Below are positions 1 through 64,000 of a DNA stretch of 64,000 bases, piece by piece; positions within the stretch are counted from its first letter, which is position 1; each line of letters begins with the position of its first letter. Where the stretch lies: NCBI RefSeq assembly GCF_014695585.1, contig NZ_JACJON010000026.1:1-64000 (forward strand), in the 5' to 3' direction. The notes under the pieces are model-generated. The model was not told the DNA's origin and made no database searches. It saw only the letters and a list, made by a program, of their open reading frames with translations. This DNA comes from Microcoleus sp. FACHB-831. Lineage in GTDB: Bacteria; Cyanobacteriota; Cyanobacteriia; Cyanobacteriales; FACHB-T130. Both the position numbers and the translations under genes were made by a program.

Positions 1-144
1 GTGAGGATTTTTTTTCTTAAGTCTATGGAATATGCTGCTGCCATCTCTATAATTTTTTTATTACCTCTCTACTTTACCCTTATTGTGGTACATCTGATTG
101 CAATTTGCTGTAAAAGTGTGAAATGCCTTTTGCGATGCCAAAAA

Positions 145-223
145 CAGCGCGATCGCCCATTGCGGTAAGTTGGTGTTGACTGTAGTAATTAGTGGGGCGA
201 TCGCGCTTTTGTTTAGTTTTGAG
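145..223 (+). repeat. Dispersed repeat family 1, copy 1
   Basis: This 79-bp unit begins CAGCGCGATCGCCCATTGC and ends near TTTAGTTTTGAG. A second 79-bp copy at 1912-1990 matches it by eye at roughly 85 percent in the same orientation, and a degenerate tail copy lies at 3398-3442. HIP1 octamers sit inside the unit. The copies bracket the methyltransferase and membrane-protein genes. Confidence 0.7.
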
Positions 224-454
224 TGAAAGCGATCGCGCATACTAGAATTCAGACACCTGCATTGGTTAAAGTAGCGCCATGTCTGTAGCAAGAACAAAGA
301 GCTTAAGATTACAAGTTGTCTGTGCGCGATCGCAAGCAGTTAGATAGTTGGTAGGGTGGGCGAATGTCCACCTAATTTTTTGTAGAATACGTTTGATAAA
401 CCTGATTGAAGACGCGATAGCTTGCGCTGCTGCTTGTCAGCAGATCGCACCCCC

Positions 455-520
455 CCCTCAAGTTCCCTAATGAACTGTTGGAAGCAATGTTCTAGCCTGG
501 AATGGCAAGAATCCAATTAG
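455..520 (+). repeat. Dispersed repeat family 2, copy 1
   Basis: The stretch shares blocks such as CCCTC, TTCCCT, TGAAC and CTGGAATGGC followed by AATCCA with 3304-3372. The order and spacing are the same. No coding content is evident. Confidence 0.5.
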
Positions 521-944
521 ATAAAGGGAACAAGCGATGGGACTGACAAGAATGCTTTTCGACACCCTGCTGTAAGACGCAACTTTTATTTAGAATCCTC
601 AGTCAAGAACTACTACTGGGCGCAAGCTATATTTATCGCATCTGTAGAAGGATTTACGCCTATCTTTCCTTAATGTGGCGAATCCTGCAAAAAGTATCAA
701 AAATCGTGCGCGAGGACAGGAGAGGATTTGAATACCACAGCTAGCCATTTTCTAGTAACGATCTGAACCGTGATGCAGTTGCCCATTGATATAAAATACA
801 AATTCTTAAGGGTTTTAGTGAGTTAAACGGCTAAAATTCGGTATAATTGCTGAACTTTGGAAAGTTAGAGTATCGTACTTTCAATGACGGTATCGTCGAG
901 TTTTCCGCCCTGTACATTGTCTTGATAAACAGCCTCTAATATCT

Positions 945-1868
945 ATGAGTCAGACTTTAAAACACCTACTTGCCCGGTTGCCATACGCTAGGAAGCTACA
1001 CAGAACCTTTAGTGCATTTGCAACAGTTATGGATCAAGGTGCTTTCTCGGCAGGGCATTACTACTCGCCAGTACCAAAGCGAAGTGAAGTATTGGCATAC
1101 CTTGAGTCCTTAAAAGAAGAAGAAATAGAACTTCCAGATATTAATCTGAACAAAGAGGGACAAGCTAACCTTCTTGAGGTATTTCAAACCTTTTACAAAG
1201 ATTTACCCTTTGGTGAAGAACGAACTTCGGATTTACGTTACTACTTCTCACAATGGTGGTTTTGTTATGCGGATGCAATATTCCTTTATTCTTTCTTAAG
1301 ACACACTAACCCAAAAAGAATTATCGAGGTTGGATCGGGCTTCTCTTCAGCAGTTATTCTTGATACAGCCGACAAGTTCTTACCTCACTATCCTGAAATT
1401 ACGTTTATTGAGCCTTACCCCGATCGCCTTAAAAATTTACTCAAACCTCAAGACTTTGAGAGATGTAAGCTTTTGGAAACCAAGGTTCAAGAAGTGCCCC
1501 TTAGCATTTTTACTTCATTACGTGCTGGAGATCTTTTATTCATTGACTCAAGCCATGTTGTAAAGTGCGCGAGCGACTTGCAATTCTTGATGTTTAAAGT
1601 ATTGCCTCAATTACCAGTAGGAGTTTTTGTACATTTTCATGATGTATTCTATCCCTTTGAATATCCGGGGGAATGGCTGCTTGAGGGTAGATATTGGAAC
1701 GAAAATTACTTCTTACGCTCTTTTCTTGCGTATAACAATGAATGGGAAATTTATTTTTTTAACACCTATGTGGCCAAAGTTTTTAACCAATTCCTTGCAG
1801 ATAAAATGCCCCTTTGCTTAAAGAATACTGGGGGAAGCATTTATATTCAAAGAGTTGGAAAAGGCTAA
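945..1868 (+). CDS. Class I SAM-dependent methyltransferase-like protein
   Basis: The 307-residue protein carries a Rossmann-type methyltransferase core. Around residue 130 is the motif I-like stretch IIEVGSGFSSAV, which would bind S-adenosylmethionine. It is followed by an acidic strand end (ITFIEPYPDRL) and then LLFIDSSHV and VFVHFHDVF, which fit the Methyltransf_24 group of small-molecule or sugar-modifying methyltransferases. The substrate is unknown. There is no signal peptide or membrane segment. The ATG at 945 is preceded by no clear Shine-Dalgarno sequence. The gene is solitary, has lower GC than its neighbours, and lies between two direct repeat copies, so it may be acquired DNA. Confidence 0.7.
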   Translation: MSQTLKHLLARLPYARKLHRTFSAFATVMDQGAFSAGHYYSPVPKRSEVLAYLESLKEEEIELPDINLNKEGQANLLEVFQTFYKDLPFGEERTSDLRYYFSQWWFCYADAIFLYSFLRHTNPKRIIEVGSGFSSAVILDTADKFLPHYPEITFIEPYPDRLKNLLKPQDFERCKLLETKVQEVPLSIFTSLRAGDLLFIDSSHVVKCASDLQFLMFKVLPQLPVGVFVHFHDVFYPFEYPGEWLLEGRYWNENYFLRSFLAYNNEWEIYFFNTYVAKVFNQFLADKMPLCLKNTGGSIYIQRVGKG

Positions 1869-2571
1869 CAAAAGCATAGATTGGACGGCTTGGTAAACTT
1901 TGGCTTTATTTCAGCGCGATCGCCCATTGCCGTAGGTTGGTTTTGACTGTAGTATGTAATTACGCGATCGCGCTTTTGTGTAGTGTTGAGTTGTAGGTTA
2001 TGTCAACAAAAACATATTTCTTAGTGCGATCGCACTCAATCAATCGCAGCCCATCTCCATATAGCAGCTTGCCATTAGATTATGTAACCCATCCAACCCA
2101 TCGATATGAACAAGGATAGCTTTTACCTAAGAACGAGTAAACACAATAGGAACTGGCAGTGGATGCGATCGCCCTCCACATACTGACAAGAGCGATCGCG
2201 AAGGACAGCTACGCTTCACGCACCTGCTCTTCACGCCACCCAAACTTACGCCACCCAGCAAGAAAGGTGAGAGAGGCTTTATGTGCGATCGCCGTTTGGG
2301 ACGGTTCGCTTAGGTGAGCGCTAGGAGAGCATCGACAGCAGCGTCCTCACCCATCATCGAAATACTTTCAATGTTGCGTTTCTCCTGGCAGCTTTACAAA
2401 CTCTGTAATTTACCTGGAGATATACTGAAGTTTTCAGTTTATTCACGCTCCTAATAGATAATATCAATATAATTTCCGCCTAGTAAACAGTCCGACTGCT
2501 TTATCTTTGGGTCTGTGGTGGCTGTAATTCAAGGTTATTTGTTGGTTTTTAGCATCTTTTACCTTAGTAAG
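1869..2571. other. Long intergenic stretch rich in HIP1 and repeats
   Basis: No gene is supported over about 700 bases. The stretch holds the second copy of the 79-bp repeat (1912-1990) and many GCGATCGC or near-HIP1 sites between 2030 and 2300. Confidence 0.6.
1912..1990 (+). repeat. Dispersed repeat family 1, copy 2
   Basis: This is the direct partner of 145-223, with the same 79-bp length and the same HIP1-containing ends. It starts 44 bases after the methyltransferase stop codon. Confidence 0.7.
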
Positions 2572-3222
2572 TTATAGCTTGAGAACCGCTCTAAGCAGAA
2601 AGATAATATTAACAATTATTGCAGCTACTCCTAAAGTCATAGCCATCATGCTTAATTTCTCTTCTTGTCTAAGTAGACCTTTCTCAAATTGTTCGGGTAA
2701 CAGTACTTGTAGTTGCCTCATACCAACTATTCGAGCACTGGCACTAAATTTTTGGTGATACTGCTCTATCACTGCCTTGATAAGTAAAGCATCGTTAGGA
2801 TTGAGGAGTACAGGGCTTATTTGTATACTGCTGCTATTAAAAGTGACAGAGGCAGTAATGTTATCTGGATTGGTCTCTATAACTTCAGCACTAAGAACAT
2901 GATCGGTACCTATATTTAAACTTAGTGGTTTATCATAATCAGAAGATTGAATTGATGTATTTCCAGAGTTGTATACCCTCACTGTCATTATAAATACGTT
3001 TTGGATTGGTTTGCTTTCATAAAACACCTGCAATTTTCCTTGAAAATTATCTGTTACATTAAAAAGAGGAACAAGTGAAACAACTCTACACGTAATCTCT
3101 TTTTTGGGTTTTTGCCGTCTATAGATGTACAGTGAAATCAATACAGAAACGATAATACCGACTATGCCAACAATAACTGTCCAGATAGGATCGCGTAATA
3201 GATCGAGGATGCTTTTCGACAT
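2572..3222 (-). CDS. Small membrane protein with two terminal membrane segments, unknown function
   Basis: The 216-residue protein has a hydrophobic helix at about residues 12-33, followed by a basic RRQKPKK stretch. A beta-rich soluble region of about 150 residues follows, and a second helix lies at about 190-213. The middle part (VFIMTVRVYNSGNTSI, then LLNPNDALLIKAVIEQ) looks like an immunoglobulin-like sandwich. I recognise the general architecture as a recurrent hypothetical in bacteria but cannot name the family. The gene is isolated and AT-rich, with no operon partner. The start ATG at 3222 precedes the first helix directly. Confidence 0.65.
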   Translation of the reverse strand: MSKSILDLLRDPIWTVIVGIVGIIVSVLISLYIYRRQKPKKEITCRVVSLVPLFNVTDNFQGKLQVFYESKPIQNVFIMTVRVYNSGNTSIQSSDYDKPLSLNIGTDHVLSAEVIETNPDNITASVTFNSSSIQISPVLLNPNDALLIKAVIEQYHQKFSASARIVGMRQLQVLLPEQFEKGLLRQEEKLSMMAMTLGVAAIIVNIIFLLRAVLKL

Positions 3223-3303
3223 TGTTAGGAAAACTCAGAATTTTTTAGTGTTGTTTCTCCAAGATTATAGCAAGACACATATGAATATCTGGTAAAAATC
3301 CCA

Positions 3304-3372
3304 CACCCTCCGCAACTTCCCTGCTGAACCGTTGCAACTGATTTTATAGACTGGAATGGCGATAATCCAGTA
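3304..3372 (+). repeat. Dispersed repeat family 2, copy 2
   Basis: Partner of 455-520, sharing CCCTC, TTCCCT, TGAAC, GTTG and CTGGAATGGC blocks in the same order. Confidence 0.5.
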
Positions 3373-3397
3373 GGTCGTTTCTGGCTGCATATAAATA

Positions 3398-3442
3398 TTG
3401 GTGAGATCGGGCTTTCGTTTAGTGTTTATTGAAGGCGATCGC
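3398..3442 (+). repeat. Dispersed repeat family 1, degenerate tail copy
   Basis: The stretch matches the last half of the 79-bp unit plus flanking GAAGGCGATCGC. It keeps GGCTTTCGTTTAGTG against GCGCTTTTGTTTAGT in copy 1. Confidence 0.45.
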
Positions 3443-3694
3443 TGGTATTAATTAAGCAAGCATCAACGTATTTTCAGCCATATAAAAACCTGCTTAATAC
3501 GTCATGCGCGAAGCAGAAAAAAAGCCCTGAAGTTTCCCGGTATGGGTGCTGCTGCACTTAAATTGTTTATGTAAAAAAAAGCATATGTGATTAAAACTCA
3601 GCCTATTTCCGATTCGTGTTGGGTTAATGCCCGCTAGACTAGCGTTATAACCGGGCGTATTCTCGCCCAATTAAAATAAAGGAGCGGTATTTTT

Positions 3695-4651
3695 ATGAGC
3701 GATTTAATGAAAGCAGTTTTTATCAATCAATATGGCTCGCACCAATTACTGCAATATGCAGACGTTCCTAAGCCTCACATCAAGCCTAACCAACTGTTGG
3801 TGAAAGTTCGTGCCAGCAGCGTTAATCCCGTAGACTGGAAAATTCGCTCCGGACACTTGTCATTAATCACGGGTAATAACTTCCCGATGATTTTGGGGTT
3901 CGATCTTTCCGGCGAAGTTGTCGAGGTTGGGAATAGAGTCACGCGGTTCAAAAGCGGAGATAATATTTACGCCTACCTCGACAGCATACCAGGAGGAGCT
4001 TACGCGGAATATGCAGCGGTATCAGAAAAAGCGGCTTGTCTGAAACCAAATAACATGAATTACGAACAAGCTGCTACCGTACCTCTTGCAGCTTTGACAG
4101 CCTTACAAGCTTTGCGAGATTTAGGTCAAATACAGCGGGGACATCGCGTATTAATCAATGGTGCTTCGGGTGGAGTAGGCAGCTTTGGCGTGCAAATTGC
4201 TAAGGCGATTGGCTGCGAGGTGACGGCAGTTTGCAGCGCGAAAAATGCGGAATTAGTAAAGTCATTGGGAGGCGATCGCGTTATCGATTATACAACCTCT
4301 AACTTCACTCAAACCCCAGAGAGATACGACATTATTTTAGACGCTGTGGGCAAGCAATCCTTTGATTCTTGCGAAAGTATTTTGCAACCGAATGGAGTTT
4401 ACGTTTCTACTTTGCCCACGCCCGATAACATACTACCAACCGTCCTCACATTTCTGTTACCTGGTAAAAAAGCTAAATTCGTTCTTGCTCAATCTAATGG
4501 TTGGGATTTAGCCTATCTCAAAGATTTAATTGAAGCCGACAAACTGCGGACGGTTATCGATAGAACTTTTAGTTTATCTGAAGTAGCAGCGGCTCATGCT
4601 TATAGCGAAGAAGGGCGTGTAGTCGGCAAGCTGGCGATCGCAGTACCCTAG
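3695..4651 (+). CDS. NAD(P)-dependent quinone oxidoreductase / zinc-independent alcohol dehydrogenase family
   Basis: The 318-residue protein is a medium-chain dehydrogenase/reductase of the quinone-oxidoreductase type. The GroES-like N-terminal half shows SSVNPVDWKIRSG and GFDLSGEVVEVG. The cofactor half has the dinucleotide fold motif NGASGGVGSFGVQIAK near residue 155, followed by VTAVCSAKN, and DYTT further on. The structural zinc cysteine cluster of true alcohol dehydrogenases is missing, which points to quinone or enone reduction with NADPH. The start ATG at 3695 has a good ribosome site (AAGGAG) upstream. The GC is higher than in the preceding region. The gene is single, and its physiological substrate cannot be read from the sequence. 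Confidence 0.85.
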   Translation: MSDLMKAVFINQYGSHQLLQYADVPKPHIKPNQLLVKVRASSVNPVDWKIRSGHLSLITGNNFPMILGFDLSGEVVEVGNRVTRFKSGDNIYAYLDSIPGGAYAEYAAVSEKAACLKPNNMNYEQAATVPLAALTALQALRDLGQIQRGHRVLINGASGGVGSFGVQIAKAIGCEVTAVCSAKNAELVKSLGGDRVIDYTTSNFTQTPERYDIILDAVGKQSFDSCESILQPNGVYVSTLPTPDNILPTVLTFLLPGKKAKFVLAQSNGWDLAYLKDLIEADKLRTVIDRTFSLSEVAAAHAYSEEGRVVGKLAIAVP

Positions 4652-4788
4652 AGCTTTTTGGCAGAAGCAATCTACCATTTTTGCAGGGAGCAAGGGGGAG
4701 TAGCCTGCGTAGGATCGCAACATTAACTCTGACGGTAGAAGCCAGGATTTGAGCGTGGCACGATTCTAGAGAAAAGCGAGGTAAAAAT

Positions 4789-5580
4789 ATGCTAGTTCAC
4801 ATCATTGCCGATTACGGTTTTGGCGATCTCGCCTTTGCTGAAGTAGTGCAGCGCATCAAGTTCTACCTACCCGATGCCGAACCGATTCTTACCCCCGTGC
4901 CTCCTTTTGCGACGATTGCGGCTGGATTCTGTATCGCGCAGCTAGGCTTGAACGAAGCCCCAGCCGGAACCATCATTTACCACAACGTCGCCCCCCGCGA
5001 AGATGACGAACAAGCGCGTGCAGCCAATGCTGGCGAACGTCTTGCTTTTGCAAGGTTGCCGACAGGGGTGCGGGTAATCGGCGTTAATGCTGGCTATGCT
5101 TACTCGTTCGTGCGCGATGTGGCTGAAGACTTGCGCTGGGCTGCTGTTCCTGCGGAAGGTTCGCAGTTTCGTTCTCGCGATTTGTTTCCGCAAGCCGCCG
5201 CCGCGATCGCGCTAGGACAACCCGATGCAATAGCAGAGAAAATCCCCGCCTCCGACATACCCGACGTGCCGCAAAACTGCATCGCCTACATTGACGGCTA
5301 CGGCAACTTAAAAACCACTATTAAACACGATGGCAAGATACGAGATGGCGCCGCCGTGCATTTGCAAATTGGCGATAAGGAGATGCAAGCGATCGCCAGC
5401 GATGGCAGCTTTGCAGTGGAATCCGGACAGTTAGCCTTTGCGCCCGGTAGCAGCGGTTGGACTAATGCCCAAGGCGAAGAGATGCGCTGGATGGAATTGT
5501 TCCTGCGCGGTGGCAATGCTTGGGAGTCTTTTGCTCGTCCGTCAGTCGGCACATCGATACAGATGGACTATAAATCATAA
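4789..5580 (+). CDS. SAM hydroxide adenosyltransferase / DUF62 family protein
   Basis: The 263-residue protein resembles the S-adenosylmethionine hydrolase group related to fluorinase and chlorinase. The N-terminus IIADYGFGDLAFAEV corresponds to the family TDFG-type opening with its nucleophile-positioning Asp. The middle shows VIGVNAGYAYSFVRD, and the C-terminal domain carries the conserved IDGYGNLKTTI strand. Members usually convert SAM to adenosine and methionine with water. Compared with canonical members, the first motif is Asp-Tyr-Gly rather than Asp-Phe-Gly. The ATG at 4789 follows GAGGTAAAAAT. No partner gene is adjacent, so a role in SAM homeostasis is inferred from the family only. 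Confidence 0.75.
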   Translation: MLVHIIADYGFGDLAFAEVVQRIKFYLPDAEPILTPVPPFATIAAGFCIAQLGLNEAPAGTIIYHNVAPREDDEQARAANAGERLAFARLPTGVRVIGVNAGYAYSFVRDVAEDLRWAAVPAEGSQFRSRDLFPQAAAAIALGQPDAIAEKIPASDIPDVPQNCIAYIDGYGNLKTTIKHDGKIRDGAAVHLQIGDKEMQAIASDGSFAVESGQLAFAPGSSGWTNAQGEEMRWMELFLRGGNAWESFARPSVGTSIQMDYKS

Positions 5581-5905
5581 GCTTAAAAGCTTTCCTAGAA
5601 AGCAGCTTTTATAGGCGGCTTTCTCATCCCCCGGTAGTTTAATACTTTCTATTTTTAGAAAATCAATGTGACAGTTGATGCGACTAAATCAATGCTAGCT
5701 GATGCTGTGGAATACCTATTCAGGTTGTCAAAATTGCAGCAGAGGATTTTTGAGGTTTTAAGCAAATTTTATCTAACGTTTAAGTATCAATATTTTTATT
5801 ATTTTTAGCATGATGACCTTGCGGACGGGCATAATATTAACTGGTAATTTTATATTAGAATATCTCGATAAAAAATACCACCGAACAACCCAGGAGATAT
5901 AGAAT
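5581..5905. other. Intergenic stretch, weak hairpin and AT-rich leader
   Basis: No gene is seen. A 7-bp inverted repeat AGAAAGC/GCTTTCT around 5596-5624 could end transcription of the upstream gene weakly. The rest is AT-rich leader of the NTF2-like gene. Confidence 0.4.
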
Positions 5906-6301
5906 ATGGCAGAAATAAACCATGCTACGCTGGAAGTTGCTCATAAAGCATTCGGTTACTTCACGCATGGTATAGCGACAGGCGATTGGAACCTGTTTAT
6001 AGAAATGCTTACCGACGATTTTACCCTCTGGTTTCCAATAGGGCCATACCAGGGATTAAATGTTGGTAAAGAGCGAGCGAGCGCATTCTTCAATTACGTT
6101 TCTGAAACCTGCAACACAAGGTTAGAGGCGACACTCGATCGCGTTACCAGCAATGAAACTACTGTTGTTTTCGAGTTCAGAGACGAAGGAAGCTTATTTA
6201 ACCAACCTTACAAAAACCGAGTAGCAGTTTCTTTCGATGTTCGTGGAGACAAAATTTGCGGTTATCGAGAATATTTTGGTAGCGATGGTAAATCTAATTA
6301 A
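5906..6301 (+). CDS. NTF2-like / SnoaL-fold protein
   Basis: The 131-residue protein fits the cone-shaped NTF2-like fold. An initial helix (AHKAFGYFTHGIATGDW) is followed by the classic MLTDDFTLWFPIGPYQG strand and a C-terminal AVSFDVRGDKICGYREYFG sheet. Members act as small-ligand binding proteins, isomerases or cyclases. No catalytic residues can be assigned here. The ATG at 5906 has GGAGATATAGA upstream as ribosome site. The gene is followed by a strong bidirectional terminator and converges on the DUF928 gene. Confidence 0.75.
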   Translation: MAEINHATLEVAHKAFGYFTHGIATGDWNLFIEMLTDDFTLWFPIGPYQGLNVGKERASAFFNYVSETCNTRLEATLDRVTSNETTVVFEFRDEGSLFNQPYKNRVAVSFDVRGDKICGYREYFGSDGKSN

Positions 6302-6311
6302 CATAAACATT

Positions 6312-6347
6312 AAAAAGCCAGTTTTAATTAAATAAAACTGGCTTTTT
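6312..6347. terminator. Bidirectional rho-independent terminator
   Basis: A perfect stem AAAAAGCCAGTTTTA/TAAAACTGGCTTTTT lies 12 bases after the NTF2-like stop. The A and T runs on either side let it serve both this gene and the convergent DUF928 gene. Confidence 0.85.
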
Positions 6348-6419
6348 ACTTGGGCTTAGTTGGGTGGGTATTATCTAAACCAGCAACTTTCACAATCTAA
6401 AATCCCAAACTGTATTAAC

Positions 6420-7166
6420 TTATTGTCTAGCTACGGTTTGCCGATCTTGGACTGCAACTTCACTCAATCCTACTTGATCTAGCAATAACATAAACTCATC
6501 CTTCGACGAGTTGCTTGAAATAGCATTGAGGGCGTCGAACCATAGTCCAGCTTCAGCATATACAGAAGCGCGATCGCGATCGCTTGTTGCTGCTGTTAGC
6601 TTTTCTTCCACCTGTGGCGATCGCGCTACGCGCTTAATCCAGCTTTGTACAAACGTATCGTTAGAGCGTCTGTTCTTATTACAAATTAAGGTAACAGACC
6701 AACGATATTCTTTACCTGGAACCAGTTCTGGCAAATTGCTAGGCATTTCTAATTTAGCAATTCCAGCCTTTTCTACCTGTACTTGTTGTACAAAAATCGG
6801 TTGGGCAACTCCCGATTCCACTAAGGCAAATTCCAGTGGTTGCGCTGGCTTTTCTGATATATTCCAGAAAAACGTAGGATGACCTAACGAGGTTTGTGCT
6901 GTGTGATCGTTAGGCACTAATAATGCCAATTTTACTGGTGCTGCTTCAGTGCATCCTCGCGAACCAGTTGCTTGGGTTCGTCTGGGCGTTCCCCGATTAG
7001 GAGGAACGTAACTAAATTTTGATTTTGTTTGTCGGGTAACTCCCGGCTTCGCAGGGCTTGCAAATACGCTATTGAGGGAACTATCTAGAAAACTGGTTGC
7101 GGGCATCAGGAACAACGTTGATGCAGCAACTCTAACCGCAGTCATCAATATTCGGGGAGCGACCAT
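6420..7166 (-). CDS. DUF928 secreted protein
   Basis: The 248-residue protein has a hydrophobic N-terminal segment ending near ASP, then a low-complexity basic stretch. The DUF928 core includes LALLVPNDHTAQTSLGHPTFFWNIS and later GKEYRWSVTLICN. It ends with a helical repeat-like tail (ASVYAEAGLWFDALNAI) that resembles one TPR unit. In cyanobacteria such proteins are, as I recall, often found beside CHASE2, CHAT and haemagglutinin-type genes, as here. The function is unknown; an exported partner of the adjacent CHASE2 cyclase is an inference. It is the last gene of the minus-strand block, 254 bases after the cyclase. Confidence 0.8.
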   Translation of the reverse strand: MVAPRILMTAVRVAASTLFLMPATSFLDSSLNSVFASPAKPGVTRQTKSKFSYVPPNRGTPRRTQATGSRGCTEAAPVKLALLVPNDHTAQTSLGHPTFFWNISEKPAQPLEFALVESGVAQPIFVQQVQVEKAGIAKLEMPSNLPELVPGKEYRWSVTLICNKNRRSNDTFVQSWIKRVARSPQVEEKLTAATSDRDRASVYAEAGLWFDALNAISSNSSKDEFMLLLDQVGLSEVAVQDRQTVARQ

Positions 7167-7336
7167 AATAACAGGCGCAGGGGTTAAAAAAGTTTTGTTA
7201 ACAGTAGATGCTCCCTACTTAACAAAAGTTTGTAAATTGTGTAGTAGCAATAATAAAAGCTACTAGCTTTAACTACTATCCACAATACGAGAGTGGTAAC
7301 TGCACTTCCTCTTTATTTAGATAGAAAGCCTATCCT

Positions 7337-7380
7337 AACTTATGAGGGAGTAACTAGAGCAAGAATTGAGCAACTTCTGC
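7337..7380 (-). repeat. Duplicated copy of the 3' end of the CHASE2 cyclase gene
   Basis: This 44-bp stretch matches 7404-7447 at about 37 of 44 positions in the same orientation. The 7404-7447 copy contains the last codons and stop codon of the cyclase. The copy here would read a near-identical tail (EV-Q-LL then TAG). It is non-functional as a gene and probably results from a short tandem duplication. Confidence 0.75.
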
Positions 7381-7420
7381 ATATAGATATAAAAGCACAA
7401 CTGAACTTATGGGGGAGTAA

Positions 7421-9367
7421 TTAGAGCAAAACTTGATAAACTTCTGTGACCTGAGTCCGCCCTTTGAGCCTAACGCTGTCGATAAATCGAGTGGGGAATT
7501 GTTCTTGGATATGCTGATAAGTTGCTTGATTAATCAAAATGCGGCAAATACCCCCATCAATTGATTTGTTATAGCTTTCTAACCGCGCTGCCACATTAAC
7601 GCTATCTCCAATGGTTGTATAGTCTACTCTTTGGGAACAGCCGAGGCTACCAGTTACGACCGTTCCTGTGGCAATACCGACTCGCATGGCGGTGGTGGGG
7701 CGTCCTTGAACGAGCCATTGCTTATTAAGAGTTTGAAGGGCTTTAGCCATGTCTTTGGCGCACCGAACGGCGGCGATCGCATCTTTGGCTATCTCTTCGG
7801 GCGTAGTTCTAGCAATAGGGACGCCGAAAACGGCCATAATCGCATCGCCAATAAATTTATCAACAACACCACCATGAGCCAAAACCAGCCCACCCATCGC
7901 CTCCATATACTGATTGAGCCACGACATCAGCGTTTTTGGATCGGTTTCTTCGGTAATTGTTGTAAAACCTTTCAAGTCTGCAAATAGCACCGTTGCAGTC
8001 ATTTGACGCCCCAAGAGTCGTCCTTGTTCTAACAATTGATCGCGATCGCGCCAAATAGCTTTAGCAATGGCTGGAGTTACGTGACGCCCAAACAAATGCA
8101 TCACCATTTGTCGATCTTGGCGCTCTAATTGTGCAGTGTAACCAACGATCGCAGTAGTAGCTCCAATTAAAGCCAGCAACGGCGGTACGACCGGAATCCA
8201 CCAACTGCTAAGAAAAAGCACATAGGAAGTAGCGATCAGCGCCCCAGCCGCTAGTATTAGACCAATACTTAGTTGTAACAGCGAGTAGTTGCGATCGCCG
8301 TCAGGACGAACAGCCCAACTCAAAGCCGCACCGATACCAGACCACAGAAAAATCCAGGAAATTTCTAACGATTCTGACCAAGTTTGGATTAACGGACGCC
8401 CTTCTAAAGCTGCACTTAAAATTGTTGCGGCGAGATGAGCTTGAAGTACAACACCAGGAGTTTGTTCGGGCAAAGTTCTTAGACCGCTACTGTAGGGAAT
8501 GTAGAAGAGATCGTTCAAACTCGGAGCAACAGCGCCAATTAAAACAATGCGATCGCGCATCATTGATGCTGGTACTTTATCTTCCAAAACATCCCTTAGC
8601 GAAACCATATCAAACGGCGCAGCACCGTTGAAATTCAACATAATTTGGTAGCCACCAGCATCCGCTCGTACATAGCCACCATCATTCGCCTCAAAAGGCA
8701 CAAATACAGCCTTACCTAGCTGCAAAAAATCATTTTTAGCATATTCGGGAGTAATACCTTCAGCCTCCAGATAAATACCAGCCAGACGAAGGCCAAAACT
8801 AGGTAAAGCAGGCTCATTATTAGGCGTTACAAACAGCAAGCCGCGACGGATTTTGCCATCTCCATCAGGCACAATATCATTAGCGCCCACTTGATCTAAC
8901 TTGCTTAACAGAGGTGGCGGGGCGACAGTACTGCTTTTGTTATCGGCAACTTTTTTTTCAATTCCAATTAGATTAGGCGTGGATTTAAAGACTTTTTCTA
9001 AATTTTGAGTACCGGGGGGAACGGGCAAATCTCGATAGATATCTAGGCCAATTGCTCTAGGCTTTTGTGCTTTTATTTTTTCCAGCATTTTAGCCATATC
9101 AGCATCGCTTGCAGGCCACTTTCCCACATAACGAATATCGGGTTCGTGAATACCAACAATCAAAATGCGCTTTTGCATTGGATCGGAGGGACGCCAGCGA
9201 AAAAATTGATCGAGAGTTGCCCATTCCCAGGACTGCAAAAGACCAGCAAAGCGGAAAGCAATAACGATTCCAGCAACACCACTAGCAGCGATCGCGCATC
9301 CACGACGCGAGGCGATCGCGCTTCCCCGCTGTAGCCAAATTTTCTGTTTCAGATGCTTGGCCCCCAT
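7421..9367 (-). CDS. CHASE2-domain class III adenylate cyclase (copy 1)
   Basis: The 648-residue protein has an N-terminal membrane helix (about 25-45) and an extracytoplasmic CHASE2 sensor (about 50-320, with ILIVGIHEPDI and AIGLDIYRDLP). Three membrane helices follow (about 335-420), then a cytoplasmic class III cyclase domain (about 455-640). The metal-binding Asp residues D464 (VLFADLKGFT) and D508 (DKFIGDAIMA) are present, as is the transition-state motif VNVAARLE. The base-reading residues Lys504 and Thr584 are the Lys/Thr pair known from cyanobacterial adenylate cyclases, so ATP to cAMP is predicted. It lies between the haemagglutinin-like gene and DUF928. The ligand of the CHASE2 domain is unknown. 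Confidence 0.9.
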   Translation of the reverse strand: MGAKHLKQKIWLQRGSAIASRRGCAIAASGVAGIVIAFRFAGLLQSWEWATLDQFFRWRPSDPMQKRILIVGIHEPDIRYVGKWPASDADMAKMLEKIKAQKPRAIGLDIYRDLPVPPGTQNLEKVFKSTPNLIGIEKKVADNKSSTVAPPPLLSKLDQVGANDIVPDGDGKIRRGLLFVTPNNEPALPSFGLRLAGIYLEAEGITPEYAKNDFLQLGKAVFVPFEANDGGYVRADAGGYQIMLNFNGAAPFDMVSLRDVLEDKVPASMMRDRIVLIGAVAPSLNDLFYIPYSSGLRTLPEQTPGVVLQAHLAATILSAALEGRPLIQTWSESLEISWIFLWSGIGAALSWAVRPDGDRNYSLLQLSIGLILAAGALIATSYVLFLSSWWIPVVPPLLALIGATTAIVGYTAQLERQDRQMVMHLFGRHVTPAIAKAIWRDRDQLLEQGRLLGRQMTATVLFADLKGFTTITEETDPKTLMSWLNQYMEAMGGLVLAHGGVVDKFIGDAIMAVFGVPIARTTPEEIAKDAIAAVRCAKDMAKALQTLNKQWLVQGRPTTAMRVGIATGTVVTGSLGCSQRVDYTTIGDSVNVAARLESYNKSIDGGICRILINQATYQHIQEQFPTRFIDSVRLKGRTQVTEVYQVLL

Positions 9368-9682
9368 AATGCTTTCAGCTATAAGAATTTTAAACTTTCA
9401 GAGGGAATACTTTTCCACTAAATCTGTAACTGTTCAGGAAAAACCTCAAATCTTATTTAATTAAAAACTCCGCAAAAAGCGAATACTTGGTATTTTACTC
9501 TATCTGTAACTATAGCCATAAACCATCATTTTTCCAACTTCCTCTTCTACTCTTTCCTTCGCGTCCTAACGGCTAGCTCCTAACGCGCTTCGCTTTGCTA
9601 ACGTTTCGCGGACGTGGTTCCTTATAAAAACTTTTTCTCCAAATTAACTAACGCTGCTATAGTATGAATAAAGTAATTCCTA
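9368..9682. other. Intergenic stretch with a palindromic mini-repeat
   Basis: No gene is seen. Around 9555-9620 is a GC-rich run made of overlapping short palindromes (CTAACGGCTAGCTCCTAACG, then CGCTTCGCTTTGCTAACG). This is typical of dispersed cyanobacterial hairpin repeats. Confidence 0.4.
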
Positions 9683-12256
9683 CTATAAATTACACGTTAA
9701 CTTTTCTGCGGATTCAACAGCCATCAACTGTCGATTAGTTCCTAAAATGACCCGGCCATCAGCCCCCGCGCTCATACCTTGTGCCTCTTGGATAGTAGAA
9801 TTTTCCAAGCGATTAACTTTCGACTCCTCTACACTATCGCGATCGCTCCTAACAGCGCTGCTGCGTGACGAAATCGCCTCAACATCAGTTACCGCATAAG
9901 AACCAGTAAAAGCACCATACGGCGTAGAAGGCAAACCACCAGTACCAGTAACAGTAAAGCTGCCGCGTTCAAAATTACGACGCGCCAAACAACTATCAGC
10001 AACTAATTGATCGGGGCTAACAAATTCTTCTTCTAGGGGCGCCAGCGAACCTTGAACATCATTTACCTCTGTATTAATATTGACAACGCCATTAATTCCC
10101 AAAGTAGAACTAGCGGTAATTTTGCTATTAGGAGCTATAAAAAAACCGAGTGAGTTGATTTTAATATTTCCCCCATTTCCCTCGTAGGCATTAGCAGTAA
10201 TATTGCTATTTTCCAGAGCAACAACTACATCGGTGTCTATACTAATATTTCCCCCGTTGCCACTACCACCAGCTTCGGCAGAGATGATACTGTTGCGACG
10301 CAGTTGTAAAGATTGGGTTTCTAGGCGAACATTCCCTCCTTCCCCTGCTACAGTTGTAGCGGCGGCGATACTTCCTCCGTTATCCATATCAATTGAATTA
10401 GCCACAACTTTTATATCCCCTGCATCTCCCGTTTCTCGACTGCGAACGCTTAATCTACCCCCATCTTGGAGAAGCAATCTATTAGTTTCTACGGTAAGAT
10501 TTCCCCCTTTCCCAGCTCCTGAAGTACCGTTAGACAAGGCGCTGAGAGCTTGGCCATCCGGGGAACTGCCGATTAATTCTACAGATTCGGAAGCCTTAAC
10601 ACTTACATCTCCTCCTTGCCCTTTACCAAAAGTATTAGCTGCGATCGCTGCTCCTTCTAACACCTCTAGTCGCCCAGTTACTACCTGCAAATTTCCAGCA
10701 TTTCCAGTTGCTAAGGTGCTGCTATAAAACCCAGTAAGCAAACGAGTATTTGGCGGAATAGAAACTGGATTGCTACCAGTCAATTGAACTGATTCGGCTG
10801 CATTTACATTCAAATTTCCAGCTCGTCCCGCTCCCAAACTAGCAGTAGTCAGGGTTGCGTTATCCGCAGCCGAAAACCGCTGTGTATTAATAGTTAAATT
10901 TCCAGCATCTCCAGTGTTGCCAGTCCCGGTTAATAAAGAGGATGCTTTTAAATCTACAGATCTAGAAGCATTAACAGTTAAATGACCTCCCTTACCTGGC
11001 CCAAAAGTAGAAGTAGCTATAAATGCGCCATTACTAGCACTAAAAGCAGGCGTATTAATGACTACATCTCCAGCCGCGCCAGTACCAAAACTAGCAGTAA
11101 ATAATCCATTGCGGAGGCTTTCTGGCTGGATAGTTCCTGTTGAAAACTTGATGGTGTCTTCTACATATTTTCCAGTTCCAGTCAGTTCTACCGACTCCAT
11201 CGCGTTGACTGTGAGCATACCTCCCGGTTGCGAACCTAGAGTTAGTGCTGTCAGGCGGGAATCTTCGCGGAGTCGGAGCGATCGCGCCTGCACTTGGATA
11301 TCGCCTCCCCTAGCGCCGCTGACATCAACTGTCGCTCGCTCGGATAACTGCACGTCCTGGAAGTTTTGCACGCCTGGATAGCTTAGTACCCAGCCATTAG
11401 CTGTTTGGTTTAGGTTGACTAAACCCATACCTGCAACGCCGCCTAGCTCAACCCGTCCGCTTGGTGCTGACACTCTGCCTCCTTGCAAGGTTACTTCACC
11501 TCCCACAAGTGCTAAGGTTTTCCCAGGAGTGACTAAATTTGCTCCCTGCACCCGTATAGCACCGGGATTGCTGCCAAATTGCACTCCAGAGGGAGCGCTT
11601 ACCGTCAGCAGAGGTGAAGATTCGGATAAATTGGCGCTGAACTGGTTGCGATCGCTAAAGACTATGCTGCTGGCTGTACTGGCGAAAAACGACCCTTTCA
11701 CGTCGAGACGAGCAGTTGTGCCAAATAAGATGCCGTTGGGGTTAATTAGAAATAAGTTGGCTTCGCCATTAACACCAAGCGTCCCCAAAATATTAGATGG
11801 GTTAGCGCCAGTCACCCGCGTGAGAATGTTTTCAATGCCAGCAGGTGAGGAAAAATAAATTCGCTGTCCTGGGTTGATATTAAATTGTAGAAAACTGTGG
11901 AAGAGGTTAGCACCTCTAAATGCTCCGCCATCGATGCGATCGCTCTGTCGATTATTGATAAGTACGCTAGGAGTAACAATAGAACTTTCACTCCCCAAAG
12001 TCGTATCAGGCACTAACTGAGCGAATGCACCACCTTCAGCCAGTAAAAAGTAAAAAGGCAAAAGCAGAAAGCCATAAATCTTCTGTTTTGCCTTATTGAT
12101 ACCATTTGGGTTTAATCTGGCTGCATTTGAAGAGCGGAGATTTCCTACTGGTAAGACGTTTCCAATCCAAAATCCAAAATCCAAAATCCAAAATGGTATG
12201 ACTCGCTCTAACTTTGGCTTTGAGCGATCGCGCCTAGCCGATGTTTGCTGTGACAA
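9683..12256 (-). CDS. Filamentous-haemagglutinin-type two-partner secreted protein
   Basis: The 857-residue ORF encodes a TpsA-like exoprotein. The TPS secretion domain is at about residues 85-270 and holds the hallmark NPNGILFG near residue 172. A long beta-helix follows, with repeated GNxGxLxxxT/V turns up to about 750. A C-terminal signature (DSCLARRNFERGSF, then TPYGAF) is shared by cyanobacterial relatives. A signal peptide-like segment IYGFLLLPFYFLLAEGGAFA ends near residue 80, but about 55 residues precede it. Part of these (FWILDFGFW) is translated from a heptamer repeat at 12164-12195. The true start may therefore lie downstream at a non-ATG codon. No TpsB transporter gene is in the window. 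Confidence 0.85.
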   Translation of the reverse strand: MSQQTSARRDRSKPKLERVIPFWILDFGFWIGNVLPVGNLRSSNAARLNPNGINKAKQKIYGFLLLPFYFLLAEGGAFAQLVPDTTLGSESSIVTPSVLINNRQSDRIDGGAFRGANLFHSFLQFNINPGQRIYFSSPAGIENILTRVTGANPSNILGTLGVNGEANLFLINPNGILFGTTARLDVKGSFFASTASSIVFSDRNQFSANLSESSPLLTVSAPSGVQFGSNPGAIRVQGANLVTPGKTLALVGGEVTLQGGRVSAPSGRVELGGVAGMGLVNLNQTANGWVLSYPGVQNFQDVQLSERATVDVSGARGGDIQVQARSLRLREDSRLTALTLGSQPGGMLTVNAMESVELTGTGKYVEDTIKFSTGTIQPESLRNGLFTASFGTGAAGDVVINTPAFSASNGAFIATSTFGPGKGGHLTVNASRSVDLKASSLLTGTGNTGDAGNLTINTQRFSAADNATLTTASLGAGRAGNLNVNAAESVQLTGSNPVSIPPNTRLLTGFYSSTLATGNAGNLQVVTGRLEVLEGAAIAANTFGKGQGGDVSVKASESVELIGSSPDGQALSALSNGTSGAGKGGNLTVETNRLLLQDGGRLSVRSRETGDAGDIKVVANSIDMDNGGSIAAATTVAGEGGNVRLETQSLQLRRNSIISAEAGGSGNGGNISIDTDVVVALENSNITANAYEGNGGNIKINSLGFFIAPNSKITASSTLGINGVVNINTEVNDVQGSLAPLEEEFVSPDQLVADSCLARRNFERGSFTVTGTGGLPSTPYGAFTGSYAVTDVEAISSRSSAVRSDRDSVEESKVNRLENSTIQEAQGMSAGADGRVILGTNRQLMAVESAEKLTCNL
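12164..12195. repeat. Heptanucleotide repeat AATCCAA x4
   Basis: Four perfect head-to-tail copies of AATCCAA lie inside or at the 5' end of the haemagglutinin-like ORF. The same unit recurs at 21862-21922, 40124-40155 and 56291-56316. Confidence 0.9.
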
Positions 12257-12558
12257 CTTTCGTTCCCCACCTCTTCACCCCTAGTTTGGATTTTTTAGGA
12301 TGAATTTCTATCTGCCGAAGGTGTTAGAAACTACAAATGCCACCAATCTGACCTGCTCAGACCTATCCCCCATCTCCCTTAAAAAGGAGGGAACCACGAA
12401 TTATTTTAAATCTCGCTTTTTAAGGATGATTTTGGGGGATCTAAATTGTTTATAAACAGTCTCTTAGAAACTGCTAAGGCCGTTGAGCAGTAAAAGTTTT
12501 ACCATTCGGTATTGCATATTTACTTGAATTAATAATTCTAGCGTATTCCCGTAAAATC
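12257..12558. other. Intergenic stretch with small inverted repeats
   Basis: No gene is seen. It contains a CTCCCTT/AAGGAG inverted repeat near 12376-12391 and a related T-rich block to 12440 that may terminate or attenuate transcripts. Confidence 0.35.
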
Positions 12559-13095
12559 CTAGCGACGGGCACTATTAAGAGTGATGCGATAAATTTGTTG
12601 TTCTGGTGACAGATTACAATCAGAAATCGGCTCATTCGGTGGGCAATTCGCGCCTGGGGCTGGCTCCCACTCTACCATTAATAACGATAAACTATTACCT
12701 TTGCGGAAACCCATCCCAGCCCCTGTAGGGCCATCCGCTGCGTATTGAGGGTCTTCTTTCCAGCCCTGTTTAATTAGCATTGCTTTAAGATTATTAGCAA
12801 CATCGCGCAGTTCGTTAAAATTGCGTCCATTTCCGGTTGCTGCGATTTTGCAGCCCATCCCTTGTCCGTTGTTTATATAGTCTTTAAAAGATGCTCGTGT
12901 AAGAGTCGCTTTAACTTTAAGAGTTTGTGACATTTGCGATCGCAGTTGGTTGCAGGTGTTAGCGGGCAATGGTTGAAAGCGTCTTGCTGAAGCCTGCGAA
13001 ACTAAAGTAGAGGCAGTTGTTGATTGAGATACCGCGAAGGACATCGTGCAAGCGATCGCAGCCAAGACAGTATATTTCAGGCAGTTTTTACCCAT
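12559..13095 (-). CDS. Small secreted protein of unknown function
   Basis: The 178-residue protein starts with a typical signal peptide (basic GKNCLKY, hydrophobic core LAAIACTMSFAV, cleavage near TAS). The mature part has cysteines at about 48, 81, 151 and 160 that could form disulfides. It contains an LRDVANNLKAMLIKQGW helix and a GMGFRKGNSLSLLMVEWEP strand pair, reminiscent of small ligand- or inhibitor-like folds. I do not recognise a family. It sits between cyclase copy 2 and the haemagglutinin-like gene on the same strand. Export together with the FecR and haemagglutinin proteins suggests an envelope role, which is inference. Confidence 0.7.
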   Translation of the reverse strand: MGKNCLKYTVLAAIACTMSFAVSQSTTASTLVSQASARRFQPLPANTCNQLRSQMSQTLKVKATLTRASFKDYINNGQGMGCKIAATGNGRNFNELRDVANNLKAMLIKQGWKEDPQYAADGPTGAGMGFRKGNSLSLLMVEWEPAPGANCPPNEPISDCNLSPEQQIYRITLNSARR

Positions 13096-13229
13096 TGTTT
13101 AATTCTCTATTTTGGTTTACTTCCTTGATTAATTAAAGCTTCATTGCCACAGCAAAAATTCCGCAAAAATTTCACCTTGATTCTAAGATTCCCGACTTCT
13201 TAGATAAGTCGGGGATCTGAAAGACGCCT

Positions 13230-15053
13230 TTACCTTTTGCCTAAAATAGCGCAAATAACTGTTTCGCGTTCTCTACCTCGTAATTGGATAGTTTTAATCG
13301 GTCGCACGTAATAGCGATCGCGCACGTAGGCATAAGTTTCAGCACTCATTAGCACGCGATAGGGGTTGCCCGCTTTTACCTCTTTGTTCATCGCTTCAAG
13401 TCGAGCCGCGACGTTGACAGTATCTCCCAAAATAGAATAACTTATACGGCGAGAACCACCGACACTGCCAGCAATAACCGGGCCAGTATGAATGCCAATT
13501 CCAAATTCAATAATTGGCTTGCCTTCAACCTTAAAACGCTGGTTTAGCTGTTGTAATTGTTCGTGCATTGCCAGACAAGCAGCGATCGCATTCAGAGCAT
13601 CTTGCTTAATGTCTTCTTCTTTGCTACGAGCGAAGGGAATGCCAAAAACGGCCATGATTGCATCCCCAATATATTTATCAATCACGCCGTTATTGTCCAT
13701 AATGCATTCGCTCATAGCGTCCAGATACTGGTTGAGCCAGTTGAGCAATTCGCGTGGTTGTAATTTCTCCGAAATAGTAGTAAAACCTCGAATATCCATA
13801 AACAGAACGGTCGCTACCATTTCTTGGGCTTGCAACTCGCCGTTTTGGATAATTTCCTCTTTGCGCTGCCAAATTAAACTGGCAGTTTCAGGAGCAACGT
13901 GTTTTTCAAACAACTTCATCAATTGTTGTTTTTCTTGCTGTTCTCGCAACTGCACGATCGCGCCAGCTAATAGCATCGTACCGATGGGTGCAGCAGTTGG
14001 AATAAACCAGCGTCCAAACGTGAATAACAAAATGGCGATCGCCAACCATGTTACGGGCAAAAGTCCTAAAGTTAGCACTCGTCCCCTTGGCCCCTGCTTT
14101 AACAACAGCCAGCTAGTAGCGCTCCCTATAATAAGCAACAAAAGCAATACTCCCGACTGCGGTACGGGTTGTAGCAGTCGGTCATTTAGCAAGTTATCAA
14201 TCACAGCAGCATGAAGGTAGATCCCTGATGTCGGGGGAGTTTGATTGAGCGGTGTCACTAGCGTATCAACTCCCGTAGCCGTGATGCCCACTAAAACAAA
14301 TTTTTCGGCAAAGGCGTCTTTAGGAACTCTGCCTTCAACCACATCCACAAAAGAATAAGTGGGCGCATCTTGCGTGTTTCCGGGCCAATTGATCAATACG
14401 CGCTGGAACTCAGCAGAGCGATCGCCCAAGGCTAAAGGCTGTTCTGGCTTTCCCGTCTGTAGTTGTTTGTTGTCGTTATAAACTTGAAGCATCGCCACGC
14501 CCAGCGACGGCAACCCGCGAGCAAATAGCGTGGCGCTGCGGCTAATACCATCTGTATCCGCTTGGTGCAAAATATGACCTTCAGCGGCGGCGGCTTCTTG
14601 TAAGTTGGGTATAGTTGCCAGCGGTATTCCCCTGTCATCCCAAGCCCTAGCCAGAACTACATTCCCCTTGGCAAACATGGCATCTGCAAATTGAGCATCT
14701 TGGGGGCTGGGTTCGGCAAATAAAATATCAAAACCAATAACTGCTGGCGGCGACGCTTCTAGAGATTGGAGTAACTTGGTATAGCGATCGCGCGTCCAAG
14801 GAAATCGCCCGTACTTCCGCAAACTCGCTTCGTCAATCGCAACTACAACCACCCGTTTATCCCAATTTGGCTTAGGCAAAACTCCTATATTGCGAACTTG
14901 GAACAGCGTGTTATATCCCAGGTTTTCTAGCGGTTGCAATAAGCCCAACTGCCACGCGCAGATTGATATAACACTAGCGATCGCTCCTGGTAGAAGGGAC
15001 GGATTGCGGGAGAAATAACGCTGGAAACGAGCCACCACTAATTTAGTTGCCAC
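13230..15053 (-). CDS. CHASE2-domain class III adenylate cyclase (copy 2)
   Basis: The 607-residue protein has an N-terminal helix (about 22-42), a CHASE2 domain (about 45-290: RVVVVAIDEASLRKYG, PAVIGFDILF), two or three helices (about 300-370) and a cyclase domain (about 410-600). VLFMDIRGFTTIS and DKYIGDAIMAVFG hold the metal-binding Asp residues, and VNVAARLE is intact. The first base-reading residue is Lys. The second, after Tyr, is Ser540 rather than the Thr found in copy 1. It is closely related to copy 3 and also follows a FecR gene (142 bases upstream). A receptor producing cyclic nucleotide, most likely cAMP, is predicted. Confidence 0.9.
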   Translation of the reverse strand: MATKLVVARFQRYFSRNPSLLPGAIASVISICAWQLGLLQPLENLGYNTLFQVRNIGVLPKPNWDKRVVVVAIDEASLRKYGRFPWTRDRYTKLLQSLEASPPAVIGFDILFAEPSPQDAQFADAMFAKGNVVLARAWDDRGIPLATIPNLQEAAAAEGHILHQADTDGISRSATLFARGLPSLGVAMLQVYNDNKQLQTGKPEQPLALGDRSAEFQRVLINWPGNTQDAPTYSFVDVVEGRVPKDAFAEKFVLVGITATGVDTLVTPLNQTPPTSGIYLHAAVIDNLLNDRLLQPVPQSGVLLLLLIIGSATSWLLLKQGPRGRVLTLGLLPVTWLAIAILLFTFGRWFIPTAAPIGTMLLAGAIVQLREQQEKQQLMKLFEKHVAPETASLIWQRKEEIIQNGELQAQEMVATVLFMDIRGFTTISEKLQPRELLNWLNQYLDAMSECIMDNNGVIDKYIGDAIMAVFGIPFARSKEEDIKQDALNAIAACLAMHEQLQQLNQRFKVEGKPIIEFGIGIHTGPVIAGSVGGSRRISYSILGDTVNVAARLEAMNKEVKAGNPYRVLMSAETYAYVRDRYYVRPIKTIQLRGRERETVICAILGKR

Positions 15054-15195
15054 ATTTTTAGAGCCTTTTGTACAGAAACCGATTGACTCTCTTTTTGAGT
15101 TGTCATTTGTCCCTTATCTGTTGGCGGAACAAATTGATGCATCCTGTACTATGTGCGTCTTGGTATTGCGTACCAATCAGAGTAATAGCTATTTG

Positions 15196-16047
15196 CTAAT
15201 TGTCCTGTTTAGGCCATTTGTTTGTTAAATCGTAATATTCCTCTTTCCCAAGCGGAGTACGAATTACTAGCTTCAAGCTAGAATCCTTTGGCAAAGGCAA
15301 TACCACATTAATTTTACCCTCTCGATTCATCTCTAAGGGTTGGTCGTTCATAAATACCAAATTTAGCGGATCGACTTGACAAATAACTCGGACTTGGTTG
15401 TTTGCCAATCTTGACAAACTTTCCAAAACATATTTTACGTTTTCCTGGTTGGGCTGGGGTCGAGTGGGCGGATCTCCAGGAAAAACTAGGGAAGAATAAC
15501 CACCCGCTAGACTGACAGTTTTTCCTTTAGCAGTGACGGCGACAGCGCCTTCAAGTGTAGAAATTCCAGTTTTACCGTTTGGGCCGACACCGATGCCAAA
15601 TACAGTCCCGCGAACGCCAGCAACACCAACCGGACTGCTAAGTTCGAGGCGGGAATTACGGTTGGTTAGGCGTCGTGCTTGTACCCTTGCCTGTCCTTTG
15701 GGGACTGAAAGCTGAGTAACTCTGCCGCCATTGCGAGTAATGGAAAGATTTTTTACTTGCAGGGTGCTGTTTTCAGAAATATTGACTGTGGCAATGCCAT
15801 TATCTACAGCCAAAACAGCGCTGGAGGCTTTCCCGGTAGCGATCGCGCTCCCAGATGCACTGAGGCGATCGCCCACTTTTGCAGGTCGTCCCTGATATGT
15901 CACCGTCCCTCGAACTTGCTTCACTTCCAGCCACCGACTCGCAGGCACTTGGATATCGCGAGCCAACAGGGGCAAGGCTAAGGTTACTAAAATAGTGGCT
16001 AAGAGCAGCCCTATTAGTCTCGAAGATTGAGGAAGACGCAGTTGCAT
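15196..16047 (-). CDS. Secreted FecR-domain protein (copy 1)
   Basis: The 283-residue protein opens with a signal peptide (LIGLLLATILVTLALPLLA). The FecR-like beta domain follows at about residues 40-185: VRGTVTYQGRPAKVGDRL, SENSTLQVK, then VGVAGVRGTVFGI and STLEGAVAV. A C-terminal beta domain (about 200-275) follows. It lacks the membrane helix and cytoplasmic anti-sigma part of true FecR, and no FecI sigma gene is nearby. It is immediately upstream of CHASE2 cyclase copy 2 and downstream of copy 3, an arrangement repeated with FecR copy 2. A role as a soluble periplasmic partner or ligand-binding module of the cyclase is an inference. Confidence 0.85.
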   Translation of the reverse strand: MQLRLPQSSRLIGLLLATILVTLALPLLARDIQVPASRWLEVKQVRGTVTYQGRPAKVGDRLSASGSAIATGKASSAVLAVDNGIATVNISENSTLQVKNLSITRNGGRVTQLSVPKGQARVQARRLTNRNSRLELSSPVGVAGVRGTVFGIGVGPNGKTGISTLEGAVAVTAKGKTVSLAGGYSSLVFPGDPPTRPQPNQENVKYVLESLSRLANNQVRVICQVDPLNLVFMNDQPLEMNREGKINVVLPLPKDSSLKLVIRTPLGKEEYYDLTNKWPKQDN

Positions 16048-16121
16048 AGTAAAAAAATTAGTTTAAGTAGCTTTTAAACTACATATACCTCATATAGTTT
16101 TCTTACCCGGTTTAGAGGCAA

Positions 16122-18176
16122 TTAAACTGATATCTTCACCTTTGGGGCGATCGCGCCTTCAGGTTGGGGCAATTTCTGCTTCTTTTTCTTTCCTAAAATG
16201 CAGTAAATCGTTGTCTGCTGTTCGCGTCCCCGCAGTTGGGTCGTACCTACTTGGTAAGCGTCATAGCGATCGCATACGTGGGCAAAAGTTTTGCCGCTAA
16301 CAATCAACTTGTAGGGGTTATCTCCTTTTACTTCTTTATTCATTGGTTCCAGTCGCGCGGCAACATTAACTGTATCCCCCAGTACCGAGTAATTTAGTCG
16401 CCGCTTTCCCCCCACGCTACCCGCAACCACTAAACCTGTGTGGATGCCGATACCTATTTCAATAGTTGGCTTGCCTTCAGCTTGCAGTTGCCTATTCAGC
16501 CGTTTCAGACGTTTCTGCATAGCAATTGCCGCCGCGATCGCGCGATGAGCATCGTGTTTAATTGCTTCTGGATCGGTGTGAACGAAGGGAATGCCAAAAA
16601 CAGCCATAATTGCATCCCCAATATATTTATCTATAACGCCGCCCCGATCCATAATGCAGTCGGTCATCGCGTCCAAATAACGGTTGAGCCAATCTAGCAA
16701 CTCACAGGGGGGGAGTTTTTCTGAAATAGTGGTGAAGCCGCGAATATCGCAAAACAAAACTGTGGCGATTGTTTCTTGAGCTTGCAGCTTGCCATTTTGG
16801 ATAATTTCGTCTTTACGCTGCCAAATTACCTTTGCTGTTTCTGGGGCTACGTGTTTGGCAAACAAGCTCATCATCTCTTGCTTTTCATACTGCTCTCGGA
16901 TCTGCATGCCGACTCCAGCCATGATCGTTGTGCCTGCGGGTGCTATTAATGGGAGCAACCAGCGATCGTCCATGAAGGATGAAAGCGAGAAGATAATCCA
17001 GGCGCTGGGTAAGAGAACAGCGATCGCGGCTCGTTCCCGGACGGAGCGATTGTAGAGCAGCGCCGAGACGGTCGGGCCAAGCGAGAGCAATAAGATAATT
17101 ACCCAACGATTACGGGGGCTATGCAGCAGCCTGTTATTTAGCAAGTTATCAACCATCGCCGCATGTAGATAAACCCCAGAAGTGGGCGGATTTTGATCCA
17201 AAGGCGATCGCATCGTATCAGCGGCTGTTGCAGTTACGCCTACTAAAACAAACTTACCTGCAAAGGTAGAGGCTGGCACTTTCCCTTCAACAACATCAGC
17301 ATAGGAGAAAGTGCGGGCATCTTGCGCCGCTCCCGGCCAGTTAATCCACACATCTTCGCGTCTATTTCCCTTAGCTAACTCCGGTAGCTTTGCGCCTTCG
17401 GGCGACAAGCGCTTAGCAATAGGCGACTTTAAAGGCAATAGATTTTCAGAAAGATTAGAAACTAGAGGCGACACGCTAGAAAAAGGCAATTCTTTATTTT
17501 GCCCCTCTGCGCCTATACTCCCGATCTCCTTATTTTCCCCAACTCCGGACTCCGGACTCCGGACTCCGGACTCGGCGACTACTTGCAGCATTGCTAAACC
17601 CAGTGCTGGTGTCTTGCCAAAAAAGATGGGCGTCTGACGGCTAATGCCATCGTCATCAGGATTGTGCCAAATCTGGCCAATATTAGCCGCAACTTCTTCA
17701 AATTCTGGTATTACTTGCAGGGGATAGCCGCTTTCGTCCCAAGCCATCGGTAATACAACATTGCCGCTAGATGCGATCGCGCTGGCAAATTTGCGATCGC
17801 CTTTTCCTGGATCGACGAAGAGAATATCGAAACCAATTACTGCTGGTGGGGATTTTTCTAGCGTTTTCAATAGATCTACATAGCGATCGCGCCGCCAGGG
17901 AAATTTACCGTATTTCTTCAAACTCGCATCATCAATTGCAATTACAGCCACCCTTTCATCCCAGGTGCGGTGGGGGATAATGCTCGATTCCGTGCGAACT
18001 TGAAACATCCAATTGTAGGCCATCCTTTCCAACGGTTGCCAAATGCCCAGTTGCCACATCCCCACAGATATGACTGCTGCTACCGTACCCGGAATTAAAG
18101 CATGATTGTTAGAAACAAAACGCCGAATCCGCCGAAGCCAATTTTTTTCTACCACGATAGCGCCCACCAGACACAC
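16122..18176 (-). CDS. CHASE2-domain class III adenylate cyclase (copy 3, with repeat insertion)
   Basis: The 684-residue protein has the same plan as copy 2: N-terminal helix, CHASE2 (RVAVIAIDDASLKKYG, AVIGFDILF), helices and cyclase domain. It has VLFCDIRGFTTIS, DKYIGDAIMAVFG and VNVAARLE. The second base-reading position is Ser597. It is about 75 residues longer. Much of the difference is a low-complexity insert at roughly residues 200-265 within CHASE2, beginning with translated CTCCGGA heptamers. The ORF opens at GTG 18176, with other GTG codons at 18167 and 18155, so the exact start is uncertain. A lysine-rich tail (GKKKKQKLPQ) ends the protein. Confidence 0.88.
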   Translation of the reverse strand: MCLVGAIVVEKNWLRRIRRFVSNNHALIPGTVAAVISVGMWQLGIWQPLERMAYNWMFQVRTESSIIPHRTWDERVAVIAIDDASLKKYGKFPWRRDRYVDLLKTLEKSPPAVIGFDILFVDPGKGDRKFASAIASSGNVVLPMAWDESGYPLQVIPEFEEVAANIGQIWHNPDDDGISRQTPIFFGKTPALGLAMLQVVAESGVRSPESGVGENKEIGSIGAEGQNKELPFSSVSPLVSNLSENLLPLKSPIAKRLSPEGAKLPELAKGNRREDVWINWPGAAQDARTFSYADVVEGKVPASTFAGKFVLVGVTATAADTMRSPLDQNPPTSGVYLHAAMVDNLLNNRLLHSPRNRWVIILLLSLGPTVSALLYNRSVRERAAIAVLLPSAWIIFSLSSFMDDRWLLPLIAPAGTTIMAGVGMQIREQYEKQEMMSLFAKHVAPETAKVIWQRKDEIIQNGKLQAQETIATVLFCDIRGFTTISEKLPPCELLDWLNRYLDAMTDCIMDRGGVIDKYIGDAIMAVFGIPFVHTDPEAIKHDAHRAIAAAIAMQKRLKRLNRQLQAEGKPTIEIGIGIHTGLVVAGSVGGKRRLNYSVLGDTVNVAARLEPMNKEVKGDNPYKLIVSGKTFAHVCDRYDAYQVGTTQLRGREQQTTIYCILGKKKKQKLPQPEGAIAPKVKISV
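17543..17570. repeat. Heptanucleotide repeat CTCCGGA x4 inside a coding region
   Basis: Four exact copies of CTCCGGA followed by a degenerate fifth lie in frame in cyclase copy 3 and encode an ESGVRSPESGV-type stretch. Such heptamer arrays are usually intergenic in cyanobacteria. Confidence 0.9.
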
Positions 18177-18457
18177 ACATCATTTCTGCTGAAGATGCTA
18201 TAAAAATGCCAATGCCTACACAAACTTCCAGCCCTGAAACTGATGGTAAATGCCCCTGATCAAATCTCGATTTAACTTTAACGAGCGCCAAAACCAGAAC
18301 GTGATGTTGGCACTAAATTGGGAACACACGAAGCCATTACCCAGAAGTAATTAGCATTACATCCTATTAACGCAATATCACAGAAATTTCCTATCGTTCT
18401 ATTGGGGGATATTGCACTTTGGTTGCATTAATTTTTATTTTTCCCCTGCTCCTATGT

Positions 18458-19336
18458 TCACTTGGGGGGATTGACCGATGTACCAGTGCTATCGGGAACT
18501 TGCAATTCGTAAACCTGTTGATTGCCCAAAGGATTTCGCACTATTAATATAATTTTGCGATCGGATGGTATAGGCACTACAGTATCGAGTTGCCCATCGC
18601 CTCCGGTGTCTACCACCGTGCCATTAATTAGTACTAAATTAATGGGGTCAACTGTAGCCGTGACTCGCACTTGCTCCTTGTTTGCAGCATCAAGAATTTG
18701 CAATTTTAGTTGAGTGTCGCCTGTGGTAAATCTGGGTGTTGTGGGTGGTTGCCCCGGAATAATTAAAGCAGAATAACCAGGCTCGACTAGGACAGTTTTT
18801 TCTTGAGCGCTGAAGGCTATGGTTCCTTGAACGGTCGAAAGAGTAGTTTTACCATTTGGGCTGACAGCGACGCCAAATTCGGTGCCCCGCGTACCAGCAA
18901 CGCCACCGGGCGTTTCAATTTCATAGCTTGATTTACGGTTCGTAAAGCGCCGCACTTTAGATCTAGTCTGCCCTCGTGCCAGGTAGAAGCGCGTTGTCTT
19001 GCTGCCATCGGGCAGAGTTTTTAGGCTCTTGACTGCTATGTTGGTATTTTCCGCAACGTTAATGATGCCAATACCGTCATCGGCAGCTAAAACAGCGCTA
19101 GAGCCACTGCTGGTGCTGATGCGATCGCCTTCAACTCGCAGGCGATCGCCAACCTTAACACGGCGTCCGTTACTTGTCACTTCGCCCTTAACCTGCCGCA
19201 CTTCTACCCAGCGGCTACCCCTTGGAAGTGGTGCGGCTAAAGCTAATGGTAAGGAACTAACGACTACGCTACCTACTAACAGGGATAATCCTAGTAGGGG
19301 GATTTGAGCAACAGATAACTTCATCGCCAGCCACAA
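18458..19336 (-). CDS. Secreted FecR-domain protein (copy 2)
   Basis: The 292-residue protein parallels FecR copy 1 along its whole length: signal peptide (LLGLSLLVGSVVVSSLPLALA), WVEVRQVKGEVTSNGRRVKVGDRL, AENTNIAVKSL, GGVAGTRGTEFGVAVSPNGKTT and a C-terminal domain with VDPINLVLING. The parallel C-terminal block VDPLNLVFMND in copy 1 confirms paralogy. No membrane anchor beyond the signal sequence is seen. It is the first gene of the minus-strand block, 281 bases before cyclase copy 3 and divergent from the thylakoid gene. Its promoter must lie in the 65-base divergent gap. Confidence 0.85.
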   Translation of the reverse strand: MWLAMKLSVAQIPLLGLSLLVGSVVVSSLPLALAAPLPRGSRWVEVRQVKGEVTSNGRRVKVGDRLRVEGDRISTSSGSSAVLAADDGIGIINVAENTNIAVKSLKTLPDGSKTTRFYLARGQTRSKVRRFTNRKSSYEIETPGGVAGTRGTEFGVAVSPNGKTTLSTVQGTIAFSAQEKTVLVEPGYSALIIPGQPPTTPRFTTGDTQLKLQILDAANKEQVRVTATVDPINLVLINGTVVDTGGDGQLDTVVPIPSDRKIILIVRNPLGNQQVYELQVPDSTGTSVNPPK

Positions 19337-19401
19337 TAGGTGAACACAAAGCCGATCTAAAGACTACTGACAGAAAATAGAGGTTCCACAGCAACTTGGG
19401 T

Positions 19402-20013
19402 ATGATCTTTCCTTTTTTACAACTTCACAACACAATTCTTGCGATTTACCGCAGTTCATGGCGGCGAATTGTTTCTACCTGCCTTTTGACGCTGATAGGA
19501 GCCTTCAGCTGTTCCTTTTTAATAGGTACGTCACCAGCTCTGGCGGGTATCAACGATGACCACTTTGACGGCAATATATTTGCCCTCTATGGTGGAAATG
19601 GCTCTCTCGTACCGCCCCGCGTGACGCTTGCAGATTCCTTTAACCGGAGTAAACCAGCAATTTTGGTGTTTTATGTCGATGACAGCAGCGATTGCAAGCA
19701 ATTTGCCATCGTAGTTTCGCGGATGCAGGCTTTTTATGGTCGGTCGGCAGATTTGATACCCGTGAACGTGGATGCTATTCCCCTAAAAGCCACCTATGCG
19801 CCAACTGAACCGGGCTATTACTATGATGGCGCCGTTCCTCAGATAGTCGTCCTCAATCAGAAGAGTGAGGTTGTCCTGAATCATAAGGGCAAAGTGGCGT
19901 ATGAGAAGGTAGACGATGTTTTGCGGGAGGTGTTTAACTTGTTGCCACGAGAAATAACACCTGATTTGAAGCAGAGATCGTTTAATGAGTTCAGTAGCGA
20001 GTTAGCGAAGTAA
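19402..20013 (+). CDS. Thioredoxin-like thylakoid protein, putative photosystem I accumulation factor
   Basis: The roughly 203-residue protein has an N-terminal signal/anchor segment (IVSTCLLTLIGAFSCSFLIG, cleavage near ALA). A thioredoxin-like domain follows: PAILVFYVDDSSDCKQFAIVVSRMQAFYG, then GAVPQIVVLNQKSEVVLNHKGKV with the cis-proline position. Only a single cysteine is present at the place of the CxxC motif, so redox activity of the standard kind is unlikely. Cyanobacterial proteins of this shape are annotated as thylakoid membrane photosystem I accumulation factor, which I recall but cannot verify here. I prefer ATG 19402 over the upstream TTG 19396. It is divergent from the FecR gene. 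Confidence 0.65.
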   Translation: MIFPFLQLHNTILAIYRSSWRRIVSTCLLTLIGAFSCSFLIGTSPALAGINDDHFDGNIFALYGGNGSLVPPRVTLADSFNRSKPAILVFYVDDSSDCKQFAIVVSRMQAFYGRSADLIPVNVDAIPLKATYAPTEPGYYYDGAVPQIVVLNQKSEVVLNHKGKVAYEKVDDVLREVFNLLPREITPDLKQRSFNEFSSELAK

Positions 20014-20189
20014 TCGTTCGCTTTGTGGCGCAGGAGAAACGAGCAGCGATCGCCTAGTGTCGCCAAAACTTGTTTCCCCTGCCCTAAACTGGTAGCAGGC
20101 TTCTAGCCTGCTACACAATAAAAGATGTCTACCATATTTCCCGGCAAGAGCGGTTAAACTATCTCCAAGTGCGGCCAGAGGGTGTTTAA

Positions 20190-20801
20190 ATGTCTAAACT
20201 CTACACCACAGAAGAACTGATCGAAATCTTGGCTATGGAACGCCGCGCCTGCCTCAACGGGCAGCGTCTCAACTTGGCTGCTAAGACTTCTGGCGTCAAC
20301 CCGTTAATTGACAAGTTTCTCAAAGCTGATGGCATCCAAAAGTTCACAGCTTATCAAGACTTTAAAGCCGCTGTTCACCGCTACCAAAAGGAAAACGGTG
20401 TTTCAGGCATTGTCTGGCGACAGTTAAGTATTAAAGGTAAAAGCCTGCACTATCCCGTCATCGACGATCAGTTAATTGCTTTGCCTCGTGATGTGGAGAC
20501 GCTAAAGGCGGCGAAAGCTTCTGTCGTGCCATTCTGGCATGAAGTGACGGCGGGAATGCACTTATATCTTAGTGTTAATAATGGCAAAGAACATCGGCTG
20601 ATTGCACCAGATGATGTGGGCAGAATTGGTTATAGAACTGAATGGGCTAGCATCTGGAAGTGGGAGAAGTCAGAATTCTTGGAAATAGTTTTGCAGCTAG
20701 CATGGGGAAAACCAGAGGAAGCCGCTTATAAACGCGGATGGCCGAATTCTGGCAGCGAGTATGTTCATGCAGTAAATCCCGGCAATCGTCCTATTTGTTA
20801 A
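20190..20801 (+). CDS. Conserved cyanobacterial hypothetical protein
   Basis: The 203-residue soluble protein has no signal or membrane segment. It begins KLYTTEELIEILAMERRACLNG and later shows VPFWHEVTAGMHLYLSVNN and WKWEKSEFLEIVLQL. The N-terminal helices look like a small helical binding module. I do not recognise a named family. Its codon use and HIP1 context match the surroundings, and the ATG at 20190 opens cleanly. It is convergent with the large histidine kinase gene; 254 bases of AT-rich DNA separate them. Confidence 0.6.
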   Translation: MSKLYTTEELIEILAMERRACLNGQRLNLAAKTSGVNPLIDKFLKADGIQKFTAYQDFKAAVHRYQKENGVSGIVWRQLSIKGKSLHYPVIDDQLIALPRDVETLKAAKASVVPFWHEVTAGMHLYLSVNNGKEHRLIAPDDVGRIGYRTEWASIWKWEKSEFLEIVLQLAWGKPEEAAYKRGWPNSGSEYVHAVNPGNRPIC

Positions 20802-21055
20802 GGCTGGTGCAGGCAAGTTTTTATATGGTTCGGCTACTGAGTGCGTCTGGTTAGCACAGTAAATAAACTATTGGTTGGAAGCACTTTAGGTTTGCAAAGA
20901 TACACACACTACACGAAAAAAGTTTGCGAAGGTAGAGTTTTTTTGCTGCGTTTTTTGTTGTTGAGCGTTTTACTTTTAACAAATACAGAATGAACTTATT
21001 AAACATTGTCCAATTGCCTCAAATCGGCAGTATTAAGGCATTAAATTCCGCTGTT

Positions 21056-24000
21056 TCATTTTTTTTGATAGACAAACTCTTCAAGTAAGATTTTTATGGC
21101 TCTTAATAATTCATCAGGTTCCACAGGTTTGGTAAGATGACGTTGGAACCCAGAAGCGATCGCCAACTGGCGATCGCTCTCTCCAGCATAAGCCGTTAGC
21201 GCGATCGCCGGAATTTTTCCACCCTTTTCAGGGGGTTGCCTTCTCAGCAGGCGCATCAGCATATAACCATCCATATCAGCCATCCCGACATCGCAGACTA
21301 ATACATCTGGCAAGGATTGTTCTATCAAGTTAAGGGCTTCTGATGCAGAGGCAGCAACTCTCACTATTGCACCAGCTTGCTCCAAAATAAATGAAACAAT
21401 ATCTCGAATATCTGGTTCATCGTCCACAACCAAAATTTGTAATTTCATGAGATGAATCATCGAAGTCGTCTGGGGATAGTCAGGGGGTGTTTGGGTTGAA
21501 GCTGGCAGCAATGGCAACCTGACAATAAAAGTAGCTCCTAAGCCTTCACCTGGACTTTCTGCCCAGACATTTCCGCCATGTAATTCAACTAGATGACGGA
21601 CAATTGCCAACCCCAACCCCAATCCACCAAACTTGCGAGTGGTTGTGCCATCTTCCTGCCGGAAGTATTCAAACACATAGGGTAAAAACTCTCGCTCGAT
21701 CCCTTTACCATTATCCTTGACTTGAATTTGAGCGTAAGTATCTATTTGCTCTAAGCGAATTTCTACAGCTCCTCCAGAAGGCGTAAATTTAATAGCATTG
21801 GAAACCAAGTTCCAAATCACCTGTTGCAGGCGGGTAGAGTCTCCCAAAACTTGAAATACTCGATTTTGAATTTTGGATTTGGGGTTATTAGTGTCTTTCA
21901 ATCCAAAATCTAAAATAATAAATTGCAAATCAATTGCTTTTGCTTCTGCTGCCAGCCTAACGGTTTCTAACGCCGCTTCAATGGTAGCTGTAAGGTTGAC
22001 TGGTACCGTGTTCAAAACCAGCTTGCCGCGTAAAATTCGAGAGACATCGAGCAAGTCTTCAATTAGTTGAGTTTGTAGCTTGGCATTCCTTTCAATGGTT
22101 GCTAGCGCCTGCTTTGTCTTTTGTTCATCAAAGGTACGAGATTGTAACAGTTTTGCCCAGCCAAGAATTGGGTTTAGGGGCGATCGCAGCTCATGGGACA
22201 ATACTGCCAAAAATTCATCTTTGATACGGTTTGCGGTTTCAGCTTGTTCGCGGGCAGCTTGTTCGCGGGCAAGCAATTGTTCTCGTTCGGATTCAGCTTG
22301 CTTTTGCTGTGTTATATCTCGCGAGATGACGACCAATTGTGCAACTTGTCCTGATGCATCTCGAATCGGGGTAATGACGCTATCCCAGCATTTAGGCTCG
22401 TTCTTGGTAATCTGGCAGTAGCAGTAGCCTTGAAATTGACCGATGTTACCTGCTTTGGCGGCTGCGATCGCCGTCTTTGCACGCTCCAAGTCTTCGTCGT
22501 GCCAAAAATCAAGCCAGTCGGTATTCAGCAGAGGCGTAGGATCGTCAATCTCCAACAGGGACAGCCCGCCTGTATTGATGTAGAGGATTTGTCCGTCTAA
22601 AGTTAAGACTTTGATGCAGTCGTTACTGCTCTCCAGAATGCGTTGCTTTAGCTCTTCACTTTCTCGTAGGGCTTCTTCGGCTTGTTTGCGCTCGGTAATG
22701 TCGAGCGCGGTTCCGATGAACCCAATAGCTTGGCGGGACGCCCCTTCGCCCTCGAATTGCACCTGCCCATTAGCTAACACCCATCGCTCAGTTCCGTCAT
22801 CCCACACAATACGGTAGTCAATCTCGTAAGTCCCTGGCGAACTGGGAGCGAGTGCAGCGCTGATGGCATTAACTACACGTTCTCGATCGTTAGGGTGGAT
22901 GCGTTCTAATACCCTTGGTAGGGGAAGAACAGTATCTATCTCGCCCCAGATCTCGCACATTCGCTTGTCCATTTCAACGAGGTCTGTCTTAGGGTTATAG
23001 CGCCAAGTTCCAAGCCGACCTACCTGGATGGCGAGCCGCGCACGCTCCTCACTTTGTTGCAGTGCAATTTGTGCCTGTTCGCGTTCGGCTTCAACGCGCT
23101 TGCGATCGCTAATGTCTCGAACGATGACTTGGGCAGCCCATTTACCCTGGTAAGTAAAGGGAAGCGCAGCCACCTCAACATCAACAACGGTACCATCCAG
23201 ACGCAGCCATTTCTCTTCAAGCAACGGTATAACCTGGGTGTTTCTAAGTTGCTCTATCCGCTCCACCACAGCACTTCGATATTCTGGGCTAATCATGTCA
23301 ACCACTCGCTTACCCAACAACTGCTCTTTTTCGGTTGCGCCAAAGAGACTGACAGCCGCTTGGTTTGCAAATACAAACCTACCCTCGCTTTGAATAAAAA
23401 TTCCATTAGGAGAAAGTTCTACCAGTTGACGATAACGGGTTTCGCTCTCTTGTAGGGCTAATTCAGCTTGTTTGCGCTGCGTGATATCGGCTGTAAATAC
23501 TGATAGCCCATTTGCTATTGGATAGACGTAGTGTTCGTACCACCGATTTTGGGGAGGAAAAAAGTATTCAAACTGAATTGGCCTTTGCTCTACAACGGCT
23601 CGATGAAACTCGGTTTCGATTAAACTGCCGCCTATCACAGGAAACACATCCCAAATTCGCTGACCTAGCAACGCGGCTTTGGGCACTTGACTTAATGCAG
23701 CCGCGCGATCGTTGGCATATACAAAACGCCAATCGCAATCCAACACCACAAAAGAGTTGTTGATACTGGATAAAACTGATTCCAGCCGGGCTTTAACCGA
23801 TTCTGCTTCCTGCCGCAGTACTTGTTCTTGTTGCACGGCTTCTTTCCGCAGGCGTGACAGTTTGAGATTGGCTTCGACTCGCGCTAGCAATTCCCGTGCG
23901 GAAAACGGTTTGATCAAATAATCATCAGCTCCCGCTTTCAGCCCTTCCACCCGCGCCTCTTCTCCAGCACGGGCAGACAGCAAAATAATCGGAAGTTCTC

Positions 24001-26101
24001 TTGTCGCTGGGTCAGTCCGCAGTTCTCTGAGCAACCCAAACCCATCGAGTTGAGGAATCATAACATCTGTCAGCACCAGATCGGGAGCCTGTTGCCGAAT
24101 AATTGCCGCAGCCGTCATTCCATCCGCTACGGTTTCTACTTCATATTGGTGACTCAATAACCGCCTCACATAGTCACGCATATCAGCGTTGTCATCGACA
24201 AAGAGGATTCGTGCAGAAGGATTTGAGGGGTGGAGGGGCTGAGGAACACAGGAGAAGATGTCTAGCTTGCTGCCTTGCTCCCCTGCCTCCTCTGGTAGCC
24301 AGCATAATGCTTCCTCAATGTAAGGAGATGCACCTGTTGCAGTTGAAGCGAGCGTTCGAGTTGAGGCAATTTGGTTTTGGGGAAGATGAAGAAAGCCTGT
24401 AGGAATTGACACTGTGAAACAGCTACCTTGCCCTTCCAAGCTGGTAACGGCAATTGTTCCACCATGCAACCGCGCTAACTCTTGCACGAGAGATAAGCCG
24501 ATTCCCGACCCTTCGTAGGTTCTTCCTCTGGCTCCGGGTACGCGATGAAACCGCTCAAACAAATGAGGTAAATAGCTTTCTGGAATGCCAATACCCGTAT
24601 CGCGCACATCCAGTTCTACACGATCCGTGTAAGAGCGCAAGCTCACCCGAATTTCGCCCTCGAAGGTGAATTTGAATGCATTAGACAGCAGATTGAGAAC
24701 AATTTTCTCCCACATTTCGCGATCGATGTAAATCGGCTCCGGGAGAGGAGGACAGTCTACCACCAGTTGCATACCTGTGCGTTCGATGGCAGAACGAAAT
24801 ACGCTGGCAAGTTCGCAGGTGAAGGTGGATAGATCTGTGGGTTCATAGGCTGCGTCAATCCTACCCGCTTCTATGCGCGAGAAATCCAGGAGTGTATTGA
24901 TTAACTTCAACAATCGCAGGCTGTTGCGTAAGCTGACTTGTAGTTGGTTGCGTTGGTTCTTTGAGAGTGGCTCGTTCCCTAGCAATGTTTCTTCTAAAGA
25001 GCCAAGCATCAGCGTTAAGGGAGTCCGCAATTCATGGCTGATGTTGCTGAAAAAGGTGGTTTTCGCGCGATCTAACTCAGCCAGTGCTTCTGCCCGTTTG
25101 CATTCGGCTTCATAGGCATCAGCATTGGCGATCGCTGTCGTTACGTTACTCGCAACCAAATCAAAAAAGCCGCGATATTCATCATCAAATTCTCGTCGAG
25201 GACTAATGCCAAGCACCAAAGCTCCTGCTAACTGTTGCTTTTGCCCAGTAGCAATTGGCATCACTAAAGCAGCATTGGGAGAATCTGGCCAAGCGCCTCC
25301 CGGTAACGCTCCAAATCGGGTTGGCAAATCTTCAATTAGCTGCGCCTGAAGTGTTGATTTAACTCTAGCCAGATTCCATAGATCGATTGCTTGAGTTAAA
25401 TCAACTTGTTGGAGACTCTTGGCGGCTCCTATCTCAATGCCTGCTGTTCCAGTTAGGCGAGCTTGTCTTCCAATGTCCTCGTCAACTAAATACAGTAGGG
25501 CAAACGGAACATCGTAAGGATTTTTGGCGAGGGTGTGAGTGGCAATGCGGCAAGCTTCCTCAACTGTTTTTGCTTCTACACTATTGCTTGCCAGGTCGCG
25601 CAACGTCTGGAGGCGACGCTCACCTACAATTTGCTTTGTTGTTTCGCTGCAAGCACAGAAGACTCCCTCAACGTTGCCGCTCTCATCTCGCACGGGGCTG
25701 TAGGAGAAGGTGAAGTAGGTTTCTTCTAGATAGCCATTACGATTCATCAGCAACAGCAAGTCTTCAGACCAAGTGGGTTGACCTGTACTGCGGACGCTAT
25801 CAGCAAGTGGGCCTATAGCATCCCAAATCTCCGCCCAACAGTCTTTGGCAGACTGCCCTAAAAACTGGGGATGCTTGCTGGCTCCGAGAATGGGACAGTA
25901 GGCATCGTTATAGAGGCTGATATATTCAGAACCCCACCAGACGAACATGGGGTGGCGAGAGTTCAAAATAATACTCACAGAAGTTTTTAAACTCTGAGGC
26001 CACTGGGAAACGGGGCCTAAAGGCGTTTGCGACCAATCGTGCGATCGCATTAATGCGCCCATCTCACCACCGCCTGCAAACAGATCCACTGTCATCATCA
26101 C
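21056..26101 (-). CDS. Double hybrid sensor histidine kinase (PAS-GAF-HK-REC-PASx4-HK-REC)
   Basis: This 1681-residue cytosolic protein carries two complete kinase cores. In order: PAS-like sensor (about 30-160), GAF (about 165-330), HisKA with His356 (SHELRTPL) and HATPase, REC1 with Asp679 (LTDVMIPQLDG), four PAS/PAC units (about 775-1270), second HisKA with His1303 (SHELRSPL) and HATPase, and REC2 with Asp1604 (VCDVGMADMDG). ATP-lid motifs DTGIGIP and DNGKGI, plus GLGLGLAIV in the second core, are intact. No membrane helix is seen, so the signal is probably intracellular. A 21-residue stretch (1394-1414) between the second HisKA and HATPase is translated from a heptamer repeat. The gene is divergent from the KaiC-like pair. 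Confidence 0.92.
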   Translation of the reverse strand: MMMTVDLFAGGGEMGALMRSHDWSQTPLGPVSQWPQSLKTSVSIILNSRHPMFVWWGSEYISLYNDAYCPILGASKHPQFLGQSAKDCWAEIWDAIGPLADSVRSTGQPTWSEDLLLLMNRNGYLEETYFTFSYSPVRDESGNVEGVFCACSETTKQIVGERRLQTLRDLASNSVEAKTVEEACRIATHTLAKNPYDVPFALLYLVDEDIGRQARLTGTAGIEIGAAKSLQQVDLTQAIDLWNLARVKSTLQAQLIEDLPTRFGALPGGAWPDSPNAALVMPIATGQKQQLAGALVLGISPRREFDDEYRGFFDLVASNVTTAIANADAYEAECKRAEALAELDRAKTTFFSNISHELRTPLTLMLGSLEETLLGNEPLSKNQRNQLQVSLRNSLRLLKLINTLLDFSRIEAGRIDAAYEPTDLSTFTCELASVFRSAIERTGMQLVVDCPPLPEPIYIDREMWEKIVLNLLSNAFKFTFEGEIRVSLRSYTDRVELDVRDTGIGIPESYLPHLFERFHRVPGARGRTYEGSGIGLSLVQELARLHGGTIAVTSLEGQGSCFTVSIPTGFLHLPQNQIASTRTLASTATGASPYIEEALCWLPEEAGEQGSKLDIFSCVPQPLHPSNPSARILFVDDNADMRDYVRRLLSHQYEVETVADGMTAAAIIRQQAPDLVLTDVMIPQLDGFGLLRELRTDPATRELPIILLSARAGEEARVEGLKAGADDYLIKPFSARELLARVEANLKLSRLRKEAVQQEQVLRQEAESVKARLESVLSSINNSFVVLDCDWRFVYANDRAAALSQVPKAALLGQRIWDVFPVIGGSLIETEFHRAVVEQRPIQFEYFFPPQNRWYEHYVYPIANGLSVFTADITQRKQAELALQESETRYRQLVELSPNGIFIQSEGRFVFANQAAVSLFGATEKEQLLGKRVVDMISPEYRSAVVERIEQLRNTQVIPLLEEKWLRLDGTVVDVEVAALPFTYQGKWAAQVIVRDISDRKRVEAEREQAQIALQQSEERARLAIQVGRLGTWRYNPKTDLVEMDKRMCEIWGEIDTVLPLPRVLERIHPNDRERVVNAISAALAPSSPGTYEIDYRIVWDDGTERWVLANGQVQFEGEGASRQAIGFIGTALDITERKQAEEALRESEELKQRILESSNDCIKVLTLDGQILYINTGGLSLLEIDDPTPLLNTDWLDFWHDEDLERAKTAIAAAKAGNIGQFQGYCYCQITKNEPKCWDSVITPIRDASGQVAQLVVISRDITQQKQAESEREQLLAREQAAREQAETANRIKDEFLAVLSHELRSPLNPILGWAKLLQSRTFDEQKTKQALATIERNAKLQTQLIEDLLDVSRILRGKLVLNTVPVNLTATIEAALETVRLAAEAKAIDLQFIILDFGLKDTNNPKSKIQNRVFQVLGDSTRLQQVIWNLVSNAIKFTPSGGAVEIRLEQIDTYAQIQVKDNGKGIEREFLPYVFEYFRQEDGTTTRKFGGLGLGLAIVRHLVELHGGNVWAESPGEGLGATFIVRLPLLPASTQTPPDYPQTTSMIHLMKLQILVVDDEPDIRDIVSFILEQAGAIVRVAASASEALNLIEQSLPDVLVCDVGMADMDGYMLMRLLRRQPPEKGGKIPAIALTAYAGESDRQLAIASGFQRHLTKPVEPDELLRAIKILLEEFVYQKK
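21862..21922. repeat. Heptamer repeat insertion in the kinase gene, inverted halves
   Basis: Degenerate ATTTTGGA/TCCAAAAT units in both orientations flank a short spacer, giving a potential hairpin. On the coding strand it adds ILDFG and NPKSKIQN in frame. Confidence 0.8.
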
Positions 26102-26726
26102 CTCTTGTCGGATTCCTGCGTTACATCACACTACGTTTCGATAAGCTTGTTGCTTCGGGAGAGAGCATACTGGCTAAAAATTTTCCCTGCCTGCGTCTGG
26201 GTTAATGCCAACGCGGGAGGTCTGGAAATGCCGCATCATCCCAATGACAAATCGCGATCTCGATCAGAGCGCTCTTTGCGGGTTGATTGAAGGAGAAGAG
26301 AATAAAGGGGCCTTTGGCTCATATTCCCAAGCTAACGTGTTTGAGCAAAATTCTTGGGGCTGCAACAAGCAGGCAATCCAGATTTATCAACTGGTAAGTA
26401 TATAAAAAGCCAGAAAATCGACTACTACATATTTCGCCATATTTTACCTATCTACCTTATCGACTTTCAGGCTGAGTGCGTATGTAAAATCGATATTTTT
26501 TATCTATCCCATCAAACCCAGTTCCCCTTTCAGCTCTAAATTATAGGTTTGTTAAACATCAGGAGACTATTCATCTCTTGCCTTTAGAAACTCTGTTACA
26601 GAAACACCGACGCCTTGTGTTAAATTGCCCCTATGTAAGCGATTGATGGTTTATGTTCCTCAAATTAAGAAGCATTTGAGCCATTAAAATTAAGTAGCCC
26701 AACCCGCCAAGGAAACTATATCGAGC
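26102..26726. other. Divergent intergenic region, no gene seen
   Basis: About 620 bases lie between the large kinase (minus) and the KaiC-like gene (plus). Short open frames (for example 26205-26405) have no protein-family character. Both promoters should lie here, but no specific box is clear enough to call. Confidence 0.5.
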
Positions 26727-28166
26727 ATGTATACAGACCGTCTAGCGACCGGAATCTCAGGTCTCGATGAGGTTCTTTATGGTGGATATATCCCTGGCCG
26801 AGCCTATTTAGTGCGGGGTGGGCCAGGAACAGGCAAGACAACCCTGGGATGGCACTTCCTCTTTGCCGGAGTCGCGGCTGGGGAAGCAGTCCTGTTCATC
26901 ACATTAGGAGAACCCGTTACACAGCTTCTACAGTCGGCACGCGAGCTAGGATTTGACCCAACGCAAGTCAAGTTTCTAGACCTTAGTCCCTCTTCTGACT
27001 TTTTTGCAGAAGTCCAGACCTATGACATCTTCACACCAGCGGAAGTTGAACGGGAACCGACGACTCAGCGGATTGTCGAGCAGGTACAAATGCTGAAACC
27101 GCAGCGAATTTTTATTGATGCGATGACCCAGTTTCGCTACTTTGCGACAGATGCGTTTCAGTTTCGCAAGCAAGCGTTGTCCTTTCTGCGGTTTTTAGTA
27201 GAGCAAGGAGCAACGGTTCTCTTAACCTCAGAAAATAGCCCAGAAGCACCTGATGACGATTTACAGTTCATGAGTGATGGCGTCATTACGCTCAATTTCA
27301 CCGCACAAGCGCGGACGCTATCGATTTCTAAATTTCGGGGATCTGACTTTCGCGCGGAGTCTCATTCCATGCGCCTTACCAGCACTGGAGTGAAGATATT
27401 TCCCCGCTTAGTGCCAGAAATCTATACGCAGCCGTTTACGCTCGAAAACATTTCTTCTGGAATTCCAGAGCTTGATGAATTACTGCATGGCGGGTTGGAG
27501 CGCGGCACTATTACGATTATTAGTGGTCCAAGCGGGGTCGGCAAAAGCACCCTGGGACTCCAGTTTATGAAGGAAGCGGCGGGTCGAGGCGAACGTTCCG
27601 TGATTTACAGCTTTGAGGAGTGGCAAGAGACCCTAGTGCGGCGGGCACAAGCGATCAACATTCCCGTCCATGCCATGCTGAACCTGGGGACGTTATCGGT
27701 CGTGCAGGTGTCGCCTCTGCACTACACACCGGATGAGTTTGCCAGCCTGGTGCGGTTGGAAGTTGAAGAACGACAGGCGCGGATTGTGATGCTTGACAGC
27801 GTGGCAGGCTATCGACTGTCGGTGCGAGGCGAGGATCTGGTTAGCCACATCCATGCCCTATGCAAGTATTTGCAAAGCCAGGGAGTGGCAGTGCTGTTGA
27901 TCAATGAGGTGGAGGCGATTACAGGGGAGTTTCGCGCTACAGAGGTTGGTATCAGCTATCTGGCAGACAATCTTATGTTTCTGCGCTACCTGGAGATGAA
28001 GGGGGAGTTGCGGCGGGCGATTGGGGTTTTGAAGAAGCGGATGACAGATTTTGAGAAAACCCTGCGGGAGTTTGAGATCAGTCGCTATGGGATCAAGGTC
28101 GGGAAGCCGTTAACAAATATGCGGGGAGTGCTGCGGGGAGTTCCGGAACTGCTGGACGAGGAGTAA
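26727..28166 (+). CDS. KaiC-like double-domain RecA ATPase
   Basis: The 479-residue protein has two RecA-type KaiC domains. Walker A of CI is GGPGTGKT with Lys37; Walker A of CII is GPSGVGKS with Lys273. Walker B-type strands IFIDAMTQF and RIVMLDSVAG are present. It is shorter than clock KaiC (about 519 residues). At the CII phosphosite position the sequence is Ser410-Tyr411 where clock KaiC has Ser-Thr, so the full circadian phosphorylation cycle is unlikely. The next gene, 46 bases downstream, is a REC-PAS histidine kinase, a pairing typical of non-clock KaiC homologues. The start ATG at 26727 immediately precedes the TGISGLDEVLYGG opening. Confidence 0.9.
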   Translation: MYTDRLATGISGLDEVLYGGYIPGRAYLVRGGPGTGKTTLGWHFLFAGVAAGEAVLFITLGEPVTQLLQSARELGFDPTQVKFLDLSPSSDFFAEVQTYDIFTPAEVEREPTTQRIVEQVQMLKPQRIFIDAMTQFRYFATDAFQFRKQALSFLRFLVEQGATVLLTSENSPEAPDDDLQFMSDGVITLNFTAQARTLSISKFRGSDFRAESHSMRLTSTGVKIFPRLVPEIYTQPFTLENISSGIPELDELLHGGLERGTITIISGPSGVGKSTLGLQFMKEAAGRGERSVIYSFEEWQETLVRRAQAINIPVHAMLNLGTLSVVQVSPLHYTPDEFASLVRLEVEERQARIVMLDSVAGYRLSVRGEDLVSHIHALCKYLQSQGVAVLLINEVEAITGEFRATEVGISYLADNLMFLRYLEMKGELRRAIGVLKKRMTDFEKTLREFEISRYGIKVGKPLTNMRGVLRGVPELLDEE

Positions 28167-28212
28167 TCTTGAGTTTCACTTTCTGTTATTGTCACGTTTT
28201 AGGGAATTAACC

Positions 28213-29778
28213 ATGAACCGGATTCTACTATTTCTAGAAAACAGCGAGAATCGTCGGTTACTGGAAGAATTTCTGAGCTTCCGCTATGAGGTGCGTGTAG
28301 GAAACTCTTTATTGCAAACAAAACAGGCGGTTCCTATGCTGGATGAGCCGTTCGATCTGTGTATTTTGGATGGAGTGGCCTTGAATCATCTGTGGGAGTG
28401 GGCACGCGCCAAAAAAGAAATGGAGCAGCCTGTATTTCTGCCGTTTCTGTTAGTAACTCCGCAATCTCAGGTGAAGTTGCTGACCCGTCAGCTTTGGCAG
28501 AGTGTGGATGATTTGATTAGCAAGCCGATCGAAAAGTTGGAATTACAGGCGCGAGTAGAAATGCTGCTGCGATCGCGGCAACTGTCGCTACAACTGAAGG
28601 CAAGCAATCAACAGCTTCAAGATGAGATTGCTCAGCGCGATCGCGCTGAAGCCGAGCGTGAAATGGCGATCGCTGCTTTGCAAGACAACGAACTTCGCTT
28701 CCGGCGGCTGACTGAATCTAATGTAATTGGCATGATTGTGGCTGATTTAAAGGGCAATATTGTTGATGCCAATCAGGCGTTTCTCAATATGGTGGGCTAT
28801 ACATCTGAAGAGTTGCAGATGGGGACAATTCAGTGGCAAGCGATGACACCACCTGAGTATCAGGCGTTAGATCTACAAGGAATTGAGAAACTGCGCTCGA
28901 CTGGCTTGCTCACGCCGTTTGAAAAAGAATATATTCACAAAGATGGCAACCGCGTCCCTGTAGAGGTCGGTGGTGCGTTGCTTGATGCGGTCGAGCAAAC
29001 TGCTGTATGTTTCGTGTTGGATATTAGCGATCGCAAACGAGCTGAAGCAGAAACCCAACGCGCACTTGCACGAGAACGAGAAATCAACGAGCTGAAGTCT
29101 CGCTTTGTCTACATGGTTTCGCACGAATTCCGCAACCCGTTGAATATCATTTCTGGTTTTGTGCGTCTCCTCGAACGCCAGGGAAATCGGCTTGAGCCAG
29201 AGCGTCAGGCAGACTTTTACCAGCGCATCAAGTCCGCCATTGACAGAATGACTACCCTGCTAGACGATGTATTGCTAATTGGCGAAACAGAAACGAATCG
29301 TTTGTCATTTCAGCCTGCACCGCTAGAAGTCATATCCTTTTGCCAGTCTTTAGTTGAAGACCTTAAAATCGCTAACGACGAGGTTGAGATCGGCTTTATC
29401 TATACAGTCGAAAGCTTGAACGCTAATCTCGACAGCGCCCTACTGCGTAACATTCTCGGAAATTTGCTCTCGAACGCTATTAAGTATTCAAGTGCAGGTA
29501 GCCCAGTGCAACTTTATTTATCGTGCGAGGCTGATGTCCTCACTTTTAAAGTGCAGGATACCGGAATTGGCATTCCCCCAGAGGCACAGACACGATTGTT
29601 TGATGCCTTTTATCGAGCAAACAATGTGGACAGCAGAGCAGGTACTGGGTTAGGTTTGGCGATCGTCAAGCAGTCTGTAGATCTGCATGGTGGCACGATT
29701 TCAATTGAGAGCGAAGTTAATGTTGGCACAACCTTTATTGTCACTCTTCCCCTCAGCAAGCATCTGCACCAAAATTAA
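28213..29778 (+). CDS. REC-PAS histidine kinase partnered with KaiC-like ATPase
   Basis: The roughly 521-residue protein has an N-terminal receiver-like domain (about 1-120), a coiled coil, a PAS/PAC unit (about 160-280), a HisKA box (SHEFRNPLN) and a HATPase domain ending near residue 515. The receiver keeps the phospho-acceptor Asp (CILDGV) and the Lys (ISKPIEK). It has ENSEN in place of the usual acidic pair at the first strand, so its phosphorylation may be altered. ATG 28213, with AGGGAA upstream, is preferred to the TTG at 28189. Co-transcription with the KaiC-like gene is expected from the 46-base gap. Confidence 0.9.
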   Translation: MNRILLFLENSENRRLLEEFLSFRYEVRVGNSLLQTKQAVPMLDEPFDLCILDGVALNHLWEWARAKKEMEQPVFLPFLLVTPQSQVKLLTRQLWQSVDDLISKPIEKLELQARVEMLLRSRQLSLQLKASNQQLQDEIAQRDRAEAEREMAIAALQDNELRFRRLTESNVIGMIVADLKGNIVDANQAFLNMVGYTSEELQMGTIQWQAMTPPEYQALDLQGIEKLRSTGLLTPFEKEYIHKDGNRVPVEVGGALLDAVEQTAVCFVLDISDRKRAEAETQRALAREREINELKSRFVYMVSHEFRNPLNIISGFVRLLERQGNRLEPERQADFYQRIKSAIDRMTTLLDDVLLIGETETNRLSFQPAPLEVISFCQSLVEDLKIANDEVEIGFIYTVESLNANLDSALLRNILGNLLSNAIKYSSAGSPVQLYLSCEADVLTFKVQDTGIGIPPEAQTRLFDAFYRANNVDSRAGTGLGLAIVKQSVDLHGGTISIESEVNVGTTFIVTLPLSKHLHQN

Positions 29779-29812
29779 TCTTGGTTGCTGATAATAGCGA
29801 GATACATTAACC

Positions 29813-30571
29813 TTATTTCTGGGCAAAATGTGCTAGACGCGATCGCACCAGCAAGTCATTCAGCGCCTCTTTAGCAGAAGTCGTTTCAGGTAAACTACTA
29901 GCCTTACTCGCCGCCTCCAATTCGCCGCACAAATGCTGAAATTGCTGCTGATGAAACTCTATATCAACATCATCTAAAATAGCTTTTTCTGCACCTGACA
30001 ACTTCCTAGCAATTAGATCGGGTATGTATTGCAATTTGAAGGCTTCGTTTAGATGCACTAGATTAGCTTCCACTTCCCCCGTTCGCATTAAATGAATTCC
30101 GGTTAATAGCACCCTGTATATATATAACAATGGCTTAATTCTTCGTTCTTTATCGAAGAGCCGCCATTGCGTTTGGGCAAATCCGAGGTAATGGTGAACG
30201 TGATGGCGCGTAATGCAGTTTTTGGCAGTAACTTTTAATTCTTCATGAGCTGGATTCGTATGAAGAATTAAGGGTGAATAAAGTTGCTCTAAGACATAGC
30301 CGTTCTTTTTGAGTAGTAGGGAAAAGAACTTCTTGATATCGTGAGTTACCAGATCGATTTCCAGCCCATCTTGGAATTGCGATATTTCGATAGTCTCTCG
30401 CCCAGGATCTAGTCCAAGAACTTCCGATACTGGCAAAATGTGCGCTCCCCGCAAGTCATAATCGGAATCTGGCGATGGAAAGCCATACAGATGCGCTCCG
30501 CTTATTGTTGCGAACAAAAGCGGATAAGGCTGATTAGAAATTACATTTGTTAGCTGCTGTTTATTGTCCAT
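29813..30571 (-). CDS. Pol-beta superfamily nucleotidyltransferase (YcgL-like)
   Basis: The 252-residue protein opens with a minimal nucleotidyltransferase motif GAHLYGFPSPDSDYDLRG, with two Asp residues in DSDYD and a third acidic site in LEIDLVTHDIKKF. A helical C-terminal half resembles substrate-binding helices. The canonical motif has Ser after the first Gly; here it is Ala. Relatives are described only as predicted nucleotidyltransferases. The start ATG at 30571 is three bases from the stop of the upstream tandem-domain protein, so the two are translated from one message. The substrate is unknown. Confidence 0.8.
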   Translation of the reverse strand: MDNKQQLTNVISNQPYPLLFATISGAHLYGFPSPDSDYDLRGAHILPVSEVLGLDPGRETIEISQFQDGLEIDLVTHDIKKFFSLLLKKNGYVLEQLYSPLILHTNPAHEELKVTAKNCITRHHVHHYLGFAQTQWRLFDKERRIKPLLYIYRVLLTGIHLMRTGEVEANLVHLNEAFKLQYIPDLIARKLSGAEKAILDDVDIEFHQQQFQHLCGELEAASKASSLPETTSAKEALNDLLVRSRLAHFAQK

Positions 30572-30574
30572 ATT

Positions 30575-31261
30575 TTAACGGAGTTTTTCTGCCTTGCAGT
30601 ATAGCTTTGTTGGCGCTTCACCGAAGTATTTAAATAAGGCAGGACAGAGCCAACCCTCCATATTTTTTTGCTCCCAGTTATACCAGTTTCCGCCGTACTC
30701 GTTTCTTTGCCAAATAAGTTCTGCTTGATATCCTGGAAAAGGGTTTCCAGAAAACAAAAGCTTGAAACCTTTTTCGGCATTCGGGATATCCTCAACGAGA
30801 ATATCAATCATCTGCGGTATACCGCTAACAAATGGCTCCCGTACAAGTCCGACTCGTTCATCGTCAAACACCCAGGTATGCTCGCACCGATAGGGGAAAA
30901 TAACCATCATTGCGTTAGACATCGGTTCAGCCTTACAGTAAATTTTTTGTGGCGCTACACTAAAATACTTGAACAATGGTGGACTTAGCCACCCTTCTAA
31001 ATTTTTATCTCCCCAGCTATACCAGTTACCGCCATACTGTTCTTTCACCCAAATTAATTCTGCTTGATACTCTGAAAAAGGCACTAGGGAAAACAACAGT
31101 TTAAACCCTTTATCGGCATTGGGAATATCCCCAGCGAGAGCATCAATTATTGCAGGCATACCGCTGACAAAGGGTTCTTTGATAAGCCCAATAGTCTCAT
31201 AGTCAAATACCCAATAATCTTCATGCCGATAAGGAAAAATTACTATCTTTGTGTCGAACAT
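30575..31261 (-). CDS. Tandem-duplicated DUF6717-like protein
   Basis: The roughly 228-residue protein consists of two near-identical units of about 110 residues. Each unit runs from IVIFPYR or MVIFPYR through WVFD, EPFVSG-P, GFKLLFS and YQAELIW to GGNWY, EGWL-P-LFKYF and YCKAE. This family resembles DUF6717 as I recall it. No catalytic motif is apparent; the aromatic-rich core suggests a binding role. I place the start at ATG 31261 because the 17 residues upstream do not match the start of the second unit. It is translationally adjacent to the nucleotidyltransferase gene. Confidence 0.65.
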   Translation of the reverse strand: MFDTKIVIFPYRHEDYWVFDYETIGLIKEPFVSGMPAIIDALAGDIPNADKGFKLLFSLVPFSEYQAELIWVKEQYGGNWYSWGDKNLEGWLSPPLFKYFSVAPQKIYCKAEPMSNAMMVIFPYRCEHTWVFDDERVGLVREPFVSGIPQMIDILVEDIPNAEKGFKLLFSGNPFPGYQAELIWQRNEYGGNWYNWEQKNMEGWLCPALFKYFGEAPTKLYCKAEKLR

Positions 31262-31415
31262 AAAATTACTCTCAATAAGGAATTTTGTGGGTAGGCAAAA
31301 GCTCCTAGCCATAGTTACCAGGCGGGAGATTGGTAACTAGAATATCCCCGCTCTGCATCGACAGTGAGGCGCACGTTAACATTTATTAAGACCACTAGGA
31401 GCGATCGCTTCATAT

Positions 31416-32204
31416 ATGTGCCGATTACTAGGCTATCTCGGAAAACCACTTTCACTGGATCGTCTGCTGTTCAAACCAGAACACTCGCTGATTGTCCAAA
31501 GCTACGAACCCCGCGAGATGACCTCCGGCGTGGTCAATGCTGATGGCTACGGCATCGGCTGGTATCACTCTACGCGAGAAACTGACCCCTTCGTATACAA
31601 AAACCTGCTGCCCATTTGGGGTGATGTTAACCTGCCCGCCCTCAGCCGTTACATCGAGTCAGGGTGCATAACTGCTAACATTCGCAGCGCTACCACTGGT
31701 CAATCTGTCGATTTGAGTAATTGCCAGCCCTTTAGTCGCAAGAGTCTGTTATTCACTCACAACGGCGCCATCAAAAACTTCCGGCAATCTTTATATCGAC
31801 CAATCCGCAACTTACTAAGTGATGAGGCTTACCAAGCAATAGACGGCTCTACCGATTCCGAACACCTCTTCGCGATGATGATTAACGAATTGGTAGCTAA
31901 CCCAAATATTAGTCTAGAAAAAGCCTTGTACACCACGTTAACTACCCTAGCTGAGTTAGCCAAAACTCATCAAGTGGAAGTTTCTGCAAACATAATTGTC
32001 AGCGATGGCGATCGCATGGTCGCTTCTCGTTTTGCCCAAGGTGTCGCCACTCCCTCTCTCTATTGGCTGCGGGACGATCCATTATTCCCAGAGGCAGTAG
32101 TTATTGCCTCCGAACCGTTATTTACTAGCAATTGGAATAAATTACCCGAACGAAGCATTATTAGTGTGGGGGAAGACCTTGACGTTCAAATCGCTCAATT
32201 CTAA
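31416..32204 (+). CDS. egtC: Ergothioneine biosynthesis glutamine amidotransferase EgtC
   Basis: The 262-residue Ntn-type amidohydrolase begins MCRLLGYLG, where Cys2 becomes the N-terminal nucleophile. It shows the class II amidotransferase motifs NADGYGIGWY, TANIRSAT and FTHNGAIKNF. EgtC removes the gamma-glutamyl group from the hercynyl-glutamylcysteine sulfoxide intermediate. It is the first gene of an egtC-egtB-egtD cluster and overlaps egtB. The length fits the family. Neither the gamma-glutamylcysteine ligase EgtA nor the PLP lyase EgtE is present in this window. Confidence 0.9.
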   Translation: MCRLLGYLGKPLSLDRLLFKPEHSLIVQSYEPREMTSGVVNADGYGIGWYHSTRETDPFVYKNLLPIWGDVNLPALSRYIESGCITANIRSATTGQSVDLSNCQPFSRKSLLFTHNGAIKNFRQSLYRPIRNLLSDEAYQAIDGSTDSEHLFAMMINELVANPNISLEKALYTTLTTLAELAKTHQVEVSANIIVSDGDRMVASRFAQGVATPSLYWLRDDPLFPEAVVIASEPLFTSNWNKLPERSIISVGEDLDVQIAQF

Positions 32205-33498
32205 ACCACTCCATCCCAGCACCCTCGATGAACGACGACAGCAGATAAAACAGTGGATGCAGCGCTGCCGTAACGGAACGCTGGCGCTGTTTGAAGGCAT
32301 CAACTACGAAACTTTCTGTCGTCAAGTTCATCCCGACTTCAGCCCGATTGGTTGGCATCTAGGCCACATTGCCTATATCGAGGCAATGTGGCTGCTAAAT
32401 CGTTGTGCTGGCATTTCTTTTGAACCCCCCGTTAGCAAGGGGGGGAAAAGCAATTTGACCCAATATCAACGCTTATTTGCTGCTGATGGATTGCCTAAGC
32501 ACGAACGGGTTTATCTACCGACACTCTCGGAAGTTCGCTGCTACCTGGATACAGTCAGAAAACAGGTGTTCGATTACCTGGAAATAGCGCCAATAGATTC
32601 GCAGGAACGCTTGTGGCGCTGGTTAATTCAGCATGAAAGCCAGCACAGCGAAATTATCAGCTTTGTGCTGCAATTGCAACAAGGCGCGATCGCTCCTCAG
32701 TGGTCTGGCATCAACCGTCAGCAGTCAGAAAAACAACACTCAACTGACAACAGCCAACTGACCGAAATGGTGGAAATTCCAGCAGGTGAGTTTGAGATGG
32801 GTAACGACTCTATCGACGCGCTGGATAACGAGCTACCAGTCCATCGAGTATATTTGGATACCTACCAAATTGACCGCTATCCCGTCACCTGCGGCCAGTA
32901 TCGCGCGTTTATGGAAGCGGGGGGCTACCGCGATCGCCACTTGTGGTCAGATGCGGGCTGGAAATGGCTTGAGGATAATCCTGTAAACCAACCGCTTTAT
33001 TGGGTGGATGCCGCAGAGTGGGACAATTACCCTGTTTGCGGTGTAAGTTGCCACGAAGCCGAAGCCTATGCCCGATTCGCGGGTAAGCGCCTCCCAACCG
33101 AGGCGGAATGGGAAAAAGCCGCTAGTTGGGATGCAGCAACAACCAGCCGCCGCACTTACGCTTGGGGGGAAACTACACCAGACGCGCACCGATGCAACCA
33201 TGACAACGCGGTGGGACATACAACGCCAGTAGATGCCTATCCAGGCGGACAAAGTGGTTATGGTGTTTGCGATACTCTAGGCAACGTCTGGGAGTGGACT
33301 GCTTCCTGGTTCGATGGCTACGAGGGTTTTGTGAGTTATCCTTACGCTGGTTATTCCAAAGCTTATTTCGATGGACAACATCGAGTGCTAAAGGGAGGAA
33401 GTTGGGCGACTCGTCCTTGGGCGTTGCGGTGTGCTTTTCGCAACTGGTATTATCCTGAAGTGCGTCAAATTTTGGCTGGATTTCGATGTGCTTTGTAA
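32179..33498 (+). CDS. egtB: Ergothioneine biosynthesis sulfoxide synthase EgtB
   Basis: The roughly 439-residue non-haem iron enzyme has an N-terminal DinB-like domain with iron ligands in GWHLGHIAYIEAMW and HESQHSE. The C-terminal formylglycine-generating-enzyme fold has IPAGEFEMGNDS, LPTEAEWEKAA, GNVWEWTASW, LKGGSWATRPWALRCAFRNWY and GFRCA. It joins hercynine to a cysteine thiol donor with oxygen. The ORF opens at TTG 32104 inside egtC. I choose TTG 32179, which has GGGGGAAG upstream and gives a 26-base overlap with egtC; GTG 32164 is an alternative. Overlap implies translational coupling with egtC. Confidence 0.88.
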   Translation: MTFKSLNSKPLHPSTLDERRQQIKQWMQRCRNGTLALFEGINYETFCRQVHPDFSPIGWHLGHIAYIEAMWLLNRCAGISFEPPVSKGGKSNLTQYQRLFAADGLPKHERVYLPTLSEVRCYLDTVRKQVFDYLEIAPIDSQERLWRWLIQHESQHSEIISFVLQLQQGAIAPQWSGINRQQSEKQHSTDNSQLTEMVEIPAGEFEMGNDSIDALDNELPVHRVYLDTYQIDRYPVTCGQYRAFMEAGGYRDRHLWSDAGWKWLEDNPVNQPLYWVDAAEWDNYPVCGVSCHEAEAYARFAGKRLPTEAEWEKAASWDAATTSRRTYAWGETTPDAHRCNHDNAVGHTTPVDAYPGGQSGYGVCDTLGNVWEWTASWFDGYEGFVSYPYAGYSKAYFDGQHRVLKGGSWATRPWALRCAFRNWYYPEVRQILAGFRCAL

Positions 33499-33695
33499 GG
33501 GGGATTTATAGTCCGGCCTTGACGCTTGGGGGGTTAAGTAGCCAGGGTAGTGGGAAAATGCGAAAAGAATCGGAATCAGCAGGAAGTATCTAGCCCAGGC
33601 GCGATTTTATTGCTAAAGGCTTTGTGTTTCAATGACTGATAGCTTTAGCAAGCGATTTTGCGAGTGCGATCGCTCCCACACAAACCGGAGGTTGA

Positions 33696-34739
33696 ATGAC
33701 AATTTCTAAAACTGCAAGCAGCAATGTATCTTCCCCATACACTATAGAAAAACGCTTGCAGCTACAGCATTTACTTAGTTCTACCCAAGCAAAAGAAATA
33801 AAACAAGTTGACGGTAGCGATGTTGTTAAGGGTTTAAGTCAAACTCCCAAATCGTTACCGCCTCGCTATTTTTACGATGACAAAGGTTCGCAGCTGTTTG
33901 AGCAAATCTGTGAGTTACCGGAATATTATCTAACACGCACGGAAACTGCTATTTTGCAGAAATATGCGGGTGAAGTTGCGAGTTTTACAGGTGCGTGCGA
34001 ACTGGTGGAACTGGGTAGCGGTAGTTCAACTAAAACCCGCGTTCTGTTAGATGCTTATCAGGAATTAGGCTATCCGCTGCGCTATCTACCAATTGATGTT
34101 AGTGCGGGAATTTTGGAAAATAGTGCTAAAGATTTGCTGGCTGATTATCCATCGCTACAGGTAAATGGAATAGTAAGTACCTATGAGTTGGCGTTGGAAA
34201 ATTTACCAGCAGCCGAGTTACCAAGCCGCGCGATTTGTTTTATTGGTAGCACGTTGGGTAATTTGAAGCCAGAAGAGTGCGAGCGCTTCTTTTCACAGAT
34301 TACTTCTGCTCTCCAGGTCGGGGAGTATTTCTTGTTAGGGATAGACTTGCAAAAGCCAGCACATCTGTTGAATGCAGCCTATAACGATAGCCAGGGAGTA
34401 ACGGCTGCTTTTAATCTGAATATGTTGGAGCATTTGAACTGGAAATTTGATGGCAATTTTGACACGACGCAGTTTGAACATTGGGCGTTTTATAACGAAT
34501 CGCAGCACCAGATTGAGATGCATTTGAAGAGTAAGCGATCGCAATCTGTGCATTTACGCGCCTTAGATTTAACCGTTGAGTTTGAGATGGGCGAGACAAT
34601 TTTAACTGAAATTTCTCGCAAATTTGATATCAATGTTATGCAGCAGTATCTGGAAGCACGGCGTCTAAAACCTCTGCAAGTTTGGACAGATGCGGATCGG
34701 TGGTTTGGCTTGGTGTTGTGTCAACTGCAATCGGCGTAA
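33696..34739 (+). CDS. egtD: L-histidine N-alpha-methyltransferase EgtD
   Basis: The 347-residue SAM methyltransferase trimethylates histidine to hercynine, the first step of ergothioneine synthesis. It shows PRYFYDDKGSQLFEQICELPEYYLTRTE at the N-terminus, the SAM loop ELGSGSSTKT near residue 108, YLPIDVS and FIGSTLGNL. The C-terminal part ends with FEMGETILTEIS and WFGLVLCQL, as in the family. It follows egtB by 197 bases, and the ATG at 33696 has CGGAGGTTG as ribosome site. The gene order C-B-D puts the first reaction last. Confidence 0.92.
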   Translation: MTISKTASSNVSSPYTIEKRLQLQHLLSSTQAKEIKQVDGSDVVKGLSQTPKSLPPRYFYDDKGSQLFEQICELPEYYLTRTETAILQKYAGEVASFTGACELVELGSGSSTKTRVLLDAYQELGYPLRYLPIDVSAGILENSAKDLLADYPSLQVNGIVSTYELALENLPAAELPSRAICFIGSTLGNLKPEECERFFSQITSALQVGEYFLLGIDLQKPAHLLNAAYNDSQGVTAAFNLNMLEHLNWKFDGNFDTTQFEHWAFYNESQHQIEMHLKSKRSQSVHLRALDLTVEFEMGETILTEISRKFDINVMQQYLEARRLKPLQVWTDADRWFGLVLCQLQSA

Positions 34740-34965
34740 TCAACAAGCAATATCGCTCAACTAAATAGGTTTTATTTTTTAGAGGCGCATCTCCATGCGC
34801 CTTTAACGCAAGTTTAAAAAATTAGCCTGTTTAATTTATGAACCAAGATGCACTACCAACCGCAGAATGTTTTACAAAAGTTTTAAAAAATTACATATAG
34901 CCTAAAAAAAATCAACAAGCGATCGCGTTGTTGAAAATATACTATTTGAAGCTCAGATAGTCTTG

Positions 34966-35628
34966 ATGAAATACACATTTATCTTTCTAATTTTAGGAAC
35001 TTATCTAATCGTAATTAGCTTTAAATTGGGAATATTGGGATGGCTGCTTTTTTGGTGTGGTGTTAGTTTTATTACCCTCGGCGCGGCATATGGATGGCTA
35101 GGGGCGCGAGTATTTGGCAAAGGGTCAGATGGTAGGATGGCATGGTGGGCTATGGCTTTATTGATGCCATACTTATTGTTAACCTGGGCAATCTGGCACT
35201 TGCAAATAAGAATAGGAAAAGAGGATAGTTGGAACGCGATCGCGCCTAATATATGGTTAGGGCGCAGACCATTTGTTAAAGACTTGCCAGATAATATCAG
35301 TTTGATAGTCGATTTAACAGCAGAATTCTCAGAATCTCAGAAAGTTATTGCAGGCAGAGATTATATTTGCGTCCCCACATTAGATGCATCTGTACCTGAC
35401 GATAAAACCTTTCGAGAACTAATAGAAAAAGTCTCAGCTTGGCAAGGAAATATTTATATCCACTGTGCCCTTGGACACGGAAGATCGGCAACAGTCGTCG
35501 CTGGTGTACTTGTGGCAAAAGGGCTTGCAGATAATGTCGATCGAGCAGAGGAAATTATCAAAAAAAAGCGTCCTGGAATTGAGATTAGTAAAGCCCAGCG
35601 TCGCTTGCTTAATAGGGTAGTTACTTAA
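34966..35628 (+). CDS. Membrane-anchored dual-specificity/tyrosine phosphatase
   Basis: The roughly 220-residue protein has three hydrophobic segments in its first 85 residues and then a phosphatase domain (about 90-220). The signature is IHCALGHGRSAT with Cys167 and Arg173; VDLTAEF and PTLDASVPDD supply the general acid region. The domain would face the cytoplasm by the positive-inside rule (RIGK after the last helix). It removes phosphate from protein or lipid substrates. ATG 34966 is preferred to the TTG 34963. It converges with the DUF423 gene and overlaps its stop end by a few bases. Confidence 0.85.
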   Translation: MKYTFIFLILGTYLIVISFKLGILGWLLFWCGVSFITLGAAYGWLGARVFGKGSDGRMAWWAMALLMPYLLLTWAIWHLQIRIGKEDSWNAIAPNIWLGRRPFVKDLPDNISLIVDLTAEFSESQKVIAGRDYICVPTLDASVPDDKTFRELIEKVSAWQGNIYIHCALGHGRSATVVAGVLVAKGLADNVDRAEEIIKKKRPGIEISKAQRRLLNRVVT

Positions 35629-36001
35629 AGCTAAAAGCTGCAACCGCAAGACAACCCCAGCCAATTAGAAAAGCAGCTCCACCAAGGGGAGCGATCGCGC
35701 CCAACCACTTTATACCGCTGAAACTCAGGGCGTACAAACTCCCTGAAAAAAGTGCTATGCCAGCGATGAAAGCAACCCCAGATGCAACTAGGAAAGAGTG
35801 GGATGTTTCGGCGCGACTTAATAATAAGGCTACCACTAACAGTGCCAAAGCGTGATACATCTGATAACGAGCGCCAGTCTCGAAAATTTCGATAGCGCGA
35901 TCGCTGAGTTTTTCCCTGAGAGCGTGCGTCGCAAATGCACCAGCAGCAACAGATAAACCAGCTAAAATAGATGCGATCGCTAGAAAAATTTGAGTAATCA
36001 T
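35621..36001 (-). CDS. DUF423 membrane protein (YgdD/TMEM256 type)
   Basis: The 126-residue protein has four membrane helices and matches the DUF423 family: SVAAGAFATHALRE at the N-terminus, YHALALLVVALL, FSGSLYAL and IAPLGGAAFLIGWGCL. The function of the family is not known. The start ATG at 36001 lies 15 bases from the L7/L12-like gene end. The stop overlaps that of the phosphatase on the opposite strand by eight bases. Confidence 0.9.
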   Translation of the reverse strand: MITQIFLAIASILAGLSVAAGAFATHALREKLSDRAIEIFETGARYQMYHALALLVVALLLSRAETSHSFLVASGVAFIAGIALFSGSLYALSFSGIKWLGAIAPLGGAAFLIGWGCLAVAAFSFK

Positions 36002-36015
36002 AATCTCAGTAACTT

Positions 36016-36690
36016 TTATCTAATATTAACCTTTGCGCCTGCTTTTTCCAACTGCGCCTTGATGCTTTCGGCTTCATCCCTGGTAACGCATTTTTTAACA
36101 GGTTGTGGTGTAGCTTCTACTATGTCTTTGGCGTGCTTCAGACCTAACCCTGTTATTTCCCTTACCGCTTTGATAATGGCAATTTTATTAGAGTTGGGAG
36201 AATCTTCTAAAATTACATCGCATCTTTCTTGAGCTTCTGTTGTAGGGATAGTATTGGAAGAATATAGGTAGCGATCGCTCGTTCCGGATATGAGGAAATA
36301 ATAAGAAATTCCCCCTTCCTCGCTTACGTTAAAACTACCATCAAACTCTTTAGCTTTTTCATCCAAATATTGCTTCGCTTGCTCTGCTGTTAGCTTCGCC
36401 TCCATTGCAAAGTTTAGAACTGTGATATTCCCATCACCTTCTTTGATTAGTCGGTAAAAAGTAGACTGGACGCGATCGCGGATTTCTTGCTTGTGGTCTT
36501 TGTAAGATTCCCACGCCAGCCAGCTACCCGCTCCCATTAAAGGCAAACTATAGACAAGACAAGTGAGAACCTGGCTTATTATCTTATCTCGTTTAGTCTC
36601 TTTGCCAAAAGGTTGATAAACCGCAAGTAATAAGAAAAAAAAGCCTAAAGTCAGTAGGAACCCCGCAGCGCCTTTTTTGATTGGCTTCAT
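36016..36690 (-). CDS. Membrane protein with C-terminal ribosomal L7/L12-like domain
   Basis: The 224-residue protein has two membrane helices (about 10-28 and 38-56). A cytoplasmic middle domain (about 70-150) shows STFYRLIKEGDGNITVLNFAME and AKQYLDEKAKEF. Residues 158-224 then match the C-terminal domain of ribosomal protein bL12: DVILED, IAIIKAVREITGLGLKHAKD, IVEATPQPVK and AEKAGAK-type ends. The bL12 domain normally recruits translation GTPases. The next gene (36769-37239) shares the membrane and middle domains but lacks this tail. Whether the domain contacts elongation factors is unknown. Confidence 0.8.
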   Translation of the reverse strand: MKPIKKGAAGFLLTLGFFFLLLAVYQPFGKETKRDKIISQVLTCLVYSLPLMGAGSWLAWESYKDHKQEIRDRVQSTFYRLIKEGDGNITVLNFAMEAKLTAEQAKQYLDEKAKEFDGSFNVSEEGGISYYFLISGTSDRYLYSSNTIPTTEAQERCDVILEDSPNSNKIAIIKAVREITGLGLKHAKDIVEATPQPVKKCVTRDEAESIKAQLEKAGAKVNIR

Positions 36691-36768
36691 AGTTCTAGGT
36701 GATGTGTTTAATATGCCGAATCGTTAACGCGATCGCTACTATATCTACACTTCCCTTCGGGTTAATTC

Positions 36769-37239
36769 CTAACTTTTAGCAAACCCTCCCCCTAGTTCGG
36801 GAAAATAATACGCAACTCCACCATTATCACTTACATTAAAGTTAGCGTTGAACTCTTCGGCTTTTTCATCCAAATATTGTTTAGCGGCTTCTCCTGATAG
36901 TTTTGTATCCATCGCAAAGCGCATCACTGTAATGTTGCCATTCCCTTCTTGGACGAGTCGAAAAAAGCTAGAACGCAGGCGATCGCTCATTTCTTCTTCA
37001 GCTTGTTGCTTTAAACCCCGCCTTAGCCAGCCTGCGGTAATAGTCCCAGATACTCCTAACAACAAGAAAGGCGAAGTTATAATTAAATTTACAGCGATAT
37101 TTTCGGCTTTACTCATCGGCTTTTGGCCTTTCTCAGGAGGAACTAACATGAGGCATATAAAAAGCAGCAAGCCGATTCCTATGCTAAAAGAGCCGCCGAT
37201 GAGTAACGTTTGGGCAAACCTTTTTTTGGCAGGATTCAT
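36769..37239 (-). CDS. Two-helix membrane protein, paralogue lacking the L7/L12-like tail
   Basis: The 156-residue protein has membrane helices at about 12-32 and 48-68. Its soluble domain corresponds closely to residues 70-150 of the neighbouring protein: SSFFRLVQEGNGNITVMRFAMD, AKQYLDEKAEEFNANFNVSDNGG and VAYYF. It stops where the L7/L12-like domain starts in the paralogue. Both are on the minus strand, 78 bases apart, consistent with tandem duplication. The function is unknown. Confidence 0.75.
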   Translation of the reverse strand: MNPAKKRFAQTLLIGGSFSIGIGLLLFICLMLVPPEKGQKPMSKAENIAVNLIITSPFLLLGVSGTITAGWLRRGLKQQAEEEMSDRLRSSFFRLVQEGNGNITVMRFAMDTKLSGEAAKQYLDEKAEEFNANFNVSDNGGVAYYFPELGGGFAKS

Positions 37240-37281
37240 AAATCGCAGCTAATTTACTCGAAGATTGCTGCGATCTTAACC

Positions 37282-37968
37282 TCATTTTCGCGTAGCTTCC
37301 AGTATGCGCGAAAAGTAAAAACGGGTGCGAGTCATAGCCTGTCGCTGAATTGAAAACCCAGCACTTTCAAGAATCTTCACAACATCAGCTTCGCGATGCA
37401 GATAAGCCCTAGTTGCTTTACTAGGGCCAGGGAAAAAACTGCCAATTTTCTTTAGCAAAGTCAAGGCGCAAGTTTTAGGCGCGAAGCTGAGAATCACGCG
37501 AGATTCTGCCATAGAACTGAGATGATTTATCATCTCCGCTGCTTTATCTTGGGGATAGTGAATTAGCACGTCGAGGCAAATGACGGTGTGATATTTGCCG
37601 CTTAATGTCTCCAAATCTTGAACGGCGAAAGTAAGATTATCCGCGTTCTGCAAGACAGTTTGCGATCGCTCTTTCCCTTCTTCTACCATTTTCTCGGAAA
37701 TATCGCTGGCGAACACTTTCGCACTTGCTTGGGCTAGGGGGATGCTGAGGCTACCGACGCCGCAACCAGCATCGCAAATCGACAAGTTAGCCAAATTGCC
37801 ATCATCTTTCAGCCAACCCAAGACGGTATCGACTGTTTGCTGGTGTCCCGTGCGGATATCTAACTGGACTTTATTAACTTCGCCATCGCCGTAAATCCGC
37901 CGCCAGCGGTCGAAACCAGTGGCGTTGAAGTATTCCCGAACAATCGTTTTATCGTCAAGTGCGTTCAT
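37282..37968 (-). CDS. chlM: Magnesium-protoporphyrin IX methyltransferase
   Basis: The 228-residue enzyme transfers a methyl group from SAM to the propionate of Mg-protoporphyrin IX in chlorophyll synthesis. The N-terminus shows VREYFNATGFDRWRRIYG, then the SAM motif CDAGCGVGSLSIPLA near residue 65, VFASDISEKMVEEG, VICLDVLIHYP and a C-terminal FYFSRILEA. The length equals that of the family. It marks the host as a chlorophyll-making phototroph. The start ATG at 37968 is unambiguous. It is separated by 42 bases from the downstream small membrane protein gene. Confidence 0.93.
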   Translation of the reverse strand: MNALDDKTIVREYFNATGFDRWRRIYGDGEVNKVQLDIRTGHQQTVDTVLGWLKDDGNLANLSICDAGCGVGSLSIPLAQASAKVFASDISEKMVEEGKERSQTVLQNADNLTFAVQDLETLSGKYHTVICLDVLIHYPQDKAAEMINHLSSMAESRVILSFAPKTCALTLLKKIGSFFPGPSKATRAYLHREADVVKILESAGFSIQRQAMTRTRFYFSRILEATRK

Positions 37969-37978
37969 AAACTTGGAT

Positions 37979-38300
37979 TTAGTTTAAGTGTTCCCAACGC
38001 TTAAACTTACCATTCTGAGCCGCCACTAAGAAATCAAACCGCAAATTGCAGCCGCGCCGCTTGTTCGATTGTAGTGCGGGGGTAGGGCTGTCCTTAAAAA
38101 GTTTTTGCAACACAACCCCGCCGTTGGGGTGTCCAGAGGGGTCGTATTGGGTAATTTGTGCTTCTGCGAGTTGTCCGGTGGGGAGGTCGGTGAAAAGGAG
38201 GTTGATATCGAGGGGGGTAGAGGGAGAGAGGAGGGTGTTCCAGAGGGAAAGGGCGGTATTGTTGAGGGTGTAAATGGATTTGGGAGTTGAGTTATGGACG
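37979..38300 (-). pseudogene. Probable remnant of a secreted metalloprotease-like gene
   Basis: The minus frame here reads NTALSLWNTLL, STPLDINLLFTDLPTGQLAEA and YDPSGHPNGGVV. This resembles the interdomain stretch of cyanobacterial matrixin-like exoproteins, in which a strand pair follows the first helices. Start, catalytic zinc motif and the rest are absent, and the frame then drifts into unrelated sequence before a stop. The open frame continues upstream only because it is antisense to the pentapeptide gene. The family assignment is from memory and tentative. Confidence 0.35.
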
Positions 38301-38761
38301 CTGAGGAATTGCTCAGAAGATATGCTGCTGGGGAGAGGGATTTTGCTCGTGTGGACTTGAGAAGCAAGGATTTGGGAGGGGTTGACCTCAGTGGAGCTGA
38401 CTTGAGCGGTGCCAGAATTAGTTTCCTCGAACTTGCCAATTTGAGAGGAACCAATCTGCGTAATGCCCGTTTGGCTGATGCCAATTTGGATGGTGCTGAT
38501 CTGACTGGAGCTAACCTCAGAGGAGCTGATTTGCGTGATGCCACTCTCAGGGGTGCCAATCTGACTGATGCCGATCTCAGAGGGGCTGACTTGTTTGAAA
38601 CTGATCTGAGAAGAGCTAACTTGACCTATGCCAATTTGGGGGGGGTCAATCTGGAAAAAGTGGTTTTTTGCGATACCATTATGCCAGACGGATTCATTCG
38701 GAACGATCACTGTTTAGTTGAGAACCGTTTGGGACGAGGTAGAGCATACATCAGTAAATAG
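38294..38761 (+). CDS. Pentapeptide-repeat protein
   Basis: The 155-residue protein contains about twenty A(D/N)LxG-type pentapeptides between residues 18 and 125: LSGADLSGARISF, LRGTNLRNARLADANLDGADLTGANL and so on. These would fold as a right-handed quadrilateral beta helix. There is no signal or membrane part. The final 30 residues are non-repetitive. Cyanobacteria carry many such proteins of unknown role. Codon periodicity keeps antisense frames open, which explains the long minus-strand open frames here. It starts at the edge of a decayed gene. Confidence 0.85.
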   Translation: MDAEELLRRYAAGERDFARVDLRSKDLGGVDLSGADLSGARISFLELANLRGTNLRNARLADANLDGADLTGANLRGADLRDATLRGANLTDADLRGADLFETDLRRANLTYANLGGVNLEKVVFCDTIMPDGFIRNDHCLVENRLGRGRAYISK

Positions 38762-38925
38762 AGGTGAATGTTCTGAATCTCTGGAGGAACATTTGACAGA
38801 AAATTCTAGTAAATTCCTCAAGATTGCTTATTTTCATGCCCTCTTATCAGCTAAAGAGAAAAGCCAATTACAAACACGCGATCGCTCCCCTAAAATCGCA
38901 CGATTCACTTATTCTTAGTTTTCTC

Positions 38926-40113
38926 CTACATTAATCGTTCCCACGTAAGTTCGCGTGTTGCTTCATCTAAGCGCCAGCGCAACAATTTAGCGGCATTTTC
39001 ACCAATTATTCCTGTCATCGCGATCGCTTGTCTTGGTGCTTCAGTTGCAAGCGCGATCGCTGTTTCCACGCCACAAATCCCCCATTTGACTAAATTCTGC
39101 ACTCCCACCAATAGCCCTAGCGTCGTCCCCGAAAGCGTTCCATCTGGCAGTCTCGCCGTGCCATTTTTTACCTCAATCTGTCGCGTATCCCAAGGATAAA
39201 CTCCATCTGGAAGCCCTAATGGTGCTAAAGCATCGCTTACCAAAAAAATGCCTTTCTCATAGCAGCTTGCTCGTAATAGCAGCTCAATCATAGTAAGAGA
39301 GACGTGCTGACCGTCGGCAATTAAACCACACTTAACATCAGGATGGACTATCGCAGCTCCCAATAATCCCGGTTCTCGGTGATGTAAACTCGGCATGGCA
39401 TTAAACGCATGAGTCACCATCGATGCTCCTAGTTTAAATGCCCGTTCTGCTTCCGCTGCTGTGGCTTGTGAGTGTCCCAGACTAACAGTAATGCCGAGCG
39501 ATCGCAAATATTCTATCGCCTCGCCTGTCTCATCTAACTCTGGCGCAAGCGTCATCACTTTCACGATACTCGCGTAATCCCCTAAAACGCGCTTGATATT
39601 CTCAATCGTCAGCGGCAAAAGATACTCTTCGGGATGTGCGCCTCGCTTTTGGAAATTCAAAAATGGCCCCTCTAGGTGTACCCCAAGCATTTGGGCAACT
39701 CCGCCTTGCTCCCCTGTTGTAGCAAAATCGGCTAAAACAGAGAGCGATCGCTGTATGTTCTCCACCGATGTCGTAACTATGGTGGGCAAAAATCCATCTA
39801 CGCCCTGATTCCACAGAAATTTACAAATTTCTGGCAACTTATCCGCATTCTCAACATTCAAATCGGGAAATGCCAAGCCCAGCGCCCCGTTAATCTGCAA
39901 ATCCACTCCACCAAGCGAAACCCAATCCCCACCGACATCCACTACTTGCAAATCGGGCGGTGGAACCCGTTTAAACACCACATCCATCGGCAAAATTGAT
40001 TTAACAATTCCTTGCGAATCGACAAATATTTGCTGCAAGCCTTCGCAACCTAGCACTCTAGCGTTGATAATATCCATCGGTGTAGCAAATGACAGAGTTG
40101 TTGCTTGTGTCAT
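38926..40113 (-). CDS. nagA: N-acetylglucosamine-6-phosphate deacetylase
   Basis: The roughly 395-residue amidohydrolase removes acetate from GlcNAc-6-phosphate in amino-sugar recycling. It shows LGVHLEGPFLNFQKRGAHP, SLGHSQATAAEAERA, MVTHAFNAMPSLHHREPG, VKCGLIADGQHVS and FLVSDALAPLG, covering metal and substrate ligands. I start at ATG 40113. The open frame runs eight residues further to 40137, but that extension is translated from a heptamer repeat. It is divergent from purE with only 44 bases between the start codons. nagB is not in the window. Confidence 0.9.
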   Translation of the reverse strand: MTQATTLSFATPMDIINARVLGCEGLQQIFVDSQGIVKSILPMDVVFKRVPPPDLQVVDVGGDWVSLGGVDLQINGALGLAFPDLNVENADKLPEICKFLWNQGVDGFLPTIVTTSVENIQRSLSVLADFATTGEQGGVAQMLGVHLEGPFLNFQKRGAHPEEYLLPLTIENIKRVLGDYASIVKVMTLAPELDETGEAIEYLRSLGITVSLGHSQATAAEAERAFKLGASMVTHAFNAMPSLHHREPGLLGAAIVHPDVKCGLIADGQHVSLTMIELLLRASCYEKGIFLVSDALAPLGLPDGVYPWDTRQIEVKNGTARLPDGTLSGTTLGLLVGVQNLVKWGICGVETAIALATEAPRQAIAMTGIIGENAAKLLRWRLDEATRELTWERLM

Positions 40114-40123
40114 CACGTTTAAA

Positions 40124-40155
40124 AATCCAAAATCCAAAATCTAAAATCTAAAATC
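40124..40155. repeat. Heptanucleotide repeat in the nagA-purE gap
   Basis: Two AATCCAA units are followed by two AATCTAA units and a partial fifth. They fill most of the 44-base divergent gap, two bases before the purE ATG. Confidence 0.9.
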
Positions 40156-40157
40156 GC

Positions 40158-40679
40158 ATGACTCAACCACTAATTGGAATTATCATGGGCAGCGATTCCG
40201 ATTTGCCTACCATGCAGGGAGCGATCGCTGTATGTGAAGACTTCGGCATTGCCTGCGAAGTTGCAATTGTCTCTGCCCACCGCACGCCAGAACGCATGGT
40301 GGAATATGCCCAGCAAGCGCACGTCCGGGGGCTAAAAGTAATTATCGCTGGTGCTGGCGGTGCAGCCCATCTGCCTGGTATGGTTGCCTCGCTTACACCC
40401 TTGCCAGTAATTGGGGTTCCCGTAGCCAGCCGTCACTTACAGGGAGTCGATTCCCTCTATTCAATCGTGCAAATGCCAGCCGGAATTCCTGTCGCCACCG
40501 TCGCCATTGGCAATGCCAAAAATGCTGGACTTCTGGCTGTGCAAATTTTGGCTTCCCATCAACCAGAGTTATTAGAGAAAGTGCAGCAGTATCGGCAAAG
40601 TTTAGCCGAATCTGTAATGGAAAAGCAAGGGCGACTAGATCAACTGGGTTATAAGCAGTATCTAGAGCAAATGCCCTAA
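40158..40679 (+). CDS. purE: N5-carboxyaminoimidazole ribonucleotide mutase PurE
   Basis: The 173-residue class I PurE converts N5-CAIR to CAIR in purine synthesis. Conserved features are [13 protein letters not shown] at the N-terminus, SAHRTPERM near residue 42 (active-site His), [24 protein letters not shown] and [13 protein letters not shown]. The length fits the family. No PurK gene is adjacent. The start has no Shine-Dalgarno sequence, and the promoter must overlap the repeat or nagA. Confidence 0.95.
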
Positions 40680-41153
40680 CAATAAAATGCATTGTGTTAA
40701 CAGAGAAAAAAGAAAACCTTGGTATGGGCAAGCTGAGGTTTCTTAAACGCTTTTCCAACAGATAAACCGTCAATTATCACTTTATTTACAATGCCCTTTA
40801 ATTAACCGCGTATTAATCTGCTATAATTAACGGCCATTTTGTATTTACAAAGATAGATTCACTTTAGCGGCTCAAACTCTATGTCCTTAAGAGTTTAGGC
40901 CCGATTTTATTTGTCAACGAACTAAAGTCAGCAATAAGAGAAAATGTAATTTTTTATACAGAATTGTAAGAGGCATAAAATACAAAATCTAAAAACTTAA
41001 AACGCCAAATTGACAACCTCGCTCAAGCTGATAGCGTCTTGAATCAGCAAGGGGTTGTTATATACATTTTTGTCGTTACTAGCTTCAGATGAAGAGATAT
41101 AGGGCGCTATTGATTAAACCGTTGGATTTGTTTTACGCATAAAAGGAAGTTAA
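40680..41153. other. Long leader of the first amt gene
   Basis: No gene is seen in 470 bases. A weak hairpin (AGAAAACCT/AGGTTTCT near 40708-40743) may end purE. The remainder is AT-rich promoter DNA with an NtcA-type box at 40946. Confidence 0.5.
40946..40959 (+). promoter_or_regulatory. NtcA-type box upstream of the first amt gene
   Basis: GTAATTTTTTATAC fits the NtcA consensus GTA-N8-TAC exactly and extends to TGTA...TACA. It lies 195 bases before the amt start. A possible TAN3T -10 hexamer (TAAAAT at 40976) is closer than the usual 22-23 bases, so the promoter itself is uncertain. Confidence 0.6.
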
Positions 41154-41156
41154 GTG

Positions 41157-42812
41157 ATGATGTCTAAACTAATGCTCAAAAAGAAGAAGCAGAGAACTAA
41201 AATTAGGCGCCTATCTTCAAATTGGCAAACCTACTCACCTCGGAATGCCAGTATCTTAAAGAAGTTGCAAATTGCCATAAAGAGATTGTCTCCTTCTTGG
41301 CAAGCCTGCATACCCCTGGCGACTTTAATTGTGCTGGTTTGGGGTTATGTAGCCGTTGCCCAGGATGCTCCCGCAGCTGCACCTGCTGGCCCAACGACAG
41401 CAGAATTGAAGGTAGCTCTGGATACGCTGTGGGTAGCGATCGCCGCCTTCTTAGTGTTCTTTATGAACGCTGGCTTTTGTATGTTAGAAACTGGCTTCTG
41501 CCGCCAGAAAAACGCCGTCAACGTCCTCTCCAAAAACTTAATTGTTTTCGCCCTCGCCACCGTCGCCTTTTGGGCAATTGGCTTTGGTTTGATGTTTGGG
41601 GATGGCAATCCCTTCATTGGCACCAACGGGTTTTTCCTAAACGGAGCAGATAACAGTCCGGCGACAGCAAGTGCCTATCAAGGCGTCTTCGGCTCACTCA
41701 ATTGGGCGGGTGTACCATTAGCTGCCAAGTTTTTGTTCCAGCTAGTATTTGCAGGGACAGCCGCAACGATTGTATCGGGAGCAGTTGCAGAACGGATTAA
41801 ATTTGTTGACTTCCTCATCTTCAGCGTCTTGCTCGTCGCCATCGCCTACCCTATTACCGGACACTGGATCTGGGGCGGTGGTTGGCTATCTTATGGATAT
41901 CAAAACCTGCCTGAAGTTAACGGTGCTTTGAAAGTAGGCTTTTGGGATTTTGCCGGCTCGACAGTAGTTCACTCAGTTGGCGGGTGGGCAGCTTTAATGG
42001 GAGCGGCATTTTTGGGACCCCGCATCGGCAAATATCAAGACGGTGAAAGCTTGGCGATGCCAGGACATAACATGAGCATTGCCACCTTGGGTGCTTTGAT
42101 TCTCTGGTTGGGCTGGTTTGGCTTCAACCCAGGCTCAACAATGGCAGCCGATCCATATGCCATAACTCACATTGCGCTGACAACTAACATGGCTGGTGCT
42201 GCCGGCGGAATTGCCGCTACCATTACAGCTTGGATATACCTTGGCAAGCCAGATCTTTCAATGATCATCAATGGAATTTTGGCTGGCTTAGTTGGTGTTA
42301 CAGCGTCCTGTGCTTTCATCAGCATTACCAGTGCTTTGATAATTGGCGTGATTGCTGGAATTCTGGTAGTTTTCGCTGTCCCCTTCTTTGACAGGCTGAA
42401 GATTGATGACCCAGTAGGGGCTACATCGGTTCACCTCGTTTGTGGGATTTGGGGTACTCTGGCAGTCGGTCTGTTCAGCGCCGGTCCCGGTGTGTACTCT
42501 TGGTACGGTGACGGTCTTGGCCCAGCAAAAGGTTTGTTGATAGGTGGAGGCCCGAATCAGTTAATCGCTCAGTTGGTTGGCATTGTCTCAGTAGGTGGCA
42601 TAACCGTTCTACTCAGCACAATCTTCTGGCTGGCGCTTAAGGCTACCCTGGGTATCCGAGTGACTCCACAAGAGGAGTTTGAAGGCTTGGATATTGGCGA
42701 ACACGGTATGGAAGCCTACAGCGGAATGGCTAAGGAGTCTGGCGCTGGTGGAGTGAGTGATGGTGGCAGGCACGGTGGAATGGGAACCGCGTCGGGACAA
42801 TATGCCAAGTAG
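41157..42812 (+). CDS. amt: Ammonium transporter (Amt family)
   Basis: The roughly 551-residue protein has a basic leader of about 50 residues, a signal/first helix ([18 protein letters not shown]) and eleven membrane helices of the Amt/Mep/Rh fold. Motifs include [57 protein letters not shown] (with the pore His) and WFGFNPGS. A second pore-type His lies in [12 protein letters not shown]. The C-terminal [16 protein letters not shown] tail is the usual PII/GlnK regulation site, followed by a glycine-rich end. It takes up ammonium under nitrogen limitation. A GTG lies at 41154 and ATG codons at 41157 and 41160; I list 41157. Confidence 0.93.
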
Positions 42813-42860
42813 CTTTTGGCCGCCTACATAAACAACAGGGTTTTTCGGTAATTGCATAAA

Positions 42861-42909
42861 GTCCGCCCCACTTGCCGATTTTAGGTCTGGCAATGGGGCG
42901 GATTTTTTG
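42861..42909 (+). terminator. Rho-independent terminator after the first amt gene
   Basis: The arms TCCGCCCCA and TGGGGCGGA, extended by TTGCC/GGCAA, are followed by TTTTTT. The signal separates the two amt genes transcriptionally. Confidence 0.9.
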
Positions 42910-42947
42910 TTAATCATTGAACAATTTATTTTTTGAGGAGTTTTGCT

Positions 42948-42961
42948 GTAAATTTTGATAC
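42948..42961 (+). promoter_or_regulatory. NtcA-type box upstream of the second amt gene
   Basis: GTAAATTTTGATAC fits GTA-N8-TAC, and the downstream CAGAATTTTA matches the flank of the box at 40946. It lies 76 bases before the GTG start, so both transporters appear to have their own NtcA control. Confidence 0.65.
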
Positions 42962-43036
42962 AGAATTTTATTGGCTGGAATTGGTGCAATCAGATTCATT
43001 TGCTGATCAATACGCGATGTTGAAGGAACAACCCAA

Positions 43037-44698
43037 GTGAGAAAAAAAGTTCTAATTGCTTGCCTAATCTCGCTGTGTCTGCTAAGTGTGCCCCTAGTCG
43101 GAAATGTACTTGCTCAAGATGCATCGCCTACGACAAGTCCTTCTCCAACACTGACGAGTCCATCACCGGATACTACTTTAGTTTCACCGTCACCGACGGC
43201 TACAACAAGCCCAACCGCATCACCGACGGATTCGCCAACTCCAACGCCAACACCGACATCTAGTACCGTGCCTGGGTCGGTTCCGGGGACAAATTCTACT
43301 CCAACCGCCGAGCCTACAACAGCTTCTCCAGCGCCCGCTGATACAATAAGCGCTGCCGACGCTAAAACAGCAGCTGATAATGCTCAATCAGCCGCAGACA
43401 CCGCTTGGATGTTAGTCTCCTCAGCCCTCGTGCTGCTGATGACTCCAGGGCTGGCTTTCTTCTACGGGGGATTAGTCAAAGGGCGCAACGTCCTCAACAC
43501 CATGATGATGAGCTTCGTCCTAATGGGGATTGTTGGTGTTACTTGGGTGTTATGGGGCTATAGTCTTGCCTTTGGTAATGCATATGAGACAGTCGCAGGT
43601 GGCGCAAATCGAATTCAGGCCAATCCTCTAATAGGCAACTTAGACTGGCTGTTTTTGAACGGCGTTGCCTTCGACAAACCAGACCCAATTGGTTATGCTG
43701 CAACGATTCCGCATCAAATCTTCATGGTTTACCAGATGATGTTTGCCATCATCACCCCGGCGCTGATTTCTGGGGCAATTGTTGAGCGGATGAGTTTCAA
43801 GGCATACTTCTGGTTTGTACTGCTTTGGTCTACATTTATCTACTCTCCCCTGGCTCACTGGGTTTGGGGCAAAGGCTGGCTCGGCGCTATGGGAGCGTTA
43901 GACTTTGCGGGCGGTACAGTCGTACACATCAGCTCTGGTGTTTCTGCTGTCGTCGCCGCTTGGGTGATTGGACCGCGCAAAAACTTCGCAGTGACGCCAC
44001 ACGCACCCCATAACGTTCCCTACGTCTTGCTGGGAATCGGCCTGCTGTGGTTTGGTTGGTTTGGCTTTAACGGCGGTAGTGCTTTAGCATCAGGTGCCCT
44101 GGCAACGGTTGCCTTTGTCGCCACAATGGTATCTGCGTGTGCTGGCGGTCTAATGTGGGTCATCCTGGAATGGGTACTCCGGGGCAAACCAACTGCCATC
44201 GGTATTGCTAGCGGCTTCCTAGCAGGTCTGGTAGGTATTACGCCTGCGGCAGGATTTGTTACCCCCGGTTACGCTATCCTCATCGGTTTTATCACCTCTG
44301 TTTGCTGTTTCTTCGCGGTCAGTTGGCGGGCCAAATTGCAGTTTGACGACTCTCTGGACACTTTTCCAATTCACGGCGTCGGCGGTACTGTAGGGGCGCT
44401 TCTGACAGCTCTTTTTGCTACCAATGCCGTCAATCAACTCAAGGGTCCTGATGGAAAAGTTATGAATCTTGGGCTGGTAGATGGCAATGCAGGGCAACTG
44501 GTGACGCAATTCATCGGTGTAGCAGCAACCTACGTTTTCGCGGCTGTTGGCACCTTTGTTATCCTCAAGGGTCTATCTTTAGTCATGGATCTCCGCGTTA
44601 AGCCTGTAGCCGAAGACCAAGGTTTGGATATCAACGAACATGGTGAAGAAGGTTACGGAGATGAATTTGCTTCTGGCCTGAGTTTTAAGGGCGAGTAA
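43037..44698 (+). CDS. amt: Ammonium transporter with Pro/Ser/Thr-rich N-terminal extension
   Basis: The 553-residue Amt protein has a signal peptide (LIACLISLCLLSVPLVG), then about 90 residues of SPT-rich periplasmic linker (TSPSPTLTSPSP and similar). An SAADAKTAADNAQSAADTAW helix leads into eleven membrane helices. Motifs: LAFFYGGLVKGRNVLNTMM, ISGAIVERMSFKAYFW, DFAGGTVVHISSGVSAVVAAW with the pore His, WFGWFGFNGGSAL and FPIHGVGGTVGALLTALF. The C-terminus QGLDINEHGEEGYG is the PII-binding type tail. It starts at GTG 43037 after a 138-base gap containing its own NtcA box. The extension is much longer than in the first copy. Confidence 0.92.
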   Translation: MRKKVLIACLISLCLLSVPLVGNVLAQDASPTTSPSPTLTSPSPDTTLVSPSPTATTSPTASPTDSPTPTPTPTSSTVPGSVPGTNSTPTAEPTTASPAPADTISAADAKTAADNAQSAADTAWMLVSSALVLLMTPGLAFFYGGLVKGRNVLNTMMMSFVLMGIVGVTWVLWGYSLAFGNAYETVAGGANRIQANPLIGNLDWLFLNGVAFDKPDPIGYAATIPHQIFMVYQMMFAIITPALISGAIVERMSFKAYFWFVLLWSTFIYSPLAHWVWGKGWLGAMGALDFAGGTVVHISSGVSAVVAAWVIGPRKNFAVTPHAPHNVPYVLLGIGLLWFGWFGFNGGSALASGALATVAFVATMVSACAGGLMWVILEWVLRGKPTAIGIASGFLAGLVGITPAAGFVTPGYAILIGFITSVCCFFAVSWRAKLQFDDSLDTFPIHGVGGTVGALLTALFATNAVNQLKGPDGKVMNLGLVDGNAGQLVTQFIGVAATYVFAAVGTFVILKGLSLVMDLRVKPVAEDQGLDINEHGEEGYGDEFASGLSFKGE

Positions 44699-44748
44699 GT
44701 GACGGGACATTAATTTGTTCGTGTGGGCAATTTAAGATTAGATTCAAC

Positions 44749-45633
44749 GTGTTGCTGAATCTGATAAGCGTGTTCACTGGCTCAAAAACATTTCCGGCTT
44801 GGGCTTTGTTATCCCTAGCTACTAATGGGTTGCTAATGCTGGCAGTCATCCTCTTGCTCCTACGGGAACACTGGCTGCCCGCTAGTTCGCAAGCAAGTGT
44901 TTCTGCGACTCAAGTTAGCCTTCTGAGTAGCCCGCAGGCTCCGCCCCCTAATTTAGGGCCGCGTCACCAGCTCAATTACGACCAGTGGGTGGCTTTGCTG
45001 GGGCGAGAAGCGTCTGTAGCAGCAACACAGCAGCCCAAACATTTAACGATTCTGGCTGGGGATTCTCTCAGCCTGTGGTTTCCGACCGACTTGTTGCCCC
45101 CAGAGCGAACCTGGCTCAATCAGGGAATCTCCGGGGAAACCTCGGCGGGCTTGCTAAGACGATTGGATCTGTTTGACGAAACTAAGCCGGAGGTCATTTT
45201 TGTGATGATCGGCATCAATGACCTGATCCGGGGGGTAAAAAACGAGACGATTTTGGCTAACCAGCGACAGATTATTAAATATCTGCGGCGGGTTCATCCC
45301 CGAAGCCAGGTTGTGGTTCAATCGATTTTGCCCCACGGTGGAGAGGCAACAACTTGGGAAGGCCGCGATCGCCTCTTGGCAATTCCTAACAGCCGCATCC
45401 AGGAAATTAACAAGCAACTGGCTGCGATCGCTGCTGCTGAAGGCGCTCTTTATCTCGATTTACATCCCCTGTTTGCGGATGCTAATGGCAATCTCCGTTC
45501 TGTACTCACCTCAGATGGCTTGCACTTGAGTCCCCAAGGCTATATGGTGTGGCGTTCTGCCCTCCAGGTGTTTGCTCAGTTCAAAATTGAGGAAGCCGGA
45601 GCTAATAGCCAGCCTTACCGTAGAAGGCGATAA
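44749..45633 (+). CDS. SGNH/GDSL-type esterase or lipase
   Basis: The 294-residue protein has an N-terminal membrane anchor (LLSLATNGLLMLAVILLLL) and a catalytic domain with all four SGNH blocks: block I ILAGDSLSLWFP (Ser nucleophile), block II NQGISGET (Gly), block III VMIGINDL (Asn), block V DGLHLSPQGY (Asp and His). It probably deacylates a lipid or polysaccharide at the membrane or in the periplasm. The start GTG at 44749 is 50 bases after the amt gene. No substrate clue is given by the neighbours. Confidence 0.88.
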   Translation: MLLNLISVFTGSKTFPAWALLSLATNGLLMLAVILLLLREHWLPASSQASVSATQVSLLSSPQAPPPNLGPRHQLNYDQWVALLGREASVAATQQPKHLTILAGDSLSLWFPTDLLPPERTWLNQGISGETSAGLLRRLDLFDETKPEVIFVMIGINDLIRGVKNETILANQRQIIKYLRRVHPRSQVVVQSILPHGGEATTWEGRDRLLAIPNSRIQEINKQLAAIAAAEGALYLDLHPLFADANGNLRSVLTSDGLHLSPQGYMVWRSALQVFAQFKIEEAGANSQPYRRRR

Positions 45634-46125
45634 CTATCCCCGCACAGCAAAATTCGCCATTGGCAGATCTTTTGTTGTAGCGGTTCTGCTTTGGAGCAAA
45701 TCAACACCACTGATGAACAGAATAAAATAAATTTAATATCTATATAGATTTTTAGTTATTAAGGGTGTCGTAATCTCCCTATTCATCCCTATCAGGGAGC
45801 GAAACAACCTAACTTAAGCTGTAATTCCTTCCCAATGCTGCTGGAAGTTTTATAGATTGCTCGGCGACAATAAGTTGGGTGTAAGGGTTTTATTTCTTAC
45901 TTTCAATATTTGTAACTTATCTAAAGACCAAGTTTGATTAAAATCATTTATAACAGGTGATGTTAGGCAGGTTCGCTTTAGCAAGAGAAAAGTAACCCGT
46001 AGCGTTGGTAAAAAACAAATAGCTTCAGACTTAGGAATGGCGATCGCCCGCGTTGCAGCCCAACCATTCTATGATCGAGTGGAATCAAGCTTGACAAGCA
46101 TCAGTCATTTCACGGGACGCGCCCA
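45634..46125. other. Intergenic stretch with an isolated CRISPR-like repeat
   Basis: No gene is seen over 490 bases. It holds one sequence resembling a cyanobacterial CRISPR repeat at 45767-45805. The rest is the AT-rich leader of ispH. Confidence 0.5.
45767..45805 (+). repeat. Solitary CRISPR-repeat-like sequence
   Basis: The 39-base stretch begins GTCGTAATCTCCC and ends ATCCCTATCAGGGAGCGAAAC. This closely resembles the ATCCCTAT-AGGGATTGAAAC end of common cyanobacterial CRISPR repeats, with the internal CCCTATCAGGG arms. No second copy occurs in the window and no cas genes are present. Confidence 0.55.
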
Positions 46126-47334
46126 ATGGATACGAAAGCCTTTAAACGATCGCTCCAACAATCTGAAAACTACCACCGCAAGGGATTTGGGCACCAAGAA
46201 GAAGTCGCCAATCTATTGCGCTCAGAGTATCAAAGCAATCTAATTCAGAAAATTCGCGAAAGCAACTACACGCTAAAACGCGGTGATGTCACCATCCGGC
46301 TAGCCCAGTCTTTTGGCTTTTGCTGGGGCGTTGAGCGTGCTGTCGCAATGGCTTATGAAACTCGTCAGCACTTCCCCACAGAAAAAATTTGGATTACCAA
46401 CGAAATCATTCACAACCCTTCCGTAAATCAGCGGTTGCTTGAAATGCAGGTGGAATTCGTTCCTATGCAAGCAGGTATTAAAGATTTCTCTGTTGTCGGT
46501 GCGGGTGACGTTGTAATTTTACCCGCGTTTGGTGCTAGCGTTCAGGAAATGCAGTTGCTCAACGACAACGGGTGCAAGATTGTCGATACAACTTGCCCTT
46601 GGGTTTCCAAAGTTTGGAATACCGTCGAAAAGCACAAGAAAAAAGATTACACCTCGATTATTCACGGCAAGTACAACCACGAAGAAACAGTCGCTACTAG
46701 CTCTTTTGCGGGTAAATATTTAATCGTGCTGAATATGGCACAAGCTGAGTATGTCGCCAGCTACATTCTCAACGGCGGAAATCGCGATGAATTTATGGCG
46801 AAATTTAGTAAAGCCTTTTCTGTTGGGTTTGACCCCGATGTAGACTTAGAACGAATTGGCATTGCTAATCAGACAACGATGCTTAAAGGCGAAACAGAAC
46901 AGATTGGTAAGCTATTTGAGCGCACCATGATGAAGAAGTATGGCCCAACTGAATTAAACGAACATTTCCAAAGCTTCAACACAATCTGCGATGCGACTCA
47001 AGAGCGCCAAGACGCCATGTTTGAGCTAGTAGATGAAAAACTAGATTTAATGGTGGTAATTGGCGGTTTTAATTCCTCGAATACCACGCATTTGCAAGAA
47101 ATTGCAATTGAGCGGGAAATTCCTTCTTATCACATCGATAGTGCCGAGCGTATTATAGATGCGAACCGGATTGAACATAAGCCATTGGGGGGCAATTTGG
47201 AAGTGAAAGAAGGTTGGTTGCCTAACGGCGAAATCGTCGTGGGAATTACCTCTGGTGCTTCAACACCCGATAAAGTAGTTGAGGATGCAATCGAGAAGAT
47301 TTTTGAGTTGAAAGCAGCTACTGCTGTTGTTTAG
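46126..47334 (+). CDS. ispH: 4-hydroxy-3-methylbut-2-enyl diphosphate reductase IspH
   Basis: The 402-residue enzyme makes IPP and DMAPP in the last step of the MEP isoprenoid pathway. It has the long N-terminal extension typical of cyanobacterial and plastid forms ([24 protein letters not shown]). The iron-sulfur cysteines lie in [24 protein letters not shown] and [17 protein letters not shown] chemistry residues are in [14 protein letters not shown] and [15 protein letters not shown]. It feeds chlorophyll, carotenoid and quinone tails. The start ATG at 46126 is the family position. Confidence 0.95.
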
Positions 47335-47521
47335 ATTTAGTTAGTTATTGGGGAGATAGCAGCACTATAAAACATTCCACGGTGTAGGGTCGATGTCCCT
47401 GCGATCGCTAAAAAAATGCCAATATAGATGGCTGCTGTCTCTTTCCTTGTAAAAATGCTAGTTAGATAAGCATTTTTAAAAAATAACTGTTTACAGGGCT
47501 GCACGAAAGGAGAAATTAAAA

Positions 47522-47821
47522 ATGCTGTTCATGTTGAGAGTACGCATAGAAATTACAGGGCGATCGCCTGACAACTTGCGGAACCGTTTAGCTCAAGAAA
47601 TAGAAACAATACTAGCAGCAAAAGCCGCAGGTAAGGTTTTGGGTATGTATAAAGTCGCAGGACGAAAACTTTTGGTAGCCATTATTGATGCCGAGTCTCA
47701 CGATGAGTTAGATCGTTACATTGCCAATCTACCAATGGCGCCTTTCCTAGAAGTAGAGGAAATTTTGCCACTGCGGGAGTATGAGGCGGTAGCAGAAGAA
47801 ATGAAGCAGCGTTTGCAATAA
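47522..47821 (+). CDS. Muconolactone isomerase-like small protein
   Basis: The 99-residue protein shows the ferredoxin-like fold of muconolactone delta-isomerase: MLRVRIEITGRSPDNLRNRLAQEIE, KVLGMYKVAGRKLLVAIIDAESHDELDRYI and LPMAPFLEVEEILPLREY. There is no aromatic-degradation cluster nearby, so a true muconolactone role is doubtful; a dimeric small-molecule binding or isomerase role is possible. It is preceded by AAAGGAGAAATTAAAAATG and read independently of ispH. Confidence 0.8.
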   Translation: MLFMLRVRIEITGRSPDNLRNRLAQEIETILAAKAAGKVLGMYKVAGRKLLVAIIDAESHDELDRYIANLPMAPFLEVEEILPLREYEAVAEEMKQRLQ

Positions 47822-47967
47822 ATCAAGTTTATATTTTGCCCCGTCAGGGTTTCTCCCGCTCGGATATTTTGGATTAAAATAACATTTTACACATCTATGT
47901 CCGCAGGCTAACACCTGGGGCTAGACAAACCAAGTCTGCACAGGCGGAACGAGAAAAAACAACTAAT

Positions 47968-47995
47968 ATTAAAGCCGCCGCAGACAGGCTTTAAT
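47968..47995. repeat. Inverted repeat upstream of the MFS/spermidine synthase gene
   Basis: The perfect 9-bp arms ATTAAAGCC and GGCTTTAAT surround a 10-base loop. This may be part of a degenerate dispersed repeat (47895-48000). It is not followed by a T run. Confidence 0.5.
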
Positions 47996-48042
47996 CACAG
48001 CTACCCACCATTCAGAATGTGGGAAATTTGGAGGAAACATTG

Positions 48043-50268
48043 TTGGTAATTCTTTTCTCCTTTACCCTTTTTGTCAGTGCATTCCTACTTTTTTGGGTAC
48101 AGCTGATGGTAGCCAAAATGATCTTGCCATTATTAGGCGGATCTCCATCAGTATGGAACACCTGTCAGCTGTTTTTTCAAGCAGCTTTATTGCTTGGCTA
48201 TGGATATTCCCATCTCACAACAAGTTGGTGGGGTACGCGGCGACAAGCAGCAATTCATACCCTTGTACTTTTATTGCCCATCGCTTTTTTACCAATTACT
48301 ACAGCTAAAGGTTGGCTACCTCCTCACGAAGCTAATCCTATTCCTTGGTTGCTAGGTTTGTTGGTTATATCTGTTGGCTTGCCTTTTTTTGTGATTTCTA
48401 CCAGTGCGCCTTTGGTGCAGAAGTGGTTTGCAGACACCAATAGTCCAGCAAGTCGCGATCCTTATTTTCTATATACGGCGAGTAATATTGGTAGCATTTT
48501 AGGGCTGCTTTTTTATCCAGCTTTGATTGAGCCAAATTTTTCTTTGACGCGCCAGAGTTGGTTATGGTCAATAAGTTATGGATTGCTGGTTTTATTAATA
48601 ATTGGATGTGCAGTATGTTTGTGGCGATCGCCTATAAAAGGCAAAAGTGAAGATAAAGAATTAAGAGGCGATAAATCGCCGTCTCTACAAGAACAAAACT
48701 CTTCTTTTCCTCCCACTATTCAACAGAAATCCCAGTGGGTATTATTATCTTTTATTCCTTCCAGCCTACTTCTAGGAGTTACAACTTATATAACAACAGA
48801 CATTGCAGCTATCCCGCTGCTCTGGGCTGTGCCATTGGCTATTTATCTATTTACATTCATTTTGGCTTTCAGCCGCAAACCGCTACTTCCTCGTAGCAGT
48901 TTGGCGGGGTTTTTACCTTTATTATTGACAGCGCTGATTGTTTTATCTTTGCTTAAAGTAATGCAGCCCGTTTGGGTGTTACTTCCTTTACATTTACTAG
49001 GATTCTTTATTGCGGCGAGTGTTTTTCACGGGGAATTAGCTCAAAATCGTCCTAGCGCGGACTATTTGACAAGTTTTTATTTCTGGCTGGGAGTTGGTGG
49101 GGTATTAGGTGGATTGTTTAACGCGATCGCTGCACCTCTACTATTCCCATCTGTTCTAGAATATCCTCTGATGATGTTACTGAGTATCGTATTAGTGCGA
49201 ACTCCATCACCAGATTTAGAGGAATCTTCTATCTTCAATTTGAAGAAAACTTTACCTATTAGTATAGGTATTTTACTAGGTTCTCTCCTAGTCGGGATGC
49301 AGTTTAGAACCTTTAATAACAATTTGCTGGGCAGTATTTTTGCCCTTGGCATTCTTATTGCCATTCGTTATGCTTTTAAACTAAACCCAATACGATTTGG
49401 TGTCGGTATAGCGTCGATTGTACTGCTCAGTTTATTCTACATACCAAGCATGGGTAGATTGCTCGATACTGAGCGCAATTTCTTTGGCATTAATCGGGTA
49501 TTGTATGACAGGCGCGGAAACTACCACACTCTTCTACATGGAACTACCGTGCATGGAAAACAAAGTTTAGATCCACAACGACGAACAGAACCGTTAACCT
49601 ACTTTTATCCTAGTGGCCCAATTGGGCAAGTATTCAAGTCTTTTAATAATAGTCAACGTCTATCTAATGTTGCTGTGATGGGATTGGGTATCGGAACTCT
49701 CGCTGCATACTCAGAACCAGGACAACAGTGGACTTTCTACGAAATAGATCCAACTGTGGAAAAGCTGGCTCGCGACAGTCGTTATTTTACATTTTTACAA
49801 GACTCAAAAGCAGCGGTGTCTGTAGTTTTAGGTGATGCTCGTCTGCGATTGATGGATGTGCCTGAAAATAGCTATGATGCACTCGTGATGGATGCTTTTA
49901 GTTCTGATTCTATACCAGTACATTTGGTGACGAGGGAAGCAATTCAGCTTTACTTGAGCAAGTTAAAAAAGCAGGGTTTATTGATAATTAATATTTCCAA
50001 TCGCTATATTAATTTGGAACCTGTGTTAGGTGCTTTAGCTCGTAATTTAGGTTTATCCACGCTGAGACAGTTGGAATTAGATGTTTCTGCTAGTGAGAAG
50101 GAAATGGGTAAATCTGCTTCTCATTGGGTTTTGTTAGCACGCGATCGCAGCGATTTTGCCAACCTTATCAACGATCCGCGCTGGCAACCCATCCCAGAAA
50201 ATTTGGATGCTCCTTTGTGGACAGATGATTTCTCAAATATCTTCGGCGTACTGCGTGCTTTGAAATGA
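48043..50268 (+). CDS. Fused MFS-type membrane domain and spermidine synthase
   Basis: The roughly 741-residue protein has about a dozen membrane helices in the first 480 residues, starting FSFTLFVSAFLLFWVQLMVAKMILPLLGG. A spermidine-synthase-like methyltransferase fold follows (about 500-735) with VAVMGLGIGTLAAY, WTFYEIDPTVEKLA, VVLGDARLRL and ALVMDAFSSDSIPVHL. The aspartates expected for aminopropyl transfer (DARL, DAFSSDS) are present. The ORF opens at GTG 48019, but GGAGGAA at 48030-48036 points to TTG 48043 or 48040. The membrane domain may transport or channel the polyamine; this is inference. Confidence 0.85.
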   Translation: MVILFSFTLFVSAFLLFWVQLMVAKMILPLLGGSPSVWNTCQLFFQAALLLGYGYSHLTTSWWGTRRQAAIHTLVLLLPIAFLPITTAKGWLPPHEANPIPWLLGLLVISVGLPFFVISTSAPLVQKWFADTNSPASRDPYFLYTASNIGSILGLLFYPALIEPNFSLTRQSWLWSISYGLLVLLIIGCAVCLWRSPIKGKSEDKELRGDKSPSLQEQNSSFPPTIQQKSQWVLLSFIPSSLLLGVTTYITTDIAAIPLLWAVPLAIYLFTFILAFSRKPLLPRSSLAGFLPLLLTALIVLSLLKVMQPVWVLLPLHLLGFFIAASVFHGELAQNRPSADYLTSFYFWLGVGGVLGGLFNAIAAPLLFPSVLEYPLMMLLSIVLVRTPSPDLEESSIFNLKKTLPISIGILLGSLLVGMQFRTFNNNLLGSIFALGILIAIRYAFKLNPIRFGVGIASIVLLSLFYIPSMGRLLDTERNFFGINRVLYDRRGNYHTLLHGTTVHGKQSLDPQRRTEPLTYFYPSGPIGQVFKSFNNSQRLSNVAVMGLGIGTLAAYSEPGQQWTFYEIDPTVEKLARDSRYFTFLQDSKAAVSVVLGDARLRLMDVPENSYDALVMDAFSSDSIPVHLVTREAIQLYLSKLKKQGLLIINISNRYINLEPVLGALARNLGLSTLRQLELDVSASEKEMGKSASHWVLLARDRSDFANLINDPRWQPIPENLDAPLWTDDFSNIFGVLRALK

Positions 50269-50359
50269 TTATAAATATTAAAAAAAGGTGCCAGCCATTA
50301 CTTGTTATTTAAGGCAAATTTACCCCCGCTCACGGTATCTAAATCGGGGATAATTACTA

Positions 50360-50394
50360 CCCCTCTCCTGGCAGAAGAGGGGCAAGAGGAGAGG
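50360..50394. terminator. Hairpin between convergent genes
   Basis: CCCCTCT/AGAGGGG and CCTCTCCT/AGGAGAGG arms can form alternative hairpins between the spermidine synthase gene and glgA. There is no clear T run. It may be a dispersed element that doubles as terminator. Confidence 0.4.
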
Positions 50395-50397
50395 TAC

Positions 50398-51870
50398 TTA
50401 TTTGTGCCGAATCAATTCGTAAATTTCTAGATATTCCTTACCTGGATAGTTCCATGAGTAGTCATAACTCATGCCCTGAAGCACGAGTTGGCGAAACTCT
50501 TCTGGCTCCTGATACCACAAGTCAAATGCCCGATTCATTGTAGACTCCAAAGCAGAATAATCTGCTTCCTGGAACACATAACCATTGCGCTGTTCGGGCA
50601 AGCGATCGCTATCGTAATCTCGGTCAAACACTGTATTCACCAAACCGCCGACTCCCCGCACAATTGGTACAGTGCCATACTTCAAACCAATCATCTGTGT
50701 CAGCCCGCACGGTTCGTAGTTGCTGGGAACTACGATCGTATCTGCCCCGGCATAAATTAGGTGGGACAATTCTTCATTAAATCCAAGTTCTAAATGAACG
50801 TCGGGGTTATCGTTCAAGAACTGTTTTTCGTGCCGGAAATGAGCGTTTATTCCTGCTTCTGTCGCCGAACCTAGCAGAACAAATTGCCCTCCCCTCGCGA
50901 GGGTATGATAAATCGCATGATGGACGAGATGAACGCCTTTTTGATCGTCCAATCGACCGATGTATGCAACGATGGGTTTATCTGCGTCGCGCAGTAGCAG
51001 GCGATCGCGTAAAGCTTTTTTGTTCTTTGCTTTCCCTTCCAGGTTTTCCTTAGTGTACTTATAAGGAATGTAGCGGTCTGTTTCGGGGTTCCAAAAATCA
51101 TTATCAATACCGTTAAGAATCCCGCGAAACTTACTTTGGTACAAATGCAAAGTGTGACCCAATCCATAACCAAACTCACCGTGATGAGCTTCCCAAGCGT
51201 GATGAGGCGAAACTGTAGTTACATAATTCGAGTAAACGATGCCCCCTTTCATAAAGTTCAATGCAAAGGGGTTGAAATTATCGCGCAGGCGATCGTATTG
51301 GAAATAATATGATTCTTGATTCAGACCTGTTGCCCAAAGAATTTCGCTACCTCCCATTCCTTGATGCTTAAAGTTGTGAATGGTGTAGCATACCCGTTGG
51401 TTCCCCATCTCATACTTATAGTTTTCAAAGAGCATAACTGGAACTAAGCCAGTCTGCCAGTCATGGCAATGGATGATATCGGGACGCTTATTACTCTTGA
51501 GCAAAAATTCCAGCGCGGCTTTGCTGAAGAATGCAAACCGCATATTATCGTCGTTACAACCGTAATAACAGCCCCGGTTGAAGAAGTTATCGCCGGAATG
51601 GGGTTCGATAAAAAAACACACGCGCCCGTGTACCCAACCGCAATAGACAGAACAGTGGATCTGACCGCCAAACCAGGGCACCCACAGATCGCGATATGCA
51701 TCGTGGAGTCCCCAGATATGGTCATAGCGCATGCAATCATACATAGGCAGAATTAGCTCTACCGCATGACCGCGACTTTCTAGCTCTCTGCTGAGTCCGT
51801 AAACTACATCGCCTAAACCTCCCGCTTTGATTACAGGAGCGCATTCAGAGGCGATTTGCACAATGTACAT
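50398..51870 (-). CDS. glgA: Glycogen synthase
   Basis: The 490-residue GT5 enzyme transfers glucose from ADP-glucose to glycogen. The N-terminus reads MYIVQIASECAPVIKAGGLGDVVYGLSRELE with the KxGGL substrate loop. DIIHCHDWQTGLVP, VAYIGRLDDQKGVHL and SNYEPCGLTQMIGLKYGTVPIVRGVGGL follow. The open frame runs 35 residues further upstream, but these are not family-like. ATG 51870 has GGAGAAATAAAA before it and is the right start. It is a carbon-storage gene of the phototroph, alone in its strand block. Confidence 0.93.
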   Translation of the reverse strand: MYIVQIASECAPVIKAGGLGDVVYGLSRELESRGHAVELILPMYDCMRYDHIWGLHDAYRDLWVPWFGGQIHCSVYCGWVHGRVCFFIEPHSGDNFFNRGCYYGCNDDNMRFAFFSKAALEFLLKSNKRPDIIHCHDWQTGLVPVMLFENYKYEMGNQRVCYTIHNFKHQGMGGSEILWATGLNQESYYFQYDRLRDNFNPFALNFMKGGIVYSNYVTTVSPHHAWEAHHGEFGYGLGHTLHLYQSKFRGILNGIDNDFWNPETDRYIPYKYTKENLEGKAKNKKALRDRLLLRDADKPIVAYIGRLDDQKGVHLVHHAIYHTLARGGQFVLLGSATEAGINAHFRHEKQFLNDNPDVHLELGFNEELSHLIYAGADTIVVPSNYEPCGLTQMIGLKYGTVPIVRGVGGLVNTVFDRDYDSDRLPEQRNGYVFQEADYSALESTMNRAFDLWYQEPEEFRQLVLQGMSYDYSWNYPGKEYLEIYELIRHK

Positions 51871-52101
51871 TTTTATTTCTCCGTCAAAGAAAATATATTT
51901 TCTTAACTTCACAAAAGTATATATTTTCCTGACCAATACGCAACCTGACCAATGGGAATAAACAGCTTGTTGCAAAACGCAGCCATAAGAAGTTGAGCGA
52001 TCGCTCCTTTAGTTACTGCAAGATAATACGCTCCACCATTGATTTCACGGTTTTGCCCGCTTGAAGTTAATGCTAAGTGCCGCAGAATATTGAATTAGCC
52101 G

Positions 52102-53766
52102 TCACCAAGGGTTGCCAATCATTGTGAATGCAGCCCAGTAATATGGATGCGATAGATTCTCTTCTCCCATCCGTGCCAACGTTGACGGCAAAGACACTTT
52201 TACTCCAGCGCTGCGTAGCTGTCCCGGCAAAATGCGGACTTGTTTATGAATCATAGCTAGTTGCGCCAGCCTTAGCGCCTGCGCTTTGATGGGTGCAACC
52301 CTCAAGTGCCGATAAAACTCGGTCATCAATGGTAATGTCCCTTCCTCGCTGACATACCACAGGCTTCCCAGCGCAGACTTAACACCAGCTTGTATCGCTA
52401 ATCCGGCAAAACCCAACTCTGCATCTCTATCTCCCACCGCCGTGCGACACGCGCTGAGTACCAACAGTTCAACTTGTGGGTTATTCCAACCCATATCCCG
52501 CAACTGATCGAGACGCAGCTTAGTGTCCCACAACTGGATGTAGGAATTATTCGGCTTCCCTGGCTTAAATTCACCATGTGTTGCCAGATGAATAATCTGG
52601 AAAGGTTGTTGGCTCCGTGCAGATTTGAGGTTATCTAGAGTAAAGGCTTCATTGAGAAACGATGAACCCCGCCATAGCTGCTGCGTTATTACAGCTAACT
52701 CTATCGGTACACCTGGTAAAGGGTTTTGATGAGTAAAACGGTCAGCTCCCATTGCCAAGACTTGGGTATTCTTGATATCAGCGTAACGGGGATTGGAGAG
52801 GCTAACACTGGGCATCAAGGCGACGCTGTAGCGCTGTACCAAAAACCCACGACCATCGTGGAGAACAGCCACTGGCAGACAGCGCATATCGCTATCCATG
52901 AGGAAGACAAGATTTTTTATACCTTGAGCTTGTAACTCAGCTTCCAGCGGTGCTATTAGCCACTCATAAAGTTGTCTAGCTGGGGGTAAATAGCTGGTTG
53001 TAGCAGTTTTGGCTATGTCGGTAATTTCACTGCGTAATTTTGCAACTTCTTTTAGAGCTAGCGATCGCGTGATGCCATCCAGCTTTATGCTAATCGGTTG
53101 CTTGTAAGGGGTCACTAGCAACAGTGTCAGGGTGTCCTGATTTGATGATTTTCTAAATTTGACATAGATGAAGGCCGACTTCACACCTGTGGTTGCATCA
53201 ATTTCGCGAAGAATATCCGTAAGATTTGCTCGGTTTTGAATCGTGCTTTGGCGCGGTAGTTTTAGATAGTTTTCAAACTCCCTTGTGGAAGTTTCTTCCA
53301 GATTGGCTACCTTAGCGTCTGTCGGAGACTGAACTTGTCTAAGACCAACTAAGCCTGGGAAAACTCTACTGCTTGCTCCTACTTGCTCATAGGTGATTTC
53401 GTTGCTGGAACCAAGGGCAAGCCTATTGCGAGGAACTCGCTCGACTACAATTTGTTGCAATAAAACAGGGTCAATAAATCTGTTTGTAATTGGTGTGAAA
53501 CCAGGAATGGATTTAAGGTTAGAGTTGCTTGCACCGATTCCTACATTGTTTCCAGCAGAATTGCCGTTTCGTTGTGGATAGTTTTGAGGAGAGATGTTTG
53601 GTTTAACATCTCTCCCCCCCTTTGGCCCCGGCTTAGTGGGTACTGATGTGGTTCCAGTCCCCTGCTGCGCCGACTGCGGCAAGGCTTTTGTAGCGGAAAA
53701 AATTATAACTGCTGAGCTTGCAGCTAGACTTACACAAACAACATATCGAGTTGATAAAGACAGCAT
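52102..53766 (-). CDS. Secreted CHAT-domain caspase-like protein
   Basis: The 554-residue protein begins with a signal peptide (VCVSLAASSAVIIFSATKALPQ). About 90 residues of Gly/Asn/Pro-rich linker follow, a short region to about 200, then the CHAT domain (about 240-550). The catalytic dyad is His397 (LATHGEF) and Cys440 (LSACRTAVGD). The C-terminal SLWYVSEEGTLPLMTEFY and HPYYWAAFTMIGN motifs are intact. The usual N-terminal TPR array of cyanobacterial CHAT proteins is absent. It may act as a periplasmic cysteine protease or be inactive. It is divergent from the RNA-processing gene, with a 383-base gap. Confidence 0.88.
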   Translation of the reverse strand: MLSLSTRYVVCVSLAASSAVIIFSATKALPQSAQQGTGTTSVPTKPGPKGGRDVKPNISPQNYPQRNGNSAGNNVGIGASNSNLKSIPGFTPITNRFIDPVLLQQIVVERVPRNRLALGSSNEITYEQVGASSRVFPGLVGLRQVQSPTDAKVANLEETSTREFENYLKLPRQSTIQNRANLTDILREIDATTGVKSAFIYVKFRKSSNQDTLTLLLVTPYKQPISIKLDGITRSLALKEVAKLRSEITDIAKTATTSYLPPARQLYEWLIAPLEAELQAQGIKNLVFLMDSDMRCLPVAVLHDGRGFLVQRYSVALMPSVSLSNPRYADIKNTQVLAMGADRFTHQNPLPGVPIELAVITQQLWRGSSFLNEAFTLDNLKSARSQQPFQIIHLATHGEFKPGKPNNSYIQLWDTKLRLDQLRDMGWNNPQVELLVLSACRTAVGDRDAELGFAGLAIQAGVKSALGSLWYVSEEGTLPLMTEFYRHLRVAPIKAQALRLAQLAMIHKQVRILPGQLRSAGVKVSLPSTLARMGEENLSHPYYWAAFTMIGNPW

Positions 53767-54149
53767 ATTCAGAGGTTATTTATAAATGTTTTTTCGATAA
53801 TGCTAGTCGAATTAATATCAGGCTCATCATGGCAAATTTAACTATATCTTTGCTCGTCTGGAGCGGATAATCATACGCCAACTGCAATTCAGGATAAAAG
53901 CAAGTTATTTATATGGCTTAATTAAGTGAAAATCGCGGCTATTGTAGTTTTTTTCTCGTTTGTTTGACAAGCCATAAATATTTCCCAAATATCTAGGCGT
54001 AAACGAGCGAGATTCTACCTATTTATTTATAAGTCATAAGAACTGGCAGGAGCGCAAAAATTCCTGTATTATGTATGTAGTATTAAGATAAAGGGCGTGC
54101 AGCGTGCGATCGCATGCCTGCCTAGCTTGAGCCGGGAGACGATCGAGGT
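53767..54149. other. Divergent promoter region between CHAT and RNA-processing genes
   Basis: No gene is seen. The first 300 bases are AT-rich. A GCGTGCAGCGTGCGATCGCATGC run lies just before the plus-strand start. Promoters for both genes are expected here. Confidence 0.45.
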
Positions 54150-57100
54150 ATGTCTAATCAAAAAATGGCCACCAGCCGCGAGGTTTACAACCGCATCCTA
54201 TGGGATGCACGGTTAGATCGCCACGCCTTTACAATCGGCTATTTAGAACGCACATCTGAAGTAAAACTCCGCTCTAAACCGCTAGCGGAATGGGAAGCTA
54301 ATGGCGACATACCCTGGCATCGCATCCGCTACATAAGCTGTGGAGAGACAATAGTTTGGGATCGCGATCGCCACTTGGATCTCGTCTCTATAGGACAGCT
54401 ACCCGCCGCTGCATGGACGGCGCAATTAGGGGAGCAAGATCTTCCGCTTATAGCAACGCCATTTTCACCAAAACCAATATACCGATATGGTTCCCAAGGT
54501 TGGCAACCGAGCGACGAGCTACCTGAGTCTGTTCCATCGAGTGCTTTGACCATCGTTAGTTTTAACGTGCTGTGCGATACATACGAGCAGGAACGCATCC
54601 AGACAGAAAAGCGGATTCCAGCGATCGCCAGCCATCTACGCAACTGCGATGCGGATATCATAGCGCTACAGGAAGTGACGCGATCGCTGCTAGATAACCT
54701 TTTAGAACTCGATTGGGTGCGCGGCTACTTCATCTCGGAACCGCCAGAAGCCTCAACGCTGGAACGCTATGGCCTTTTGATCCTGTCGCGGCTGCCGTTT
54801 ACCCTAGTCGAGCATCGGTACTCGGCGCACAAGCAGGTATTAGTGGGAACGTGGCAGATAAACGAGCGATCGCTGCATGTAGCTGTAGTACATTTAACAA
54901 GCAATCGCGGCCACAACGCAATGGAAAAACGGGCGGTTCAACTAAACTTGTTGCTCGATTACCTAAAAACGCAGCCGGGAGATTGCGCGATCGCCGGAGA
55001 CTTCAACACCAGAGGCGACGAACAACAAGATCTGTTAACTAAAAGCGGCTTTGTTGATGTCTGGAAAGAATTGCATCCTCTTGAAGAAGGTTATACTTTT
55101 GACCCTCACCGCAACACGCTAGCAGCAATAATGACCATAAGTAACGAGGCGGCGCGGTTCGATCGCATCCTGCTACGCGCCGCAGATGGGCGCTGGCTAC
55201 CGCGTTCTATGGAAATATTCGCCTGCGAACCCATACCGGAGGCTGAAGGAACCCTCTATGCCTCGGATCATTTTGGCGTGCGTGCGGTTCTAGAATGCTC
55301 TATGCAGACAACCGCCTCTTTGCGTGCGGTGCGCCCTGTATATCAGAGCGCTGTCGTAGTAATTCCACCTGCTGAAGTTTGGTCAGCAATTCAGGCAATT
55401 CGCCGCCGTTACGATCGCCAGATCGACCGTTGGATGCCTCACATCACATTGATTTATGGCTTTGTTCCAGAGGAGTATTTTGAGGAAGCAGCGCAAGCGA
55501 TCGCGCGATCGCTTGCTGTTGTTGAGCCTTTTGAGATAACCCTTTCAGGCTTCGACACCTTCGAGCATCGCTCTAGCAGCACCGCTTGGTTGCGACCTGT
55601 TACCCAGCCAGAACGAGCCTTACATCAGTTGCAAGCAGTCTTACAGCAGCTATTTCCGCAGTGCGACGAGCAAAGCAAGAAATCGCCTGCGGGTTTTACG
55701 CCGCATCTGAGCGTGGGACAGTTCAAGAGCGTACAAGAAGCGATCGCGCAGCTTCCTTCCTGGCATCCAATAAGCTTTCCTGTAGAATCTGTTGCTCTAA
55801 TTAGTCGTCGCGGCGATGAACCTTTCGAGGTTAGATATCTCGTACCCTTGGGGAAGGAAATTAAAGACACCGCCCTCATTGCTGGAACAGGCGAATCTTT
55901 TACGCAAAATCCAAAATTGAATAGCCTGATACAGCTAGTTAGCAACCTTGAGCCAGAATTAAGCCAAGCACAGCGAGAACATCGCGAAACAATTCTGTCT
56001 CTCGTGGCGCAAGCAATAGCGGAGTGTTTGGGTTATCAGCCATCGCTGCATCTCGTGGGTTCGGCGCGTCTGGGCGTGCAAAGTCCGCAAAGCGATTTGG
56101 ATGTTGTTTGTCTGATTCCTACTTATATGTCGGGCGAGCAGTTTTTATTAAGCGTGCGGGAGAGATTGTCAGGGTTGTGCGATCGCTCGCAGGTGGTTAA
56201 AGATGCAAGGATGCCAGCGTTGAGGATGCAGATAGAAGGCGTGTCTGTCGATTTGCTTTATGCTTGCACTCCTAACGATTTCCAACTGGAAAATCCAAAA
56301 TCTAAGATCCAAAATCGTGTAAATGATTTCGATCCGCTTAGTTGGAAAGCACTTGTGGGTTGTTTGGAAGCTGACGCGATCGCTGATACTGTAATTCCTC
56401 GCATCCCGTTAGATTCTTTCCGCGTGCTGTTGCGTGCTACCCGTGCGTGGGCAAAAGCACGCCAAATACACGGCAATGCGTGGGGTTTTGTCGGCAACTT
56501 TTCCATCGCCTTGCTGACTGCTTGGAGCTGTGCAAATTATCCACAAAATGTTGAGGATGCAGGAATTGAAAGGCTGCTACAACATTTTTTCCAGGCGCTA
56601 GCCGAACACGATTGGAGCTATCCCATCGCGCTGACTGAAGCTGGCAGACATTACAACGTGCGCCTTCCCCGCGACTGGATGCCTATAGTTACTTCAATTG
56701 AGCCATGTCAAAACAGTGCGCGAAATGTGTCGCGTTCGACAGCAGAGATTTTGCGCCGTGAATTCGTTCGCGGTGCGGAGATTGTAGAGCGGGCTTTAGC
56801 TGGCGAAATCGGTTGGGAAATGCTGTTTGAGTCAGCAGATCTCAAGGCGCAATCAAGCCTGTTTTTAGTGCTGAGTGCGACAATTGAAGACAGCGATCGC
56901 TCTTTATCCGCCTGCGGTTGGCTGGAAGGACGCATAATTGGATTGGCCATTAATTTGGAACAGCAAATTGATGTTTGCGTAAGACCTTGGCCGGGAATAA
57001 GGAAGGATCAAAATAAAATTAGCGCGATACTGGGTTTGGAGCTTCCTAAAGATTGCGATCGCGTTTCATGGCTCGAAGCCAATGGCGCTGTAATACAACT

Positions 57101-57218
57101 TCTTGCCCAAAACTTTGTAAGTCAGTTCAACAATTCCTTTGCCGATTCTAATAGCATTGCTTTGGTTAGCCTGCTGTGCGATCGCCAAGATTTTGGCCAA
57201 CTTTACCCCAATTTATGA
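54150..57218 (+). CDS. Four-domain RNA-end processing protein (MJ1316-like, EEP, 2H, poly(A) polymerase)
   Basis: The 1022-residue protein joins four modules. Residues about 8-85 match the MJ1316/DUF504 RNA-end recognition domain (REVYNRILWDARLD, IPWHRIRYI). Residues 133-390 are an EEP nuclease/phosphatase with Asn139, Glu175 (LQEV), Asp284/Asn286 (GDFNT) and His374 (SDHFG). Residues about 395-575 are a 2H phosphoesterase with His431-x-Thr433 and His519-x-Ser521. Residues about 610-1000 are a poly(A)-polymerase-type nucleotidyltransferase with GSARLG, Asp649, Asp651 and Asp701. Together these suggest RNA 3'-end or cyclic-phosphate repair followed by nucleotide addition. A heptamer repeat encodes residues 715-723. 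No signal peptide is seen. The RNA substrate is unknown. Confidence 0.85.
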   Translation: MSNQKMATSREVYNRILWDARLDRHAFTIGYLERTSEVKLRSKPLAEWEANGDIPWHRIRYISCGETIVWDRDRHLDLVSIGQLPAAAWTAQLGEQDLPLIATPFSPKPIYRYGSQGWQPSDELPESVPSSALTIVSFNVLCDTYEQERIQTEKRIPAIASHLRNCDADIIALQEVTRSLLDNLLELDWVRGYFISEPPEASTLERYGLLILSRLPFTLVEHRYSAHKQVLVGTWQINERSLHVAVVHLTSNRGHNAMEKRAVQLNLLLDYLKTQPGDCAIAGDFNTRGDEQQDLLTKSGFVDVWKELHPLEEGYTFDPHRNTLAAIMTISNEAARFDRILLRAADGRWLPRSMEIFACEPIPEAEGTLYASDHFGVRAVLECSMQTTASLRAVRPVYQSAVVVIPPAEVWSAIQAIRRRYDRQIDRWMPHITLIYGFVPEEYFEEAAQAIARSLAVVEPFEITLSGFDTFEHRSSSTAWLRPVTQPERALHQLQAVLQQLFPQCDEQSKKSPAGFTPHLSVGQFKSVQEAIAQLPSWHPISFPVESVALISRRGDEPFEVRYLVPLGKEIKDTALIAGTGESFTQNPKLNSLIQLVSNLEPELSQAQREHRETILSLVAQAIAECLGYQPSLHLVGSARLGVQSPQSDLDVVCLIPTYMSGEQFLLSVRERLSGLCDRSQVVKDARMPALRMQIEGVSVDLLYACTPNDFQLENPKSKIQNRVNDFDPLSWKALVGCLEADAIADTVIPRIPLDSFRVLLRATRAWAKARQIHGNAWGFVGNFSIALLTAWSCANYPQNVEDAGIERLLQHFFQALAEHDWSYPIALTEAGRHYNVRLPRDWMPIVTSIEPCQNSARNVSRSTAEILRREFVRGAEIVERALAGEIGWEMLFESADLKAQSSLFLVLSATIEDSDRSLSACGWLEGRIIGLAINLEQQIDVCVRPWPGIRKDQNKISAILGLELPKDCDRVSWLEANGAVIQLLAQNFVSQFNNSFADSNSIALVSLLCDRQDFGQLYPNL
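56291..56316. repeat. Heptamer repeat inside the RNA-processing gene
   Basis: AATCCAA, AATCTAA, GATCCAA and AATCG are consecutive here and encode NPKSKIQNR in frame, the same peptide as in the 1681-residue kinase. Confidence 0.85.
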
Positions 57219-57323
57219 CTAACTCCGGAGGATTTTTATAGGTATTGATTTTAAAGAGCAATCCTGAGCGGGCGTTACCTTTTAAGTGTTGATTAACTGT
57301 TATTCAGTTCTGGCAACCAAAAG

Positions 57324-57860
57324 TTATTGGTGACTAATTACATCAATGGCTGTCTTGAGCCAATCAATATAAGTTTGTTCTCTTCGGATTGCTAACTCCA
57401 GTACCAGCCTTTGCATCATTTGTTCGCGATTAGCAGCGCGATCGCCCAACATTGGTAATTCAACATTTTCACACTCAGCCAACTTTTCCTTACGTGCTGC
57501 TAACTGCTGTTCTAACAATTGAATAATCGCTTCATCAGGTAATTGCGCCGCAAAATGCAACTGAACGAGCAAAGGATCTCTCACTGTTGGCAAGGTTTGA
57601 GGACATTGAAGCCAGCGGATTAATTCGCCTTTCCCCCCTTCAGTTATGCTGTAGACCTTGCGGTTGGGGCGATCGCGCTGAATCTCAAGGGTACAGCTAA
57701 TCCAACCTTGCTCAACCAATTTATCGAGGGTTCTATAAATTTGTGCTTGGTCTGCGGGCCATAAATGAGCGACGCAGCCATCGAAGCAGCTTATTTTAAG
57801 GTCGTAGCCCGTCCTCTGTTCTTGCTGAAGTAGACCCAAAATTGCGTGTGCTAGAGACAT
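57324..57860 (-). CDS. PadR-family transcriptional regulator
   Basis: The roughly 178-residue protein starts MSLAHAILGLLQQEQRTGYDLKISC, the winged-helix of PadR regulators. It continues with DQAQIYRTLDKLVEQGWI, RKVYSITEGGKGELIRWL and a C-terminal helical dimerisation domain. The open frame reaches 57941, but ATG 57860 is the family start. It is divergent from the pirin gene. A perfect 20-nt palindrome (57926-57945) in between is the likely operator for autoregulation and perhaps pirin control. Confidence 0.88.
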   Translation of the reverse strand: MSLAHAILGLLQQEQRTGYDLKISCFDGCVAHLWPADQAQIYRTLDKLVEQGWISCTLEIQRDRPNRKVYSITEGGKGELIRWLQCPQTLPTVRDPLLVQLHFAAQLPDEAIIQLLEQQLAARKEKLAECENVELPMLGDRAANREQMMQRLVLELAIRREQTYIDWLKTAIDVISHQ

Positions 57861-57925
57861 AGACGGTTTCCCGATAATCCCAGTAGCGGAAGCCCTACTG
57901 TTATTCCTTATATAGTCTAATGCTA

Positions 57926-57945
57926 TTATATGATTAATCATATAA
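57926..57945. promoter_or_regulatory. Perfect palindrome, candidate PadR operator
   Basis: TTATATGATTAATCATATAA is identical to its reverse complement. It lies 66 bases upstream of the padR-type start and 170 bases upstream of pirin, fitting an operator for a dimeric winged-helix regulator. Confidence 0.65.
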
Positions 57946-58115
57946 AAGAGCTGTCAAATAAAATAGTGTTAACTAAGACATACCTGGATAGAGAAGGCGA
58001 TCGCTGATTCTTGAGTTGAACTGATACTTCTCGGATAGGCAAACCTAACCGCCCAGTCTTCCTCCACCAGTAGAGAAGAGAGGACGGAAAACTATAGACA
58101 CCAAGGAGGAAATGA

Positions 58116-59009
58116 ATGCTCGCTCAAATACAAACAATGCGAACTGTCGCGGGAATCATTAATAGCGTGCAAACAATGGAAGGTGAAGGCATGCTTGTGC
58201 GCCGCGCTTTCCCCAAAAGCACCTTTTCCCACTTTGACCCCTTCCTCCTCCTTGATGAATTAGGCCCTGTTGATGTTGCGCCAGGTCAAGGAAAGGGAGC
58301 GCCGGATCATCCCCACCGAGGCTTTGAGACTGTCAGCTATGTACTTGAAGGGCGTTTGGAACACAAAGATTCACAAGGACACGCAGGCAATCTCGGCCCC
58401 GGTGACGTGCAGTGGATGACTGCGGGAGCAGGGGTAGTCCACTCGGAAATGCCAGAACGAGAATTTGCTCGCCTCGGCGGACGGCTTCACGGACTGCAAC
58501 TTTGGGTTAACTTGCCTCGCCGCGACAAGATGATCGAGCCTCGCTATCAGGAAATTCCTGCCGAGCGAATTCCCACTGCTCAGAGCGATGATGGTTTGGT
58601 GAGGGTGAAAGTGATTGCCGGAGAAGCGTTGGGAACTAAAGCAGCGATCGCAACTAGAACTCCGATTATGTACCTGCATTTCACGCTTCAACCGGGTGCA
58701 AGTGTCATTCAGCCTGTGCCAAAAGAATACAACGCTTTTATTTATGTGCTGGATGGAGAAGGCTTGTTTGGTGCAGACAAGGAGCGTGCGGGAGATGGAC
58801 AAATGGTGCTGTTTGCACAAGATGGCGAGGAAGTAGCGATCGCAAATCCAGCGGATGCGAAATTACCTTTGGATGTATTGCTCATCGCTGGCGTACCGCT
58901 AGACGAACCAGTTGTTCGCTACGGCCCATTTGTGATGAATACAGAAGCAGAAATCGTTAAAGCGATTGAAGATTATCGTAACGGGAGGATGGGTTCCATT
59001 GACTTCTAA
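58116..59009 (+). CDS. Pirin-family bicupin
   Basis: The 297-residue protein has the pirin N-cupin with FDPFLLLDELGPV, the metal residues in HPHRGFETVSYVLEG and LEHKDSQGHAGNLGPGDVQWMTAGAGVVHSE. A C-cupin (KEYNAFIYVLDGEGLFG) follows. The family binds Fe or Cu and includes quercetinase-like enzymes and transcription cofactors. It starts at ATG 58116 with AAGGAGG upstream. The next gene overlaps its stop by 11 bases. It is divergent from the PadR gene. Confidence 0.92.
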   Translation: MLAQIQTMRTVAGIINSVQTMEGEGMLVRRAFPKSTFSHFDPFLLLDELGPVDVAPGQGKGAPDHPHRGFETVSYVLEGRLEHKDSQGHAGNLGPGDVQWMTAGAGVVHSEMPEREFARLGGRLHGLQLWVNLPRRDKMIEPRYQEIPAERIPTAQSDDGLVRVKVIAGEALGTKAAIATRTPIMYLHFTLQPGASVIQPVPKEYNAFIYVLDGEGLFGADKERAGDGQMVLFAQDGEEVAIANPADAKLPLDVLLIAGVPLDEPVVRYGPFVMNTEAEIVKAIEDYRNGRMGSIDF

Positions 59010-59412
59010 CATACTTTTACAAAGAATACGTCAACATCAAAATCTGCGCGATTTGAGAAATAAATTGCTGCACCTCCACCGGATGTTGCTTGACACAGAA
59101 CGCATTACTTACGAACAAGTACGCGGACGAGTAACAAACGCACAACTACTTCAACTCGTCATCGATCACGAACAATTTGCTTGGCTGCATCGCCTTTCTG
59201 AGCTTATCGTGCAGATTGATGAAATGCTCCAAGGGGATGAACCCATATCGACTGAAGATGTCGAGAGTCTGATTGCTTATACCTGCACGCTGCTAACTCC
59301 ATCAGAGACAGGCGATGTGTTTGCAAGAAAATACTACAACGCTCTCCAAAGCGAACCAGGCGCTGTGATGGCACATGCAGAGGTGTCAGAGGTTCTTGCA
59401 TCCATTAAATAA
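58999..59412 (+). CDS. Small helical protein coupled to pirin, unknown function
   Basis: The roughly 137-residue helical protein shows LRDLRNKLLHLHRMLLDTERITYEQVRGRV, LLQLVIDHEQFAWLHRLSELIVQIDEML and a tail ending EVLASIK. Similar proteins occur widely in bacteria without a known role. The frame opens at TTG 58966, but TTG 58999 sits 11 bases before the end of pirin, with GGGAGG about ten bases upstream. This argues for translational coupling. A strong terminator ends the operon at 59428-59461. Confidence 0.7.
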   Translation: MTSNILLQRIRQHQNLRDLRNKLLHLHRMLLDTERITYEQVRGRVTNAQLLQLVIDHEQFAWLHRLSELIVQIDEMLQGDEPISTEDVESLIAYTCTLLTPSETGDVFARKYYNALQSEPGAVMAHAEVSEVLASIK

Positions 59413-59939
59413 GACGCAGCGAAGGACAAGCACCGCGAGTTTATCCCGCGGTGCTTCTTCTTTTCTAGAAAAAGGCCTTAGAACGCTATGTCGGAAAATT
59501 GCGCGATCGCCATACAGCCTTCGATATTACTTCCTCGCAGGCGTTGGGCTTCGTCTAAATCCTAGCGGAAAATCCCCAACGCTGAATCGCTGTTTCAGCA
59601 ATCAAGCGCTCCGCATTTAATCCAACAAAACTTAATTAAGTTACATTAAAAATATGAGTAAGTAGTTGTAGCTACATTTGCGCTTATTTATTTCATTTTA
59701 ATGTTTTCTGTTATAAAACAGCTAAGTAAGCTGCTTTGATTGAATTTAACTTTTATCCTGTAACCATTGCATAAACTAAGTTTAACCTAAAATTAACGTA
59801 AAATTTTTTTAGTATAAATTATCTCCAATAATTTTGTACTTTTTAAGTAAATAAACGGCGAGTATGTCTAAAGGTACAGATAATTTATTAAAGAAAGGTT
59901 TATAGTTGTTAACAAGAGACAAAAAACTAGGTAAAACAC
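59413..59939. other. Long AT-rich leader of the fasciclin gene
   Basis: No gene is supported over 527 bases. After the terminator at 59428 there is a HIP1-containing stretch and then about 300 bases of very AT-rich DNA, likely a promoter and untranslated leader. Confidence 0.5.
59428..59461 (+). terminator. Rho-independent terminator of the pirin operon
   Basis: The perfect arms AAGCACCGCG and CGCGGTGCTT are followed by CTTCTTTTCT, 16 bases after the stop codon. Confidence 0.9.
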
Positions 59940-60344
59940 TTGGCTAATATCGTTGATACCGCCGTTCAGGCTGGTTCGTTTAATACCCTAGTTGCTGCTG
60001 TCAAAGCTGCTGGTTTGGTAGATACACTACAAGGCGCTGGTCCCTTCACTGTGTTTGCGCCTACTGATGAAGCTTTCGCTAAACTTCCCGCAGGTACCGT
60101 AGACGGGTTGCTTAAGGATCTTCCAAAGCTGAAGCAAATCCTGACCTATCATGTCGTTTCCGGCAAAGTGATGGCGTCTGACGTAGTTAAGCTGAAGTCA
60201 GCTACTACAGTTCAAGGTTCAGATGTAAAAATTGACGCTTCCAATGGTGGCGTTAAGGTGAATGATTCTAAAGTTTCAACAGCCGATGTTGCTGCTGATA
60301 ACGGCGTCATTCACATCATCGACACAGTGTTGATTCCTGCGTAA
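59940..60344 (+). CDS. Fasciclin-domain protein
   Basis: The 134-residue protein is a single FAS1 domain: [38 protein letters not shown] (H1 motif), [11 protein letters not shown] (YH motif) and [11 protein letters not shown]. There is no signal peptide in this reading frame. It begins at TTG 59940, which fits the family start, because no ATG is available upstream. FAS1 proteins mediate adhesion or protein contacts. A large perfect hairpin follows the gene. Confidence 0.88.
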
Positions 60345-60354
60345 CCAACGCGAG

Positions 60355-60414
60355 AAATAGTTAATACTAAGTGTGGGGAAGCGATTATTTATAATCGCTT
60401 CCCCACAACTATTT
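60355..60414 (+). terminator. Large perfect hairpin after the fasciclin gene
   Basis: The arms TGTGGGGAAGCGATTAT and ATAATCGCTTCCCCACA are 17 bp with a 2-base loop, flanked by a further AAATAGTT/AACTATTT pair. No T run follows directly. It probably stabilises or ends the fasciclin transcript. Confidence 0.75.
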
Positions 60415-60507
60415 GAAGGTGTTTATATTAGGGAACGCTGCGAGTACGCTTCTCAAGCAATATTATAAGTAATCAGTTAAAATAAGTTTGCGCGATCGCT
60501 CTTTATC

Positions 60508-61332
60508 CTAAACCCATTGGATAGGATCTAGTTGATAATAATATTGTAATTGCTCGTAAAGCGAGCGATGCTGCTTCAGCAATTGGTGCGGTTTTTCAAA
60601 GAAAGTCTCAGTCGCTACCGCAAAAAATTCTGCGGGATTCGTTGCACCATAGCTGTCCATTACTGTATTTCTACCCCGTTGAATATCATTGCAGAGGATT
60701 TGATATTCTTCTGTCATTACTTTCGCCCAAATTGCATAGTCTGACTTTTGCGGCAAAATAGGAACGCCCTCAGCTTTACCATCCTCTTGATCCAACTGGT
60801 GAGCAAATTCATGCAGCACAACGTTATGGCCATCTTTCCAGTTGCGAGTGTCTTGTTTCACCTGTTCCCAAGATAGTATTAATTGGTCAGCTGTCCACGA
60901 TTCTCCCAATCTCGCTACACGTCTTTCTTCAACAACATAATTCCCCGTATAAGTTGTTTCGTTAACAAGATACGCACTCGGATAAACTAGGATGGAGCGA
61001 AGTCTAGGGAAGTAGGTTTCTCGCCCATTAAGCAGGAGCAAACAAGCGCCAGCAGCAATAGTCAGCTTCATTTCCTCTGTCACCTGCAAGCCTTGGCAAC
61101 CGATAAATTGTTTTTCCGCTAGGAAAACTTGAATGTGTCCCTGAAGTCGTCTTATTTCAGCGGGAGCAAGACAGAGATAAATGGGGATGTTATTTTCGAT
61201 AATGGCATCCCAAAGCGGTGGAAAAGGACGACGCTTTAGGCGGTTACGCTTCTGTTTAATTAGAAGGGGATTGAGTAAAATATAAGCAATAATTAGTCCA
61301 ATAGTCAGCAAAAAAATAAATGTTTGGAACAT
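60508..61332 (-). CDS. MtfA/M90-like zinc metallopeptidase
   Basis: The 274-residue protein has an N-terminal helix (FIFLLTIGLIIAYILL) and the MtfA domain. It shows LILSWEQVKQDTRNWKDGHNVVLHEFAHQLDQEDGKAEG with the HExxH zinc motif, and later EFFAVATETFFEKPHQL with the third ligand Glu. MtfA activates or binds regulators such as Mlc in enterobacteria; no such partner is present here. It is a single gene on the minus strand, convergent with the fasciclin gene. Confidence 0.88.
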   Translation of the reverse strand: MFQTFIFLLTIGLIIAYILLNPLLIKQKRNRLKRRPFPPLWDAIIENNIPIYLCLAPAEIRRLQGHIQVFLAEKQFIGCQGLQVTEEMKLTIAAGACLLLLNGRETYFPRLRSILVYPSAYLVNETTYTGNYVVEERRVARLGESWTADQLILSWEQVKQDTRNWKDGHNVVLHEFAHQLDQEDGKAEGVPILPQKSDYAIWAKVMTEEYQILCNDIQRGRNTVMDSYGATNPAEFFAVATETFFEKPHQLLKQHRSLYEQLQYYYQLDPIQWV

Positions 61333-61429
61333 TGTACGAGCTGGGTTTCATGCTGTATAATTTAATAATAGCTATTTTAAAATTAAAACTGTAGGTTGGG
61401 TTAAGCGATCGCGCAACCCAACAAATCCA

Positions 61430-62251
61430 TCATTTGGAAATAAACCAATCGATAATTTTTCGGGCAATGCTGAGTTTAGGAGGAATTAGGGGTAAATTGT
61501 CTTTACTAAACCAAGCAGCATCCTCTAATTCTTGCGGCTCGATGGCAATTTCACCGCTAGCATAACTGGCTGTAAAGCCAATCATCAGCGAGTTGGGAAA
61601 AGGCCAAGGTTGCGAACCAAAATAGCGAATATCTTTGACTTCTATACCAACTTCCTCGCGAACTTCGCGAACTATTGTCTCTTCGAGCGATTCTCCCGCT
61701 TCTACAAATCCAGCGATCAAACCATACATTCCGGATCGAAACCGAGGAGCGCGAGCTAACAATATCTCTTCACCACGCGAGATGAGTACGATCACAGCAG
61801 GCGATAGGCGAGGATAATTAACTAATCCACAATTGGGACAACGCTTGGCGCGTTCGGTGGGTAATTGGGTGGTTGGAGTGGCGCAGTGTCCGCAGTATTG
61901 ATGGGTGCGATCCCACTCCATAATTTGAATGGCGCGACTGCTCAATGCAAACAAATCATCGTCTATTGTTCCATACAATTCGCGCAGTCCTAGCAAGGTC
62001 ATTCCATCAGGTATTAACGCATCCTTGGCTAGTTCCACCGAGTAACAAGAGCGAGTGTCTAGAGTACCGAGAAATTGCGATCGCACGGGCATTAAGCCAA
62101 TCTCGGTTAGGCTGATTAGATGGGGAATATAGCTTAACATTCCTTCGACGCGAACCAACAATTTATTGCCTACAAATGCGAACCACCAAGCGGGTTCGCA
62201 TTTTATTGCGGGGGGAGCAATTCCAGGGATGAAGGTTCGATGCATATTCAC
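61430..62251 (-). CDS. nudC: NADH pyrophosphatase / deNADding Nudix hydrolase NudC
   Basis: The 273-residue Nudix enzyme shows an N-terminal part, a zinc ribbon (CGHC and CPNC), and the Nudix box GFVEAGESLEETIVREVREEVGIE near residues 175-198. The NudC hallmark SQPWPFPNSLM follows. It cleaves NAD(H) to NMN and AMP and, in some bacteria, removes NAD caps from RNA. The start ATG at 62251 or 62245 is plausible. It is isolated on the minus strand. Confidence 0.92.
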   Translation of the reverse strand: MNMHRTFIPGIAPPAIKCEPAWWFAFVGNKLLVRVEGMLSYIPHLISLTEIGLMPVRSQFLGTLDTRSCYSVELAKDALIPDGMTLLGLRELYGTIDDDLFALSSRAIQIMEWDRTHQYCGHCATPTTQLPTERAKRCPNCGLVNYPRLSPAVIVLISRGEEILLARAPRFRSGMYGLIAGFVEAGESLEETIVREVREEVGIEVKDIRYFGSQPWPFPNSLMIGFTASYASGEIAIEPQELEDAAWFSKDNLPLIPPKLSIARKIIDWFISK

Positions 62252-62391
62252 TAGAGCGCTTTAGCGTAGCGTGCCGCAGGCAGTCGCCTTTCATCGTATC
62301 ACCGAGACGATAGGCGATCGCGCCAGTGGCTACATACAGGGAAAACTTAGCCAGGATGCGATCGCGTATATTTTTTTTGGTTGCGATCGCG

Positions 62392-63648
62392 CTACTCATC
62401 TGGCATTTGTCCGATAATTCCCATTGTCTTTACACTAACGGTGCAGACTCGTTGCAGCAGGTCGATAACGTGTTCTTTGTAGTCCGCAAAGCGATAGGTG
62501 TTAAAAAGCTTTGCAATTGTCGGATCTTTGGGTTTCTTTTCTTTGTATTGGTCGAGTATCCATTCCAAAGCAGAACGGTTGCCGAGTTTATAATCCCATG
62601 CGATCGCGGGAATGCCTTGCAAGAAGGTTATACCGTCAAGGTCAATATATCCTTTCTCTTTGTCGGCTTTTAGTTTTGCTTTGGGTTGTTTATTCGTTGT
62701 TGCATCTGTGCGAGTCAAATTATATGGTTTAATGGTTTCATAATTTAGGTGCAAGTGCATCAGTTTTTTGCCCCATTGCACCCATTGGAAAAAGTTGTTG
62801 TAGAAGGGTAATTGAGGGAATTCACGTTTTAGGTTGAGTTCGTATTTCTTGCGGTATGCCGGATTGTGGAGAACGGCGTAGGTGTAGTGGAAAATATCTT
62901 CTTTGGTGATGCTGGAGTCGTTGTAGTGGGTTTGGAATTGGGTTAATCCCCAGTCTGTGATGTTGTCGATGCGGTTCCCATTTTCGTCGTAGCGGTAGAG
63001 AGGAAGGCATTGTGAACCGCCTTGAGGAAGCAAATCGGGGATACAGTTAGTTATTAAACAGAAAAAAGGAACGTCTGAACCAGCTTTTATCCATACCAAA
63101 CTATTCTTGACATTGGAGTATGGAAAAATATTTTGTAACTGAAAAGTCCTTGCATTAAAATGCTTATCAAAATAAAGATATTCTTTTGTATAAGGACGGT
63201 ATAAACTTTTTACAATTTTTGATTTTTCAAAGAATTTATGTATTTTACTTTCTAAATATCTAGTTAAGTCTCCATCCCATTTAATATCTAATTCTCGTTT
63301 TGTCTGGTGTTTTAATCGCTCTTCATAAACCTCAACCAAATACTTTATTTTCTCAATCAGAGTATCCTGTGAAAAATCATAAACCCATTCATCTCTTTTT
63401 GTTTGTACTCCAGATGAAAAAAGCTGAAAAATGGCCGCTTGCGATTTTCCCGCCTTCACTTCCTTATTAAGTAGCGGTAACAACTCATCAAAATCATTAT
63501 CGGTCTGATTAATCCAGTTCCCTTTTTCATCGGGTGTTATATATCCAAACGGAATATTTTCAAATTTTGTATTTGCAAACCATTCAAGCTTTTCTTCTTT
63601 TGTCTGCTCATCCTGTAGCGTAAAATAGAATATTTTCGCTTTTTTCAT
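62392..63648 (-). pseudogene. 5'-truncated type ISP restriction-modification enzyme, C-terminal part
   Basis: The roughly 418-residue frame matches only the C-terminal domain of type ISP (helicase-methylase-specificity) restriction enzymes: IFYFTLQDEQTKEEKLEWF, VYDFSQDTLIEKI, RPYTKEYLYFDKHFN and YTYAVLHNPAYRKKY. The endonuclease, helicase and SAM methylase parts that should precede it are missing. Its ATG (63648) overlaps the PIN-gene stop as ATGA. The rest is intact to the stop at 62392. It is most likely a relic left after recombination with a toxin locus. An orphan specificity module translated by coupling is the alternative. Confidence 0.75.
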
Positions 63649-64000
63649 GACCACAACCTCTGAACAGAATAAGCATCAAAAGCGACATCACGACTAATCA
63701 AAACAAGAGAATGATTTATCGCCTGTGCTACTAAAATGCGATCGAATGGATCGCGATGATGTAGAGGTTGTTTAAGGTAACATTCTACATCAGAAAATGT
63801 AATCGGTAAAACTACAATCTCAAGTTGTTCCAGAAAAGCGGGTATTTCTTGAAACTCAAACTGAAAATTAAGCTTTCCAAGCCCCAGCTTAATGGCAATT
63901 TCCCAAAGACTAGCAATGCTAACAAACACTAAGCTTGAATCTTCAATCCTTTGCCTAACGATTAATGGCAGCTTAGGATTGCCTTCGAGAAACCAAATTA
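63645..64000 (-). CDS. VapC-like PIN-domain toxin, 5' end off the window
   Basis: The frame continues to the right edge as IWFLEGNPKLPLIVRQRIED, then FVSIASLWEIAIKLGLGKL, PLHHRDPFDRILVAQA (conserved Asp residues) and a C-terminal FDAYSVQRLW. These are features of VapC-family PIN ribonucleases, which cut RNA under control of a VapB antitoxin. The first acidic residue (DTH motif) should lie just beyond 64000. The antitoxin is not visible. The stop TGA overlaps the start of the truncated restriction enzyme frame. Confidence 0.85.
   Translation of the reverse strand, partial: IWFLEGNPKLPLIVRQRIEDSSLVFVSIASLWEIAIKLGLGKLNFQFEFQEIPAFLEQLEIVVLPITFSDVECYLKQPLHHRDPFDRILVAQAINHSLVLISRDVAFDAYSVQRLWS

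Follow-up and report, generated by a model that had tools for sequence, protein, structure and literature searches.

A rare bacterial chain of MJ1316, EEP, 2H and poly(A) polymerase modules is associated with RNA ligase and HD-Pnk-like repair genes

Introduction

HD-Pnk and ATP-dependent RNA ligase form end-healing and sealing systems, of which that with the Runella slithyformis HD-Pnk is an example, and HD-Pnk removes both 2′,3′-cyclic phosphates and 3′-phosphates. Where nucleotides have been lost from an RNA, healing and sealing alone cannot restore it. RloC excises the wobble nucleotide (PMC2610378), and for RlaP a role before ligation has been predicted, in which it puts back the nucleotides that RloC-like nucleases have removed (PMC7824862). 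MJ1316 domains have been proposed, with reference to earlier work, to bind RNA ends carrying a cyclic phosphate, and eukaryotic fusions of MJ1316 with RNA-repair domains are also reported (PMC6514570).

Here we describe a gene of Microcoleus sp. FACHB-831 whose product joins an MJ1316 domain to EEP, 2H phosphoesterase and poly(A) polymerase modules. An earlier note on this DNA knew of no experimentally defined bacterial pathway with this exact chain, and a partial literature search, which Burroughs and Aravind 2016 lay outside, likewise yielded none.

Gene and domain organization

In the window, i.e. the whole 64-kb stretch of DNA analyzed, an open reading frame for a protein of 1022 aa begins with the ATG at 54150 and closes with a stop codon whose last base is 57218 (54150..57218, plus strand). 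The genes on either side of it, one for a CHAT-domain protein and one for a PadR-type regulator, lie on the minus strand. The modules of its product (hereafter, the chain) are arranged in the order MJ1316–EEP–2H–PAP. The earlier note had placed these four modules in a single chain, and all of them pass the curated Pfam cut-offs; the profile search that had been set beforehand as a check matched every part, including the 2H and PAP parts. The residues named in that note (E175, D284, H374, H431/T433, H519/S521, D649, D651 and D701) were found at the positions given. The domains and intact active-site residues, like the clustering and genome co-occurrence described below, are computed facts. The C-terminal RNA-binding domain of the PAP, the TDP2-like character of the EEP and the ligase/HD-Pnk link, which rests on genes outside the window, are additions to the earlier reading. 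An assembly fusion or artefact was ruled out by the recurrence of this chain across many genomes.

No Rfam match was obtained in the window or in six chain loci. The tRNA scan found none within the window and one tRNA-Arg across 37 loci, and there is therefore no linked RNA substrate. The promoter and terminator scan gave a result at chance level.

The MJ1316 and 2H domains

The MJ1316 domain (aa 6–72; 54165..54365, plus strand), a proposed recognition module for cyclic RNA ends, matches Pfam PF04457 at 4.4e-19, with a score of 69.4 bits against a gathering threshold of 26.3, and a further analysis put it at the same position. Its predicted model has a mean pLDDT of 90.3. A sequence search with E values of up to 1 yielded no solved relative, and the fold search gave no match at E up to 0.001 (best VIA Z 3.1); this absence does not show that the fold is new.

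The 2H phosphoesterase domain (aa 406–557; 55365..55820, plus strand) matches Pfam 2_5_RNA_ligase2 at 2.9e-39 and has a solved relative in BSU11850 (2d4g, 4.8e-7). Its motifs are H431-x-T/N and H519-x-S/T. Both histidines are kept in every one of the 20 rows of the alignment. The usual 2H pattern is two H-x-(T/S) motifs; in the first motif of the chain, position 433 is T in 9/20 rows, including the Microcoleus sp. FACHB-831 protein, and N in 11/20; in the second motif, position 521 is S in 13/20 and T in 7/20. The cyclic-phosphate opening suggested in the earlier note fits the 2H fold.

The EEP domain

The EEP-fold domain spans about aa 129–385 (54534..55304, plus strand) by Pfam, profile and fold, with the Exo_endo_phos match covering aa 137–374 (1.7e-15). 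Its profile matches TDP2 at 3.5e-19, and the fold of the model (residues 131–385) matches TDP2 with a VIA Z of 28.6 over 237 residues at 2.1 Å. N139, E175, H248, S251, D284, N286, D373 and H374 are invariant in all 20 aligned rows. The EEP fold comes with the catalytic residues of TDP2 (N, E, D-x-N and S-D-H) and with its H-x-x-S motif. The HxxS, DVW, YT-x-D and RxDRI stretches of the domain align with TDP2. By profile and fold model, the domain is predicted to be closest to TDP2, and we designate it “TDP2-like” rather than “a TDP2”. An ANGEL2/CCR4-type EEP was considered as ANGEL2 removes 3′ phosphates, and was rejected as the best matches are to TDP2; the match to CNOT6L covers the first quarter of the EEP profile only. 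Trimming, the activity suggested in the earlier note, is one possible role of the EEP, yet TDP2, to which it is matched best, is a phosphodiesterase that unblocks ends.

The rank of TDP2 as the best EEP relative by both profile and fold, with aligned motifs, speaks for a different substrate: like TDP2, the domain would free the 5′ or 3′ end of an RNA from a linked peptide, nucleotide or other adduct, and the chain would clear adducted RNA instead of acting on cyclic-phosphate ends. We regard this as improbable: the MJ1316 and 2H domains point to cyclic-phosphate ends, and fold similarity does not show substrate.

The poly(A) polymerase module

The C-terminal part of the chain (aa 583–1020; 55896..57209, plus strand) was assigned by profile and fold as a complete canonical poly(A) polymerase module. 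It contains a PAP_NTPase domain (aa 636–711, plus strand; Pfam 3.3e-7), a PAP central domain (aa 756–894; 56415..56831, plus strand; PF04928, 5.4e-24) and, at about aa 904–1011 (56859..57182, plus strand), a PAP RNA-binding domain recognized from its secondary structure and from the PAP alignments that extend into it. The latter is RRM-like (strand-helix-strand-strand-helix-strand). The module matches human PAP-gamma at 3.4e-66 by profile and with a VIA Z of 38.2 over 413 residues at 2.2 Å by fold (model residues 583–1020). G637, S638, D649, D651 and D701 do not vary in any of the 20 rows; the GS motif and the three catalytic aspartates are present. N776 is conserved as N in 17/20 rows and K769 as K in 13/20. 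K769 and H774, which we take to match ATP-contact residues of PAPs, are at positions that vary among chain members in the 20-row alignment. From these sequence and model comparisons, the polymerase is assigned as a canonical PAP that has all of its domains (NTase, central and RRM-like), and as a putative ATP-specific enzyme that would synthesize poly(A).

Weak matches to CBASS cyclases (NCBIfam 8.5e-5; PADLOC 3e-5) raise the idea of a signal circuit, in which the NTase would make 2′-5′ oligoadenylate-like or cyclic oligonucleotides (cf. OAS and CBASS) and the 2H and EEP domains would degrade them; 2H and EEP enzymes that cut 2′-5′ oligoadenylate exist. Against this, canonical PAP reached 3.4e-66 and a CdnC chain 1.9e-4 in one search, and the PAP match includes the RNA-binding domain. 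NF041116 (CBASS oligonucleotide cyclase) scored 21.8 bits against a cut-off of 200, and the ten recurring or nearby neighbor ORFs that were scanned fall into housekeeping-type families, among them ABC-transporter parts, kinases and WD40. Such a circuit is very improbable, and CBASS/OAS-like signaling was rejected as the main reading on the weakness of the cyclase matches relative to the far stronger PAP match.

Distribution of the chain

The full-length chain is found in members of Cyanobacteriota, Bacteroidota, Acidobacteriota and Actinomycetota, and in an alignment across these four phyla all 20 rows agree at E175, D284, H374, H431, H519, D649, D651 and D701. A complete eukaryotic-type poly(A) polymerase is thereby placed in an RNA-repair context in bacteria of four phyla. 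The scan of genome contigs gave 38 loci, 32 of which were counted as full length, including L060, though its ORF is split near its end; the count leaves aside L061, L062 and L067 (partial), L069 (MJ1316–2H) and L070 and L071 (MJ1316 only). Within one order, 10 of 195 genomes were judged to have the full chain, with G108 (MJ1316 joined to PAP), G050, G096, G055 and G043 not taken as such. The plasmid search returned seven records, and in four of them the match extends over 80% or more of the query. Of 339 genomes drawn from the phylum, 3 gave a match (two with the full chain, one being Microcoleus sp. FACHB-831 itself), and a draw from the class of G211 matched in 1 of 295, which was G211 itself. 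The chain is rare. No relative of the chain was found in phages or in one scan of viral contigs. The genome sets overlap: L035, L052, L055, L056, L069 and L070 are contigs of the matches in G074, G107, G178, G176, G050 and G096, respectively.

RNA ligase and HD-Pnk-like partner genes

At 15 of the 32 full-length loci, an RNA_ligase-type gene and an HD-Pnk-like gene are both clustered with the chain gene. Fourteen of these clusters are cyanobacterial, with the order ligase, HD-Pnk-like, chain on a single strand, and 13 of the 14 have no further called ORF among the three genes; in L054 one ORF lies between the ligase and HD-Pnk-like genes. The fifteenth cluster, from Xanthocytophaga (Bacteroidota), has a second, Rnl2-type ligase in addition. 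L056 has the HD-Pnk-like gene alone beside the chain gene, at a contig end. Neither partner was seen near the chain gene at the remaining 16 loci, three of which have less than 1.6 kb of upstream sequence. Partners were identified by Pfam on representatives and otherwise as phmmer relatives, and neighbor genes were taken from a simple longest-ORF caller.

The HD-Pnk-like partner has an HD domain followed by a P-loop kinase domain, from which we take it to be of the HD-Pnk type. Among solved proteins, its kinase half matches L-seryl-tRNA kinase best (7.8e-14) and T4 Pnk less well (1.3e-5), and for the Xanthocytophaga protein Pfam matches the kinase part alone. With an E-value limit of 0.001, the ligase profile retrieved no solved relative.

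Co-occurrence was also found at the genome level. In the one order, all 10 full-chain genomes hold both partners, each of which is present in 26 of the 195 genomes (counts that include a few partial or interrupted copies); the hypergeometric probability is 3e-10, or about 1e-5 by genus, with relatedness on the tree ignored. Among the genomes or records of 19 chain loci (19 of 20 chosen, all but L029; Nonomuraea is not among them), an HD-Pnk-like gene was found in 16 and a ligase in 15; without G211, in which the partners are clustered with the chain, the values are 15/18 and 14/18. Some of the matches are split or contain stops (e.g. the G195 ligase and the G202 HD-Pnk-like gene). Both partners were absent from two Embleya replicons (one replicon searched in each case), no ligase match was obtained for Microscilla, and neither partner was found in the 3.5-Mb genome G209. 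In Microcoleus sp. FACHB-831, neither was seen near the chain gene, and its own locus is accordingly not clustered; the ligase, HD-Pnk-like and RlaP genes stand in a row on another contig (C37). The association of the chain with ligase/HD-Pnk repair genes is well supported.

Other recurring neighbors, from a scan of 10 representatives, are ABC-transporter parts, WD40/protein kinase and histidine kinase genes and Calothrix synteny genes. At the unlinked loci L057, L065, L068, L028, L029, L036, L041 and L045, some neighbors were scanned with Pfam and nothing RNA-related was found.

RlaP was searched for in the ligase-bearing genomes only and was found in 25 of 26; ligase-less genomes lie outside this count, which says nothing on RlaP linkage. 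All 10 chain-bearing genomes are among the 25. The PAP as a replacement for RlaP was rejected on this coexistence, and the presence of a predicted refilling NTase in every one of these genomes is a point against refilling by the PAP.

The availability of RlaP for refilling, and the completeness of the PAP with its RNA-binding domain, would suit a quality-control function instead, in which the chain recognizes cut RNAs with cyclic ends, cleans the ends and adds a poly(A) or other tail, so that 3′-5′ exonucleases remove fragments not meant for rejoining by the ligase. A precedent is ANGEL2, an EEP-family (CCR4-type) enzyme that cleans the 3′ phosphate before mitochondrial PAP acts (PMC9525292). 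Clustering and co-occurrence with the ligase and kinase point to joining, and we consider such tailing for decay unlikely.

Proposed role

The chain is probably a multifunctional RNA 3′-end processing enzyme that serves RNA-ligase/HD-Pnk repair by cleaning and re-extending damaged ends. It seems to act together with the ligase and kinase and not as a self-contained pathway. The earlier note had suggested damaged-end processing followed by re-tailing; the ligase and HD-Pnk-like neighbors and the co-occurrence favor this general idea, while its step order and chemistry stay conjectural.

We infer the substrate, step order, chemistry and a preference for refilling over decay tailing as follows. 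The MJ1316 domain would dock on RNA ends with a 2′,3′-cyclic phosphate left by toxin-type ribonucleases, and the 2H domain would open the cyclic phosphate. The TDP2-like EEP may then strip the remaining block (a phosphate, terminal nucleotide or adduct) to give a clean hydroxyl, on which the canonical PAP module would add nucleotides back, replacing those lost to trimming or excision. Finally, HD-Pnk would phosphorylate the 5′ end and the ligase would seal. The restoration of nucleotides predicted for RlaP (PMC7824862) and the excision by RloC (PMC2610378) are published grounds for a refilling step. A bacterial cut-back-and-refill repair of RNA, in which one polypeptide recognizes, opens, trims and resynthesizes ends before HD-Pnk and ligase rejoin the halves, is possible and is put forward tentatively. 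A freely tailing polymerase of uncontrolled length would spoil tRNA repair, which is a point against refilling. The 2H and EEP domains also look partly redundant because HD-Pnk itself acts on 2′,3′-cyclic and 3′-phosphates.

If true, cut-back-and-refill would be an RNA counterpart of the end-processing in DNA double-strand break joining, and could reverse nucleotide-excising tRNA damage such as that by RloC. With end recognition, cyclic-phosphate opening, cleaning and a polymerase in one protein beside a kinase and a ligase, refilling is testable with purified proteins.

Comparison with known systems

The chain shares with HD-Pnk/ligase systems the same kind of partner genes, clustered or in the same genome, and the HD-then-kinase order; to our knowledge, the MJ1316–EEP–2H–PAP chain is absent from the described two-gene system. 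TDP2 is likened to its EEP by the fold, the catalytic residue set and several aligned motifs, whereas the EEP of the chain sits in an RNA-repair-type fusion, with about 20–28% identity in the fold alignments. TDP2 is a 5′-phosphotyrosyl hydrolase, and for the EEP of the chain a phosphotyrosyl substrate is only a candidate. LENG9 has an MJ1316 domain in common with the chain, but is described as having a CCCH zinc finger together with the cyclic-end domain (PMC9635633). The Hen1-containing repair machinery is likewise multi-activity and acts on ribotoxin-cut RNA by healing and sealing. It has the 2′-O-methyltransferase Hen1 as a third component, and its description, as far as consulted, names no PAP, 2H or MJ1316 module.

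RlaP systems (Burroughs and Aravind, as cited in PMC7824862 and PMC6514570) also have a pol-beta-superfamily NTase with an RNA ligase and a predicted restoration of nucleotides. In contrast, the NTase of the chain is assigned as a canonical PAP with an RNA-binding domain, fused to three end-processing modules, and RlaP coexists with it. Like the canonical eukaryotic PAPs (PAP-alpha, PAP-gamma, yeast Pap1 and Pla1), the chain has the catalytic aspartates and each of the three PAP domains; it differs from them in being bacterial, in the variation at K769 and H774 among its members and in its fusion to MJ1316, EEP and 2H domains.

Domain architecture and predicted structure

The four-module chain (1022 aa) is encoded at 54150-57218 on the forward strand of the window. 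The MJ1316, EEP, 2H and PAP domains named in the earlier note all exceed their Pfam cut-offs, at aa 6-72 (MJ1316), 137-374 (EEP), 406-557 (2H), 636-711 (PAP NTase) and 756-894 (PAP central), and the key residues that it listed are present at their positions. In a 20-row alignment, E175, D284, H374, H431, H519, D649, D651 and D701 are invariant (20/20), while position 433 is T in 9/20 and N in 11/20, and position 521 is S in 13/20 and T in 7/20.

In a search with a profile of 20 relatives, human PAP-gamma scored 3.4e-66, and alignments to canonical PAPs reached into the RNA-binding domain. Cyclase matches were much weaker than those to PAP, which makes participation of the chain in nucleotide signalling unlikely. 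The AlphaFold2 model of the chain has a mean pLDDT of 84.2, with low-confidence stretches at 92-103, 571-590 and 713-718; because the pTM is low (0.48), the model does not establish how the domains are arranged relative to one another. Fold alignment of the model superposed residues 583-1020 on PAP-gamma (Z 38.2, 413 residues, 2.2 Å) and residues 131-385 on TDP2 (Z 28.6, 237 residues, 2.1 Å). A TDP2-like role of EEP in adduct removal is possible. The MJ1316 domain (window 54159-54425) was modelled confidently (mean pLDDT 90.3), had no solved relative by sequence, and reached a Z of only 3.1 in its best fold match; an experimental structure would be informative.

In-frame, repeat-like extra stretches were observed in five chain copies (L010, L021, L064, L046 and L007), located in the EEP-2H and 2H-PAP linkers or within PAP, and the window copy apparently has a short one near aa 715-733 (window about 56292-56348). 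Added sequence between the modules seems to be tolerated.

Distribution and partial relatives

Among 195 genomes of Cyanobacteriales, 20 have some match to the chain and 10 have the full chain by our reading of the matches. The MJ1316 Pfam model matches 13 of the 195, ten with the four-module chain and three with MJ1316-2H (G050), MJ1316 alone (G096) or MJ1316-PAP joined without EEP and 2H (G108, a fragmented assembly). Of the 38 loci from the genome_contigs scan, 32 are full length; they comprise 28 from cyanobacteria, two from Bacteroidota (Microscilla and Xanthocytophaga) and two from Acidobacteriota MAGs. The plasmid collection contributes further copies from Actinomycetota (two Embleya records and one of Nonomuraea, 29-31% identity) and one on a conjugative Calothrix plasmid; no relative turned up in phages or viral contigs. 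Only two full chains, one from the window's own genome, were found among 339 genomes drawn from the phylum, and one, the centre genome itself, among 295 from the class of G211, so the chain is rare. The midpoint-rooted 20-row tree separates the three actinobacterial proteins from all others by a long branch (100/100), without resolving the deep branching of the other rows.

Five genomes of the order have separate ORFs of ~290-317 aa that share 31-33% identity with the EEP domain (L013, L014, L015, L017 and L018; the L014 match holds one stop). MJ1316-2H proteins devoid of EEP and PAP are encoded in a cyanobacterial MAG (L069, 4806-5783) and a Streptomyces exfoliatus plasmid (L032, 4298-5158). 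Calothrix brevissima NIES-22 has two chain copies (L060 and L043), one in the main genome record with its ORF split near the end, and the other intact on a conjugative plasmid. Genome G055 has a short chain remnant with stops (L020, C21:49998-50213) on a contig that also carries ligase and HD-Pnk-like genes close by, which suggests chain loss.

Association with ligase and HD-kinase genes

Of the 32 full-length loci, 15 have the chain in a cluster with an RNA_ligase (PF09414) gene and an HD/AAA_33 (P-loop kinase) gene, as assigned by Pfam on representatives and phmmer for other members. At one further locus (L056), the HD-kinase gene alone was seen, at a contig end. Of the 15 clusters, 14 come from cyanobacteria and run ligase, HD-kinase, chain; in 13 of them no other ORF was called between these genes. 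The Argonema ligase ORF overlaps that of the HD-kinase by 4 bases, and ~11 or 35 bases separate the HD-kinase stop from the chain, depending on which of the two likeliest start codons is used; most gaps at other loci are longer. The fifteenth cluster, in Xanthocytophaga, begins with two ligases, the second carrying a T4 Rnl2 C-terminal domain, and continues with the chain, a 110-aa ORF and an HD-kinase of which Pfam detected the kinase half alone. Neither partner was seen at the other 16 loci, three of which (L042, L046 and L048) have <1.6 kb upstream. Among solved structures, the kinase half matches L-seryl-tRNA kinase (7.8e-14) and, more weakly, T4 Pnk (1.3e-5); we take the protein to be HD-Pnk-like from its domain order.

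Both partners are present in 10/10 chain-bearing genomes of the order, in which ligase and HD-kinase each occur in 26/195 genomes and together in 24 (p about 3e-10, by genus about 1e-5, uncorrected for phylogenetic relatedness and with a few partial copies included). Among genomes or records reached through their chain loci, HD-kinase was found in 16/19 and ligase in 15/19, with some matches split or containing stops and Nonomuraea left out. Both partners were missing from two single Embleya replicons (one replicon each) and from one 3.5 Mb genome, and ligase from Microscilla.

The window holds a second RNA-repair-type nucleotidyltransferase, RlaP (PF10127, 6.5e-54); RlaP and an adjoining DUF6717 gene lie at 29813-30571 (-) and 30575-31312 (-). 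On contig C37 of the same genome, genes for ligase, HD-kinase and RlaP follow one another. RlaP occurs in all 10 chain-bearing genomes of the order, so PAP is not a substitute for it, and that candidate role was rejected. The strongest rival to RNA repair is that the chain tails RNA for decay, which is favoured by the polymerase being a full PAP and by RlaP already being there.

Proposed role in RNA repair

Beside the domains, intact residues, clustering and co-occurrence observed here, we infer a substrate, an order of steps and a purpose for the chain, with module roles assigned from their fold families. In the likeliest scheme, MJ1316 would hold a cyclic RNA end, which 2H would open; the TDP2-like EEP would then clear the remaining block, PAP would add nucleotides, and HD-Pnk and ligase would finish the repair. 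HD-Pnk itself hydrolyses 2',3'-cyclic phosphates, and the 2H/EEP pair may thus serve ends that HD-Pnk cannot handle.

In published work, the MJ1316 domain is claimed to bind cyclic RNA ends (PMC6514570). The proposed refilling by PAP is modelled on published arguments about RlaP (PMC7824862) and on the wobble-nucleotide loss caused by RloC (PMC2610378). ANGEL2 with mitochondrial PAP, where a 3' phosphate is cleared before polyadenylation, offers a eukaryotic precedent (PMC9525292). In the portion of the literature covered, neither the four-module chain nor its connection with ligase and HD-Pnk was described; Burroughs and Aravind 2016 may well mention the chain. RNA healing-and-sealing systems, RlaP, the MJ1316 domain and eukaryotic MJ1316 repair fusions are already in print.
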